A DNA stretch of 48,312 nt from Herpetosiphonaceae bacterium. Lineage in GTDB: Bacteria; Chloroflexota; Chloroflexia; Chloroflexales; Kallotenuaceae. Both the position numbers and the translations under genes were made by a program. The stretch is from assembly GCA_036374795.1 (NCBI GenBank), contig DASUTC010000318.1, forward strand, positions 1-48,312. The letters are read 5' to 3'. The first letter of the stretch is position 1. Each line of letters starts with the position of its first letter. This document shows positions 1 through 48,312 of this stretch, piece by piece. Below the pieces are notes generated by a model. That model was given only the letters and a program-made list of their open reading frames with translations, was not told where the DNA came from and did no database searches.

Positions 1-337
1 TGCCGAATTGAGCACGCCGCTTCCTGAATATCCTCCCTGATCCCGCATTAACAGCATAGGATAGACCCGACATTCGTGTATACGCGGCTCCGATGCGTGC
101 AGTAACTATGCCATTGATCGAAGATCGGCACCTGAACACAGAGCGATGTCGAGCGACGAGCAGGCTACCTCGACATCAGGCAGCTAAAAAACCGCCGACT
201 CGGGGTATGCATAGTCGGCAAGCACGGCATCGCTCTGCTCGGATGATAGACCTTTTAGCACGGCATCCTGACTATAAGCTGTCGTATATCATCAACAACC
301 GCAACTCGCCCCCCTATCGACAAAAGGGTTCCGCTCT
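1..337. other. Stretch before radC with nested inverted repeats, no convincing gene
   Basis: No gene with family similarity is visible here. An 82-codon frame (93-341) overlaps the radC ATG by four bases but is Arg-rich, lacks a ribosome-binding site and resembles nothing I know, so I do not call it. Three inverted repeats nest inside each other: CAGAGCG (139-145) with CGCTCTG (231-237), ATGTCGAG (146-153) with CTCGACAT (169-176), and GCCGACT (194-200) with AGTCGGC (213-219). Together they could fold as a three-way junction. The 10-mer GCACGGCATC occurs twice (222 and 262 regions). This could be the end of an upstream transcript, a structured leader or chance. Confidence 0.3.
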
Positions 338-1039
338 ATGACAGACTCGTATCACATTCCGATGAAGGAACTGCCCGCCTCCGAACAGCCGCGCGAACGA
401 CTCAGAGATAACGGCCCCCAGGCGTTGAGCGACGCCGAGCTCCTGGCGATACTTTTACGAACCGGCGTCACCGGCATCAACGTCGTCGAGATGGCGCGCA
501 AGCTGCTGGTCGAGCATGGCGGCTGGGTCGGGCTGCAACGGCTGAGCTTTGAAGAGCTTACGAAGATCCACGGTATGGGGGAGGCGAAAGCGGCGCAGGT
601 GAAGGCGGCACTGGAGATTGGGCGGCGGCTGCTGCTGGCACAGCCTGAGCAGCGGCCACAGATCACCTGTCCCGACGACGTGGCGAATCTGCTGATGGTC
701 GAGATGAGCCATCTGGAGCAGGAGCATCTGCGGGTAGTGCTGCTCAACACCAAAAATCATGTGCTCAAGATCACAACGATCTATATCGGATCGATCAATA
801 GCTCGGCGGTGCGCATCGGCGAGATCTTCAAGGAGGCCCTCAAGCACAACGCCGCCTCGCTGATTGTGGTCCACAACCACCCGTCGGGCGATCCCACGCC
901 CTCGCCCGAAGATGTCGCCGTCACCCGCCACCTGATCGAGTCGGGCAAGCTGCTGGATGTGAATGTGCTCGATCATCTCGTGATTGGGCAGGGGCAGTGG
1001 GTCAGCCTGCGGCAGCGGCGGCTGGCCTTCAGCGGATAG
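338..1039 (+). CDS. radC: RadC-family JAB/MPN domain protein
   Basis: A 233-residue protein of the RadC (UPF0758) family. Residues 65-100 form a helix-hairpin-helix region (KIHGMGEAKA). The C-terminal half is a JAB/MPN metalloprotease-like domain with the metal site intact: H179, H181 and D192 in HNHPSGDPTPSPED, with the family glutamate upstream. The name DNA repair protein is historical; the E. coli radC102 phenotype maps elsewhere and the biochemical role is unsettled. The ATG at 338 gives a normal family N-terminus; a second ATG at 362 (MKELPASEQPRERL) matches the usual RadC start even better and may be the real one. It stands alone, with aroF following after a 220-bp gap that holds its own promoter. 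Confidence 0.93.
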   Translation: MTDSYHIPMKELPASEQPRERLRDNGPQALSDAELLAILLRTGVTGINVVEMARKLLVEHGGWVGLQRLSFEELTKIHGMGEAKAAQVKAALEIGRRLLLAQPEQRPQITCPDDVANLLMVEMSHLEQEHLRVVLLNTKNHVLKITTIYIGSINSSAVRIGEIFKEALKHNAASLIVVHNHPSGDPTPSPEDVAVTRHLIESGKLLDVNVLDHLVIGQGQWVSLRQRRLAFSG

Positions 1040-1153
1040 GAGGCGCGCAGGCTGTCCAAACAGCACACATCAGCCGAGCATCGAATTGATGCTACAGCAG
1101 CCGCGAAAGCTCGATACAGTCATCAACCGATGCGGCGCATCGGCTGCGCATCC

Positions 1154-1182
1154 TTGATCCACATTGTGACGCATGATACAAT
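1154..1182 (+). promoter_or_regulatory. Sigma70-type promoter for aroF
   Basis: TTGATC (1154-1159) and TACAAT (1177-1182) are separated by exactly 17 bp, which predicts a start near 1189. The resulting leader of about 73 nt contains the hairpin at 1211-1238. Confidence 0.6.
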
Positions 1183-1210
1183 GCCAGCAACAAATGATTT
1201 CGTTGTGCGA

Positions 1211-1245
1211 CCCCCAGGCAGGCCGAGGCCGCTGGGGGTTTCTTG
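1211..1245 (+). terminator. Terminator-like hairpin inside the aroF leader (possible attenuator)
   Basis: CCCCCAG (1211-1217) pairs with CTGGGGG (1232-1238), followed by TTTCTTG. It lies downstream of the promoter at 1154-1182 and ends only about 16 bases before the aroF ATG at 1262, with the ribosome-binding site AGAGGA in between. No promoter fits between hairpin and gene, so aroF transcripts must pass through it, as expected of attenuation. I see no anti-terminator or leader peptide that would show what it senses. Confidence 0.45.
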
Positions 1246-1261
1246 TAAATAAGAGGATGCC

Positions 1262-2308
1262 ATGCTGATCGTCATGGACTCGCATGCTACCGACGAGCAG
1301 ATCAAACGGGTTTGTGAAGAGATCACAGCGATGGGCTACGAGCCTCATCCGATGCCCGGACCCACGCGCACGGCGATCGGCGTCACCGGCAACGAAGGCG
1401 CGATCGTGCAAACATCACGGATTCAAATGCTGCCCGCAGTAGCCGAGATCATTCGGGTGACAAAGCCGTACAAGCTCGTATCACGAGAGTTCAAAGAGAT
1501 AGACACGATTGTGCGGGTGGGCAATGTCGAGATCGGCGGCAGCGGCATCATCGTGATGGCTGGGCCGTGCACCATCGAGAGCCGCGCCCAGTTGTTCCAC
1601 ACGGCTCAGGCGGTCATCGCCGAGGGCGCGACCATCGTTCGTGGCGGCGCGTTCAAGCCGCGCACCTCGCCCTACAGCTTCCAGGGCCTTGGCGAAGAAG
1701 GGCTGCGCTACCTGGCGGAGGTGCGCGAGGAGCTGGGCACGCCCGTGATCACCGAGGTCATGGACACCGAAACCGTGCCGCTCGTCGAGCAGTACGCCGA
1801 TATTTTGCAGATTGGCGCGCGCAACATGCAAAACTACCCGCTGCTGCGCAAAGTTGGCCGCTCTCGCCGGGCCGTGATGCTCAAGCGCGGCTTTGCGGCG
1901 ACGCTCAAGGATCTGCTGCTGGCCGCCGAGTACATCATGGCCGAGGGCAACAAGCAGGTGATCCTGTGCGAGCGCGGCGTGCGGACCTTCGACGATCACT
2001 CGCGGTTTACGCTGGACCTGGGCGCGATCCCGGTGCTCAAGTCGCTGACACACCTGCCGGTGATCGTCGATCCGAGCCACGCTTCTGGCATGTCCGACCG
2101 GATCATCCCGATGGCGCGGGCGGCAATCGCGGCGGGCGCGGACGGGCTGATCGTCGAGGTGCACCCCGACCCGGCCTTTGCCGTATGCGACGGCGAGCAA
2201 TCGCTGGTGCCGCAGCGCTTCGCCGAGATGATGCAGCAGGTCGGGCGGATTGCGGCGGCAGTTGATCGCACCGTGATCGGTCGTGAGCGCGTTTCTGCCG
2301 AAGTATAA
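1262..2308 (+). CDS. aroF: 3-deoxy-7-phosphoheptulonate synthase (DAHP synthase), AroF type I-beta
   Basis: Catalyses the first step of the shikimate pathway: phosphoenolpyruvate plus erythrose-4-phosphate gives DAHP. The 348 residues have the layout of type I-beta enzymes (Thermotoga/Bacillus style): an N-terminal ferredoxin-like regulatory domain (about 1-70) and a TIM barrel. Family signatures are AGPCTIES (about 100-107), [11 protein letters not shown] (about 127-137) and DPSHASG near 272. The N-terminal domain usually binds Phe or Tyr for feedback inhibition, but the sequence alone does not tell which. The ATG at 1262 follows AGAGGA. It has its own promoter and a terminator-like leader hairpin. 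guaB follows 112 bases downstream with a separate leader. Confidence 0.95.
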
Positions 2309-2309
2309 G

Positions 2310-2406
2310 TATAATGATTGCATGAAATGGTGGAACCCAACCGCTCTTGGATCAAGAATCTGGTACATACAGATGCCTGCTGTGCGGCTGCGCGGCAGGC
2401 TTTTTC
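2310..2406 (+). promoter_or_regulatory. guaB leader: -10 box and strong terminator-like hairpin
   Basis: TATAAT (2310-2315) overlaps the end of aroF; no good -35 is visible. The following leader has small hairpins CTTG-GAT-CAAG (2346-2356) and ATCTG...CAGAT (2358-2374). A 26-nt hairpin follows, GCCTGCTGTGC (2375-2385) with GCGCGGCAGGC (2390-2400): 11 pairs including G-U, loop GGCT, then TTTTTC. The ribosome-binding site AGGAGG (2410-2415) starts immediately after it. No promoter can fit between terminator and gene, so guaB transcription has to read through, which makes this a candidate attenuator. It does not match the purine riboswitch consensus. Confidence 0.5.
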
Positions 2407-2411
2407 TATAG

Positions 2412-3896
<1,485 letters not shown>

Positions 3897-4069
3897 GAGA
3901 ACCAAGAACCAAGAACCAAGAACCGGGTGCCCTCTGGGCGAACCAAGAACCAAGAACCGAGAACCGAGAACCAAGGATAACGTAGATTCTCAGACTTCCC
4001 CCCTCTCCTATGAAATGGGAGAGGGGCCGGGGGTGAGGGCCTGAACTCGACTTTGAACTCGAAACTGAT
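3897..4069 (+). repeat. Composite heptamer array between guaB and the CpXC gene
   Basis: Begins at the guaB stop with GAACCAA heptamers in phase (GAACCAA x3, GAACCGG, then GAACCAA/GAACCGA x5 after a CCGGGTGCC...GGGCG insert). A hairpin follows, CCCTCTCC (4001-4008) with GGAGAGGG (4018-4025). The 19-nt block 4023-4041 recurs inverted and identical at 24915-24933. The array then ends in GAACTCG / AAACTGA-type heptamers that run directly into the ATG at 4070. The order (GAACCAA type first, GAACTCG type last) is the same as in five other loci of this window. Confidence 0.85.
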
Positions 4070-5218
4070 ATGCCAATTTCATACGCTGAACATGTGCCGC
4101 TGACGTGTCCGCGCTGCCAGACGCCGTTCGTCAGCACCACCTATATCATCGTCGACGGCGTGGAGCGTCCCGATCTGGTCGCGCGCATCCTCAACGATTC
4201 GCTCCACGACGCGCTCTGTCCCAACTGCGGGCAGACAGGCCGGGTGCCAGCGCCGCTGCTCTACCACGACGGACGGCAGGGTCGGGTGCTGCTTGGGGTG
4301 CCGCCCGACATGTCCGAGGCCGAGTGGCGTGAGGTTGGGCAAACGCTGCTGTGGACGCTGATCGGCGCGCTGCCGGAGACGCATCGGCTGCCTTACCTGG
4401 GCGATGTTCAGGCCGAGGCTGGCCTGGCCGGAGTGGCCCATGTCATCCGCAGCGAGGCGCTGGCAGGCTCCGGCGGCGAAGAAGAGCGCGAAGATCTGCC
4501 GCCGATCGTGATCGCGATCCAGGCGCTGCTCGACGCCAAGGGTCCGGCGGAGCTGCAACAGATCCTTGAGCAGCATCCGATTCTGAACGAGCCGCAGGCG
4601 GTGGCGATCATGCAGGAGCTGGCGGCGGAGGCGATCAAGCATGGGCAGGTCGATGCCGCCGATGGCTTTGCGCGCGCCGCCGAGCTGCTGGAGCAGGTCA
4701 AGCAGATTCGCGCGCACGCGCCCACCGTCTCGGTCGCATTCGACGGGGAAGCAGCCGCGCGGATCACGCCCGAAGCGCTGGAAGAGCTGGCCTTTGCCGT
4801 GCTGCGCAGCACAACCGGGCAGGATCTGGCCCGCACCGTGGACGAGCATCCTGAGCTGCTGGAAGATTGGGCCGACGACGCGCTGGCGACCTATGCGCGG
4901 CAGGCTCGTCAAGAGGGCAAGCCACGGATCGCCGATGGCCTCGACGAGCGCCGGGCGGCGCTGCGTGAGATGCGCGAGCAGTATCGCGCGCAGCAGCCGG
5001 TCCTCGACGCGATCCAGGCCTATTTGCAGGCGGAGACAGGCGACGAGATCGAGGCGGTGGTGCTGGAGCATGAGGCGCTGACCGGCGATGCCGCCGATCG
5101 TGCGCTGGCCCGACTGGCCGAAAACACGCGCGCCGAGGGCGACGAGGCGTTTGCTGCCTTCGTCGAGGAGCGACGACGCTTCTTGCAGCAGGTTCGCGCC
5201 GCGCTGGAAGAAGAGTAG
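4070..5218 (+). CDS. CpXC zinc-ribbon protein with three helical repeats
   Basis: 382 residues. The N-terminal ~125 residues are a CpXC domain with two CxxC knuckles (C13/C16 in CPRC and C50/C53 in CPNC), probably binding zinc. Three degenerate helical repeats of about 62 residues follow (about 151-213, 241-305, 315-378), each with an E-H-P/E-A-L core and a terminal ERR/AAELL-x-x-V stretch. Similar repeats accompany large Chloroflexota and cyanobacterial proteins of unknown role. No signal peptide or membrane segment is present, so it is probably cytoplasmic, perhaps a scaffold. The ATG has no Shine-Dalgarno sequence; the heptamer array ends right at it. The exact function is unknown. Confidence 0.85.
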   Translation: MPISYAEHVPLTCPRCQTPFVSTTYIIVDGVERPDLVARILNDSLHDALCPNCGQTGRVPAPLLYHDGRQGRVLLGVPPDMSEAEWREVGQTLLWTLIGALPETHRLPYLGDVQAEAGLAGVAHVIRSEALAGSGGEEEREDLPPIVIAIQALLDAKGPAELQQILEQHPILNEPQAVAIMQELAAEAIKHGQVDAADGFARAAELLEQVKQIRAHAPTVSVAFDGEAAARITPEALEELAFAVLRSTTGQDLARTVDEHPELLEDWADDALATYARQARQEGKPRIADGLDERRAALREMREQYRAQQPVLDAIQAYLQAETGDEIEAVVLEHEALTGDAADRALARLAENTRAEGDEAFAAFVEERRRFLQQVRAALEEE

Positions 5219-5257
5219 CCGAAACCATCGGGCATACTCCACCACAATCGGTCGATT

Positions 5258-5266
5258 TGCTATAAT
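5258..5266 (+). promoter_or_regulatory. Extended -10 promoter for fabF
   Basis: TGCTATAAT with no recognisable -35. The same 9-mer occurs before mrp and acyl-CoA dehydrogenase. A short hairpin GCGCGA/TCGCGC (about 5269-5285) lies at the predicted transcript start. The fabF ribosome-binding site AAGGGAGG follows. Confidence 0.5.
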
Positions 5267-5316
5267 GGGCGCGAGATGATCGCGCTATGTTTATGTATTG
5301 CTAAAGGGAGGCGGCA

Positions 5317-6564
5317 ATGGGGAACGTACCCCGCGTGGTAATCACCGGCCTGGGCGCTGTGACGCCGCTAGGTTTAGATGTACCAACCCTGTGGGATGGC
5401 ATCAAAGCGGCTCGCAGCGGGATCGGGCCGATCACGCGCTTCGATGCTGAAGGCTTCGATACCAAAATTGCCGCCGAGGTTCGCGGCTTCGACCCCGCGA
5501 CGGTGCTCGACCGCAAGGAGGCGCGGCGCACCGATCGGGTGATTCAGCTTGCAATCGCCGCGACCGACGAGGCGCTGCGCAACGCGGAGCTTCAGATCAC
5601 CGAGGCCAACGGCGATCGGGTGGGCGTGCTGATCGGCAGCGGCATCGGCGGCATCCAGACGTTGAGCGAGAACATGGAGGCCATGCGCTCGCGCGGCCCT
5701 GGCCGCGTCAGCCCCTTCACCGTGCCGATGATGATCGCCGATATGGCCGGCGGCATGGTTTCGATCCGCTACGGCGCGAAAGGACCCAACTACGCGCCCG
5801 TCTCAGCCTGCGCGACGGCGGGCAACGCGATCGGCGAGGCGGCGGCGATCATCCGCCGGGGCGATGCCGATGTGATGATCGCCGGTGGAACCGAGGCAGG
5901 GATCGTGCCGCTGGCAATCGCCGGGTTCAACGCGGCCAAAGCGCTCTCCACCCGCAACGACGATCCCGCTGGCGCGTCGCGGCCATTCGACAAGACGCGC
6001 GACGGCTTCGTGATGGGCGAGGGCGCGGGCATTCTGATCCTTGAGCGGCTGGAGCACGCGCTGGAGCGCGGCGCGACGATCCTGGCGGAGGTGCTGAGCT
6101 ACGCCGCGACCGCCGACGCCTATCACATCACCATGCCCGACGAGATCGGCTCCGGCGCTGGCAAAGCGATGCAGCTTGCGCTCAACCATGCCGGGCTGCA
6201 ACCGGGCGACATCGACTACCTGAACGCGCACGGCACATCCACGCAGGCGAACGACCGCCTGGAAACGCTGGCGATCAAAAATGTCTTTGGCGACGCGGCC
6301 TACCGCCTGCCGATCAGCTCCTCCAAGTCGCAGCTTGGGCATCTGCTGGGCGCGGCGGGCGCGGTCGAAGGGATCGTCTCGATCCTGGCGATTCGTGAGG
6401 GCCTGCTGCCGGCCACGATCAACTACAGCACGCCCGACCCCGACTGTGACCTCGACTACGTGCCGAACACGCCACGACCTGCCACTATCAGACGAGCTAT
6501 GTCTAACTCATTCGGCTTTGGCGGTCACAACGTGAGCCTGATCTTTGGCAGCTACGAGCCGTGA
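5317..6564 (+). CDS. fabF: Beta-ketoacyl-ACP synthase II
   Basis: Condenses malonyl-ACP with acyl-ACP in fatty acid chain elongation. The 415 residues are the normal KAS II length. The thiolase-fold active site is complete: the nucleophile Cys in VSACATAGNAIGEA, the first His in NAHGTSTQAND and the second His in SKSQLGHLLGAAG, plus the C-terminal GFGGHN motif. The ATG at 5317 follows GGGAGGCGGCA. rnc follows within 65 bases, the same fab-rnc neighbourhood seen in many bacteria, but no acpP is present here. Confidence 0.97.
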   Translation: MGNVPRVVITGLGAVTPLGLDVPTLWDGIKAARSGIGPITRFDAEGFDTKIAAEVRGFDPATVLDRKEARRTDRVIQLAIAATDEALRNAELQITEANGDRVGVLIGSGIGGIQTLSENMEAMRSRGPGRVSPFTVPMMIADMAGGMVSIRYGAKGPNYAPVSACATAGNAIGEAAAIIRRGDADVMIAGGTEAGIVPLAIAGFNAAKALSTRNDDPAGASRPFDKTRDGFVMGEGAGILILERLEHALERGATILAEVLSYAATADAYHITMPDEIGSGAGKAMQLALNHAGLQPGDIDYLNAHGTSTQANDRLETLAIKNVFGDAAYRLPISSSKSQLGHLLGAAGAVEGIVSILAIREGLLPATINYSTPDPDCDLDYVPNTPRPATIRRAMSNSFGFGGHNVSLIFGSYEP

Positions 6565-6628
6565 TTTCTATTCCGTTCTGAGCTTGCCTGCCGCAGAGCA
6601 GGCAGCTCGGAACGAACACCGAGAACGT

Positions 6629-7360
6629 ATGCCTTCGGTTGAAAAATTGATGTCGGCGCTCGGCGTGCAGTTCCAGAACCCCGATCTGCTCCAGAGCGCG
6701 CTCACGCATCGCTCCTACGTCCATGAGCACTATCAAACCTCGCTGCAACCGAACGAGCGGCTGGAGTTTCTGGGAGATTCAGTGCTCAATTTCTTGACGG
6801 CACAATTTCTGTATCAGACCTTTCCACAGCGCGGCGAGGGCGAGCTAACGGCGATGCGCGCCTCACTGGTGCGCACGGGGATGCTGGCCCAGTTCGCGCG
6901 CAGGCTGGAGCTTGGCGGCTATCTCAAGCTGGGCAAGGGCGAGGAGCATAGCGGCGGTCGCAACCGCGATAATCTGCTGGCCGATGCCTTCGAGGCGGTG
7001 ATCGCGGCGATCTATCTCGATCAGGGCATGGATGCAGCCAATCGCTTTCTGCTGCCGTTTCTCGAATCGGAGGCCGCGCGCATTGCCGTACATGGGCTGC
7101 AACTGGACGACAAAAGCCGCCTGCAAGAGCGCGTCCAGTCGGAGCGCAATCAAACGCCGCGCTACCGCACGGTGAGCGCCGAAGGCCCCGATCATAATCG
7201 CGTCTTCACGATCGAGGTCCATGCGGGCGGCGATCGGCTCGGCATCGGCGTGGGCAACAGCAAGCAGGCGGCGGCGCAGGCAGCGGCACGCGCGGCGCTC
7301 GAATACCTGGATACGCTGGCGGCAGAGAGCAACGATCCCGATGGGCAGCCCGGCGCATGA
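6629..7360 (+). CDS. rnc: Ribonuclease III
   Basis: Cleaves double-stranded RNA in rRNA and mRNA maturation. From the ATG at 6629 it is 243 residues. The N-terminal endonuclease domain carries the signature NERLEFLGDSVL with the catalytic acidic residues and the second acidic cluster in LADAFEAVIAAIYLD. The C-terminal ~70 residues are a double-stranded RNA-binding domain ending KQAAAQAAARAALEYL. The frame is open upstream to 6545, inside fabF, but MPSVEKLMSALG fits the family start. The end overlaps the next gene by four bases (ATGA), so the two are translationally coupled. Confidence 0.94.
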   Translation: MPSVEKLMSALGVQFQNPDLLQSALTHRSYVHEHYQTSLQPNERLEFLGDSVLNFLTAQFLYQTFPQRGEGELTAMRASLVRTGMLAQFARRLELGGYLKLGKGEEHSGGRNRDNLLADAFEAVIAAIYLDQGMDAANRFLLPFLESEAARIAVHGLQLDDKSRLQERVQSERNQTPRYRTVSAEGPDHNRVFTIEVHAGGDRLGIGVGNSKQAAAQAAARAALEYLDTLAAESNDPDGQPGA

Positions 7361-8208
7361 GCGGCACGCTGCTGATCACCGGCGCGAGCGGCTACCTTGG
7401 CCGTGAGCTGGCTCGTCAGGCACACGCAGCGGGCTGGCAGGTGATCGGAACGTTTCGCCGCGCGCCGCTGCCGCTGGCGGGCATTCAGTGGCAGCAGCTC
7501 GACGTACGGGATCGTGATGCGGTCGCCGGGTGTGTTGCCGCTATCCGGCCTGACGCGATCGTCCACACGGCGATCACCGAGCCGAACGACTGGGCTACCA
7601 ACGCCGACGGCGCGGCGCATGTGGCGCTCGCGGCGCGGCAGCACCACGCGCGGCTGGTGCATGTATCGAGCGATGCGATCTTCAGCGGCGCAAGCGGCCT
7701 GTACGATGAAGACGCGATGCCTGAGCCGATCACGCCCTATGGCGCGGCCAAGGCGGCGGCGGAGACGGCGGTGAAGGCGCTCCTGCCGTCGGCGGCGATC
7801 GTTCGTACATCGCTGATCATCGGCGCGCAGCCGTACAAGCATGTGCGCATGGTGCTGGATATGCTGACCGGCAAGCGATCCGACGCGCTCTTTAGCGACG
7901 AGATTCGTTGCCCGGTCTTTGTCGGCAATCTGGCCGCGGCGGTGCTTGAGCTGACGGACCATGACTACGGCGGCGTGCTCAACGTCGCAGGCACCGAGGC
8001 GCTCAGCCGCTATGCGCTTGGCAGGCTGATTGCTCGTCGCTGGGGCTACGATCCCGCGCGGCTGCGCGCGATCTCGACCGTCGAGAGCGGGCTGCGGCGG
8101 CCCACCGATGTACGGCTGGATGTTCGCCGCGCGCAAGCGCTGCTGCGCACGCCGCTCCAGGGAGCGACACAATTTATCGACGCTTTGACCATCGATGATT
8201 CAGCATAG
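7357..8208 (+). CDS. NAD(P)-dependent reductase, RmlD-like (dTDP-4-dehydrorhamnose reductase family)
   Basis: 283 residues, extended short-chain dehydrogenase fold. The N-terminal dinucleotide site is TGASGYLGRELARQA. HVSSDAIFSG and the active-site YGAAKAAAE (Y-x-x-x-K) match RmlD / SDR family reductases that act on nucleotide sugars or S-adenosylmethionine subunit MAT-II-beta-like proteins. No rmlABC genes are nearby, so the sugar substrate cannot be named. The gene is coupled to rnc through an ATGA overlap. Confidence 0.8.
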   Translation: MSGTLLITGASGYLGRELARQAHAAGWQVIGTFRRAPLPLAGIQWQQLDVRDRDAVAGCVAAIRPDAIVHTAITEPNDWATNADGAAHVALAARQHHARLVHVSSDAIFSGASGLYDEDAMPEPITPYGAAKAAAETAVKALLPSAAIVRTSLIIGAQPYKHVRMVLDMLTGKRSDALFSDEIRCPVFVGNLAAAVLELTDHDYGGVLNVAGTEALSRYALGRLIARRWGYDPARLRAISTVESGLRRPTDVRLDVRRAQALLRTPLQGATQFIDALTIDDSA

Positions 8209-8220
8209 CATCGCAGCGAA

Positions 8221-8305
8221 AGAACAAAGGAACAGGGGAACAAAGGAGCAAGGGAATAACCTGGAACTCGAAACTTGCAACCTGGAACTCGAAACTTAGA
8301 ACAAC
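8221..8305 (+). repeat. Heptamer array upstream of prs
   Basis: GAACAAA/GGAACAGG-type units (8221-8255) are followed by in-phase CAACCTG-GAACTCG-AAACTTG repeated twice (about 8270-8300). Same type order as the other composite arrays. It ends about 40 bases before the prs ATG, and here a ribosome-binding site (TAGGAA) is kept. Confidence 0.8.
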
Positions 8306-8345
8306 AGGCCGGGGCAGGTGCCAGGCCCAATAATTAGGAATAAGT

Positions 8346-9317
8346 ATGAGTCGTTTTGACGAAATGCGCATTTTCAGCGGTACGGGCCATCCGGCGCTGA
8401 CTGAGGCGATCTGCTCGTACATTGGCGTGCGGCCCTCAGGCATTCACATCGAGAAATTTGCCAACGACAACATTTTTGTCAAGCTGCAAGAGAGCGTTCG
8501 CGAGCAAGATGTCTTTATTGTGCAATCGCTCCACTCGCCACTAAGCGACCGGATTATGGAGCTGCTGCTGACGATCGACGCATGCAGACGCGACTCGGCG
8601 GGCCGGATTACCGCCGTGCTGCCGTACTACGCCTACAGCCGCACCGACAAGCGCGATCAGCCGCGCGTGCCGATCAGCGCCCGGCTGCTGGCCGATATGA
8701 TCGAGGTGGCGGGCGCGAGCCGCGTGCTGACGCTCGATCTCCACGCCGGTCAGATCCAGGGCTTTTTCCGCATCCCGTTCGATGAGATGAGCACGATGCA
8801 TCTGCTGCTGCAACGGGTGCGCGAGCTTGAGCTGACCAACGCCACGGTTGTCGCGCCGAGCCTGGGCTTTGCCAAGCGTGCCCGGAACTTCGCCGAATCG
8901 CTGGGGATGCCGCTGGCGCTGGTCGAGCGCCGCCACGATCTCGACGAGGTCGGATCAAGCCATCTTAACCTGCTGGGCGATGTCGCCGGTCGGTCCTGTG
9001 TGATCGTCGACGACGAGGTGGCGACAGGCAAGACGATGCTGCGGGTCGCGGAATTGCTCAAAGAAAAAGGTGCCGATCGGCTGATCGCGGCGACAATCCA
9101 TCCGCTGCTGTGCGAGGGTGCGATCGAGCGATTCAAGCAGTGCGCGATCGAGATGCTGATCACGACCGACTCGATCCCGCATCCGCCCGATGCCTGGAGC
9201 GGCTTGCAGGTGACATCGGTCGCGCCGCTGCTGGGCGAGACGATCCTGCGCATCCACAAGGGCATCTCGGTCGGCGCGATGTTTGCCGAGGGTCACGCGC
9301 AGCTTGGCCGCTGGTAA
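8346..9317 (+). CDS. prs: Ribose-phosphate pyrophosphokinase
   Basis: Makes PRPP from ribose-5-phosphate and ATP for purine, pyrimidine, His, Trp and NAD synthesis. 323 residues. Recognised by the N-terminal FSGTGHPALTEAI and KFANDNIFVKLQESVR segments, YYAYSRTDKRDQPR, the PRPP synthetase signature around LDLHAGQIQGFF, and the PRPP-binding loop VIVDDEVATGKTM (usually VDDMIDTGGT, so slightly divergent at the MID/G positions). The catalytic-loop ERRHD segment matches the family's KRR region. The start ATG follows TAGGAATAAGT. Confidence 0.94.
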   Translation: MSRFDEMRIFSGTGHPALTEAICSYIGVRPSGIHIEKFANDNIFVKLQESVREQDVFIVQSLHSPLSDRIMELLLTIDACRRDSAGRITAVLPYYAYSRTDKRDQPRVPISARLLADMIEVAGASRVLTLDLHAGQIQGFFRIPFDEMSTMHLLLQRVRELELTNATVVAPSLGFAKRARNFAESLGMPLALVERRHDLDEVGSSHLNLLGDVAGRSCVIVDDEVATGKTMLRVAELLKEKGADRLIAATIHPLLCEGAIERFKQCAIEMLITTDSIPHPPDAWSGLQVTSVAPLLGETILRIHKGISVGAMFAEGHAQLGRW

Positions 9318-9352
9318 GAGCCTGCGATCCGCTCCCATGTGCGAGGCTGTGT

Positions 9353-9372
9353 GGCGCGTCGATCGACGCGCC
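9353..9372. terminator. Perfect 20-bp palindrome after prs
   Basis: GGCGCGTCGA / TCGACGCGCC with no T-run. It may be a weak terminator or an mRNA 3'-end hairpin for prs. Confidence 0.35.
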
Positions 9373-9431
9373 GCGCGCGTCTTCGGCGGGTCGGATGCGT
9401 CAGCTTGCAGGCACAGCGGAGGAAGAGTGCC

Positions 9432-9872
9432 ATGTTCAAGGGATCGTCGCAGCGCGCGAAGATGACTCCGCGCGAGCTGCTCGACCGGCTTTACCTGCGT
9501 GTGCTGGGATTTACCTATCAGGTGTTGGGCGACGCTGAGCTGGCAGCCCAGGCGACCGAAAGCGTGTTTGTCAGGCGCGATCCGCCGATGGATGATCTCG
9601 CGGTCTGGACGGCGGCTATCGCTACGGTGCGCGGCTATGTCGCACGCGGATTCGTGGTACGTCCGCTGGCGCCGCAGAGCCATAGCTGGCAGGCGGCGCT
9701 GCTGCGACAACTGGCGGAACTGCCGCCGATGGAGCGCGCGCTGCTGCTTTTGCGGTATCATGAAGGCTTGGAGACAACCGAGCTGGCGCAGATCTTGGGG
9801 ATTCCTGAGCGCGACGTGCGCAAGCAGGTTGCGACCGCTCGCGGGCGGCTGCTCGATCTCTCGCAGAAATGA
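9432..9872 (+). CDS. Degenerate ECF-type RNA polymerase sigma factor
   Basis: 146 residues from the ATG at 9432 (GGAGGAAG upstream). The C-terminal third is a sigma-70 region 4 helix-turn-helix: ERALLLLRYHEGLETTELA followed by the recognition helix region IPERDVRKQVATARGRLLDL. The N-terminal half aligns loosely to region 2, but the strongly conserved -10-recognition and core-binding motif is barely recognisable, and the protein is shorter than the usual 170-200 residues. It overlaps the next gene, a zinc-finger anti-sigma, by four bases, as ECF sigma/anti-sigma pairs do. It may be a divergent active sigma factor or a reduced one. Confidence 0.7.
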   Translation: MFKGSSQRAKMTPRELLDRLYLRVLGFTYQVLGDAELAAQATESVFVRRDPPMDDLAVWTAAIATVRGYVARGFVVRPLAPQSHSWQAALLRQLAELPPMERALLLLRYHEGLETTELAQILGIPERDVRKQVATARGRLLDLSQK

Positions 9873-10207
9873 TGATAGATTGCACGGATCTCGAACCATT
9901 CTTGTCCGACTACGCCGATGGCATTGCCGACGAGCGCACGCGGCGGATCGTCGAGCGGCATGTGCAGCTCTGTAGCCGCTGCCAGCAGCGCGTGCAGGCC
10001 GCGCATCAAGTCGCGCAGCAATTGCGGCGGCTGCCGCTACTCCCCGCAGGCATGTCGAGCCGGGTCGCGCGCTTTCGGCGGCGGCTCGAACAGCGCGCCA
10101 TGCACCGCCCGCACCGTCTTGAGGACTATCCGTTTTTCGTCTCGGCGCTGCTGGCGTCCGTGCTGATTCTGGGCATCCTGCTGACGTTCTTTTACCTGGG
10201 CATCTGA
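9869..10207 (+). CDS. Small membrane anti-sigma factor with zf-HC2 zinc finger
   Basis: 112 residues. The N-terminal HxxxCxxC motif (ERHVQLCSRCQQ) is the zinc-binding anti-sigma (ZAS) signature. One C-terminal transmembrane helix (about residues 91-110) ends almost at the C-terminus, so there is no extracytoplasmic sensor domain. It is translated with the upstream sigma factor (ATGATGA overlap) and probably holds it at the membrane. With no periplasmic part, release would need a partner protein, membrane cue or zinc/redox change. Confidence 0.78.
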   Translation: MMIDCTDLEPFLSDYADGIADERTRRIVERHVQLCSRCQQRVQAAHQVAQQLRRLPLLPAGMSSRVARFRRRLEQRAMHRPHRLEDYPFFVSALLASVLILGILLTFFYLGI

Positions 10208-10215
10208 GCCGCCCG

Positions 10216-10461
10216 CTAGTCGCTCCGGTTGCGCCGCTCGCCGACGACAGGCTGCTCGTCGCCGCGCAGCAGGCGCACAATCTCGTCGTCGCGCCGCCGG
10301 TTGGCCTGCCGTTCGTTGAGCGAGGCCATGCGCCGCTCCAGATCTTCCTCTTCCTCGCTGATATTGACCCTGGCTTCCCAGTAGCGGCGAATCGCAAGAA
10401 ACACAAACACCAGCATCCCGGCTACGATTGCGAACAAAATATGCAGCATTTCCTGGCTCAT
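10216..10461 (-). CDS. Small single-pass membrane protein
   Basis: 81 residues: one transmembrane helix (about residues 6-23, LHILFAIVAGMLVFVFLAI), then an acidic-basic cytoplasmic tail likely to form a coiled coil (EEEEDLERRMASLNERQ). No family recognised. It converges on the anti-sigma gene, with the stop codons eight bases apart. The ATG at 10461 has AAGGA about ten bases upstream. Confidence 0.6.
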   Translation of the reverse strand: MSQEMLHILFAIVAGMLVFVFLAIRRYWEARVNISEEEEDLERRMASLNERQANRRRDDEIVRLLRGDEQPVVGERRNRSD

Positions 10462-10560
10462 GGTAGGCCATCCTTCATCGCTATCGCCGACGAGATTCGT
10501 CGATTGTACGCTAGAAATGTACCATAGTTCGCCAGGCAGAGGCGACGCTGTGTGGTGATG

Positions 10561-10827
10561 TTACAGCAGGTTGAGATAGCGGAGGAAACGGAAGAGCGGT
10601 TTGCGGCGTTGATCGATCCGCTCGTGGATCAGGAGTAGATGCTGCGCGTTACCACGAACGGTCGCGTAGCGGCGCTCGATACGTGTCCACGCGGCGCGCT
10701 GCGGATCATGGATACCTGGAGCCGTTGATTCTTTGCGCGCATGAGCTTCCAGAGCTGCCGCACGCCGAATAATATCGGCAAGCTGCGCGCGATACTCCGC
10801 CCCGTTTCTTTGATAGCCTTCAACCAC
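10561..10827 (-). CDS. Small hypothetical protein, 88 residues, GTG start
   Basis: Charged, mostly helical sequence with a basic C-terminus (DQRRKPLFRFLRYLNLL). I recognise no family. The GTG start at 10827 follows GAGGTAG at some distance. A second frame from a TTG at 10823 covers the same place but looks less protein-like. Moderate support only. Confidence 0.4.
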   Translation of the reverse strand: MVEGYQRNGAEYRAQLADIIRRAAALEAHARKESTAPGIHDPQRAAWTRIERRYATVRGNAQHLLLIHERIDQRRKPLFRFLRYLNLL

Positions 10828-10962
10828 TATTAACTACTACCTCGCACGTTAAAGCAAGCATAGTATAACCTAAACAGGGGCCAGAGTGAAGGGATTAAAC
10901 CGACATTTTACTTACTTGCTCTCATGCTGACCTATTTTATCACTACGATGAATAGTAATCAC

Positions 10963-11070
10963 GTTGGACACAGCAACACGGACGATCAATGTACGCCTAT
11001 AGTTTCGTGTTGGATGCAGCAACGCGGACGATCAATGGACGCTTATCGTTTCGTTTTGGATGCGGCGAGG
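10963..11070. repeat. Degenerate 46-bp direct repeats
   Basis: Copies start at 10963, 11009 and 11055 (partial). The shared core is GTTGGA-n-CAGCAAC-n-CGGACGATCAATG followed by a TATAGTTTCG/TATCGTTTCG tail. The period is 46, not a multiple of three, and no protein frame is conserved. They lie in the 282-base AT-richer gap between the 88-residue gene and tRNA-Val, just past the tRNA terminator. Apart from them I see nothing in 10828-11073. Confidence 0.7.
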
Positions 11071-11074
11071 AACA

Positions 11075-11107
11075 AAAAAGCAGCACTCCCATCAAGGAGT
11101 GCTGCTG
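11075..11107 (-). terminator. Intrinsic terminator of tRNA-Val
   Basis: On the minus strand AGCAGCACTCC pairs with GGAGTGCTGCT, followed by TTTTTT. It begins directly at the encoded CCA end of the tRNA. Confidence 0.9.
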
Positions 11108-11109
11108 GC

Positions 11110-11186
11110 TGGTGGGCGATACTGGGCTCGAACCAGTGACCTCTGCCGTGTGAAGGCAGCGCTCTAGCCAACTGAGCTAATCGCCC
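11110..11186 (-). tRNA. tRNA-Val (anticodon CAC)
   Basis: A complete cloverleaf on the minus strand: acceptor GGGCGAT/ATCGCCC, D arm GCTC...GAGC, anticodon stem CTGCC/GGCAG with loop TTCACAC (anticodon CAC, reads GTG), T arm ACTGG-TTCGAGC-CCAGT, discriminator A, and CCA encoded in the gene. Single tRNA, not in a cluster. Confidence 0.97.
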
Positions 11187-11199
11187 TCGCGTGGCAGGC

Positions 11200-11228
11200 A
11201 GTATACCATGCAAACCGGTTTGACGCAA
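11200..11228 (-). promoter_or_regulatory. Promoter of tRNA-Val with a 12-bp palindrome as spacer core
   Basis: On the minus strand TTGCGT (11223-11228) and TATACT (11200-11205) are separated by 17 bp. The palindrome CAAACCGGTTTG (11211-11222) fills the spacer next to the -35 box. Confidence 0.65.
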
Positions 11229-11289
11229 GCGGATCGAGTGGATTTTTTGTGGCTGCGGCTACCGTCACAGGCGCTTTTGGGGCAGGCCC

Positions 11290-12507
11290 TCACCCACGCA
11301 GCACAGCGCTCAGCGGCGCTTGCAGCGTCGGCGGCTCCGTCCGATCGATCGTGACCTCCGGCGTGCGATGCCAGTCGGCACAGGCTTGCAGCGCCCGCGC
11401 CAGGTCGGCCACCAGGGACTCGTCGGGCGGCACGTCGGGCTCAAGATACAGCGCCTTGACGCGAAACACGCCCGCTTTGCGCTCGGCCTTGGCGTCGAGC
11501 CGCCCGACGAGCGTGCCGCGACGCAGAATCGGCAGCGTGAAGTAGCCGTAGCGTCGCTTGGGCGCGGGCACGTAGCATTCCAGCGTGTAGTCGAAGCCCC
11601 ACAGCGCGCGGGTCCGCTCACGATCCCAGATCAGGCTGTCGAAGGGCGAGAGCAGCGTGGTATGCTCCGGCGCGGGCAGGCCGCCACAGTAGCGCTCCCA
11701 GGCGCTGCGATGGACGTAGGCTGGCATCGGCCAATCGGCGACCTGCACCCGCTCGGCCAGACCTTCCGCGACAAACGCCTCTAGAGTCTCGCTCAATCCG
11801 GTCTGCCTCTGGCGGAAATAGTCGGCAAGCTGACGAACCGTTGCCAGGCCCATCGCCCGGAGCGCAATCTCGGCCAGGCATCGCCGTCGCTCGTCCTCAG
11901 ACGGCATCTGCGCATCGTCCCAATCGGGCAGCAGCCGCTCGCGCAGCTCGTAGCGCCGGTGGAAGTTGACCCGCCGCTCGATCATCAGCTCGCCAGCGCT
12001 CCAGAGCGAGTCGAGCGCGCGCTTGGCTGGCTTCCACTCCCACCAGCCGCCGCGATGATCCGGCGGTGCCTCAAAGTGCGCAGCGCCAAGCGGACCACGC
12101 GCCCGGATCTCGGCCAGCACATGCGCCAGCACATCGGCGTTCTCGGATTGCCACTCCGCCCACCAGCCCCGGTCGCCATTGGCATAGGCCAGCATCCGGC
12201 TGCGGAAAAGCGGCCAGTGCTCGATCGGGATAATACTGGCGGCATGCGCCCAATATTCAAAGACCTGCCGGTCGGGATAGAGCAGCTCGTCCAGCCAGGC
12301 CGGATCGTAAGCGCCCAGGCGACTCCACAGCACGAGGTAGGGGCTGCGCGCCACCACATGAATCGTGTCGATCTGAATACAGCCAAGCTGCCGGACGAGC
12401 GCCAGCACATCGGCTTTGCTTGCGGGCGCGGCTGGCTGGCGATCCAGCGCCTGGGCAGCCACCGCGATCCGCTGCGCCTCGGTCAGCGTCAGGTGTGTTG
12501 TGGACAT
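11290..12507 (-). CDS. Winged-helix DNA glycosylase of the AlkX/YcaQ (HTH_42) family
   Basis: 405 residues. The family (AlkZ, AlkX/YcaQ) unhooks DNA interstrand crosslinks and removes bulky alkylated bases. The catalytic motif is seen as Q-I-D in LGCIQIDTIHVVARSPYLVLWSRLG, the QxD form typical of the AlkX/YcaQ branch rather than QxQ of AlkZ. Downstream are WWEWKPAKRALD and the conserved LLSPFDSLIWDRER, then FGFDYTLECYVPAPKRRYGYF-like strands. The frame is open upstream to 12633, but AGGAG just before the ATG at 12507 (MSTTHLTLT) fixes the start. It appears to be monocistronic. Confidence 0.85.
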   Translation of the reverse strand: MSTTHLTLTEAQRIAVAAQALDRQPAAPASKADVLALVRQLGCIQIDTIHVVARSPYLVLWSRLGAYDPAWLDELLYPDRQVFEYWAHAASIIPIEHWPLFRSRMLAYANGDRGWWAEWQSENADVLAHVLAEIRARGPLGAAHFEAPPDHRGGWWEWKPAKRALDSLWSAGELMIERRVNFHRRYELRERLLPDWDDAQMPSEDERRRCLAEIALRAMGLATVRQLADYFRQRQTGLSETLEAFVAEGLAERVQVADWPMPAYVHRSAWERYCGGLPAPEHTTLLSPFDSLIWDRERTRALWGFDYTLECYVPAPKRRYGYFTLPILRRGTLVGRLDAKAERKAGVFRVKALYLEPDVPPDESLVADLARALQACADWHRTPEVTIDRTEPPTLQAPLSAVLRG

Positions 12508-12592
12508 CACGCTCCTGTTCATCTCTTCGTTGTACCTCAGGCGTGTGACAGCTACGGTCGCATCGGCGGTCGATCGGGCCGCCGCGATTTTC

Positions 12593-12820
12593 CTACTTCG
12601 AGGCCGTCGCCCGCAGCACGTTGCCGTCGGCATCCAGCGTCACCCGCACGATCCGCTCGATCGTCCGCCCATCCTGCGTCACCTGTGTGCGCCGGGCCGT
12701 TACGATATACTTGCCTGCGACGGGCGAGGGCGCGCCTGAGCAGCGCATACCCTGCATCTCTGGGAAGCGCTCGCGCACATATCGGCGTGCGGCCTCGACC
12801 ACCGCGCGCGGAGCAGCCAT
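12593..12820 (-). CDS. Small hypothetical protein, 75 residues
   Basis: Starts MAAPRAVVEAARRYVRERF at the ATG at 12820, set by a perfect AGGAGG. It has a short helical N-terminus and a beta-rich C-terminus (KYIVTARRTQVTQDGRTI, RIVRVTLDADGNVLRA). No family recognised. It is upstream of and co-oriented with the DNA glycosylase, 85 bases apart. A GAACAAA array in the opposite sense sits just before it. Confidence 0.6.
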   Translation of the reverse strand: MAAPRAVVEAARRYVRERFPEMQGMRCSGAPSPVAGKYIVTARRTQVTQDGRTIERIVRVTLDADGNVLRATASK

Positions 12821-12833
12821 GTAGAACCTCCTG

Positions 12834-12869
12834 AGAAGAACAAAGAACAAAAGAACAACGGAACAAAAC
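12834..12869 (+). repeat. Short GAACAAA heptamer array
   Basis: GAACAAA, GAACAAAA, GAACAAC, GGAACAAAACTTAACTT: the first repeat type only, reading on the plus strand and so antisense to the adjacent minus-strand gene that starts 14 bases away. Confidence 0.65.
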
Positions 12870-12984
12870 TTAACTTCCTTGCGTGCCCAAGACGCGGATA
12901 CTATACCATTATCGTCGGATCACGATGGCTGTGGGAGCGGCGCGGAAGCGATCGAGGAGAGCTTGCAGATCGTCGCCGTTGGAT

Positions 12985-13013
12985 TTGACAATTTAGAATA
13001 GAGGTTCTAACGT
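12985..13013 (+). promoter_or_regulatory. Possible promoter of the VOC gene
   Basis: A perfect TTGACA (12985-12990) with TAACGT (13008-13013) at 17 bp. The -10 match is poor; TATAAA at 13013 is too far away. Confidence 0.35.
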
Positions 13014-13088
13014 ATAAAGCTAGCAGAGAGCGGTAAGAAGGGATGGCATTGGTATGAGTCGACCACAGCATCATCGGAGGAAAGCACC

Positions 13089-13499
13089 GTGCAAAGCCAC
13101 TTCTCGCACATCCAGTTCAACGTCCAGCCAGCAAACATGCCGTTCTACAAAGACTTGATGGCCTTCTTGGGCTGGCATGCCATCGTCGACAACGAGGGAA
13201 TGCTTGGTGTAGCCGACAAGCGCGTCGGCAGCCTCTGGTTCATCGGCCAGGTCAAGCCCGTCAGCAACGACTACGACGGGCCGGGGATGAACCACCTGGG
13301 CCTCGGCGTGGCATCGCAGGCCGATGTCGATGCAGTTGCAGACTACCTCAGGGAGCGAGGCGTGGAGCTGCTCTTTGAGACGCCACGGCACCGCGCGGAG
13401 TTTTCCCGAAGCGAGGAGCACACCTACTATCAGGTGATGTTCGAGTCGCCCGATCGTATCCTGCTGGAAGTCGTGTACATCGGGCCGAAGTCGGCATAA
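13089..13499 (+). CDS. VOC-family (glyoxalase/dioxygenase fold) protein
   Basis: 136 residues with the beta-alpha-beta-beta-beta vicinal oxygen chelate fold. Metal-ligand candidates are H near the N-terminus (SHIQFNVQ), H in MNHLGLGV and E in ILLEVVYIG. Such proteins include glyoxalase I, extradiol dioxygenases and fosfomycin/bleomycin resistance proteins; the sequence does not identify a substrate. GTG start with GGAGGAAAGCACC upstream. Monocistronic. Confidence 0.8.
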   Translation: MQSHFSHIQFNVQPANMPFYKDLMAFLGWHAIVDNEGMLGVADKRVGSLWFIGQVKPVSNDYDGPGMNHLGLGVASQADVDAVADYLRERGVELLFETPRHRAEFSRSEEHTYYQVMFESPDRILLEVVYIGPKSA

Positions 13500-13564
13500 G
13501 CGCTCTGCCGCGCTTCCAGCGTGATACGTGAGCGGTTACGTTGCGGCAGGTGACAGCGGCGCGG

Positions 13565-13588
13565 GCGAGGGGCGGCAATCCCCCTCGC
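13565..13588. terminator. Hairpin after the VOC gene
   Basis: GCGAGGGG (13565-13572) pairs with CCCCTCGC (13581-13588); only a short T stretch follows. It is a probable weak terminator. Confidence 0.4.
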
Positions 13589-13640
13589 ATCACGTTTGGA
13601 TCAAGGATGATGCTTAGGATACAGTGTCCGAACGGTCGAA

Positions 13641-14027
13641 TCAGCCAAGCACGGTGACAGGATAGAGCGGAAATGTAGCATCAACACTAATGACTGGCAT
13701 ACCCTCTACCAACGCTTGGGCAATAATGAGACGATCGAATGGATCTTTGTGATGTGGTAGAAGATATTGTAGCGCGAGTACATGCGCTAACTGCACAGGG
13801 AGTAGCTCAAGATTATTGATCAATTGCTGACTTTCAATGATATCAGACAAAGGGCGATCGAGATTCAGCTTGCCAAGCTGCGACTTGATCTGCATCTCCC
13901 ATACGCTTGCAACACTCAAAATTAACGTATGACTCTGATCTTGGCATAGTGCAAGCACTTGTGGTGATAGCTTCTGTGGCTCACTGTCCCACTAGATGAA
14001 AATTTGCGTGTCGAGCACTAATCTCAC
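13641..14027 (-). pseudogene. PIN-domain toxin (VapC-like) broken by an amber codon
   Basis: The full frame starts at the GTG at 14027, overlapping the antitoxin stop, and reads RLVLDTQIFI, then TAG at 13994-13992, then WDSEPQKLSPQVLALCQ and on to a normal PIN C-terminus ending YPVTVLG (128 codons). The first catalytic Asp lies in the RLVLDTQIF peptide before the stop; the later PIN motifs (SVASVWEMQIK, HKDPFDRLIIAQA, SVDATF) lie after it. PIN toxins usually have Trp (TGG) at or next to this place (DTHIFLWW), so one G-to-A change in TGG explains the TAG. Either the toxin is dead or it is made only by read-through. Base composition is AT-richer than the neighbours. Confidence 0.82.
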
Positions 14028-14260
14028 GCGGCACCCATCCAGAACTCGTCGGGTAGCGGCTCATCAAAATCAGGATGCATCTGCATGGCTCCTTGATGAA
14101 GACCTGCGACGCGAGGTTTACCAGGCGGCGTAAACGGAACCAGACGAGCAAGCGGCCTGTTTCCTTCAGCAATAATCACTTCGTTGCCTTGCTGCGCTAA
14201 AGTAAGCAGCTCAGCAAGCTGATGTTGTGCTTCCTGCACATCAACCGTTTTCGTGCTCAT
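14024..14260 (-). CDS. Phd/YefM-family antitoxin
   Basis: 78 residues from the ATG at 14260 (GGAGG upstream). MSTKTVDVQEAQHQLAELL and the NEVIIAEGNRPLARLVP segment are the Phd/YefM DNA-binding fold; the C-terminal tail (HPDFDEPLPDEFWMGAA) is the toxin-binding part. It normally neutralises the PIN toxin and represses the operon. It is intact while the toxin gene carries a nonsense codon, so it may be relict or protect against related toxins elsewhere. Confidence 0.85.
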   Translation of the reverse strand: MSTKTVDVQEAQHQLAELLTLAQQGNEVIIAEGNRPLARLVPFTPPGKPRVAGLHQGAMQMHPDFDEPLPDEFWMGAA

Positions 14261-14404
14261 CGATGATCCTCCCACGAGCATACTTAATTCTAGTACACAA
14301 ATGGAAAGAGTGAAAGTAGGGGTTGAGCATAGGGCGAATGCCTAAGAGCAGCTAGATAGCGCATAATCCGCAGCCTGCGCTGCACGCCATCGGAAAGCGG
14401 TTTC

Positions 14405-14421
14405 CGTGGTACGATACCACG
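14405..14421 (+). other. Stem-loop in the glpD leader
   Basis: CGTGGTA-CGA-TACCACG lies between a -10-like CATAAT (14362-14367) and the glpD start. It could be a repressor operator or mRNA hairpin; no regulator is identified. Confidence 0.4.
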
Positions 14422-14452
14422 CAGATGCAAACGTGTAGCAGGTAGGACGCAC

Positions 14453-16180
14453 ATGAGCGAGACGCGCGAGCGACAACTGGCACGGGTAGAGCAGATCAAC
14501 TGGGATGTGATCGTGATCGGCGGCGGGATCAACGGGGCGGGCATTGCGCGCGACGCGGCGCTACGCGGGCTGCGCACGCTGGTCGTCGAGCGCGGCGACT
14601 GGGGCGGCGGCACCACGAGCTGGTCGACACGGCTGATCCACGGCGGTCTGCGCTACCTGGAGTACGCCGAGATCCCGCTGGTGCGCGAGTCGCTGCGTGA
14701 GCGCGAGATCCTGCTGCGGATCGCGCCGCATCTGGTCGAGCCGCTGGCCTTTGTGCTGCCGGTCTACGCCGGAAACAACTTCCACGCGATCCCGATCCTG
14801 CGCGGCCTGCGCTACAGCCTGCCTGATATGTACCTCGCGATGCTGGGCTACGACATCCTCTCCTTCGATAAAAGCCTCCCGCGCTACAAACTTTACAGCA
14901 GCGCCAGGCTGCGCGAGGTCGAGCCGGGCTTATCGCCCAGCGGCCTGCGCGGTGGTGCGATCTACTACGACGGTCAGGTGACGTATCCCGAACGACTGTG
15001 CCTTGAGTCGGTGCTGGATGCTGTGGCGCACGGCGCGGTAGCGCTCAACTACGTCGCGGCGGGCGAGCTTCAGCACAGCGACGGACAGGTGCGCGGCGTC
15101 GAGCTGCACGACACGCTCTGCGGCACAAGCGTGACCGCGCGCGGCAGCACGATCATCAACTGCGCCGGGCCGTGGGTCGATCAGGCGCTCGGTGAGCTGG
15201 GCGTGACGACCAAACGGCAGATTGGCGGGACCAAAGGCTCGCATATCATCGTGCGTCCGTTTCCCGGCGCTCCCCGGCGCGCGCTCTACATCGCCGCGCG
15301 CGACGATCGGCGGCAATTCTTCATCGTGCCGTGGCAGGGCTTGTACCTGATCGGCACGACCGATACACACTTCGAGGGCGATCTCGGCGAGGTCCGCGCC
15401 ACCGCCGACGAGGTCGCATACCTGCTGCGCTCGACGAACCACACCATCCCCGACGCCAACCTGAGCGCCGACGACGTGCTCTACACCTACTCCGGCGTGC
15501 GTCCGCTGCCCTACGTCCATGCGGGAGAGGCGGGCGGCATCACCCGGCGGCATATTCTGTACGATCACGGCAGGCACGATGGCGTGTACGGGCTATTCTC
15601 GATCATCGGCGGCAAAATCACGACGTACCGCAGCCTGGCCGAGCACGCGGTCGACGCCGTATGTCGACGGCTGGGCGTTCGCGTGCGCTCACGAACCGCG
15701 ACTACGCCGCTGCCGGGCGCGGCCTGGGACAATCCAGAGGCGATCGTACGGGCGCATGGGCGGAATCTTGAGCAGCGCTATGGCCTGGACACTGCGACGA
15801 TCGAGCAGCTTGCGCAGATCTACGGCTCGCAGAGCGCGACGCTGCTGGCGCTGACGGATGAGCAGCCGGAGCTACGCCGCCGTCTGCCGACTGAGCAGCC
15901 GCTGATCGGCGCGCAGCTCGTCTATGCGATACAGCACGAGCAGGCACGATCGCTGACGGATGTGCTCTTCCGCCGCACCATGAGCGCCTATCGCGCCGGA
16001 CGTGGCCTGGAGATCGCCGACGCTGCCGCCGCGATCCTCGGCAGCCGGTTCGGCTGGAGCGCCGAGCGGATCGACCAAGAAGTTAAGCAGTATCATGCCA
16101 CGGTCGAGCGGCTGCTGCCACAGCCCCACCACGAGGCGGTGCTGCTCGAAGCGACCGAGCGCTCGTTGGTCGGGTTGTAG
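14453..16180 (+). CDS. glpD: Glycerol-3-phosphate dehydrogenase, FAD-dependent (aerobic)
   Basis: Oxidises sn-glycerol-3-phosphate to dihydroxyacetone phosphate at the membrane and passes electrons to quinone. 575 residues, full length. The FAD-binding Rossmann motif VIVIGGGINGAGIARDAALR lies at about residue 19. Further family blocks are GTTSWSTRLIHGGLRYLE, GTKGSHIIV, GLYLIGTTDTHFEGD and FSIIGGKITTYR, followed by the C-terminal DAO_C domain. ATG with AGGA upstream. No glpK or glpF is in the window, so it probably serves phospholipid turnover or glycerol use encoded elsewhere. Confidence 0.96.
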   Translation: MSETRERQLARVEQINWDVIVIGGGINGAGIARDAALRGLRTLVVERGDWGGGTTSWSTRLIHGGLRYLEYAEIPLVRESLREREILLRIAPHLVEPLAFVLPVYAGNNFHAIPILRGLRYSLPDMYLAMLGYDILSFDKSLPRYKLYSSARLREVEPGLSPSGLRGGAIYYDGQVTYPERLCLESVLDAVAHGAVALNYVAAGELQHSDGQVRGVELHDTLCGTSVTARGSTIINCAGPWVDQALGELGVTTKRQIGGTKGSHIIVRPFPGAPRRALYIAARDDRRQFFIVPWQGLYLIGTTDTHFEGDLGEVRATADEVAYLLRSTNHTIPDANLSADDVLYTYSGVRPLPYVHAGEAGGITRRHILYDHGRHDGVYGLFSIIGGKITTYRSLAEHAVDAVCRRLGVRVRSRTATTPLPGAAWDNPEAIVRAHGRNLEQRYGLDTATIEQLAQIYGSQSATLLALTDEQPELRRRLPTEQPLIGAQLVYAIQHEQARSLTDVLFRRTMSAYRAGRGLEIADAAAAILGSRFGWSAERIDQEVKQYHATVERLLPQPHHEAVLLEATERSLVGL

Positions 16181-16198
16181 CAGACAGGCACGGCGACC

Positions 16199-16229
16199 AA
16201 AAAAAGAGCGCGTGGATGTCCACGCGCTC
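16199..16229 (-). terminator. Terminator of the mrp-moaA transcript
   Basis: GAGCGCGTGGA (16206-16216) with TCCACGCGCTC (16219-16229); on the minus strand it is followed by TTTTTTT. It also separates the converging glpD. Confidence 0.88.
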
Positions 16230-16264
16230 CGATCGAGCGTGAATAGACACCAGACAGCTAGCTA

Positions 16265-17341
16265 TCAGCCGCCCAGCTCCGACATCCCGCGCAGCGTTGG
16301 CTTAACGCCCTCCGGCAGCCCGTGGCCCCAGGGCTTGAGCCAGACCGCCTGGCGGATCAGCGCCGCCAGATCCTTGTCGGACGCGCCGTTACGCAGCGCC
16401 GCGCGCAGATCAAGCTCGTTGTCGCGCAGCAGGCACAGATGCAGCTTGCCGTCGGCGGTCAGCCGCATCCGGTTGCAGGTCGAGCAGAACGGCTCGGTGA
16501 TCGACGAGATAAAGCCGAGCGTGCCCTGCGCCCCCGGAATGCGGTAGGTGCGCGCGGGATCGCTGCCGAACCAGCCCACGAACTCCAGCGGGCCGTATAC
16601 TCGCTCCAGCCGCGCGATGATCTCGCGCGTCGGGACCACGCTCTGCTCGGCCAGATCGCCCACGCCCGCCAGCGGCATCATCTCGATAAACCGCAGTTGC
16701 CAGGGTCGATCGACCGTCAGCCGCGCAATATCGGCGACCTCGTCGTCGTTCAGGCCGCGCACCACCACCGCGTTCAGCTTCATCGGCTGGAACCCGACGC
16801 GCTCCGCCGCCTCGATGCCGGCCCAGACACGGGCAAAATCACCGCCGCGCGTCATCTGGCGAAACTTTTCGGGCTTGAGCGAATCGATCGAGATATTGAC
16901 GCGAGTCAGACCGGCCTCGCGCAGCGGCTCCGCCATCTCCGCCAGCCGCAGCCCATTGGTCGTCATTGAGATCTCGCGAATACCGGGCGTGGCCCCAATG
17001 CCGCGCATGATCTCGATAATATTCCGGCGCAGCGTCGGCTCGCCGCCGGTCAGGCGAATCTTCTCGAAGCCGACGGATGCCGCCGCCCCAACGACGCGCA
17101 CCAGCTCGGCGTCGGTGAGCAACTGATCGCGGGGCGCGAAGTGCGCGCCGTGCTCCGGCATGCAGTACAGACAGCGAAAGTTGCAGCGGTCGGTAAGCGA
17201 GATGCGCAGGTAGTTGATCCGCCGCTTGAACGAATCCAGCGCAGGGCCACCCTGTCGGTAGAACTCCTCCGGCGCTGGAATATACGTCTCGGTCTGCGGC
17301 TCGTCGGAGCGCAGATCGCTCAGTGGAATAAACATACTCAT
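16265..17341 (-). CDS. moaA: GTP 3',8-cyclase (molybdenum cofactor biosynthesis)
   Basis: Radical-SAM enzyme that rearranges GTP in the first step of molybdopterin synthesis. 358 residues. The SAM cluster is in CNFRCLYC (Cx3Cx2C, about residue 53). The C-terminal cluster is in CSTCNRMRLTADGKLHLC (Cx2Cx13C). The essential double-glycine C-terminus is present (SELGG). No moaC, moaD or mogA is visible. It lies 50 bases downstream of mrp, in what is probably one transcript. The Fe-S carrier Mrp next to a two-cluster enzyme is a sensible pairing. Confidence 0.96.
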   Translation of the reverse strand: MSMFIPLSDLRSDEPQTETYIPAPEEFYRQGGPALDSFKRRINYLRISLTDRCNFRCLYCMPEHGAHFAPRDQLLTDAELVRVVGAAASVGFEKIRLTGGEPTLRRNIIEIMRGIGATPGIREISMTTNGLRLAEMAEPLREAGLTRVNISIDSLKPEKFRQMTRGGDFARVWAGIEAAERVGFQPMKLNAVVVRGLNDDEVADIARLTVDRPWQLRFIEMMPLAGVGDLAEQSVVPTREIIARLERVYGPLEFVGWFGSDPARTYRIPGAQGTLGFISSITEPFCSTCNRMRLTADGKLHLCLLRDNELDLRAALRNGASDKDLAALIRQAVWLKPWGHGLPEGVKPTLRGMSELGG

Positions 17342-17391
17342 ACGCGCGTCACTTCTCGCGAAGGAATGCGCCGCCCCGGCCTATCGACGGA

Positions 17392-18471
17392 CTAAGCCCG
17401 CGCAAACGCTTCAACGCTGATCCGGCCCGCCAGGTTACGCGCCACATCGCGGAACGCCTCGGCGTACGCCTCCGGCTGCTCGCTGGTGACAGCGGGCCTG
17501 CCAACATCGCCGCCCTCACGAATCGCCAGACTCAGCGGGATCTCGCCCAGGAACGGCACGTCAAACTGCTTGCTGGCGCGTGCCGCGCTGCCGTGTGAGA
17601 AAATCTCCGAGCGCTCGCCGCAGTTCGGGCAGCAGAAATAGCTCATATTCTCGATCAGGCCCAGGATCGGCACGTCCAGCTTCTTAAACATCTCGATGCC
17701 GCGTATTACGTCGGCCATCGCAACATCCTGCGGCGTGGTGACGATCACCGAGCCGGAGAGCGGGATCGCCTGGGCGAGCGTGAGCTGAATATCGCCGGTG
17801 CCGGGCGGCAGATCGACCACCAGATAATCTAGCTCGCCCCAGTGGACCTCGTACAAGAACTGGCGCAGCATCGACGAGATGATCGGGCCACGAAAGATCA
17901 GCGGCTGGTTCTCAGGCACCATAAAGCCGACCGAGATCGTTTTGATGCCGTAGGCCTCCAGCGGCACCATCTTGTTATCCTGCACCATCGGCTGCCGGTT
18001 CTTCAAGCCCAGCATGATCGGAGCCGACGGGCCGTACACATCGGCGTCGAGCAGGCCAACCCGAGCGCCCTCCTGCGTCAGCGCAATCGCCAGATTGGTG
18101 GCGACGGTGCTCTTGCCGACGCCGCCCTTGCCTGAGGCTACCGCCAGCACATGCGCCACGCCGGGCACCGAGGCTTTGTCGAACAGGCCGGGCCGCTGAC
18201 GCACCGTCGCGGTAAACTCGACCGCCACCTCCTGCACGCCGCTGACCTGCATCACCGCCGCGCGCACCTCATCTTGAATCTGATCTTTGAGCGGACAGGC
18301 CGGCGTCGTCAGATCGACGATGATCGAGACACGACCGCCTTCGATCCGCACGTCTTTGATCATCTTGCGGCTGACCAGATCGCCGCCTAGCTCAGGCTCC
18401 TGCACCGTGCTGAGCGCGCGCATCACCGCGTCTTCGCTGACCCCTGTGTTGCGGCGAGAAAATATATTCAT
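17392..18471 (-). CDS. mrp: Mrp/NBP35-family iron-sulfur carrier ATPase
   Basis: 359 residues. The N-terminal MIP18/DUF59 domain (about 1-90) is followed by a deviant Walker A P-loop GKGGVGKSTVATNLA, then DVYGPSAP, DYLVVDLPPGTGD and the Fe-S-binding CPNC (in FCCPNCGERSEIF). The family (ApbC, NBP35, Ind1) assembles or carries [4Fe-4S] clusters. Start ATG at 18471. It is first in the mrp-moaA unit, behind an extended -10 promoter and a 5'-terminal hairpin. Confidence 0.95.
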   Translation of the reverse strand: MNIFSRRNTGVSEDAVMRALSTVQEPELGGDLVSRKMIKDVRIEGGRVSIIVDLTTPACPLKDQIQDEVRAAVMQVSGVQEVAVEFTATVRQRPGLFDKASVPGVAHVLAVASGKGGVGKSTVATNLAIALTQEGARVGLLDADVYGPSAPIMLGLKNRQPMVQDNKMVPLEAYGIKTISVGFMVPENQPLIFRGPIISSMLRQFLYEVHWGELDYLVVDLPPGTGDIQLTLAQAIPLSGSVIVTTPQDVAMADVIRGIEMFKKLDVPILGLIENMSYFCCPNCGERSEIFSHGSAARASKQFDVPFLGEIPLSLAIREGGDVGRPAVTSEQPEAYAEAFRDVARNLAGRISVEAFARA

Positions 18472-18497
18472 GGAGATACCAGTTCCTTAGACGAGTC

Positions 18498-18541
18498 AAA
18501 AAAAGCTGTATCAGCCCCGAACAGCTATACATATTATAGCA
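18498..18541 (-). promoter_or_regulatory. mrp promoter and terminator-like 5' hairpin
   Basis: On the minus strand: extended -10 TGCTATAAT (18541-18533), then AGCTGT (18526-18521) pairing with ACAGCT (18509-18504) followed by TTTTTTT. The predicted transcript begins at or next to the hairpin. The run of U ends 27 bases before the mrp ATG, so this is a candidate attenuator rather than an upstream gene's terminator. Confidence 0.5.
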
Positions 18542-18570
18542 TGATGCTTACGGCTCCTCAGGCCGCCGCC

Positions 18571-18608
18571 AAAAAGCGGCAGGGACGCGGCTCAACCGTA
18601 TCCCTGCC
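18571..18608 (-). terminator. Terminator of upp
   Basis: On the minus strand GGCAGGGA (18608-18601) pairs with TCCCTGCC (18585-18578) with an inner CGG/CCG, then GCTTTTT. Confidence 0.75.
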
Positions 18609-18641
18609 ATACGTGACTCTGTGTTGCGGCCCTCTCCGATC

Positions 18642-18705
18642 GCCTGCGGCATAGCAGAGCTGGAGCGGCTTATACACGTACTCGTTGTTCCCCGGCTCTG
18701 TGTTC
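18642..18705 (-). repeat. Degraded copy of the intergenic composite repeat
   Basis: About 50 bases (18642-18690) are closely similar to 24961-25010: GCCTGCGGCATAG-n-GGAGCGGC-n-TA-ACG-n-TACTCGT-GTTCC. Flanking TGTTCTCCGG and GTTCCCCGG look like worn heptamers. Reading on the minus strand it has the order array, core, GAGGGCC, as in the 24.9-kb copy. Confidence 0.6.
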
Positions 18706-18711
18706 TCCGGC

Positions 18712-19338
18712 CTAGCCCGTGCCGAACTGTCGATCGCCCGCGTCGCCGAGGCCGGGCACGATGTAGGCGTGATCGTTGAGGCGCTCGTCGATCGCGGCCA
18801 GATGGATCGGCACGTCGGGATGCGCCTCGGTGAGCCGCCGCACGCCCTCCGGCGCGGCGATCAGCCCCAGGAACTTGATCCGCTGCGCGCCCCACTGCTT
18901 GAGCACATCGACCGCCGCCGTGGCCGAGCCTGCGGTCGCCAGCATCGGGTCGAGGATCAGGCACAGATCGACATCCGCCTGAGGCGGCAGCTTGTTGTAG
19001 TACGAGATCGGCTCCAGCGTTTTGGTGTCGCGGTAAAGACCCAGGTGCCACACGCGCACCGTCGGGATCATCTCCAGCACGGGATCGACCATGCCCAGCC
19101 CGGCCCGCAGGATCGGCACCAGCCCGATGCGCTCGCCAATCTCCTTGCCAGTGTAGGCCGCCAGTGGCGTTTGTACCTCTTTATCGGTCAGACGCAGATC
19201 CGCCGTCGCCTCGTAGATCAAAAATTGCGTAAGCTCACGCACCAGCTCGCGAAACTTCTTCGGCTCCGTCTCGACGCGCCGCAGCAGCGTCAGCTTATGC
19301 TGAACCAGCGGATGGTTTGATACATAGACCTGTTCCAC
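18712..19338 (-). CDS. upp: Uracil phosphoribosyltransferase
   Basis: Salvages uracil with PRPP to UMP. From the GTG at 19338 (GGGAGGG upstream) it is 208 residues, the E. coli length; the frame continues to 19395 but without family similarity. [20 protein letters not shown] is the usual N-terminus. The PRPP loop is [14 protein letters not shown] and the uracil-binding end is [17 protein letters not shown]. The usual final Lys after GT is replaced by Gly. Monocistronic with its own terminator. Confidence 0.96.
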
Positions 19339-19407
19339 GACAGCCCTCCCACAACATCGATCATTTGGCGATATGTCGCGCACACAGAGTAGCACATCGT
19401 CGGCGGG

Positions 19408-20352
19408 TCATTTGCGGCGACGACGCGGACCATCGTTGATCGGGCCGAGCAGCCGGATGCTGATCGCCACCAGCACGACGCTGATCAGCAGCCCTTCGAG
19501 GGTGTACAGCAGCCACGGCTGCGGCAGCATCATTTCGTTAACCCCGTCGCGAAAGCCGGATGTCGGCAACAAAAACAGATTGCCGCGCTCAGCCGAAAAG
19601 AGCACATCGGTCTGGCCCTCGGTGAGCAAGATCTCGCTCGATCCCAGCGCCAGAAACGGATGCAGCGACATAAAGCTGAGCCACAGGAAGAGAAAGACAC
19701 CGCTGCGCGTCCACTCCGGCTCGGTCGGGCGGGACAGGAACAGGATTGCAAAGACGACCATCAGAAACGGAATGCCCAGCAGCACCGCGACGGTCGTCGC
19801 CTGGGTGACGATCGTCGCGGCCAGGCTGCGGCGCATGATTACCGACCACAGGATGCCGATCGAGCCAAAGAGGATCACCGTGACGAGCAGGCCAAGCAGC
19901 GCCAGCAGAAACTCTTGCAGCGTGACGCCGCCGAAGAAAAACGAGACGGCCATGAACGGGATCACCGCGACGATCAACAGCACCGCGTAGGCCAGCGCCG
20001 CCAGCAGCTTGCCGATGATGATCTTCCAGGGCGGCAGCAGCGTCGAGATGAGCAGATCGTAGGTTTCGCGCTCTTTCTCCGACGTGAGCGCGCTTGCGGC
20101 CTGGCCCGGCACGACGATCATAATCTGGATCAGCGCGATCGTGACGATGCCGATGAAGAGCGCCTTGCCGATCTGCTGCCCGGCGCTGAACGGATCGAAG
20201 CGCACGGTCTGCGCCATCGACAGGTAGATCAAGACCGTCGGGATCGCCAGCACCAGCAAAAACACGGTGAGGATCACAAAGGCGCGCGCGCCGCGCATGC
20301 GCCCTCGCAGTTCCTTCACCAGCACGGGATTAGCATTCGACAGCCAGCTCAT
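19408..20352 (-). CDS. ABC-2 type exporter permease
   Basis: 314 residues with about six transmembrane helices (for example AFVILTVFLLVLAIPTVLI and LLIVAVIPFMAVSFFFG). SALTSEKERETYDLLISTLL matches the conserved cytoplasmic segment of ABC-2 permeases. It overlaps the ATPase by four bases. Substrate unknown. Confidence 0.88.
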   Translation of the reverse strand: MSWLSNANPVLVKELRGRMRGARAFVILTVFLLVLAIPTVLIYLSMAQTVRFDPFSAGQQIGKALFIGIVTIALIQIMIVVPGQAASALTSEKERETYDLLISTLLPPWKIIIGKLLAALAYAVLLIVAVIPFMAVSFFFGGVTLQEFLLALLGLLVTVILFGSIGILWSVIMRRSLAATIVTQATTVAVLLGIPFLMVVFAILFLSRPTEPEWTRSGVFLFLWLSFMSLHPFLALGSSEILLTEGQTDVLFSAERGNLFLLPTSGFRDGVNEMMLPQPWLLYTLEGLLISVVLVAISIRLLGPINDGPRRRRK

Positions 20353-21389
20353 TGCGTTACTCCGCGTGTCACCTGCATAAAAATATCTTCCAGATCGCTG
20401 ACCTGACCGGCGAAGTGAACCACCGGCACACCGGCTGCCGTCAGGCCATGCAAGATCGCGCTCAAGGCCGCATCATCGCCGACAAAATCGACGTAAAGCA
20501 TCGTCCGCTCCGAGGTGCCGGGCAGTACCTCGGCCAGCGCCGCCTGCGCATCGGCTGGGCTATGTGCGGCGATTGGCTGCTGATCCGACGCGGCTACCTG
20601 GACGGCTGGCTCCAGCAGCCGGACCTCGCGAACGCCCGGCATCTGACGCAGCAACGCCTGCGCGCGCTCCGCCTCGGCCAGCACATGCACCTCGATCGTG
20701 CGATGCGGCTGGAGCGACGCGAGGATCTGGTTGACCTCGCCGGTGATCAGCAGCCTGCCGGCCTCGATAATCCCGATATGCGTACACATCTCGGCCAGCT
20801 CGGTCAGAATATGCGACGAGATCATGATCGTCTTGCCCAGCGAGCGCAGCTCTTTCAGCAGCTCGCGTAGCTCGATCCGCGCGCGTGGATCGAGGCCCGA
20901 CGCAGGCTCGTCGAGGATCAGCAGACGCGGATCGTGGGCCATCGTGCGCGCCAGCGAGAGCCGCTGCTTCATGCCCCGGCTGAGGCCCATCACATACTCG
21001 TCGCGCTTGCCGCTGAGATCGACCAGATCGAGCAGCTCTTCGATCTGCTGTTTGCGCCGCTGCTCAGGCACGCCGTAGGAGGCCGCGAAGAAATCGAGGT
21101 ACTCCCAGGCCTTCATGTTGTCGTAGACGCCGAACGAGTCGGGCATCCAGCCGACCAGACGGCGGATCGCGCGAGGATCGCGCGTGACCTCGTGCCCGGC
21201 AACGCGAGCCTCGCCGGATGTCGGCTTGAGCAGCGCGGTCAGGATACGCATCGTGGTGGTCTTGCCCGCGCCGTTGGGACCGATGAAGCCGTAGATCGCG
21301 CCTTCGGGGATCGTCAGGTTGAGATGATCGAGCGCCACCAGGCTATCGTAGCGCTTGGTGAGATCGCGGGTTTCAACAATCGCTGCCAT
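20349..21389 (-). CDS. ABC transporter ATP-binding protein
   Basis: 346 residues from the ATG at 21389 (AGGAGGAGCAG upstream). Walker A GPNGAGKTTTM, signature LSRGMKQRL (divergent from LSGGQ, common in ABC-2 exporters), Walker B LLILDEPASGLD. A C-terminal extension of about 100 residues ends in the DUF4162-like part. Third position from the end of a tightly packed operon: helper (gap 1 base) - ATPase (4-base overlap) - permease. The set resembles Gld-type and lantibiotic/lipid exporters, but no substrate is suggested. Confidence 0.93.
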   Translation of the reverse strand: MAAIVETRDLTKRYDSLVALDHLNLTIPEGAIYGFIGPNGAGKTTTMRILTALLKPTSGEARVAGHEVTRDPRAIRRLVGWMPDSFGVYDNMKAWEYLDFFAASYGVPEQRRKQQIEELLDLVDLSGKRDEYVMGLSRGMKQRLSLARTMAHDPRLLILDEPASGLDPRARIELRELLKELRSLGKTIMISSHILTELAEMCTHIGIIEAGRLLITGEVNQILASLQPHRTIEVHVLAEAERAQALLRQMPGVREVRLLEPAVQVAASDQQPIAAHSPADAQAALAEVLPGTSERTMLYVDFVGDDAALSAILHGLTAAGVPVVHFAGQVSDLEDIFMQVTRGVTQ

Positions 21390-21390
21390 C

Positions 21391-23427
21391 TTACTGCTCC
21401 TCCTGCGCGGTCCAGATGTAGAGCGTCTCACCTTCCGCCTGTACCGGGCTGCCATCCAGGTTCAACTCCACCGGCGACTGTGGCTGCCAGCCCAGCACAT
21501 ACCAGATTTGCTGCGGATCGGGCTGTACCCTGACCGTCGCGGGCTGCTCGCCGATCGTTGCTGGCGTGGCGGTCGGCAGCACACCGCCTGGCACAGGCTC
21601 CACCTCCATCACCGGCGGCGGCGGTACCGCTGGCACCGGGCCGAAGTCGCCCGGAAAGAAAGCGCCGGGCTGGATGATCCTGCCAAGCTGGCCGATAACG
21701 GCGTTTCGGCGAATGGCATTGCCGCCGGAGATGTTCAACTGCTCGTAAAAATAGTGATCGGGTCGCAGCACGATCGTGCGCTCGGCACCCGGCTCCAGGG
21801 CATCGATCTCTTGCACCTGGCCGTCGCCGCGCAGCAGCACCACATCCGCCAGCCGCCGATCGCTGAGATTACGCAGCGTCATCTGCTGCTCGCCATCGAC
21901 GACGCGCAGCACGGCGGCAAGCTGCGGCGCTGCGACCGCCTGCTCGACGGTCAGCAGGCTCACGCCGCCGACATCGACCGTCAGATCCGGCACCTCGACG
22001 CCGCCCTCGGTGTAGAGCACGTTGAGCCGCTGGCCCTGGCGCATAAAATCTTCGACATTCGAGACGAGCGCCTGCGACGCGAACTGGAGGCTATAGGTCG
22101 CGCGCGTGGGTGAGAAGAGCGAGACATACGTGAGCGCCTGGCCCTGCGTCGCCTGCTGCGGCACGCGCACGATCGCCAGCTGGTTGACCACCACCGCCCG
22201 CCCGCGTCCGCCAGTGCCCCAGAGGTACGCGCCGACGGTAAAGAGCAGCACCCACAGCGGAATTGTGGCGTAGGCCCACTCGCGGCGATTGAGCCGCTGC
22301 AAGATCAGGTAGTTGAGCGGGCCGACCGCCAGGATATACAAAACTAAGAAGCCCAGCAGACCAAGCGCCGAGATAAACCCGATCTCCGGCAATTGCAGCG
22401 AATCGCGCAGGATGCTGAAGCCCTGGCTGCGCAGCGTTTCCCAAAATGGTGAGCGCTCGACATCCAGCGCCAGCAGCCGCTCCCACAGACGGGCGGTATT
22501 GCCGACATCGCGCAGCGTCTCAAGGCCAAACGCCGTCATCACGATCGTGCCCGAACCGTAGCGCTGCTGGACCAGCAGCGGTTGCCCGGCCTGGTTTGAG
22601 GCCAGCACGCGCGCGCCGGTCTTGGGCTGCACCTGAAGCAGCGGCACCTGCCGATTGGCATCGCGCAGGCTCCAGCCGATCGCCTGGAGGCCCTGGAGAT
22701 TGCTGCTGCCAGCGCTGCCGCCGATCGTCGCCGGAAGCAGCGCGCTCAACTCCTGCGCAACATAGTTGTCGCCGCCGACCACGAGCTGACCGCCGCTGTC
22801 GAGCCACTGCCGCAGCGCCTCGCGCTGCGCGTCGGTAAAGGTGCTGGTCGAGAGCGCATGGACAAAGATCGCATCGAACGCCTGAAGCAGCTCGGCGCGA
22901 TCGGGGAGATTCGCGCCGTCGAGCCGCATCACCTGTACCTGATTCGCCTGTCGCTGGGTGATATTCGCAAGCTCAGGCAGCGCGCCCTCCTCGTCGCTGA
23001 GGATACCGACGACGACGTTGAAGCTCTGGATCACATTCAGGTTGACCCGTTCGCTCAGCACGACGGCAGTATCATCGCGCAGCGTGACATCCGCCCGAAC
23101 GCTGCCGCCGTCATTCGCATCGCTTTTGACATGGATGACCACCCGTTTTTTCGCGCCCTGCGGCAGATCGATCGCCTGGCGGTAGCTGAGCGCGCTGCCT
23201 GAGCGCAGTTGCACCGAGAGCGTGCCGCGCAGATCCGCGCCGGTATTCGAGATCGTCACCACGACCGGAAACCACGTACCGGCCTTGTACGAGCCGTTGA
23301 AACCGGCCTCTATTTGCCAGGTGACGGCGTTTTGCTGCGCGCTGCCGCGCGCGGGCCACAGCGCAAGCAGCATCGAGCCGAGGATGAGCAGATGAAACCA
23401 ACGTATGTTCAAGGTACGAACCTCCAT
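21391..23427 (-). CDS. Membrane-anchored secreted helper protein of the ABC exporter
   Basis: 678 residues from the ATG at 23427; an upstream GTG at 23469 is possible but spoils the signal peptide. Signal peptide about 1-30 (WFHLLILGSMLLALWPARGSA). A beta-rich extracytoplasmic domain then a Rossmann/glutamine-amidotransferase-like domain (DAIFVHALS, LRQWLDSGGQLVVGG, YGSGTIVMTAFGLE). Two transmembrane helices near the middle (FISALGLLGFLVLYILAVG and TIPLWVLLFTVGAYLW). A C-terminal beta-rich part follows. The GATase-like plus membrane layout recalls GldG-type partners of ABC exporters. It is in an operon with the ATPase and permease, so it probably forms the outward part of the complex. Confidence 0.72.
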   Translation of the reverse strand: MEVRTLNIRWFHLLILGSMLLALWPARGSAQQNAVTWQIEAGFNGSYKAGTWFPVVVTISNTGADLRGTLSVQLRSGSALSYRQAIDLPQGAKKRVVIHVKSDANDGGSVRADVTLRDDTAVVLSERVNLNVIQSFNVVVGILSDEEGALPELANITQRQANQVQVMRLDGANLPDRAELLQAFDAIFVHALSTSTFTDAQREALRQWLDSGGQLVVGGDNYVAQELSALLPATIGGSAGSSNLQGLQAIGWSLRDANRQVPLLQVQPKTGARVLASNQAGQPLLVQQRYGSGTIVMTAFGLETLRDVGNTARLWERLLALDVERSPFWETLRSQGFSILRDSLQLPEIGFISALGLLGFLVLYILAVGPLNYLILQRLNRREWAYATIPLWVLLFTVGAYLWGTGGRGRAVVVNQLAIVRVPQQATQGQALTYVSLFSPTRATYSLQFASQALVSNVEDFMRQGQRLNVLYTEGGVEVPDLTVDVGGVSLLTVEQAVAAPQLAAVLRVVDGEQQMTLRNLSDRRLADVVLLRGDGQVQEIDALEPGAERTIVLRPDHYFYEQLNISGGNAIRRNAVIGQLGRIIQPGAFFPGDFGPVPAVPPPPVMEVEPVPGGVLPTATPATIGEQPATVRVQPDPQQIWYVLGWQPQSPVELNLDGSPVQAEGETLYIWTAQEEQ

Positions 23428-23625
23428 CACCGTGCGTCCAGGCGGACGTAGGCTGGCAGCCTGTGCCACAAGCGTAGCATAGATTCAAGGGCGTATCACG
23501 CCCGCGTGACTGAGATCTGGCTGAGATAAACGACGATCAGCGCGTATCGGAGCGTGTGCTGCCCACGATCGCAGGCCGATCGCGGCGATGCGGATCTACC
23601 CGGCTACACTGTGGTGTTCGACGCG

Positions 23626-24861
23626 CTAAGGTTGAGGGGAGTTCCCGCGCTGGTGCATCCGCTGGTACAACTCGACAATATCGAGCGTGTTGTTCCACTC
23701 GCGCTCGCGCTGCTGCCACTTGAAGCGCTCGCGGTACTCAAAGACGATCCGCTGCACCTGATCCGGATCGGGCACGTTGTCGAAGGTAAAGTTACCGGCA
23801 GCGCCCGCCGTCTCGATCAGCACATCGCCGTAGCCCAGCAGCTTCGCGATCACGTTGGGGCTGCGCGCGTTGACGTTCTGGATCACGCCCAGCGTAGCCT
23901 CGCGCCGACTCTCATACAGGCCAAACGGCAGCCGTTGAATATCGATAATCTTGCTCGGCTCAAGGACATAAATATCGTTGCGCCAGTCTTCGTACTGCCA
24001 GTAGACTAAGACGCCGATCACCACCAGCAGCAGGCCGAGCACCACAACCATCGTGCCTGGCTCCATGAGGCCGTAGCGTGGAATGAGATACAGCAGCAGC
24101 AGCCAGACCAGAAAGGCCACGATCGGCACGATCATGTTCTTCAGCAGCACAATCCAATGACGATGCCAGGTGACGATCCCGTTCTGGATGATCGGCCCAA
24201 AGGGCAGCAGCGATTGGAGCGCGCTCGGCAGCGTGGTGGCGCGCTGAGAGATCGGCGGCGGCGGCCTGAGCGGCACCGTGGCCTGCGGATCGAGACGCCG
24301 CGCAATCGTCGCGGCCAGCCGCCGCTCCTCCTGATGACGCTTCTCGCGCTGGACCTCGCCCAGGATCTGCCGCTGGACCTCGGCTGGTCGCTCGACGCGC
24401 AAAAACACAATCGGCTCGGTCGGCCCCGCCGCCTGGATATCGATCCGCCCGTACTTGAGCGTGTACTGGAACACGTTTTCCATGCGCACGTTCACATTTT
24501 GGATCTGCTCCAGCGGGATCGTCTCGTAGATATACGACAGCCACAGCGTGCGATCTTCGTGAATAATCCGCTTGTTGGAGATGATCAAATGATCGTTGCG
24601 CCAGTCGAGCCAGATATACGCGATGATCGCGAACGAGATCAGCGCTACCAGAACGAGCATCAGATTGATCGGATCGAGCAGCGGCGGAGCCTGTCCAAAA
24701 AAATCCGGCTCGCTGCTGAGCGTGCGGAGCACAAACACCAGCGCGCTACCCAGCGTGAACAGCGCGGGAAACAGACCGCGGATCAGCAGCGCAACCCAGT
24801 GACGATGCGCGATGTAGATGAACCGCTCGTCCTGATCCGGGCGGATGTTTACCTTCGCCAT
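23626..24861 (-). CDS. Membrane protein with two bacterial PH (bPH2/DUF304) domains
   Basis: 411 residues. Two halves with the same plan: a pair of transmembrane helices followed by a PH domain (first half: WVALLIRGLFPALFTLGSAL, then NDHLIISNKRIIHEDRTLW; second half: WIVLLKNMIVPIVAFLVWLLL, then NDIYVLEPSKIIDIQRLPFG). Duplication of the YdbS/YdbT type. Function unknown; such proteins sit in the cytoplasmic membrane. The ATG at 24861 has only a weak ribosome-binding site, and a heptamer array ends 23 bases upstream. Confidence 0.85.
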   Translation of the reverse strand: MAKVNIRPDQDERFIYIAHRHWVALLIRGLFPALFTLGSALVFVLRTLSSEPDFFGQAPPLLDPINLMLVLVALISFAIIAYIWLDWRNDHLIISNKRIIHEDRTLWLSYIYETIPLEQIQNVNVRMENVFQYTLKYGRIDIQAAGPTEPIVFLRVERPAEVQRQILGEVQREKRHQEERRLAATIARRLDPQATVPLRPPPPISQRATTLPSALQSLLPFGPIIQNGIVTWHRHWIVLLKNMIVPIVAFLVWLLLLYLIPRYGLMEPGTMVVVLGLLLVVIGVLVYWQYEDWRNDIYVLEPSKIIDIQRLPFGLYESRREATLGVIQNVNARSPNVIAKLLGYGDVLIETAGAAGNFTFDNVPDPDQVQRIVFEYRERFKWQQREREWNNTLDIVELYQRMHQRGNSPQP

Positions 24862-24883
24862 CAGCAATCACCCAGCGCTCGCG

Positions 24884-25045
24884 CGAGTTTCAAGTTTCAA
24901 GTTTCGAGTTCTCCGGCCCTCACCCCCGGCCCCACGCTCAGGCGGGCTTCCGCCTTCGCTGCCTGCGGCATAGGCGAGGGGGAGCGGCGTACACGCTTAC
25001 TCGTCGTTCCTTTGTTCCTTTGTTCGTTTGTTCTTGGTTCTTCTC
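24884..25045 (-). repeat. Composite heptamer array between plsC and the PH-domain gene
   Basis: Reading on the minus strand from the plsC stop: GAACCAA/GAACAAA-type units (25045-25000), a core (24961-25010) shared with 18642-18690, the 19-nt G-rich block (24933-24915) identical to 4023-4041, then GAACTCG-AAACTTG-AAACTTG units (24912-24884) ending 23 bases before the PH-domain ATG. This is the fullest copy of the element. Confidence 0.85.
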
Positions 25046-25795
25046 CTAGCCGTTGCGATCGGTCGTCGCGGCGGCCTCGATCGGCTGCGCCTGCTCCTCG
25101 CCTTCGGCGTCTGCGGCGGGCGGGGGCAAGACCCCGGCCTCACGCATGGTATCGGGAGCGAGCCGCGCGCGATACACGCCGCGATAGCCCGGCGGCAGCA
25201 GGTCGGCCACGCGCGCCATGACCTGCTGCGCGAGCAGATCGCGATTCTGGCGCGTCACCTCGCCGAGATCCGAGAGCAGAAACGGCTCGCCGATCGTCAT
25301 CTGCGCGCGCGTGCGACGATACCAGGGAAAGCGCTTGCTAAACACCCGCTCGGTGCCGCTGATCGCCACGGGCACGATCGGCGCGTTGGTGCGCTGGGCC
25401 AGATAGACGACGCCCGCGCGCGCCTCCTGGGCCATCCCCGACCTGGCACGAGTGCCCTCGGCATAGATCGCCACGGGCTCACCCTGCTTGAGGTACTGCT
25501 CCGCCAGCCGCAGCGCGTGGCGGTCGGCGCGGCCACGATGAACCTTGATCGGATCGCCAGGCGGCAAGAGCACGCTCAGCGGCCACTGATCGAAGAGTTC
25601 GGCCTTGGTCATAAAATGCACATGCCGGGGCGCGTATGCCAGCAGACACATCGGATCGATCATGCTGAGATGGTTGCCGACCAGCAGGCACGGGCCGGTT
25701 CTGGGAATGTTCTCCAGCCCACGCACCTTCATGTAGATCGCGGTCGGAACCACGGCGCGCAACAGATAGTACCAGCCGGTGTAATACAGATTCAT
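25046..25795 (-). CDS. plsC: 1-acyl-sn-glycerol-3-phosphate acyltransferase
   Basis: Acylates lysophosphatidate in phospholipid synthesis. 249 residues. The catalytic H-x4-D motif is in GNHLSMIDPM; the phosphate-binding motif is YAEGTRARSG; PIVPVAISGTE is motif IV. The C-terminus carries an acidic/Ala-rich tail of about 25 residues. Two bases downstream of the PfkB kinase, so co-transcribed. Confidence 0.93.
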   Translation of the reverse strand: MNLYYTGWYYLLRAVVPTAIYMKVRGLENIPRTGPCLLVGNHLSMIDPMCLLAYAPRHVHFMTKAELFDQWPLSVLLPPGDPIKVHRGRADRHALRLAEQYLKQGEPVAIYAEGTRARSGMAQEARAGVVYLAQRTNAPIVPVAISGTERVFSKRFPWYRRTRAQMTIGEPFLLSDLGEVTRQNRDLLAQQVMARVADLLPPGYRGVYRARLAPDTMREAGVLPPPAADAEGEEQAQPIEAAATTDRNG

Positions 25796-25797
25796 GG

Positions 25798-26727
25798 CTA
25801 CATCTCAAGCTGTGCGTACAAATAATCGAGGCTAATCTCTGGCGCGACCGTCTCCGGCGACTTGAGCGTCACCGTCGCGGCAATCTGCCCAAGCTGCACC
25901 GATTCGGCCAGCGGAATATGATGTGTCAGCCCATAGATCACCGTCGCCGCCAGCGCATCGCCCGCGCCGGTCGGATCGACGATCTCGACGGGAATGCTCG
26001 GCAGATGGCCGACCTCATCCGCCGAGGCATAGACGATGCCCTCGCCCGCCAGGCTGATCAGCACCACATCCACGCCGAGCGACACCAGCTTTTGTGCCGC
26101 AGCGGTCGCGGTGGCGACATCGCGGACGGGCAGGCCGGAGAGCGCCTCGGCCTCAAGCTCGTTGGGCGTAACAAGGTAGAAGCGGCCTACCTGCTGCCGG
26201 TATCGATCGGCCAGTCCAAACGCGACCGGCTCGAAGGCGACGGGCACGCGCGCGGCCTCGCAGATCGCCAGGATCGTCTCGGCGGTGGGACGCGCGACGT
26301 TGGCGTCGATCGCCACCATATCGGCGTTTTCCAGCAGCGCCGCGTGCTCGCGGATATACTCGGCGCTGATCGCACGGCCAGCCGAGCTATCATCCAGCCC
26401 GGCCAGCAGGCTGCCGTCGTGGCTCAGGATGGCGATATAGCTCGACGATCGCTGCTCGTTGGTGACGATCATATAGCGCATGTCGACGCCCGCCGCCTCG
26501 GTCTGCTGCACGATCGCGCGTCCGAAGTCGTCGGCGCAGATGGCGGAGATCAGCGCGACAGAGGTGCCCAGCCGCGCCAGGTTTTCGGCCAGGTTGCGGC
26601 CAACACCGCCCACGCTAATCTGAATAGCTGCCGCATTTGAGGTGCCAGGAATAAAGTCGCGCCGCAGCCGCCCTTTAATATCAAGCGACGCGCCGCCAAT
26701 AACAACGATGGATGGTTGGCTGCCCAA
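25798..26727 (-). CDS. PfkB-family kinase, probably pseudouridine kinase
   Basis: 309 residues, ribokinase fold. C-terminal anion-hole motif DPTGAGDALAA; N-terminal IVVIGGASLDIKGR. The segment SNAAAIQISVGGVGRNLAENLARLG closely resembles the GGVGRNIAQNLALLG region of E. coli PsuK, which points to pseudouridine rather than ribose or fructose. A PsuG homologue is encoded at 41 kb in this window, supporting the idea. ATG start; the SPFH gene lies 48 bases upstream. Confidence 0.8.
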   Translation of the reverse strand: MGSQPSIVVIGGASLDIKGRLRRDFIPGTSNAAAIQISVGGVGRNLAENLARLGTSVALISAICADDFGRAIVQQTEAAGVDMRYMIVTNEQRSSSYIAILSHDGSLLAGLDDSSAGRAISAEYIREHAALLENADMVAIDANVARPTAETILAICEAARVPVAFEPVAFGLADRYRQQVGRFYLVTPNELEAEALSGLPVRDVATATAAAQKLVSLGVDVVLISLAGEGIVYASADEVGHLPSIPVEIVDPTGAGDALAATVIYGLTHHIPLAESVQLGQIAATVTLKSPETVAPEISLDYLYAQLEM

Positions 26728-26775
26728 AGAGTTGCTCCTCAGTTGACGATCGGATGCCGTGGCCTTGCCACCAGC

Positions 26776-27969
26776 TCAGGAACCAGGCGGCTGATTCGGG
26801 TTATTGGTGCTCGGCGGCGCTGTCGACTGCGACGAGCCCGGCGCGCTGGTCTGGGCGACATCGCGGAAGAAGCCGCTGAGCTGCTGATGATCCGACATGC
26901 GCTGCATCGCCGTAATCACGATCCGCTCAATATCGTTGGTCGTCAGCGTGGTGCCCTGCTGTTGCAGCGTGCGGACCATCTCGGCCACAAGGCGGGCGGT
27001 AGCCTGCGCCTGCGCCTCGCCGATCGCCTGGACCTCTTTCGCCCGGATCTCTGCCAGCCGCTGGGCATCCTCCACCTCGCGCCGAATCCGATGATCGCGA
27101 TACTTGAGCTTGATGCTATATTCGCTGATCTTGACATCCAGCAGCCGGAAATCGAGCACCCTGATGCCCCAGCGCGCCACCGAGTTTTGCAACCGCTGGC
27201 GCGTATGCCGCGCGTGGGTTTCGCGATCCTGGGCCACGTCCGTCGGCCCGGTGACATTGGCGATCTCGGTGCGCACGCTCTGCTCGACCTCAAGCAGCAT
27301 CTGGCGGCGGATTAGCTCGGACCAGAAGGCGACTTGCTCATCGGTATCGGTCGGGCTGGGCTCGCCGCGCTCTCTGGCAAGCTGCTCGCAGGCCTGCTCG
27401 CGGTTGGGAAAGCAAAAGACCACCTCGCGGGGCTGTTCGACACGGTAGCGGACCAGCACCTTGACGCTATCGACGTTGTAGAGCGATTTGGTGTTTAGAT
27501 TTTCGATGAAGAACTCCAGGTCCAGCTCATACGACGGCAGCGCCGCCGCCCGGCGCTCGACAACTGGCTTGAGCGGACGATGCAGGCCCTCGGTCCAGAC
27601 CAGCGCGCGATTTTCGGGCAGTTGATTGATCACGATGATCTGGCCGCGCTCGACGAACACCGCGCGCTGGAAGAGCAACACGCTGATCGCCGCCAGCAGC
27701 AGAATCCACGCGCCGACGAAGCAGTAGCCGCCGTTGGTGCTTCCCGTCAGCAGACGGCCCCAGAACGCGACGCCGACGAAGGAGAGCACGGCGGTCAGCG
27801 CGGCCAGTACCTGGATCGCTCGCGGCTGATTGGTATAGACCAGAATAAAGCCTGCTCCCAGCAGCGCGATGCCCAACAGCAGCACCGTCTGGCTCTGCGT
27901 GACCGCATACACCGGCAGCAGGAAGAGGAGCATCAGCAGCAGCAGCAGATTAGGCAACAGACGATACAT
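26776..27969 (-). CDS. SPFH/Band 7 domain membrane protein
   Basis: 397 residues from the ATG at 27969, which has AAGGA upstream. Two to four N-terminal transmembrane segments (LLLLLMLLFLLPVYAVTQ, then VLLLGIALLGAGFILVY, and others to about residue 120) precede an SPFH domain (about 130-290, AVFVERGQIIVINQLPENRAL) and a coiled-coil with EAQAQATARLVAEM. A C-terminal Ser/Thr/Pro/Asn-rich tail follows. Such proteins scaffold membrane microdomains. No NfeD partner is next to it. Confidence 0.88.
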   Translation of the reverse strand: MYRLLPNLLLLLMLLFLLPVYAVTQSQTVLLLGIALLGAGFILVYTNQPRAIQVLAALTAVLSFVGVAFWGRLLTGSTNGGYCFVGAWILLLAAISVLLFQRAVFVERGQIIVINQLPENRALVWTEGLHRPLKPVVERRAAALPSYELDLEFFIENLNTKSLYNVDSVKVLVRYRVEQPREVVFCFPNREQACEQLARERGEPSPTDTDEQVAFWSELIRRQMLLEVEQSVRTEIANVTGPTDVAQDRETHARHTRQRLQNSVARWGIRVLDFRLLDVKISEYSIKLKYRDHRIRREVEDAQRLAEIRAKEVQAIGEAQAQATARLVAEMVRTLQQQGTTLTTNDIERIVITAMQRMSDHQQLSGFFRDVAQTSAPGSSQSTAPPSTNNPNQPPGS

Positions 27970-28280
27970 ACGACATCCTTCATCCAAGGTGCCCGGAATG
28001 GTTCGATCAGGCGTGAGACGAGCAGCACCAATGTCGCAAGACTTGCGCCACCGCCCGCTCAGGGATCGCCATCGTCAAGGCGACGGTGTGGCTGCGCGAC
28101 AGCCAGGCCGGGGTTTGAGGAGTCCCAACATCCAGACCCTTTCCGATCGCGGAGCAAGCGCAGGCAAAACCGGCTATGCTGCTCGATAAGCTACTGCGAT
28201 TATACAGGAGATCTCCCATCATCGTCCACGCCTGGGCTATACTATGGCTCGATCGTATCACTGGATGAAGGGGGGCTACC
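27970..28280. other. Divergent intergenic region, nothing convincing
   Basis: Holds only the divergent upstream regions of the SPFH gene and fmt. A -10-like TATACT lies at 28238-28243 before fmt with no clear -35. A minus-strand frame (28007-28282) has no ribosome-binding site or family features and is not called. Confidence 0.5.
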
Positions 28281-29225
28281 ATGCGTGTACTCTTTTTGGG
28301 AACGCCCGCGTTCGCCGCGCTCCCGCTCCGAGCGCTCGTCGCCGCCGGTCACGAGGTCGTCGGCGTCGTGACACAGCCGGATCGACCTGCTGGCCGCTCC
28401 AGAACGCCGCAAGCGCCGCCGGTCAAAGTGGCAGCCGTCGAGCTTGGGCTGCCGGTGTTGCAGCCCGCGACGCTGCGCGATCCCGCTATGGTGGAGCGCC
28501 TGCGCGCGTTCCAGCCCGAAGTCGGCGTGGTGGCGGCCTACGGCGAGATTCTCCGCAAGGATATGCTGGACATTCCGCCGCTCGGCTACCTCAACATTCA
28601 TCCATCGCTGCTGCCGCTCTATCGCGGCCCGACGCCCGTCGCCGCCGCCATTCTCGCGGGCGATGAGATCACCGGCGTGTCGATCATCCGCCTGGTGCGG
28701 GCGATGGACGCCGGGCCGATCGTCGCCCAGGCCACGCTGCCGATGCCGCCGGATGCTCGCAGCGGGCCGCTCACCGACGAGCTTTTCACCATCGGATCGC
28801 AGCTTCTGGTCGGCGTCTTACCCCTGTACGCCAGCGGCGAGCTTCAGCCGCAGCCCCAGGATGAGCACCAGGCGACCTACTGTACGCTGCTGCGCAAAGA
28901 GGACGGGCTGCTCGACTGGACGCTGCCTGCGCTGGTGATCGAGCGGGCGATTCGCGCCTACGATCCGTGGCCGGGAGCGTTTACCCTCTGGCAGGGACAG
29001 CCGCTCAAAATCGGCGCGGCGCGGGTCGATGCCGACTGGCCCGGCGGGGCGCTGCCCGGAACCGTGCTCGACGCGCCCACGCTGCGCGTTGCGACCGGCA
29101 GCGGCGCGCTTGAGATTCTGGAGGTGCAGCCCGCCGGGAAGCGCCAGATGGCGGGCCTGGACTGGCTGCGCGGCCAGCGTGGCCTGGTGGGACAGCGCCT
29201 CGGCGCATCGGTCGAGCCAGCCTAG
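28281..29225 (+). CDS. fmt: Methionyl-tRNA formyltransferase
   Basis: Formylates initiator Met-tRNA. 314 residues, normal length. MRVLFLGTPAFAALPLRAL is the start of the formyltransferase Rossmann fold. The catalytic segment is NIHPSLLPLYRGPTPVAAAI (usually RYRGAAPIQWAI, slightly changed). The active-site Asp is expected in the following GDEITGVSI-MDAGPI region. A C-terminal OB-fold domain is present. No def or priA neighbour is seen. ATG with AAGGGGG upstream. Confidence 0.95.
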   Translation: MRVLFLGTPAFAALPLRALVAAGHEVVGVVTQPDRPAGRSRTPQAPPVKVAAVELGLPVLQPATLRDPAMVERLRAFQPEVGVVAAYGEILRKDMLDIPPLGYLNIHPSLLPLYRGPTPVAAAILAGDEITGVSIIRLVRAMDAGPIVAQATLPMPPDARSGPLTDELFTIGSQLLVGVLPLYASGELQPQPQDEHQATYCTLLRKEDGLLDWTLPALVIERAIRAYDPWPGAFTLWQGQPLKIGAARVDADWPGGALPGTVLDAPTLRVATGSGALEILEVQPAGKRQMAGLDWLRGQRGLVGQRLGASVEPA

Positions 29226-29234
29226 CCCAGAATC

Positions 29235-29290
29235 AGAGTTTCACGTTTCACGTTTCGAGTTTCGAGTTCTCTGGTTCTTGGTTTGCACAG
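29235..29290 (-). repeat. Heptamer array between convergent fmt and the PAS-STAS gene
   Basis: On the minus strand: AAACCAA-GAACCA, then GAACTCG-AAACTCG-AAACGTG-AAACGTG. The same type order as elsewhere. It is the one composite array that is not upstream of a start codon. Confidence 0.75.
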
Positions 29291-29312
29291 AGGGCTTGGT
29301 TCTTTCGTCTCG

Positions 29313-30194
29313 CTATCGTCGCACGGCGAAGGCGATGCCGCTTTGCAGCGTGCTCAGCGTGACGAGGCCGTTGAGATTCAAGCCCAGTCCCACGAGCGTC
29401 TGCGCGACTTCGGGACGAATGCCGGTCAGCACGATCTGCGCGCCAAGCAGCCGCACCGCGCGTGCGGCCTGCATCAGCGTGTTGGCGACATGCGTATCGA
29501 CATCGGACACGCCGGTAATATCGATGATCGCCACCTCTGCGCGGTGCGCTTCGATACCGTGGAGCAGCGCCTCGATCACCTGCTGGGCGCGCTGGGCATC
29601 GATCGTGCCGATCAGCGGCAGCACCACCACCTGATCGCTGATCGGGATTAGCGGCGTGGATAGCTCGGCCAGCATCGCCGACTGGACTTGAATGATCTGA
29701 TCTTGGAGCTGGGCGCGCTCCGCCTCGGCGCGCACGCGATCGGTAATATCGTGGATCACGGAGTAGAGGAAGCGCTGCGCGCCAAGCTCGACCGGGCCGG
29801 ACTGTACCTCGACCTGGCGGATCTCGCCGGAGGCCAGGCGATGGGGAAACAAAAAGTAGTTGCGCTGCTCGGATTCGGCGCGGGCCATCTCTGCTGCAAC
29901 CTCTTCGGGCGGCAGCATGTTGATCTGGCTAATCTTCATCTGCCGAATCTGCTCCAGGCTATAGCCGTAGAAGCGGCACGCGGCGGGATTGGCATCGATG
30001 ATCGTGCCGTCCTGCGGATCGATCATGAGCTTGATCGTCCGGTTGCGCTCGAACATCTGGCGGTAGCATCGCTCGCTGTCGCGCAGCGTCGCCTCGGCTG
30101 CCGCTCGCTCCTGCAACTGCTGCTCAAGCTCTGCAACGCGCTGCCGTAGCGCGCTCACCTCTGGCTCTAATGATAGGGGGGGCTCTGTGCTCAT
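29313..30194 (-). CDS. PAS-STAS regulator (RsbR-like)
   Basis: 293 residues: N-terminal coiled coil (about 10-45), PAS domain with PAC (about 45-160, DANPAACRFYGYS ... FLYSVIHDITDR), second coiled coil, and STAS domain (about 175-293). The STAS part has IIDITGVSDVDTHVANTLMQAARAVRLLGA, the RsbR/stressosome type, with Thr in VDT where RsbR-like proteins are phosphorylated. No RsbS, RsbT or RsbU gene is adjacent. The ATG at 30194 follows AAAGG; a heptamer array lies directly upstream inside the probable leader. Confidence 0.9.
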   Translation of the reverse strand: MSTEPPLSLEPEVSALRQRVAELEQQLQERAAAEATLRDSERCYRQMFERNRTIKLMIDPQDGTIIDANPAACRFYGYSLEQIRQMKISQINMLPPEEVAAEMARAESEQRNYFLFPHRLASGEIRQVEVQSGPVELGAQRFLYSVIHDITDRVRAEAERAQLQDQIIQVQSAMLAELSTPLIPISDQVVVLPLIGTIDAQRAQQVIEALLHGIEAHRAEVAIIDITGVSDVDTHVANTLMQAARAVRLLGAQIVLTGIRPEVAQTLVGLGLNLNGLVTLSTLQSGIAFAVRR

Positions 30195-30209
30195 GCTAGC
30201 CTTTCATTA

Positions 30210-30297
30210 TTCAAGTTTCAAGTTCAAAGTTCAAAGTTCACAGTTTCGAGTTCAACATTTCCCCGGTTCCTCGTTCTTTGTTCTTTGTTCTTCCTCC
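30210..30297 (-). repeat. Composite heptamer array in the leader of the PAS-STAS gene
   Basis: On the minus strand: GAACAAA-GAACAAA-GAACGAG-GAACCGG, then GAACTCG, AAACTGT, GAACTTT x2, GAACTTG, AAACTTG. It ends 15 bases before the ATG. A -10-like TATACT (30303-30298) lies immediately upstream, so the array is probably transcribed as 5' UTR. Confidence 0.85.
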
Positions 30298-30382
30298 AGT
30301 ATAACCCTCGATTGTAAGGAGATTCGTGCGAAACCGAAGTAGCCCAAAAGTAGCGATCGATGCTAAACATTGTGTTCGCGGC

Positions 30383-30411
30383 TTGACACAGACGGTACAC
30401 TTTCAATCTAT
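30383..30411 (+). promoter_or_regulatory. Possible promoter of the DUF6624 gene
   Basis: A perfect TTGACA (30383-30388) with ATCTAT (30406-30411) at 17 bp; the -10 box is weak. Confidence 0.4.
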
Positions 30412-30432
30412 CGGGTATGCGATGAGGGTTCC

Positions 30433-31023
30433 ATGAACGAGCAACTTCGTGCTGAGTTATTACAGATGCAGGCCGAAGATCTTGCCACACGTCGAGAGCT
30501 TATCGAAGCGGGCGAGCTGTATGGGCCGCATCTGCCTAAAGACTGGTACCATCCCCGTATGGCCGCCGTGCATCGGAAGAATAACGCGCGCATGAGCGAA
30601 ATATTGGAACAATACGGCTGGCCGGGCGAAGGTCTGGTCGGAGCCGAGGGAGGCCAGGCCGCCTGGCGGATCGTACAGCATGCCATTCTCGACCACGATC
30701 TCCAACAGCGGGCCTTACCCTTGCTGGAAGCAGCGGTCAAGGCAGGAGAAGCGCCAGCCCAGCAGTGGGCCATGCTGACGGATCGCGTGCTCATGGAGTC
30801 CGGCCAGCCGCAGATCTACGGCTCGATCTTCGTGGGCGATGAGCACGGCGGCATCGTACCGTGGACGCTGGCCGACCCGGACACCGTGGATGCGCGCCGA
30901 GCCAGCGTTGGCTTAGCGCCGCTCAGCGACCACGCAGACAGCCTGCGACGGCGTGTTGGCGTCGAGCAAGCAGTTCAGCAGACGGCGCAGGCAAAGACAC
31001 ACAAGAGCGCGCCGGAACCATAG
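30433..31023 (+). CDS. DUF6624 domain protein
   Basis: 196 residues. The family pattern is visible: AAWRIVQHAILDHDLQQ, QWAMLTDRVLMESGQPQIYGSIF, with conserved QHA, LxDR and G-PQ-YG. Function unknown. No signal peptide. The ATG at 30433 has GAGGG upstream; the frame reaches back to 30370 with no better start. Monocistronic; it converges on the acyl-CoA dehydrogenase. Confidence 0.78.
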   Translation: MNEQLRAELLQMQAEDLATRRELIEAGELYGPHLPKDWYHPRMAAVHRKNNARMSEILEQYGWPGEGLVGAEGGQAAWRIVQHAILDHDLQQRALPLLEAAVKAGEAPAQQWAMLTDRVLMESGQPQIYGSIFVGDEHGGIVPWTLADPDTVDARRASVGLAPLSDHADSLRRRVGVEQAVQQTAQAKTHKSAPEP

Positions 31024-31055
31024 CGGTTCCGGCATCGTCCGTACGGCTCCAGGCA

Positions 31056-32201
<1,146 letters not shown>

Positions 32202-32249
32202 CGTATGCTCCTATCACACCATTGTGAGTTTTGTATCGACGTGTCCACC

Positions 32250-32258
32250 ATTATAGCA
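32250..32258 (-). promoter_or_regulatory. Extended -10 promoter of acyl-CoA dehydrogenase
   Basis: TGCTATAAT on the minus strand, with no -35; start predicted about 40 bases before the ATG. Confidence 0.5.
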
Positions 32259-32304
32259 CCTACGTCTCGTCGCATCTCCGCCGCGCACAGCCCCCTGTAT
32301 CAGG

Positions 32305-32310
32305 TATAAT
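32305..32310 (+). promoter_or_regulatory. -10 box upstream of rodA
   Basis: A perfect TATAAT, 39 bases before the start; no -35 and no TG extension recognised. Confidence 0.35.
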
Positions 32311-32348
32311 CGCAGCGGATGAATCGTTGCAATTGTTGATCGGCTTTG

Positions 32349-33500
32349 ATGATGAATACTCGACGCTGGCAAGACTTCAACCTCTACCTGATGATTAGCG
32401 TGCTGGTGCTGCTGGGCTTCGGCACGGCAATGGTCTATAGCACGACGATCGGCAACAACTACCGGGGCGATGTCTGGAGCCTCAGCAGCCCGTTCGCCCG
32501 GCATTTTATCTGGATAGGCATCGGCGCAGGCGCGATGCTGTTCCTGACGCTGTTCGACTACCACAACCTGCAAATCTTCACCCGCCCGCTGTACATCTTT
32601 ATGCTGCTGCTGCTAGGCTACACGCTGCTGGCAGGCAAGATCGCCAGCGGCGCGCAGAGCTGGCTCCTGGGCGAGTCGAGCGGCCAGCCGTCGGAGCCCG
32701 CGAAGCTGCTGCTGATCATCAGCCTGGCGGCGTGGTGGGCCAACCACGACGAGCAGGGCCACTCCTGGTTTACGCTTGGCGGCTCGCTGCTGCTGGCCGG
32801 AGCGCCGCTGCTGCTGGTGCTGCTCCAGCCCGATCTCGGCACGGCGATGGTGATCGGCGTGATGTGGCTGGCGATGGCCTGGGCGGCGGGGATGACCTGG
32901 AAGCAGGCGGCAGTGCTGTTGATGATCGCGATTCCGGTGCTGTATATCGGCTGGAACTATGTGCTTGAGCCGTACCAGCAGGGCCGTCTGCTTGCGTTTA
33001 CCATGACGCGCGACGAGATCGAGCATATCAAAGATCCCAAGGTCTACGACGCCGTGGCGCGTGTCTTCTACAACGTCGACGCCTCGAAAGTCGCGGTCGG
33101 CAACGGCGGGCTGACCGGCCAGGGCTTGCTCAACGGCATTCAAAGCCAGCGCAACTTCTTGCCGGTGCAGTACACCGACTTTATCTTCGCGGTGACGGCA
33201 GAGGAGCTTGGCTTCGTCGGCGCGGCGACCATGCTGGGCTTTATCTGCCTGGTCCTGTGGCAGGCCGTGAGCATCGCCTACCGCGCCAAAGATACGTTTG
33301 GGCGGCTGATCGCCGTGGGCATCTTTGCGATGCTGCTGATTCATACGTATGAGAACGTCGGGATGAACATGGGCATGATGCCGGTGACAGGCATTCCGCT
33401 GCCGTTCATCTCCTACGGCGGCTCGTTTACCGTAACCGTCCTGGCGGCGGTCGGGCTGCTCCAGAGCATCAGCCTGCGCCATCGCTCGCTGACGTTCTAG
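32349..33500 (+). CDS. rodA: SEDS-family peptidoglycan polymerase, RodA-like
   Basis: 383 residues from the first ATG at 32349. About ten transmembrane helices. Typical SEDS blocks: LLQPDLGTAMVIGV, FILPVQYTDFIFAVTAEELGFVG-like region (NFLPVQYTDFIF) and ENVGMNMGMMPVTGIPLPFISYGGSFTV. ENxGMNxGxMPVTGIPLPF is closer to RodA than to FtsW. It polymerises lipid II glycan with a class B PBP, which is not in the window. The adjacent kinase-phosphatase-FHA island may regulate wall growth, as kinases do in other bacteria, but nothing here proves it. Confidence 0.92.
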   Translation: MMNTRRWQDFNLYLMISVLVLLGFGTAMVYSTTIGNNYRGDVWSLSSPFARHFIWIGIGAGAMLFLTLFDYHNLQIFTRPLYIFMLLLLGYTLLAGKIASGAQSWLLGESSGQPSEPAKLLLIISLAAWWANHDEQGHSWFTLGGSLLLAGAPLLLVLLQPDLGTAMVIGVMWLAMAWAAGMTWKQAAVLLMIAIPVLYIGWNYVLEPYQQGRLLAFTMTRDEIEHIKDPKVYDAVARVFYNVDASKVAVGNGGLTGQGLLNGIQSQRNFLPVQYTDFIFAVTAEELGFVGAATMLGFICLVLWQAVSIAYRAKDTFGRLIAVGIFAMLLIHTYENVGMNMGMMPVTGIPLPFISYGGSFTVTVLAAVGLLQSISLRHRSLTF

Positions 33501-33611
33501 CCGAGGAAGGCGACAGCTCGCCGATCCTACACAGCGATCAGCGATCACGCGCAACCACCCCCATCTGAGCGCCGCGATCTGTCTCACCGGCAGATAGGAC
33601 CGCCGTGCATG

Positions 33612-33668
33612 CCGCCGGGCACGCGGCGTTTCTATAATGCTCGATACCTGATAGTAGCGCATCAGGTG
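33612..33668 (+). promoter_or_regulatory. rodA terminator overlapping the kinase-operon promoter, with 5' hairpin
   Basis: GCCGC (33612-33616) pairs with GCGGC (33624-33628), followed by GTTTCT. TATAAT (33634-33639) lies in the tail. At the predicted transcript start, ACCTGAT pairs with ATCAGGT (about 33647-33669). The start ATG of the kinase follows about 95 bases later. Confidence 0.4.
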
Positions 33669-33764
33669 GATGGTTATTGGGTCGGCAGGTGCTCCTTCTT
33701 TGCTATTCTTCTTCGGTCGCCGCCCCCCGTCCGTCTCGCTTTTATCTTCCTCAGGGAGGGCGGC

Positions 33765-35792
33765 ATGTCATTGCTCAAAAAAGGTGGCACGACCAAAGGG
33801 ATTTCGCTCCCTCAGTCTGTGACTGCGCCCGATGCGAAGGAGACAACCGACTCACCTCCATCCGGCTCGGTTGGTTCCATTCCCCGGCCAGCGACCGGCT
33901 TCGGGACGGGCAGCATCCGGCGCTCGACGACTCAACTCCAAATGTTGCCCAGCGGCACCGTGCTGCAAGGCCGCTACGCCGTCGAAAACGTGCTCGGCGT
34001 CGGCGGTATGAGCATGGTCTACCGTGGCCGCGATCTGCGCTTCAAGGACGTGATCCGCACCTGCGCGATCAAGGAGATGTACCAGAGCGCGCCCGACTCG
34101 AACACGCGCCTGCTGACGCTCAAAAACTTCGAGCGCGAGTCGGGGCTGCTGGCGACGCTCAGCCACCCGGCGATTCCGAAAGTCTATGATTTCTTCGAGG
34201 AGAACGATCGGATCTACCTGATCATGGAGCTGATCGCGGGGCGCGACCTGGAGGCGACGCTCGATCAGGCCAAGCAGCCGATCGCCGAGCAGCGCGCCGG
34301 AAGCTGGGCGCTCCAGATCTGCGATGTGCTGCACTACCTGCACAACCACTCGCCCGAACCGATCATCTTCCGCGATATGAAGCCGTCGAACGTGATCGTC
34401 ACGCCGGAAGACCGCATCGTGATGATCGACTTCGGCATCGCGCGCATCTTTCAGGAAAACCAGCGCAAAGGCACGATGATCGGCACCGAGGGCTACGCGC
34501 CGCCGGAGCAGTATCGTGGTATTGCCGATCCGCGCGGCGACGTCTACGCTCTGGGCGCGACGCTGCACCACCTGCTGACCAATGTCGATCCGCGCACCGA
34601 GACGCCCTTCACCTTCCACGAGCGCCCGATCCGCCAGATCAACCCGCAGATTTCGGCGGAGATGGAGGCCGTGGTGATGCAGGCGCTAGAATACGATCCG
34701 ACCCAGCGGCCACAGACCGCCGCCGAGTTCAAGTCGCTCCTGCTCAGCGTGCCCTGCCTCAAGGGGCTGAGCGGCGGGATCGCCGCGCCGGTGGCCGCGC
34801 CCGCGATCAACGTGCGCAGCGGCAAAGGCGCGACAACCGAGCTAGTCTGGCGCTTCGCGTGCGAGGACGAGGTGCGCTCATCGCCGCATGTGCGCGACGC
34901 GCTGGTCTATGTCGGCAGCTACGACACCAACCTGTACGCGCTAGACGCCATGACCGGCGAGTTCCGCTGGAAGCGCGCGACGCTCGGCGGCGTCTCGTCG
35001 TCGCCGACGACCTGGGGCGATCTGGCGCTGATCGGGTCGGAGGACGGCCAGCTCTATGCCCTCGACTCGCGCAAAGGCACCGTCAAGTGGACCTTCCGCA
35101 CGGGTCGCGCGGTGCGCTCGTCGCCGCGCGTCGAGGATCGCATCATCTACGTCGGCTCCGACGACCAGCACGTGTACGCCATCGATGGGCAGAACGGACG
35201 ACAGCTCTGGAAATACCGCGCCTGGATGCCGGTTCGATCCTCCTGCGGCATCGGTCAGGGCATGGTCGCAGTGGGATCGTCGGACGGGCACGTCTACGCC
35301 CTCGACGCATTCAACGGCGGTCTGCGCTGGAAGCACCGCACCCAGCAGGGCGTGATCTCGTCGCCAGCGATCAGCGACGGGCTGGTCTTCGTCGGCTCGA
35401 TGGATAACAACGTCTATGCCCTGGACGGCGAGGGCGGCTGGCCCGTGTGGCGCTTCAAGACGGGCCACTACGTCAACGCCTCGCCCGCCGTCGTCGGCAT
35501 GCGCCTGTTTGTGGGCAGCGTAGACGGCAGCTTCTACGCCCTGGAAACCAAGAGCGGCAAGCTCGTCTGGAAGTTCGAGAGCGGCACGCAGATCACCTCG
35601 TCGGCGCGCGTCGTCGAGGGACGGGTGTATTTCGGCGGCGTGAACGGCATGATCTACTGCCTGGATGCGTCGAGCGGCGCGCTGATCTGGCAGTACCAGG
35701 CCGAGGCAGCGGTCGTGTCGTCGCCCGCCGTCGCCAACGGAATCGTGTACGTCGGCTCGCTCGATCATCATCTGTACGCGCTGAAAGCCTAG
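33765..35792 (+). CDS. Ser/Thr protein kinase fused to an eight-repeat PQQ-like beta-propeller
   Basis: 675 residues from the ATG at 33765 (AGGGAGGG upstream; the frame is open to 33609 without a better site). Kinase domain about 70-330: glycine loop GVGGMSMVYRG (78-88), Lys103, FRDMKPSN with catalytic D204, DFG 222-224, GTEGYAPPEQY activation segment. From about 360 to the end come eight propeller repeats of the form SSP-x-VGSxDxxLYALDxxxGxxxW, a PQQ_2/pyrrolo-quinoline-like domain. No obvious transmembrane segment lies between the two parts, so both should be cytoplasmic. HRD is replaced by FRD. First gene of the signalling island. Confidence 0.93.
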   Translation: MSLLKKGGTTKGISLPQSVTAPDAKETTDSPPSGSVGSIPRPATGFGTGSIRRSTTQLQMLPSGTVLQGRYAVENVLGVGGMSMVYRGRDLRFKDVIRTCAIKEMYQSAPDSNTRLLTLKNFERESGLLATLSHPAIPKVYDFFEENDRIYLIMELIAGRDLEATLDQAKQPIAEQRAGSWALQICDVLHYLHNHSPEPIIFRDMKPSNVIVTPEDRIVMIDFGIARIFQENQRKGTMIGTEGYAPPEQYRGIADPRGDVYALGATLHHLLTNVDPRTETPFTFHERPIRQINPQISAEMEAVVMQALEYDPTQRPQTAAEFKSLLLSVPCLKGLSGGIAAPVAAPAINVRSGKGATTELVWRFACEDEVRSSPHVRDALVYVGSYDTNLYALDAMTGEFRWKRATLGGVSSSPTTWGDLALIGSEDGQLYALDSRKGTVKWTFRTGRAVRSSPRVEDRIIYVGSDDQHVYAIDGQNGRQLWKYRAWMPVRSSCGIGQGMVAVGSSDGHVYALDAFNGGLRWKHRTQQGVISSPAISDGLVFVGSMDNNVYALDGEGGWPVWRFKTGHYVNASPAVVGMRLFVGSVDGSFYALETKSGKLVWKFESGTQITSSARVVEGRVYFGGVNGMIYCLDASSGALIWQYQAEAAVVSSPAVANGIVYVGSLDHHLYALKA

Positions 35793-35806
35793 GAACACCG
35801 AGGGCA

Positions 35807-35849
35807 GGAACCGGGAGCCAATCCAATCAAACGCATGGCTCCCGGTTCC
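35807..35849 (+). other. Long perfect hairpin between kinase and phosphatase genes
   Basis: A 14-bp perfect stem, GGAACCGGGAGCCA (35807-35820) with TGGCTCCCGGTTCC (35836-35849), and a 15-nt loop, with no T-run. It may control mRNA processing or lower downstream expression rather than terminate. Confidence 0.6.
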
Positions 35850-35895
35850 CGCTGCTTCAATCGCCCCCCGTACTGGTCCCCGAAAGGAGCCGCCG

Positions 35896-36930
35896 ATGCC
35901 GGCCTGGCGAGACATGCTATCGCGCTTCCGCAAAACCGCGCCTACCCATTCCAATTCTGAGATTGCCACGGCAACCGTCGCCGACCCCGGCGTAGAAACG
36001 CTGGTCGCGCCGCATAATCTGCCGATCGAGATACCTGCCGCCGCGCCTGAGGCCGAGTCGCAGCCGATCGAGGCCGACGAGACGCGCCGGTTTGGCGATA
36101 CAACCCGCTCGCTGGCGTCGAGCGCGCCGCACCTGGCGGTGCTGCTGGGCGAGCGCGTGCTCAGCGCTGCGGCGCTGCGAGACATTGGCCGCGAACGACA
36201 AGAAAACCAGGATCACTGCTGCGCGCAGATCGTGACCCTGCCCAGCGATCACAGCGATCTGACGCTTGGACTCTTCGTGGTCGCCGACGGCATGGGGGGC
36301 CACCACGATGGCGGCTATGCCTCGAAGCTGGCGCTGACCACGGTGGTACAGGCGGTGCAGGCCGAGTACGTGCTGCCGATCTTGAGCGGCGAGCGCCGAG
36401 CGCCCCAGCCGATCATGCAGGCGGCGGTGCAGGCGGCCAACGCTGCGGTACACGCCGCCGGGCAGGAGGCGGGCAACGACATGGGCACCACCTGCACGGC
36501 GGTGCTGCTCGACGGCCAGCAGTTGATCACGGCGCATGTCGGCGATACGCGGGCGCTGCTGATCGGCGGCGGCGTCAAGCAGCTCACCACAGATCACACC
36601 GCCGTGGGACGGCTGATCGCGATCGGCGCGCTCACGCCGGAGGAGGCGCTCGATCACCCGCTGCGGAGTCATCTGTATCGCAGCGTCGGGCAGACGCCCG
36701 ACGTGACCGTCGATGTGACGACGACGACGATCCACGACGAGAGCCATCTGGTGATCTGCTCCGACGGGCTGTGGGGCCTGGTGCCCGAAGCGGAGATCGC
36801 CGACATCGTGACGGAAGCGCCGACCGCGCAGATCGCCGCGCGGCACCTGATTGCTCGTGCTAACCTGCTTGGCGGCCACGACAATATCTCAGTAGTGGTC
36901 GTCACGCTTCCCGACGGATCGCGAGGCTAG
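35896..36930 (+). CDS. PP2C-family protein phosphatase
   Basis: 344 residues. An N-terminal extension of about 80 residues (Ala/Thr/Glu-rich) precedes a PP2C domain with the metal-binding acidic residues in D106 (RQENQDH) and D131 (VADGMGGHHDGG), GTTCTAVLL, AHVGDTRALLI, CSDGLWGLV and GGHDNISVVVV. Partner phosphatase to the upstream kinase. ATG with AAAGGAG; the VWA gene begins three bases after its stop. Confidence 0.95.
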   Translation: MPAWRDMLSRFRKTAPTHSNSEIATATVADPGVETLVAPHNLPIEIPAAAPEAESQPIEADETRRFGDTTRSLASSAPHLAVLLGERVLSAAALRDIGRERQENQDHCCAQIVTLPSDHSDLTLGLFVVADGMGGHHDGGYASKLALTTVVQAVQAEYVLPILSGERRAPQPIMQAAVQAANAAVHAAGQEAGNDMGTTCTAVLLDGQQLITAHVGDTRALLIGGGVKQLTTDHTAVGRLIAIGALTPEEALDHPLRSHLYRSVGQTPDVTVDVTTTTIHDESHLVICSDGLWGLVPEAEIADIVTEAPTAQIAARHLIARANLLGGHDNISVVVVTLPDGSRG

Positions 36931-36933
36931 CCC

Positions 36934-38163
36934 ATGACAGCACCGATCACCCTCCACATCCAGCCAGCCCGCGCCGCGCTTCAGGTATCGAGCGAGCCAC
37001 AGATGGTCTATCTGATGGTGACGGGCCGCGCCGCCGCGACGAGCCAGAAGCACCTGCCGCTGAATCTATGCCTGGTGCTGGATCGCTCCTCCTCGATGCG
37101 CGGCGAGCGTCTGTTTCAGGTCAAAGAGGCGGCGCGTCAGGTGCTCAGCCAGATGCAGAGCACCGATGCGTTCGGGCTGGTGGCGTTCAACGATCGGGCC
37201 GAGGTGATCGTTCCGTCGCAGCAGGTGCGCGATGCCGAGTCGCTCAAGGCGCAGGTGATGAGCCTTGAGGCGCGCGGCGGCACCGAGATGGCGCAAGGGC
37301 TGGCGCTGGGCCTGCAAGAGATCGAGCGGCCAAAGATCAACGGTATTAGCCGCCTGGTGCTGCTGACCGACGGACGGACCTACGGCGACGAGCACGCCTG
37401 CGTCGAGCTGGCACGGCGGGCGCAGCGGCGCGGCATTGGCCTGACCACGCTTGGCGTCGGCACGGAGTGGAACGAAGACCTGCTTGAGACGATGACCGCC
37501 GGGCCGAACAGCCGGACGCAGTACATCACCGCCGCGAGCGAGATCGGCAATGTCTTTGTGGCGGAGCTAAACCGGCTGCACGCGACGGTCGCCCAGAGCG
37601 TCGAGCTGACGCTCTCGATCAGCGCCGAGACGCAGATCCATGCCTGCTATCGCGTCCAGCCGTTTATCGCGCAGCTTTATCCACAGGCAGCGGGAAGCGG
37701 CACGTGGCGCGTCCCGATCGGCGAGTGGGCCGCCAACGAAGACCAGACCTTTATCGTCGAGCTGATCGTGCCGCCCGTAACCACCGGCACCCACAGCGTG
37801 GCACGGCTCGACCTGCGCTATGAGCTGGTTGGGACGATGGGCACGCAATCGGCGGCGGCGGTGGTGCAGCTTCCCGCCCTCCTGGACGAGCAGCCGGTCG
37901 CGTCTGAGGTCCGCCGCGCGCTGGAGCGGATGGTCGCCTACCAGTTGCAAACGCGCGCCTGGGAGGCCGTTGCCGAGGGTAAGATCGAGGATGCGACCAA
38001 GCGGCTGAGGATGGCGGGCACGCATCTCTTCAACTCAGGCGAGGTGGCGCTGGCGGAGATGGCGCACGCCGAGGCGACACGCCTGTTGCAGGGCGGCTCG
38101 ACCAGCGCCGACGGGCGCAAGCGGATCAAATACGGAACGCGCGGTCTGATCGCCGGACGCTAG
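36934..38163 (+). CDS. VWA-domain protein
   Basis: 409 residues. The von Willebrand A domain (about 40-215) has a complete MIDAS: D50-x-S52-x-S54 in LVLDRSSSMRG, T in GGTEMAQG and D in LLTDGRTYGD. The C-terminal beta-rich and helical part is unassigned. No signal peptide. Co-directional and nearly touching the phosphatase (three-base gap). VWA proteins with FHA/kinase/phosphatase neighbours are seen in type VI/stress clusters; here no secretion genes are present. Confidence 0.92.
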   Translation: MTAPITLHIQPARAALQVSSEPQMVYLMVTGRAAATSQKHLPLNLCLVLDRSSSMRGERLFQVKEAARQVLSQMQSTDAFGLVAFNDRAEVIVPSQQVRDAESLKAQVMSLEARGGTEMAQGLALGLQEIERPKINGISRLVLLTDGRTYGDEHACVELARRAQRRGIGLTTLGVGTEWNEDLLETMTAGPNSRTQYITAASEIGNVFVAELNRLHATVAQSVELTLSISAETQIHACYRVQPFIAQLYPQAAGSGTWRVPIGEWAANEDQTFIVELIVPPVTTGTHSVARLDLRYELVGTMGTQSAAAVVQLPALLDEQPVASEVRRALERMVAYQLQTRAWEAVAEGKIEDATKRLRMAGTHLFNSGEVALAEMAHAEATRLLQGGSTSADGRKRIKYGTRGLIAGR

Positions 38164-38193
38164 TGAGCCAGCAGGCCGGGGCTGTGGGGAATG

Positions 38194-38327
38194 GAAGAAC
38201 AAAGAACCAAGAACCGGGTACCAGGCGCACAAAGAACAAGGGAACAAAGGAACAAGGGAAAACCCGGAACCAAGAACCTGGACCCCTGATCCCTGGACTT
38301 GGAACTTGAAACTTGGAACTTGAAACT
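38194..38327 (+). repeat. Composite heptamer array running into the FHA gene start
   Basis: GAACAAA-GAACCAA-GAACCGG-GTACCAG, a GCGCAC-n insert, GAACAAG/GGAACAAA units, then GAACCAA-GAACCTG-GACCCCT-GATCCCT-GGACTTG-GAACTTG-AAACTTG-GAACTTG-AAACTAT, the last unit overlapping the ATG at 38328. Clear single-phase heptamers over the last 60 bases. Confidence 0.9.
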
Positions 38328-38834
38328 ATGATCTGTCCTAGCTGTCAAAGCCAGAATATTCGCGGCACGATCTTTTGCCTCAACTGCGGCATGAGCTTGC
38401 TGCCCCAGGATCGCGCCCCCGATACCACGTCGATGTTAGGCGCGCGTCCATCGGCTCGCGCGGCGCAGGAGCGTACGGTCAGGGCGGAGCCCGCGCCTGC
38501 CAGCGGCGAGCGCCGCTTCTCCGCGACGGTGCTTAACAGCGGGCGGCGCATCGACGTGCCGCTGGTGACAGCGCTGCTGATCGGGCGGCAAGACGCGGCG
38601 CGGGGACACTTCCCCGACATCGATCTCAACCCCGACGGCGGCTACGACAGCGGCGTGAGCCGCCGCCACGCCCGGATCAGCCTGGACTCTGGCGCGGCAT
38701 ACATCGAAGATCTGGATAGCGCCAACGGCAGCTTTATCAGCGATACGCGCTTGCAGCCACGTACCGCCTATCGTTTGCAGGCAGGCGATGAGCTACGGCT
38801 TGGATCGCTCATTCTACGCATTGAAAGGGTTTAG
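38328..38834 (+). CDS. Zinc-ribbon / FHA-domain protein
   Basis: 168 residues. N-terminal zinc ribbon with C3, C6, C17 and C20; a Thr/Ala-rich linker (about 28-65, with TT at 33-34) resembling the phospho-Thr-containing linkers of GarA-type proteins; FHA domain about 70-168 with the phosphothreonine-binding residues R87, S111, R113/H114 and N133. Likely reads phosphorylation by the upstream kinase. No Shine-Dalgarno sequence: the start codon directly follows the heptamer array. The frame could extend to a TTG at 38313, but those codons are repeat DNA. Confidence 0.9.
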   Translation: MICPSCQSQNIRGTIFCLNCGMSLLPQDRAPDTTSMLGARPSARAAQERTVRAEPAPASGERRFSATVLNSGRRIDVPLVTALLIGRQDAARGHFPDIDLNPDGGYDSGVSRRHARISLDSGAAYIEDLDSANGSFISDTRLQPRTAYRLQAGDELRLGSLILRIERV

Positions 38835-38839
38835 AGAGT

Positions 38840-39088
38840 ATGGCACGCACTGTGATTGTTCATATCGCCGGCGAAGATCCCGTGATCGCCGAGATCGAGC
38901 ATGAGCCGCAGCCCAGCGATACGTTTATTCATGTCAGCAACCTGCGTAAGCGCGACGGCAAGGAAGTTCACTACCTATCGCCGGGCGTCCAGTCGGTGAT
39001 CTTCCCGTGGAACCGCATCACGTTTCTTGAGTTCATGGTCGACGAGGAAGAGCGCGGCAAGGTGGTCGACTTCTTCCGGCTGGATTAA
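38840..39088 (+). CDS. Small conserved-looking protein of the kinase island, 82 residues
   Basis: Five bases after the FHA stop, with AGAGAG upstream. An acidic, beta-rich protein (TVIVHIAGEDPVIAEIEHE, FIHVSNLRKRDGKEV, SVIFPWNRITFLEFM), ending in a short helix. No domain recognised; no membrane segment. Position suggests a partner of the FHA protein. Confidence 0.7.
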   Translation: MARTVIVHIAGEDPVIAEIEHEPQPSDTFIHVSNLRKRDGKEVHYLSPGVQSVIFPWNRITFLEFMVDEEERGKVVDFFRLD

Positions 39089-39179
39089 GCAATCTGTGCC
39101 TGCGTAACACGACGCTCAATCGGCGACCACAATTCAAGCTCTTCACGACTACCAATCCAAAAACTACAACGTTGAGAGC

Positions 39180-39207
39180 GTAGGGGCGTATTGCAATACG
39201 CCCCTAC
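39180..39207. repeat. Perfect 28-bp palindrome (GTAGGGGC...GCCCCTAC type)
   Basis: GTAGGGGCGTATTG / CAATACGCCCCTAC, flanked by AACGTTGA on both sides in related form. Similar GTAGGGGC hairpins are dispersed in many bacterial genomes, and a relative sits at 45705-45732. It probably works as a terminator for the kinase island. Confidence 0.65.
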
Positions 39208-39267
39208 AAACGTTGACATCAACATGATGTCGAAAACCAGAAATCCCACCTCTGAGATTCATTTCTG

Positions 39268-40869
39268 CTACGCCTCCCACACGCTGCGCCCGCCGACGAA
39301 CGTCTGCGCGACCTGCATGCGCCAGAGATCATCGGGATCGACCGCGAACGGATCGGCTTCGAGCACCAGCAGATCGGCGCGCAGGCCCGGCATGAGCGGC
39401 CCCTTGAGCGCTGTCTCGCCTGATGCGATGGCCGGGCCGACGACATAGGCCCGCAGCGCGTCGTGCAGGCTCAGCGCCAGCTCGCGGTACCAGCCCTGCG
39501 GCGGCTGCCCATCCTGGCGCTTGCGCGTCACGGCGGCATGAATCCCCGCCCACGGGTCGAGCGTCTCGACGGGCGCGTCGGAGCCAAAGGCCAGCACCGC
39601 GCCGGACTGTAGCAACGGCTGCCAGGCGTAGGCCCAGGCGCAGCGCTCGCCGCCCAGCAGCCGCTCGGCAATCTCCATATCGGAGGTCGCGTGGATCGGC
39701 TGCATCGAGGCGATCACGTTGAGCGCCGCAAAGCGCGGCACGTCCGCCGGATCGAGATGCTGGGCGTGCTCGATCCGATTCGGCAGGAGCGGACGCAGCG
39801 CCTCCGCGCCCTGAGCGGCGAAGGCCGCGTGCTGCGCCGCGATCGCATCCAGTACCGTGCGATTGGCTCGATCGCCGATCGCGTGGACGGTGACGGCGAT
39901 GCCGTGCGTATTGGCCTTGCGCACCGCCGCGTGCAGCTCCTCCTCAGGGATCGTCGGCAGGCCGCAGGTGGTACTGCCCGCGAAGGGCGCGAGCATATGG
40001 CAGGTACACGAGCCGAGCGAGCCGTCGCCGAAGATTTTCACGCCGCCGATCCGCAGCCACTCATCGCCGAAGCCTGAGCGCACGCCCAGCGCGATATAGT
40101 CGTCGAGCTGGCGATAGGGCAGATGGAAGAGGCAGCGCGCGTTGAGCTGGTCGGCGGCACGTAGCGCCTGAAGCGCCGCCAGCGTCGCCGGGCCTTCGGG
40201 CATATGCAGGCTGGTCAGGCCGCGCTCGTTGCAGGCCCGGATGATCTCGCGCAGCGCCTGGATGTCCTCGGTCAGCGACGGCTCCGGCACGATGCGATAG
40301 ATCAGATCGTTGGCGTTCTCCAGCAAAATTCCGGTCGGCAGGCCATGCTCGTCGCGCTGGATCAGCCCGCCGTCGGGGTCGGGCGTGTGCTCGTCGATTC
40401 CGGCCAGGGCCAGTGCGCGGCTATTGATCCAGACCGAGTGGCCGTCTTTGCGCGACAGAACCGCTGGATGGCCCAGGGTGACGCGATCCAGCTCCAGCGC
40501 CGTCGGCCAGCGATAATCCCACAGCGCGTGGTTCCAGCCGTGGCCGCGCAGCCACGCGCCCTCCGGCAAATCCTCGGCGCGCTGCCGGATCAGCTCCAGC
40601 GCCTCGTCGAGCGACCTCACGCCGTCGAGATCGGCATGCTGGCGACCCTGTGCGGTCCAGAGCAGATGGATATGCGCGTCGGTCAGACCAGGGATCAGCG
40701 CGCGCCCGGCTAGCGGCACGTCCTCGTAGCCTGGCCGAAGCTGCTCGCGCACCGCTGCGGCGCTGCCCACCGCCACGATCGTATCGTCGCGCACCAGCAG
40801 CGCCTCGGCCTGAGCCTGCTGCGGATCGAGCGTGTAGATCGGGCCGCCGTGAAAGAGTATGTCTGGCAT
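39268..40869 (-). CDS. Amidohydrolase, YtcJ-like (Amidohydro_3)
   Basis: 533 residues from the ATG at 40869 (GGAG upstream; the frame reaches 40902 in repeat DNA). Metal-binding segment DAHIHLLWTA near residue 65; further blocks GLTSLHMPEGPATL, FGDGSLGS, HAIGDRANRTVLDAI and IEHAQHLDP, and AFGSDAPVE at the Asp. Hydrolyses an unknown amide/imide; YtcJ-type members are poorly characterised. It lies downstream of psuG, with a repeat array between. Confidence 0.88.
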   Translation of the reverse strand: MPDILFHGGPIYTLDPQQAQAEALLVRDDTIVAVGSAAAVREQLRPGYEDVPLAGRALIPGLTDAHIHLLWTAQGRQHADLDGVRSLDEALELIRQRAEDLPEGAWLRGHGWNHALWDYRWPTALELDRVTLGHPAVLSRKDGHSVWINSRALALAGIDEHTPDPDGGLIQRDEHGLPTGILLENANDLIYRIVPEPSLTEDIQALREIIRACNERGLTSLHMPEGPATLAALQALRAADQLNARCLFHLPYRQLDDYIALGVRSGFGDEWLRIGGVKIFGDGSLGSCTCHMLAPFAGSTTCGLPTIPEEELHAAVRKANTHGIAVTVHAIGDRANRTVLDAIAAQHAAFAAQGAEALRPLLPNRIEHAQHLDPADVPRFAALNVIASMQPIHATSDMEIAERLLGGERCAWAYAWQPLLQSGAVLAFGSDAPVETLDPWAGIHAAVTRKRQDGQPPQGWYRELALSLHDALRAYVVGPAIASGETALKGPLMPGLRADLLVLEADPFAVDPDDLWRMQVAQTFVGGRSVWEA

Positions 40870-40877
40870 AAACACTC

Positions 40878-40962
40878 CGAAGAACAAAGAACAACGGAAC
40901 AAAGAACAAAGAACCGGGTGCCATGCCCAAAGGGCGCACGAAGAACGAAGAACAACAACGCA
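40878..40962 (+). repeat. GAACAAA array between psuG and the amidohydrolase
   Basis: Units GAACAAA, GAACAAC, GGAACAAA, GAACAAA, GAACCGG, then an insert GGTGCC-n-GCCCAAAGGGC-GCAC, then GAACGAA and GAACAAC. First repeat type only, reading on the plus strand and so antisense to the adjacent minus-strand genes. It ends next to the ATG at 40869, where a GGAG site is kept. Confidence 0.75.
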
Positions 40963-40965
40963 AGA

Positions 40966-41904
40966 TTACCTGTTCTCTGCTCTTTGTGCTCTTTGGGCGC
41001 TGTTTGCTATCGCCACCGCCACCTCCGCCGCCACGCGCGCGTTGTTTTCCAGCAGCGCGATGTTCGTCTCAAGGCTGCGCCCGCCGGTTTCATCCTTCAT
41101 CGCCGCGAGCAGGAACGGCGTTACCTGCGCGCCGTGGATACCCTGACGCCGCGCCTCGGCCAGCGCCCGCCCGATCGCCGCCTCGACCTCCTCCGGCGGC
41201 AGCGCGGCCTCCTCCGGCGGCGGCACCGCCAGCACCATCCCGCCCCCGCCGCCCAGCCAGCGATGCGCCTGCCACAGCGCCGCGACCGCCTCGGGCGTGT
41301 CGGCGCGCGCCGAGAGCCGCAGGCCGCTGGACCGCGAGTAGAACGACGGAAACTCATCGGTGCCGTAGCCCACGACGGGCACGCCCAGCGTTTCGAGCAC
41401 CTCCAGCGTCGCGGGAATGTCGAGGATCGACTTGGCACCCGCGCAGACTACCAGCACCGGCGTACGGCCTAGCTCCGTCAGATCGCCGGACACGTCCCAG
41501 GTTTCGCGCGCGCCGCGATGAACGCCGCCGATGCCGCCCGTGGCAAAGACCTGCACGCCCGCAGCGTGCGCCAGCGCCATCGTTCCCGCGACCGTGGTCG
41601 CGCCGTCCTGGCTGGTGACGACCGCCAGCGCCAGGTCGCGCCGCGACAGCTTCAGCACATCCGCGCCCGTGGCAAAGCGCTCGATCGCCGCCTCGTCCAG
41701 CCCGATTGTCGGCTGGCCGCGCACCACGCCGATCGTCGCGGGCTGCGCGCCACGCTCACGCACGATCGACTCCAGCGCGTAGGCAACCTCGCGATTGCGC
41801 GGCTGCGGCAGCCCATGCGCGATTACCGTCGATTCGAGCGCGACGACCGCGCGACCCTGCGCCAGCGCCGCTTGCACAGCCGCATGAATAGATACTTGCA
41901 TCAT
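40966..41904 (-). CDS. psuG: Pseudouridine-5'-phosphate glycosidase
   Basis: 312 residues from the ATG at 41904 (AGGAG upstream; the frame extends to 41964 without support). Splits pseudouridine-5'-phosphate to uracil and ribose-5-phosphate. Family blocks: VALESTVIAHGLPQPRN, TIGVVRGQPTIGL, KLSRRDLA, FATGGIGGVHRGA, CAGAKSILDIPATLE and GGRSLETNIALLENNA. The uracil product can be used by Upp (18.7 kb). The PsuK-like kinase is 15 kb away rather than adjacent. Confidence 0.95.
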   Translation of the reverse strand: MMQVSIHAAVQAALAQGRAVVALESTVIAHGLPQPRNREVAYALESIVRERGAQPATIGVVRGQPTIGLDEAAIERFATGADVLKLSRRDLALAVVTSQDGATTVAGTMALAHAAGVQVFATGGIGGVHRGARETWDVSGDLTELGRTPVLVVCAGAKSILDIPATLEVLETLGVPVVGYGTDEFPSFYSRSSGLRLSARADTPEAVAALWQAHRWLGGGGGMVLAVPPPEEAALPPEEVEAAIGRALAEARRQGIHGAQVTPFLLAAMKDETGGRSLETNIALLENNARVAAEVAVAIANSAQRAQRAENR

Positions 41905-41923
41905 AGCCTTGTCTCCTGGCGCA

Positions 41924-41952
41924 AGTGTACTCACACAGCGCCGACCCTGCAA
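41924..41952 (-). promoter_or_regulatory. Promoter of psuG
   Basis: On the minus strand TTGCAG (41952-41947) and TACACT (41929-41924) are 17 bp apart. Its -35 box lies five bases from the -35 of the divergent T-box promoter. Confidence 0.55.
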
Positions 41953-41957
41953 CTTGC

Positions 41958-41986
41958 TTGACAATCGCGGGACTCCCCTCTATGAT
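41958..41986 (+). promoter_or_regulatory. Promoter of the T-box operon
   Basis: Perfect TTGACA (41958-41963), 17 bp, TATGAT (41981-41986). Transcript start predicted near 41993. Confidence 0.75.
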
Positions 41987-41992
41987 TCAGGG

Positions 41993-42264
41993 CAACGACG
42001 CCGATGGAGACGAGTACGCTGGTCATCAGTTTACAGCGAGCCGCCGAGAGTGCAAGGGCGGTAGCCAGAGCCAGCCGAATCCACTCCTGAGTCGAGGATG
42101 TACCAGCCGCAGCGCTCAGCCCGCGCTGATCGCCCGACTGTAAATCTTTTCCGGTTCGCCTCCGTTAGCGGGCGCTTCAAGGTCATCGCCCGGCGCTGGT
42201 GGTGACGAAAGAAGGTGGCACCACGAAGCTCAGCCCTTCGTCCTTCATGGACGGAGGCTTTTTA
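41993..42264 (+). promoter_or_regulatory. Serine T-box riboswitch with terminator
   Basis: Stem I region starts after the promoter with AGTA (42013-42016). The specifier segment GAATCCACT (42077-42085) places TCC (Ser) at 42080-42082. The T-box sequence GAAGGTGGCACCACG (about 42211-42225) forms the antiterminator bulge that contacts the tRNA NCCA end. The terminator is CCTTCGTCC (42235-42243) with GGACGGAGG (42249-42257), then CTTTTT. Uncharged tRNA(Ser) binding prevents termination; the serS gene three places downstream confirms the specificity. Confidence 0.9.
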
Positions 42265-42290
42265 ATTCTGGCAATTGGAGAAGCAAGCTC

Positions 42291-43295
42291 ATGATCAGGA
42301 CGCAACCCACACCGCGCGAGATGTCATCCACCGCACCCACGCATCCGGTGCTTTCGGTCGTCGCGCCGGTATACAATGAAGCGCCGACGCTGCCGCTTTT
42401 TTGCGAACGGGTGATCGCGGCGCTGGAGCCTTTGGGCGTGCCCTTTGAGGTGGTGTTGATCAACGATGGCAGCCGCGACAGCTCGCTGGAGGTGATGCAC
42501 GAGCTGCATCAGCGCGATCCACGGATCAAAGCCGTCAACTTTTCGCGCAACTTCGGCCACCAGATCGCGATCACGGCGGGCATCGACTACGCGCGGGGCG
42601 ATGCGGTGGTGGTGATCGACTCGGACCTGCAAGATCCGCCGGAGGTGATCCCGGCGCTCTTCGCCAAATGGCGCGAGGGCTACGGCATCGTCTTTGCGCA
42701 GCGCTCCGAGCGCGAGGGAGAGACGTGGTTCAAGAAAACGACCGCCGCGTTCTTCTACCGGCTGATCCGCCGCATCACCAACGTCAACATCCCTGTGGAT
42801 ACGGGCGATTTCCGCCTGATGGATCGCAAAGTGGTCGATGCGCTGATGCGGATGCGCGAGCATCACCGCTTTATGCGCGGCCTCTCGGTCTGGGTCGGCT
42901 TCAAGCAGACCGGCGTGGAGTACCGGCGCGCGCCGCGTCACGCGGGCGAAACCAAGTATCCGCTCAGCAAGATGCTGCGCTTCGCGCTCGACGGTATTAC
43001 CAGCTTCTCGTACCTGCCGCTGCAATTGGCAACCTACTTTGGGTTTATCATCGCGACGATCAGTATGTTCGCGCTGGTGGCGGTGATCATCCTGCGCCTG
43101 ACCGGCTCGCAGGCCAACTTCTACGGCCAGGCGTCGACGCTCGTCAGCGTGCTCTTCCTGGGCGGCATTCAGCTCATCTTCCTGGGCATCATCGGCGAGT
43201 ACCTGGGCCGGATCTACGATGAGGTGAAGCGCCGACCGCTCTACATCGTGGCCGAGGAGCTAGGCTTTGACGACGAGCGCGAGCACGGGCCATGA
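42291..43295 (+). CDS. Family 2 glycosyltransferase, dolichyl/undecaprenyl-phosphate sugar transferase type (GtrB-like)
   Basis: 334 residues. GT-A domain with [14 protein letters not shown] at the N-terminus and DSDLQDPPE as the nucleotide-sugar/metal site, [12 protein letters not shown], and [16 protein letters not shown]. Two C-terminal transmembrane helices ([21 protein letters not shown] and [21 protein letters not shown]) as in GtrB/DPM1-like enzymes that load a sugar onto a polyprenyl phosphate. First gene of the T-box operon; GGAG upstream of the ATG at 42291. A later in-frame ATG at 42321 is also possible. It overlaps the Nudix gene by four bases. Confidence 0.92.
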
Positions 43296-43771
43296 GGCCG
43301 CTGCTGGAGCCGCTGCTGACGCGCGCGATCCCGCTGTTTTTTGTCGGGCGAGCGGTGTATCGCCGCATCAGACGACCGATCAGCATGGGCGTGCGCGCGC
43401 TGGTGGTGCAGGATCACCAGGTGCTCCTGGTGCGGGCACACGGCTGCGCGCGCTGGGATCTACCCGGCGGCGGCGTCAAGCGGGGCGAGTCGCTGCGCGA
43501 GGCCGCGATCCGCGAGACACGCGAGGAGAGCGGCTGTGTGGTCGAGGCCGAGCGCCTGCTGGGGATGTATCTCAACCTCTGCGACGGCATGACCAACTAC
43601 GTGGCGGTGTATGTCTGCCGCCCGATCAACCGTCCGGCGCTGGCGCTCAACATTGAGATCGCCGAGGCGCGCTACTGGCCGCTCGACGCGCTGCCGCCCG
43701 TCACGCCGTCGGTGCCGGGCCGCCTGGCCGAGTACGCCGCTGGAGCATACGGGCTGGATGGCGTGTGGTAG
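43292..43771 (+). CDS. Nudix hydrolase 1
   Basis: 159 residues. An N-terminal ~30-residue basic extension ([22 protein letters not shown]) precedes the Nudix domain. Nudix box [24 protein letters not shown] is complete (Gx5Ex7REUxEExGU; quoted in part here as [17 protein letters not shown]). Hydrolyses a nucleoside diphosphate linked to another group, substrate unknown. ATGA overlap with the glycosyltransferase indicates coupled translation. Confidence 0.9.
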
Positions 43772-43809
43772 CGCTGCCCGCCGAGCACAATCAGACGATC
43801 GAGGTATCC

Positions 43810-44298
43810 ATGAGCTATACACCGATTCTCGCCACGTTAGGCTATATCGTATCGCCGGACAGACAGCGCGTGCTGATGGTCCATCGCAACAAGCGGCTCG
43901 ACGACATTCATTATGGAAAGTACAACGGCTTAGGCGGCAAGCTCGACCGGGGCGAGTCGGTGAGCGACTGTATGAAGCGCGAGGTGTGGGAAGAGTCGGG
44001 GCTGCACGTCGAGGCGATGGTGCTGCGCGGCACGATTAGCTGGCCCGGCTTCGGCAAGCGCGGAGAGGACTGGTTCGGCTTTATCTTTCGCATCGACGGC
44101 TGGAGCGGCACGCCGCACGCGGGCAACCACGAGGGCACACTGGAGTGGGTTGAGCGCGATGTGCTGCTGGATCTGCCGCTCTGGGAGAGCGATCGGCTGT
44201 TTCTGCCGATGGTCTTCGACGACTCGCCCGCCGTGTTTCATGGCGTGATGCCCTACGAGAACGGCCAGATGGTGGGGTGGAGCTACGAGCGATTTTGA
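43810..44298 (+). CDS. Nudix hydrolase 2, MutT/8-oxo-dGTPase-like
   Basis: 162 residues from the ATG at 43810 (GAGGTATCC upstream; the frame is open to 43765). Complete Nudix box ending GESVSDCMKREVWEESG. LMVHRNKRLDDIHYGKYNGLGGK resembles MTH1/MutT-type 8-oxo-(d)GTPases. Only 38 bases after Nudix 1. The two are not near-identical copies, so it is probably not a recent duplication. Confidence 0.88.
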   Translation: MSYTPILATLGYIVSPDRQRVLMVHRNKRLDDIHYGKYNGLGGKLDRGESVSDCMKREVWEESGLHVEAMVLRGTISWPGFGKRGEDWFGFIFRIDGWSGTPHAGNHEGTLEWVERDVLLDLPLWESDRLFLPMVFDDSPAVFHGVMPYENGQMVGWSYERF

Positions 44299-44371
44299 TG
44301 ATCAACATGAAGGATAACGAATTCGGTGGGAGCGCCTCATTCGAGCGGCGCATGAGCGAGGAAGGTTCGGC

Positions 44372-45640
44372 ATGCTAGATATTAAACTGATCCGCGAACA
44401 GCCCGAACTGGTGAAAGATGGCGTTGGCAAGCGCGGCGACGATCCCGCGATGGTCGATGAGGTGCTGCGGCTGGATGCACGGCGACGCGAGCTGCTGAGC
44501 GAGGTCGAGCGACTGAAGGCCGAGAAAAACGCCGCGTCGAAGGCGATCGGCAAGATCAAAGATCCGGCGGAGCGAAACCAGCGCATCGCCGAGATGCGCG
44601 CGCAGGGCGATCGTATCCCTGAGCTTGACAAGGCGACAGCGGAGGTCGAGACGGCGCTGTACCAGTTGATGCTGCTGCTGCCGAATCTGCCGCATCCCGA
44701 CGTGCCGGTCGGCACCAGCGAGGATGAGAACATCGTCGTGCGCACCGAGGGCACGCCGCGCAGCTTCGAGTTCACGCCCAGGCCGCACTGGGAGCTTGGC
44801 GAGGCGCTGGGCATTATCGACTTCGAGCGCGGCGTCAAGCTGAGCGGCAGCCGCTTCTTCGTGCTCAAGGGCGCGGGCTCGCGGCTGCAACGGGCGCTGA
44901 TCGCCTGGATGCTCGACGTGCATATCGGCCAGCACGGCTACACCGAGGTCACGCCGCCCTACCTCGTCAAAGAAGAGGTCCTGGTCGGCACGGCCAACCT
45001 GCCCAAGTTCGGCGATAACCTCTTCCGCATCGAGGGCGTCGACCTGACGCTGATCCCGACCGCCGAGGTGCCGGTGACGAACCTGTATCGCGAGGAGATC
45101 ATCGAGCCGGGCCGCCTGCCGATCTACCACGTGGCGTACACGCCCTGCTGGCGCAACGAGCAGATCAGCGCTGGCCGCGACGTGCGCGGCATCAAGCGCG
45201 TTTACCAGTTCGATAAAGTCGAGATGGTCAAGTTTGTCGAGCCGCACACCAGCTACGACGAGCTGAAAACGCTGATCGACAACGCCGAGGACATCTGCAA
45301 AGCGCTCAAGATCCCCTATCGTCTCTTGCAGCTCTGCACCGCCGACCTGGGCACCGCCACCATGAAGTACGACCTTGAGCTGTGGGCACCCGGCTGCGGC
45401 GAGTGGCTGGAGGTCAGCTCGTGCGCCAACTTCGGCGATTACCAGTCGCGGCGGGCGAATATCCGCTACCGGCCAGAGCCGAACGCCAAGCCGGAGTTCG
45501 TGCATACGCTCAACGGATCGGGGCTGGCTCTGCCGCGCGTGATCATCGCGATCATGGAAAACTACCAGCGCGCCGACGGCTCGATCGAGGTGCCGGAGGT
45601 GCTGCGGCCCTACATGGGCGGCATCGAGGTGATCGAGTAG
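44372..45640 (+). CDS. serS: Seryl-tRNA synthetase
   Basis: 422 residues, normal length. N-terminal tRNA-binding coiled coil (about 1-105; [23 protein letters not shown]), class II catalytic core with motif 2 ([14 protein letters not shown] ... [12 protein letters not shown]) and motif 3 ([20 protein letters not shown]). Charges tRNA(Ser) and also Sec-tRNA. ATG with GAGGAAGG. No promoter is seen in the 73-base gap before it, so it depends on the T-box promoter 2.4 kb upstream. Confidence 0.97.
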
Positions 45641-45704
45641 GAGCAAAACGATAGATCGGGGCAGTGCGGCAGCCGCGTTGCAGGACAAGCGAATCGCGTC
45701 ATTC

Positions 45705-45734
45705 GTAGGGGCACGCCGATGGTGTGCCCTTTCG
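45705..45734 (+). terminator. Terminator-like GTAGGGGC hairpin after serS
   Basis: GGGCACGCC (45709-45717) with GGTGTGCCC (45721-45729), loop GAT, followed by TTTC. Related to the palindrome at 39180. Confidence 0.6.
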
Positions 45735-45754
45735 ACATGGATACTCCGGCGTGA

Positions 45755-46624
45755 TCAGCCAATCTCCGCATCGGGCAGCCCCGCGAGAAACGCATCGACC
45801 ATGTACAGATAGTCGTCGAGCGGAGCAGCGACGGCCTTCTGAAGCGCCGCCAGAATCGCCGCATGGTCGGGCGCGAGCTGCTCCACGGTGCCGCTAACCG
45901 TCTTGAGCAGCGCGGCCTCTGCGACCATCTGCGCGCGGGTTATTGGCTCAGGGTCGTGGCCCGCGAGAAAGCACTCGGCATCGAAGCTGAGCAGCCGGTC
46001 GAACAGCGGCAGAACCCGCGCCGTGGTGTAGCGGCGCTGCGGCGCGTAAATATCGGGATACACGCAATCGCCGAGAAAGACGACTCGGTCTTCCGGCACG
46101 TAGACGACCGCCGAGTCCGCCGCGTGGTCGCCGCCGACATGCACGATCTGACAGGTGACACCGCCCAGGTCAAGCTCGACGCGCTCCGTGAAGCCGATCT
46201 CCGGCGGGCGGATTGTCAGATCGGAGCGATCGGGCAGCTCGGCCTTGATCATATCGCGGCAAAACGCAATCTCCACGCCCTGCGCAACCCGCCGGTCCAG
46301 CGCCGCGTCGCTCCAATCCTGCATCGCTATCTCCGCGACGATCCGGCACGTCTCGGTATGCGCAAACGTCGGCAGATCGAGCGCGGCGGTGCCGAAGACA
46401 TGATCCCAGTGCCAGTGCGTGAGCGCGACAAAGGTCGGCGGCGCGACAGCCACGCGCGCCAGCTCGCGCAGCAGCGTCCTGGCATGAGCCGGAGAATTTC
46501 CGGCGTCGACCAGAAGAGTCGCGCGCGACCCGCTGATCGCGCCCAGGACCGGTCGGTCGGTGGTCGAGTCGGGAGCAAGCCAGTGGACATGCGCCGAGAT
46601 CTGATTGAAGCTCTGTATACTCAC
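45755..46624 (-). CDS. MBL-fold metallo-hydrolase
   Basis: 289 residues from the GTG at 46624 (AGGAT upstream). The frame continues to 46666, but that part overlaps the promoter. Zinc motif H-x-H-x-D-H in LTHWHWDHVFG, then H in HVGGDHAADS, D in FLGDCVYPD and H in LAGHDPEP. Glyoxalase-II/lactamase-like superfamily member with unknown substrate. Confidence 0.87.
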   Translation of the reverse strand: MSIQSFNQISAHVHWLAPDSTTDRPVLGAISGSRATLLVDAGNSPAHARTLLRELARVAVAPPTFVALTHWHWDHVFGTAALDLPTFAHTETCRIVAEIAMQDWSDAALDRRVAQGVEIAFCRDMIKAELPDRSDLTIRPPEIGFTERVELDLGGVTCQIVHVGGDHAADSAVVYVPEDRVVFLGDCVYPDIYAPQRRYTTARVLPLFDRLLSFDAECFLAGHDPEPITRAQMVAEAALLKTVSGTVEQLAPDHAAILAALQKAVAAPLDDYLYMVDAFLAGLPDAEIG

Positions 46625-46656
46625 CGTGGCTATCCTGGGTCTAGCACTATCGACGG

Positions 46657-46665
46657 ATTGTAGCA
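46657..46665 (-). promoter_or_regulatory. Extended -10 promoter of the MBL gene
   Basis: TGCTACAAT on the minus strand, about 33 bases upstream of the GTG start. Confidence 0.5.
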
Positions 46666-46772
46666 CACGCTGCCCGGCGTGCGAGAACTGGCCCTGAACT
46701 TGCTATATGCATCACTCGTGAAGGATCACACACCCATCGACAAGATACCACGATAGATAAAGGATCAAGCGT

Positions 46773-47630
46773 ATGGGACAGGTCGGCTCATCCGTTAGAG
46801 AGGCTGCGGAGCATGCAGAGCAGGCGGCGCGGCAAGCAGCGGCAAATCCGTGGGTCGAGCGACTTGCCCGCCTGGGCTTTGCGGCCAAGGGCGTCGTGTA
46901 CATCACGATCGGCGTGCTGGCGACTCAGGCGGCGCTCGGCGCGGGCGGCGCGACCACCGACCCGCACGGGGCGATCCGGCAGCTTGGACAGCAGCCGTTT
47001 GGGCAGGTCTTACTCGGCCTGCTGGCGGTCGGGCTGCTGGGCCATGCGCTGTGGCGCTTCGTCCAGGCCGCCACCGATCCTGAGCACAAGGGCAGCGATG
47101 CCAAAGGGATCGCGCAGCGTGTGGGCTATGCCGGACTCGGCGTGGTCTACGTGGGGCTGGCGGTGACGGCGATCCGGCTGCTCACAGGTGCGGATGAGGC
47201 GAGCGGCGACATGACACAGGATTGGACGGCGCGACTGATGTCGCAGCCGTTCGGGCGCTGGCTCGTCGGCCTGATCGGTCTGGGCGTGATCGGATTCGGG
47301 CTGTACGAACTGTATCAAGCCTACACGACCCGGTTCCGCAAGAAGTTGAAGGTTGCGGAGATGAGCGCCACGGAAGAATCGTGGGCGATCCGCAGCGGCA
47401 GGTTCGGCCTGGCAGCGCGGGGCGTCGTCTTTGGGATCATCGGCAGCTTCCTGGTGCAGGCCGCGCTGCAATACAACCCGGATAAAGCGCAGGGACTCAG
47501 CGGCGCGCTCCAGGCGCTGGCGCGGCAGCCATTCGGGCCGTGGCTGCTGGGAGTTGTGGCGGCTGGGCTGGTAGCCTACGGCGTGTATATGCTGGTCGAG
47601 GCGCGCTATCGACGTATCTTTACGGGCTGA
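46773..47630 (+). CDS. DUF1206 membrane protein
   Basis: 285 residues, six transmembrane helices in three repeated pairs, each with the pattern ...RxGFxAKGVVYxxIG... (LARLGFAAKGVVYITIG; QRVGYAGLGVVYVGLA; GRFGLAARGVVFGIIG) and a PFGxxLLG second helix. Function of the family is unknown. ATG with AAGGA upstream. Monocistronic. Confidence 0.9.
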   Translation: MGQVGSSVREAAEHAEQAARQAAANPWVERLARLGFAAKGVVYITIGVLATQAALGAGGATTDPHGAIRQLGQQPFGQVLLGLLAVGLLGHALWRFVQAATDPEHKGSDAKGIAQRVGYAGLGVVYVGLAVTAIRLLTGADEASGDMTQDWTARLMSQPFGRWLVGLIGLGVIGFGLYELYQAYTTRFRKKLKVAEMSATEESWAIRSGRFGLAARGVVFGIIGSFLVQAALQYNPDKAQGLSGALQALARQPFGPWLLGVVAAGLVAYGVYMLVEARYRRIFTG

Positions 47631-47637
47631 TTAACGC

Positions 47638-47672
47638 TACGTGCGCTTCGCTACTTAAGCGAAGCGCACGTA
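47638..47672. terminator. 15-bp perfect inverted repeat between converging genes
   Basis: TACGTGCGCTTCGCT (47638-47652) with AGCGAAGCGCACGTA (47658-47672), loop ACTTA. No T-run on either side, so it is either a bidirectional hairpin or a mobile-element end. Confidence 0.5.
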
Positions 47673-47694
47673 CACGAAAATGCGCACAAACCTA

Positions 47695-48312
47695 CTATTG
47701 CCGCACAAATAGCCCATGCACTATACCACCTTCAGAATCAAATCTATCTTCAATGATGCGGTAAAACCTGTTATCTTCCCTCTCGAATCTGCGAAAAATC
47801 ACATAGGCAATAATATCAGCCAGCTGAATCAGTCTTGAAGCCTTTGAGTCTAAAAATAGGGGTACTTCTGAAAAGTTTCTTATTATTCCCCATCTATGAC
47901 CGATGGTTCTAAAGTCCGTAGCCAAGGATTGAATGGTTGTTTCGTATGTTGACTTATCAAAAATAATAATACCTCTCTGTGTATCACCAATCTTATGTAA
48001 TCTCGCCAAATAATGGTCAAATCGGCTAGCCAGTTGTTCAAAAGCAACTTCGACCGGATCTGCTGGTGAAACTGCCGACTTTCTTATAACACTCGCAAAC
48101 AAACGATTGCTTGGGTGTGATGCTAGAAAAACGTGCAGTATATCTTCAATTGCTTTGAATCGATCATCTTTAGTGTATTGTCTCCACTTTCCTTTACCAC
48201 CAACCATTGGGTTGCCATGTAGCTCAACTGATGAAGGATCTGCCGGGTTAAATCTAGCAGCAATGTTGTCTAGCTCCTTTGCGATCCAGTAGCCCTGACG
48301 CTCAAACACACA
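47695..48312 (-). CDS. DUF3800 domain protein (5' end outside the window)
   Basis: At least 205 codons visible; the frame is open through 48312, so the N-terminus (where DUF3800 has a conserved acidic DESG) lies beyond the edge. GIIIFDKST and the C-terminal DSKASRLIQLADIIAYVIFRRFE with the QLAD signature match DUF3800, an RNase H-like fold found often in mobile and defence contexts. Markedly AT-richer than the rest of the window, which suggests recent import. Confidence 0.8.
   Translation of the reverse strand, partial: CVFERQGYWIAKELDNIAARFNPADPSSVELHGNPMVGGKGKWRQYTKDDRFKAIEDILHVFLASHPSNRLFASVIRKSAVSPADPVEVAFEQLASRFDHYLARLHKIGDTQRGIIIFDKSTYETTIQSLATDFRTIGHRWGIIRNFSEVPLFLDSKASRLIQLADIIAYVIFRRFEREDNRFYRIIEDRFDSEGGIVHGLFVRQ

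Follow-up and report, generated by a model that had tools for sequence, protein, structure and literature searches.

A worn heptamer array abuts the SD-less start codon of a CpXC-domain gene in a Herpetosiphonaceae bacterium

The window analyzed here, a stretch of 48,312 nt on contig DASUTC010000318.1 from the 7.75-Mb genome of a Herpetosiphonaceae bacterium, harbors a CpXC-domain protein gene (4070..5218, forward strand; PF14353, E = 1.4e-14) with a tandem heptamer array directly before its start codon, ATG 4070, and with no Shine-Dalgarno (SD) sequence there. We consider it probable, with moderate confidence, that this gene is translated through a leadered, SD-independent start at ATG 4070 that lies on an open leader made of repeats. 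The array, the conserved start codon, the lack of an SD, the predicted openness, and the comparison with orthologues are all results of computation. The case departs mildly from an established mode of translation initiation, and the proposal that an array has replaced an SD suits other genes better than it suits CpXC.

The gene is located 3' of the co-directional guaB gene (IMP dehydrogenase; 2421..3896, forward strand; PF00478, E = 8e-164), and the 173 nt between the guaB stop (3896) and ATG 4070 consist largely of repeats (3897-4069). Specifically, a GAACCAA array (3898..3924, forward strand; Tandem Repeats Finder period 7, 3.9 copies) begins 1 nt past the guaB stop and is followed by a second array of GAACCAA and GAACCGA units (3940..3975, forward strand; period 7, 5.1 copies), by a GC-rich hairpin in the predicted RNA fold (CCCCTCTCC..GGAGAGGGG, with a GGGGGTGAGGG tail; 3994..4039, forward strand) that is itself a dispersed repeat, and by a degenerate four-unit AACTYGR array (4043..4069, forward strand). 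As originally predicted, this last array, GAACTCG-ACTTT-GAACTCG-AAACTGAT, fills 4043-4069 and touches the CpXC start codon. Read in AAC phase it comprises AACTCGA, (A)ACTTTG, AACTCGA, and AACTGAT, i.e. four heptamers of which the second lacks a base. The array is genuine though degraded: its AACTYGR tandem score of 18 is matched by 10 of 2000 dinucleotide shuffles, the 27 nt upstream of the start are equally array-like (score of at least 18) in 15 of 969 sampled genes of the host genome, CpXC included, and Tandem Repeats Finder does not list it at score 30 because it is too worn. Composite intergenic elements with the same recurring polarity, in which AACCAAG/AACAAAG arrays lead to GC-rich hairpins with a GGTGAGGGCCT tail and then to AACTYGR arrays, are found at 3897-4069, at 24862-25045, and at many other loci, where they often fill most of the intergenic gap.

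Comparison with relatives indicates that ATG 4070 is likely the true start of the gene. A search of 60 genomes (59 relatives and the host) returned CpXC matches in 58, and the orthologue set used throughout is the best 30 of these 58, one per genome, with our own gene included and some matches partial. The ATG is aligned in 29 of these best 30, own gene included, the remaining one having its ATG one codon later, and the N terminus M-x-[IV]-[SA]-[YF] is conserved across the 29. As such, there is no support for a different start codon with its own ribosome-binding site, the outcome that had been named as speaking against the original prediction. The alternative GTG 4094 also lacks an SD, and its use would remove eight residues, most of which are kept by relatives. 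It was nonetheless the start chosen by the coding-score gene caller, so part of the genes counted as SD-less in the baseline below have mis-called starts.

We define a loose SD as any 4-mer of AGGAGGT that ends 3-13 nt upstream of a start. None is present at ATG 4070, where pairing with the assumed anti-SD reaches just -0.9 kcal/mol, and the gene does lack an SD at its likely start, as predicted. Initiation should thus be SD-independent, which bears out one half of the earlier view that another mode of start or coupling would be needed; the other half, translational coupling to guaB, is unlikely given the 173 nt that separate the guaB stop from the ATG. The anti-SD is assumed rather than read from 16S, the usual 16S 3' end pattern having no match in seven genomes, the host (G000) among them, possibly owing to missing or masked rRNA genes. 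It is backed by the SD share at starts, which is 0.49-0.55 in six groups of stretches from four families, host genome included, vs. 0.04-0.15 when the same six groups are scored 40 nt farther upstream as a control.

The lack of an SD is, by itself, a common condition in this genome. A loose SD is found in 233 of 440 sampled host genes, with starts chosen by coding score alone, and in 120 of 197 genes where a near upstream stop fixes the start. As the CpXC start itself was misplaced by the caller, the SD shares given here are probably underestimates. The earlier statement that most genes of the window have GGAGG-type sites does not hold, given that even the loose 4-base SD is present in just 21 of the 40 called window genes. 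Lacking one is therefore close to a coin toss.

The CpXC start region is also predicted to be unusually open. Its minimum free energy (MFE) ranks 507 of 534 genes for -20..+20 and 517 of 534 for -30..+30, where high ranks denote openness, and its local GC ranks 19 of 534 (-20..+20), while its mean unpaired probability is less extreme (426 of 534). When the 30 nt upstream of CpXC are placed before the first 30 nt of other genes, the median MFE changes from -12.6 to -8.1; in the reverse swap, with the upstreams of other genes joined to the first 30 nt of CpXC, it changes from -12.6 to -11.2. These folding models suggest that the openness is supplied mainly by the array-bearing 30 nt upstream. 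An array within 16 nt of the start likewise goes with less predicted structure, compared with genes that have no array within 60 nt (p = 4e-7). Among the 28 other CpXC orthologues that were folded (L008 omitted), those of families f2 (median percentile 0.95, n = 9) and f3 (0.92, n = 5) are open, and those of f4 (0.37, n = 11) and f1 (0.56, three orthologues) are not.

Openness is not a general trait of SD-less genes in this genome. As a class these show no greater openness than SD genes (median MFE -13.65 vs. -12.25), nor do they clearly do so where a near upstream stop fixes the start (-11.90 vs. -12.35), and we reject this broader explanation on the medians of both classes. A survey from 2017 lists, in the part of its text consulted, no such openness effect for 2 Chloroflexi species (PMC5397173). 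A local lack of structure is reported, in the sections drawn on here, to permit SD-free initiation (Scharff et al. 2011; PMC3121790). The CpXC start shares with that type the absence of an SD and a predicted lack of structure around the start codon, and differs from it, as far as those sections go, in that the open region here comes from a dispersed tandem repeat and is a computational prediction.

Under our preferred reading, a dispersed AACTYGR heptamer family would have come to touch the CpXC ATG. The units of this family pair poorly, so the start codon would sit in a region of unusual openness to which the 30S subunit could bind directly, perhaps with the help of ribosomal protein S1. Binding aided by S1 is possible, and the host genome encodes four S1 domains in one frame (contig C353). 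The array would be tolerated and perhaps useful, because most CpXC relatives lack a clear SD. That the gene is expressed, that its transcript carries this leader, and that openness recruits the ribosome is what we infer from these results.

The original prediction went further and had the array replace the ribosome-binding site. In its full form, this reading proposes that an ancestral SD, such as that of the congeneric G002, was erased by growth or insertion of the repeat, and that translation is now reduced and merely tolerated. We regard it as rather unlikely for CpXC, although it is the most viable of the alternatives. G002 has no strict GAACNNN array anywhere and carries GAGGAG before its CpXC ATG, so an SD may have been lost in the host lineage, but 2 nt separate this motif from the ATG, which makes for poor spacing. 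In G005, where strict arrays are likewise absent, the CpXC start has no SD; the suggested comparison with array-free relatives therefore gives a divided answer, with the two close ones in disagreement. In sister genome G001, the hairpin and other heptamers are present with no array at the CpXC ATG, and no 4-mer occurs within 13 nt; its hairpin tail provides GAGG 14 nt upstream (-7.9 kcal/mol), just past the limit. Across the best 30 of the 58 orthologues, 7 have a loose SD, and 4 of these are an AGGT 11 nt away in a single genus; 6 of the 30 reach -6 kcal/mol, and 11 satisfy either the 4-mer or the energy threshold. The share of 7/30 contrasts with the 0.49-0.55 of genes in the same families. 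The scarcity of SDs among orthologues, the disagreement between G002 and G005, and the state of G001 together suggest that the CpXC gene probably already had no more than a weak or dispensable SD when the array arrived at its start, and replacement at CpXC itself is not clearly supported by these comparisons.

What stands of the replacement claim comes from other genes, where arrays very close to the start go with a lack of SD. An SD is present in 1 of 7 genes with an array at most 8 nt from the start, in 14 of 21 at 9-16 nt, in 9 of 14 at 17-30 nt, in 4 of 14 at 31-60 nt, and in 470 of 904 genes without an array within 60 nt; CpXC is omitted from these counts, its worn array being under the threshold. 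The closest class differs from the 9-16 nt class (p = 0.03) and, with its 7 genes, falls just short of differing from genes without an array within 60 nt (p = 0.06, or 0.03 with CpXC as an eighth gene). In a smaller first sample, of 22 genes whose start lies within 30 nt of an array, 12 have an SD, a share similar to that of the remaining genes.

Two of these genes are better candidates. The first encodes a zinc-ribbon/FHA protein in the window (38328..38834, forward strand; PF00498, E = 9.7e-17, the zinc ribbon being under the curated cut-off), and a clean AACTTGA/AACTTGG array detected by Tandem Repeats Finder (38297..38327, forward strand) touches its ATG 38328. This gene has no SD here, and its MFE ranks are 501 and 499 of 534, while a loose SD is found in 17 of the 19 other homologues examined. 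The two without one are G003 and G013; G003 is of the same genus and lacks the SD with no array present, which weakens the case for replacement. The second, L088:1000, is an ABC permease gene. Of the 19 other loci matched, 12 homologues were examined, and all 12 have an SD before at least one candidate start; this count is favored by the fact that several of them have more than one candidate ATG, and none is from the same family. From these comparisons, SD replacement appears more likely at 38328 and at L088:1000 than at CpXC. We set aside a NUDIX gene (L226:10225) as a further case of an array at a start with SD-poor homologues: an ATG lies farther upstream within its own frame and has GAGG at a distance of 8 nt, and of the 19 other loci matched, 7 homologues were examined, 3 of which have a loose SD at one or another candidate start.

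The arrays form a dispersed, intergenic family of heptamer tandem repeats. In a sample enriched for arrays, 93 of 111 period-7 arrays are intergenic, and any other period tested (5-11) yields at most 29 arrays; in stretches not chosen around arrays, 17 of 22 period-7 arrays are intergenic. The position of array edges was assessed in 1.44 Mb of the host genome, partly chosen around arrays, with uncorrected p values. Edges that face a stop codon crowd within 5 nt of it (23 of 88, expected 10.1, p = 1e-4). Those that face a start codon seldom come within 5 nt of it (3 of 78, expected 7.7, p = 0.04), as if such positions were costly, which is again in line with replacement, and they are in excess at 11-16 nt (13, expected 5.9, p = 0.006), a bin suggested by a smaller sample contained within the larger one tested. 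This is the pattern expected if arrays grow until they meet a coding end or an initiation region. At distances of up to 10 nt, the number of start-facing edges does not exceed expectation (12 of 78, expected 14.1), and we reject the idea that the arrays are aimed at start codons.

Matches to a strict GAACNNN pattern of four units are distributed very unevenly over the 60 genomes (59 relatives and the host). With overlapping matches counted, the host has 118 (39 for the reversed control pattern), G001 has 467 (control 15), and G010 has 1061 (control 1), and zero matches are found in G002, G004, and G005. Among the matches listed, the favored units differ from genome to genome.

A further explanation places the docking site of the ribosome farther upstream: by pairing with the anti-SD, the hairpin tail GGGGGUGA (4029-4036) would serve as a standby site from which the 30S subunit would slide about 33 nt over the open array to the ATG. 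This segment (GGGGGTGA; 4029..4036, forward strand, approximately 33 nt upstream of the ATG) pairs better with the anti-SD than any other part of the leader (-14.5 kcal/mol), the stretch between it and the ATG is predicted to be open, and in G001 the same tail comes to within 16 nt of the ATG. However, part of the tail is paired in the predicted fold, and the tail belongs to a dispersed repeat, with GGTGAGGGCCT occurring 39 times in 1.44 Mb of the host genome. Hairpin tail and array also face stop codons together (L065 and L082), and the tail was thus probably not placed for translation. We consider distant docking improbable. Least probable is a leaderless transcript that starts at or next to ATG 4070: predictions of leaderless genes exist for 4 of 12 Chloroflexi genomes (PMC3160421, as far as its consulted text covers them) and TATAAT ends 7 nt before the ATG of one CpXC orthologue (G004, L008), but at ATG 4070, which shares the lack of an SD with those genes, the -10 box expected by the start (TANNNT/TATAAT) is absent within 45 nt upstream, and 3850-4200 contains no promoter-like consensus site.

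The nearest precedent we found for an SD-independent start behind heptamers is in the Beggiatoaceae. In Cand. Maribeggiatoa (BOGUAY), TAACTGA heptamer arrays are located upstream of start codons (MacGregor 2015; PMC4679880), and, according to the portions of that study used here, the genes behind them mostly have no SD, with ribosomal protein S1 among the proposed candidates. CpXC resembles these genes in having heptamers over the ribosome-binding region and no SD. By contrast, the BOGUAY arrays, as described in those portions, repeat a single fixed unit, and the majority of sets adjoin a start codon and point toward it, whereas the host has many related AACNNNN units, its arrays are not in excess at starts, and those 9-16 nt away mostly leave an SD in place. 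Exact TAACTGA direct repeats are absent at CpXC, where the units are AACTCGA, ACTTTG, AACTCGA, and AACTGAT. The host arrays may act similarly in a few genes, without being members of that system. A bolder view is that AACTYGR arrays that reach a start act as stand-in SD-free leaders, so that repeat growth switches a gene from SD-led to SD-free initiation and independently matches the TAACTGA arrangement; we regard this as unlikely. Heptamer-derived satellites, (GATAGRA)n, are also known from Chloroflexus aurantiacus (PMC6749651) and share the period of 7 and the phylum with our arrays; the unit differs, and the text examined mentions no link to start codons. Among the papers listed by our literature search on this repeat family in Chloroflexi, none deals with AACNNNN arrays.

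Taken more broadly, these data indicate how a dispersed repeat may come to occupy the place of a ribosome-binding site, with arrays near starts tending to stop short of the SD and a few overrunning it. The starts of the overrun genes are predicted to be very open, and 4070, 38328, L088:1000, and others make up a natural test set for whether openness alone can replace an SD outside model bacteria. Separately, GAACNNN arrays in the host genome (G000) also occur as facing inverted pairs, 16-21 nt apart, that could in principle form long hairpins (C67:51756-51826, C84:10771-10838, C170:10289-10357, C293:9736-9804, and C332:2030-2095).

Follow-up and report, generated by a model that had tools for sequence, protein, structure and literature searches.

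A conserved five-gene cassette of Chloroflexota as a probable phosphothreonine circuit with an ArnA/ArnB-like core

The window (the whole stretch of DNA that was analysed, 48,312 nucleotides) carries a contiguous row of five open reading frames on the forward strand, spanning positions 33765-39088 and encoding a kinase (KIN), a PP2C phosphatase, a VWA protein, a zinc-ribbon FHA protein and an 82-residue protein (P82). The locus probably represents a self-contained, FHA-centred phosphothreonine circuit, in which an ArnA/ArnB-like pair is combined with its own propeller kinase, a PP2C and P82, and within which we infer phosphorylation and FHA docking. A wider proposal is put forward more tentatively, as one that is nearly as likely to hold as to fail: that this is a phylum-wide system whose writer, eraser, scaffold and reader have one pThr-x-x-[Ile/Leu] address in common, with a single FHA reader, an ArnA/ArnB-type core and an Sm-fold protein as constant fifth part.

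The expected domains (Pkinase, PP2C, VWA, and zinc ribbon plus FHA) were all recovered with Pfam, and both the one-strand arrangement of five linked genes and the linked kinase, phosphatase and FHA reader outside any set of secretion genes, as given in a preliminary description of this DNA, were upheld. The coordinates are collected in Table 1. The intergenic gaps measure 264 bp (rodA-KIN), 103 bp (KIN-PP2C), 3 bp (PP2C-VWA), 164 bp (VWA-FHA) and 5 bp (FHA-P82); promoter and terminator scans of the locus gave chance-level, uninformative results. From the alignment of homologues, which begins at MSLLKK, the most likely start of KIN is the ATG at 33765 (after AGGGAGGGC), in preference to the position 33612 initially assigned. 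The FHA gene probably starts at the ATG at 38328.

Table 1. Features of the cassette and its upstream neighbour (positions in the window).
Feature	Position	Strand	Basis
RodA/FtsW-family neighbour	32346..33500	+	linked in two families only
KIN, Ser/Thr kinase with propeller	33765..35792	+	Pfam, motifs, no transmembrane segment
N-terminal tail of KIN, Txx[IL] at T10 (TKGI, 33792), T48 (TGSI, 33906) and T55 (TTQL, 33927)	33765..33938	+	motif positions, enrichment
PP2C, phosphatase with N-terminal tail	35896..36930	+	PF00481/PF13672, Stp1, catalytic motifs
PP2C N-tail motif T70-R-S-L	36103..36114	+	motif position, enrichment
VWA, ArnB/Sec23-24-core-like	36934..38163	+	AF2 model, structure matches
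VWA C-terminal motif K-Y-G-T402-R-G-L	38128..38148	+	conservation
FHA, zinc ribbon, linker and FHA domain	38328..38834	+	Pfam, PDB profile match, alignment
Thr-Thr motif TTSML of the FHA linker, a candidate phospho-switch of the GarA kind	38424..38438	+	alignment
P82, 82 aa, predicted Sm/Lsm-like barrel	38840..39088	+	column identity, AF2, Lsm matches

Linkage within the cassette is far above chance. The order KIN-PP2C-VWA-FHA-P82 was kept in 31 of the 32 related loci of the order, the exception (G004) lacking PP2C, and was also found in many other families and classes of Chloroflexota. KIN was present in 96 of 400 sampled Chloroflexota genomes; P82 accompanied it in all 96, and in 84 it lay downstream on the same strand at no more than 5 kb. 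One family (f43) splits the cassette into KIN-PP2C-VWA and FHA-P82, both parts being present in one genome, and another (f5), in which no close zinc-ribbon FHA was found, is without the FHA gene and retains KIN and P82.

The same gene row includes the kinase-PP2C-VWA triad that is a feature of TerY-P systems. Triads of this kind are known from conflict neighbourhoods (PMC7159879), and the kinase domain of KIN scores with PADLOC kinase models; nevertheless, an anti-phage or conflict function of the triad type is very improbable, since the PADLOC matches are to generic kinases only, the cassette occurs as a single copy in almost every genome of the order, with identities of about 57-82%, no effector domain is present and P82 was absent from the plasmid collection. 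The latter absence also led us to reject a mobile element.

KIN combines a kinase domain (residues ~71-318, with K103, FRDMKPSN at 202 and DFG at 222) with a C-terminal PQQ/BamB-like beta-propeller (residues ~405-675; PF13570, E 6e-73; PF13360, E 2e-56). No PASTA repeats were detected by Pfam and no stretch of transmembrane-like hydropathy was found, and the protein is predicted to be soluble; identity with the PASTA kinases (PknB/Stk1) was accordingly rejected, PASTA/PknB scores also falling short of the curated NCBIfam thresholds. The earlier view of a kinase devoid of PASTA and membrane domains stands, whereas a kinase lacking any accessory domain is contradicted by the propeller. Membership of the AfsK family was also rejected, as the NCBIfam AfsK equivalog scored 205.1 bits against a cut-off of 1300. 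Plasmid-borne kinases of Streptomyces showed 35-39% identity over 85-92% of KIN. The phosphatase (PF00481/PF13672; NCBIfam Stp1, 202 bits) displays the catalytic motifs RQENQD, DGMGGH, SDGL and GGHDN.

The next two proteins of the row resemble an archaeal pair. The VWA protein was modelled (AF2, pLDDT 93) as a VWA domain inserted in a beta-sandwich and followed by a C-terminal four-helix bundle, with an intact MIDAS (DRSSS) at residue 50. This model matched archaeal ArnB (8s05_B) with Z 31.3 over 369 aligned residues (rmsd 3.9) and 4fx5 with Z 38.6, and ArnB was also matched at the sequence level. Likewise, the top match of the FHA protein in a profile search of the PDB was ArnA (5a8i, E 2.6e-13); its N-terminal zinc ribbon has the form C..C, C..C, and the pThr pocket residues are conserved in the alignment. 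The models for OdhI (27.9 bits, cut-off 200) and for TagH-type FHA proteins (31.4 bits, cut-off 120) scored below their curated NCBIfam thresholds, and OdhI membership and a type VI secretion PpkA/PppA/Fha identity were both discarded. In Sulfolobus, the zinc finger of ArnA binds unphosphorylated ArnB and its FHA domain binds phosphorylated ArnB (PMC12852372), whose phosphopeptides cover ETTRRI (PMC6509490), a TxxI sequence like that of the cassette.

The Thr-Thr linker noticed earlier in the FHA protein proved to be real. In the motif RETTxSL, the second Thr is nearly invariant among 24 sequences of the order in an otherwise non-conserved linker, and Txx[ILM] recurs, with variants, in the linkers of other families. 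In the VWA C-terminus, T402, R403 and L405 are invariant among 29 sequences phylum-wide within a near-invariant K-Y-G-T-R-x-L, whose Thr is a candidate site for phosphorylation and FHA binding. Against such a role, the AF2 model places T402 at one end of a helix modelled with confidence, outside free disorder.

Indeed, T-x-x-[ILM] is common to the tails of KIN, PP2C and FHA and to the VWA C-terminus. With the residue class ILM picked after the sequences had been seen, ILM occupied Thr+3 in 36% of KIN tail sites (77/212), 28% in PP2C (63/226), 30% in the FHA linker (51/170) and 59% in VWA (44/75), counts attained in 0 of 2000 shuffles and not independent of each other because the rows are related by descent, the VWA motif being mostly inherited. 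The corresponding controls gave 11% for the pooled Ser+3 positions of the KIN, PP2C and FHA tails, 8% for Thr+3 in disordered-like segments of other open reading frames, and 11% (26/242) for Thr+3 in 21 other kinases. In the family without the FHA gene, only 1 of 10 Thr residues in the five short KIN tails tested was followed by ILM at +3, which would tie the motif to the FHA reader. On the other side, there are a few families in which the genes are retained and one member has no clear motif, as in the kinase tails of f41 and f76. Neither the common Thr motif nor the KIN propeller and the ArnA/ArnB relationship formed part of the preliminary description.

A competing explanation, rather unlikely but the strongest of the alternatives, is that Txx[IL] is only the substrate consensus of KIN, with the FHA domain reading one tail (that of VWA or its own) and no hub with a shared code. 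A single-kinase consensus would likewise place the motif in all four proteins, the KIN tail included, and the Thr-specific enrichment suits a Thr-preferring kinase. Moreover, the +3 selectivity of FHA domains was weak in general in one study (PMC4037201), and the hydrophobic +3 residue could reflect a preference of KIN rather than of the FHA domain. The family without the FHA gene speaks against this explanation, as its kinase is kept and the tail motif is missing, but its tails are short and few.

The preliminary description took the neighbouring rodA as a hint at cell-wall growth and asked whether it always accompanies the cassette. It adjoins the cassette in no families other than f1 and f2 (12 of the 32 loci of the order); no RodA was found near it in f3, f4 or any of 40 loci of other families, and the genome contains two further FTSW/RODA genes. 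Because adjacency is confined to two families, rodA does not belong to the module. Downstream of the cassette in f2 there is a RodZ-like gene (HTH_25 + RodZ_C), so that a link to cell shape is possible in that lineage. AfsK-type kinases are involved in polar growth in Streptomyces, which together with these flanking genes would favour a regulator of wall synthesis and elongation targeting RodA (and RodZ in f2), which would be the soluble counterpart of the fhaA-fhaB-pstP-rodA-pbpA-pknA-pknB cluster of Actinobacteria. The two loci have in common the grouping of FHA, PP2C, RodA and kinase genes, in f1 and f2 only; however, the cassette has no PASTA repeats, no membrane kinase and no adjoining PBP, and rodA is not conserved with it. 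Given the many loci without a nearby RodA, this reading is quite improbable.

Other neighbours point elsewhere. The FHA-P82 pair of f43 adjoins NAD kinase and recN, P82 relatives in f27 lie near dprA and topA, and VWA proteins of other classes bear an N-terminal J domain (PF00226). These observations, and the repression of the DNA damage response by ArnA in Saccharolobus (PMC10470591), would fit a stress/DNA-damage or proteostasis switch whose VWA output works with Hsp70 or repair factors. Such a function is unlikely, as Pfam found no J domain in the VWA protein of the window and the neighbours vary between families.

P82 had no match in Pfam, NCBIfam or PADLOC. Its mean column identity is 79%, the C-terminal VVDFFR tail is conserved, and a single-sequence search of genome contigs found one congener. 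It is predicted to form a small five-stranded barrel (AF2, pLDDT 82) resembling Lsm chains, with Z up to 7.6 and Foldseek E values of 0.04 or worse, a Z of about 7-8 lying in the range that the tool terms a common arrangement. No sequence relationship was detected: the sequence gave only chance matches in the PDB, and no Sm family (Pfam, NCBIfam) or Lsm chain (PDB profile search) was recovered, although a remote relation may exist. P82 had been listed as a candidate effector; a constant partner fits the data better than a spare effector, and P82 probably serves the output of the circuit as adaptor or effector.

In the phosphothreonine circuit favoured here, T-x-x-[IL] sites in the disordered N-terminal tail of KIN would be autophosphorylated, and the FHA domain would dock on the phosphorylated tail as GarA does on PknG. 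Docked KIN could then phosphorylate the Thr-Thr of the FHA linker and the K-Y-G-T-R-x-L of the VWA protein. The ArnB-like VWA would be clamped by the FHA protein, weakly through the zinc ribbon and tightly through the FHA domain after phosphorylation. PP2C could join the same reader because its tail bears the same motif, and would reset the system. Competing pThr sites would decide whether the FHA domain closes on itself, KIN, PP2C or VWA, and P82, which travels with KIN (or FHA), may act at the output. From the motif, particular phosphosites can be predicted on four proteins, together with the protein that would read them, so that the circuit is testable with five purified proteins.

No description of the cassette was found in the open literature, the subscription papers on the TerY-P triad being outside this scope. 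The TerY-P and GAP1-N2 neighbourhoods share with it adjacent genes for a kinase, a PP2C and a standalone VWA protein; however, the cassette adds the zinc-ribbon FHA protein and P82, and its five genes include no Ter or GTPase-centred gene. AfsK of Streptomyces is also a Ser/Thr kinase followed by a PQQ-repeat propeller, whereas KIN sits within a five-gene cassette and scores far below the AfsK model threshold. In actinobacterial PknG-GarA/OdhI, autophosphorylated Thr residues of the N-terminal extension of PknG recruit the FHA domain of GarA, whose phosphorylatable motif is ETTS (PMC8546545). KIN shares the Thr-bearing tail, and the cassette FHA protein likewise has a Thr-Thr motif ahead of its FHA domain, but KIN has no rubredoxin or TPR domain, the FHA protein has a zinc ribbon, and no link to 2-oxoglutarate dehydrogenase is known. 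In the ArnA-ArnB pair of the Sulfolobus archaellum regulatory network, a zinc-ribbon FHA protein is similarly partnered with a VWA protein of equal three-part fold, the genes are adjacent and TxxI Thr sites lie in the C-terminal helical region. The cassette differs in being bacterial, in having a PQQ-propeller kinase where ArnC/ArnD have OB/TPR domains, in its eraser (a PP2C in the gene row instead of PP2A) and in the additional P82, and no archaellum genes were found among its neighbours. Three themes that have been studied separately, namely archaeal ArnA/ArnB, PknG-GarA docking and AfsK-type propeller kinases, meet in this short run of genes, which is kept in a large part of Chloroflexota and gives the 82-residue family a context.

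A phospho-signalling gene set comprising a Ser/Thr kinase (KIN), a phosphatase (PP2C), a VWA-domain protein (VWA), a zinc-ribbon FHA protein (FHA) and an 82-residue protein (P82) had been proposed in the preliminary description, and this cassette is real and strongly conserved. The signature residues appear intact, namely FRDMKPSN and DFG in KIN, DGMGGH/SDGL/GGHDN in PP2C, the MIDAS DRSSS in VWA and, by alignment, the FHA pocket; no transmembrane-like stretch was found in any of the five proteins. Within and around the cassette, AAGAACAAAGAACC-like short repeats recur between genes (38163-38328, ~40850-41010, 30224-30300), and a PAS-STAS protein (29313-30194) and a DUF6624 protein (30370-31023; both from Pfam) are encoded nearby but outside the module.

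Genes of the cassette in the window and their Pfam domains
Gene	Positions	Strand	Domains
KIN	33765-35792	+	Pkinase + PQQ/BamB-like beta-propeller
PP2C	35896-36930	+	PP2C
VWA	36934-38163	+	VWA
FHA	38328-38834	+	zinc ribbon + FHA
P82	38840-39088	+	

At the threshold used, KIN was matched in 34 of the 41 genomes of the order, full-length or nearly so in 33, and the same search found the cassette absent from members of one genus (g5, genomes of ~3 Mb). The five-gene order was retained in all 32 fetched loci of the order except that of genome G004, which lacks PP2C, and recurs identically in further families and classes. Among 400 genomes drawn across Chloroflexota, P82 was present in 126 and KIN in 96, all 96 of which also carried P82 (hypergeometric p = 4e-66, relatedness ignored), in 84 cases on the same strand and within 5 kb downstream of KIN. 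Family f5 has KIN and P82 alone; f43 splits the cassette into KIN-PP2C-VWA at one site and FHA-P82 at another, beside NAD kinase and recN; and f27 retains only a diverged P82 relative, without KIN, near dprA and topA (loci L113, L114, L127, L128, L130). Because of these variants, P82 is the constant element, linked most closely with KIN or FHA. NAD kinase and recN adjoin the FHA and P82 genes in f40 as well as in f43 (L102, L107, L119, L129).

P82 could be assigned to no known family in Pfam, NCBIfam or PADLOC. Within the order, the P82 family shows a mean column identity of 79%, and its model (pLDDT 82) resembles Sm/Lsm barrels (best Lsm Z 7.6), a likeness that is no more than suggestive. Conservation extends to the C-terminal VIDFFR tail, which is modelled with low confidence, a combination that would fit a tail binding a partner; the f27 relative ends in a similar motif (LRRVREx) after a longer variable linker.

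The adjacent rodA had led to cell-wall growth being suggested as the target. This gene directly precedes KIN in f1 and f2 (12 of the 32 order loci), and it does not adjoin the cassette in f3 or f4, nor at any of the 40 loci taken from other families. Three FTSW/RODA genes were counted in the window's genome, and inspection of the ORFs places one of the three near murD and murG. Therefore, cell-wall growth is not a property of the module, although it is a possible target in one lineage. In f2, RodZ-like and YajQ-like (DUF520) genes lie downstream of the cassette, with RodA upstream (L056-L062 flanks).

The cassette is more closed than could be seen in the preliminary description. In 29 aligned VWA sequences (28-63% identical to that of the window), T402, R403 and L405 of the C-terminal KYGTRxL are invariant. 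KIN N-terminal tails bear Txx[IL] sites, as arrays in f2 and f4 (DATRGI, EEGTRQI), PP2C tails bear TAPL/TEPL/DGTRQI, and FHA linkers RETTASL or LTTQNI. With one locus per genus, Ile, Leu or Met occupied Thr+3 in 36% (KIN), 28% (PP2C), 59% (VWA) and 30% (FHA) of cases, against mostly ~5-19% at other offsets, VWA having further inherited peaks at -4 and +4; none of 2000 shuffles reached these counts. Controls gave 11% at Ser+3 in pooled KIN, PP2C and FHA tails (19% in FHA linkers alone), and, at Thr+3, 8% in disordered-like segments of other ORFs and 11% in those of 21 other kinases. In f5, where a search found no close zinc-ribbon FHA, only 1 of 10 Thr in the few, short KIN tails fits. Tandem GDTRRGLTPPP or DATRGI-type repeats occur in KIN tails of L133 and L056-L062, and their sequence suggests fast-expanding multivalent docking. 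Phosphorylation, docking and output of the proposed circuit are inferences.

FHA-phosphothreonine circuits and kinase-PP2C-VWA triads are already known; no description of this gene combination, its phylum-wide linkage or the shared motif was found in the literature searched. FHA domains read phosphothreonine. The +3 residue is a recognised yet variable determinant (PMC4037201). In PknG, autophosphorylated Thr in the N-terminal extension recruit GarA, whose ETTS motif the kinase modifies (PMC8546545). Against all PDB chains, the FHA-family profile matched best ArnA of Sulfolobus (5a8i, E 2.6e-13); VWA matched ArnB (8s05_A) by sequence, and structural alignment of its model (pLDDT 93) gave Z 38.6 for 4fx5 and Z 31.3 over 369 residues for ArnB, ahead of single-domain VWA proteins. 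A DnaJ domain (PF00226), missing in the window's order, is N-terminal on VWA homologues of other classes (L105:7909-9438, L109:7971-9437, L099:7091-8668, L112:7823-9394), a hint of an Hsp70 link. In Sulfolobus, the ArnA zinc finger grips unphosphorylated ArnB and the FHA domain its phosphorylated form, whose phosphothreonine lies in the helical region near the C-terminus (PMC6509490, PMC12852372). From these matches and this binding mode, the FHA/VWA pair shares the ArnA/ArnB architecture; ArnB phosphopeptides span ETTRRI (PMC6509490), which fits the Txx[ILM] pattern of the cassette proteins, and the bacterial pair has its own kinase and phosphatase genes alongside.
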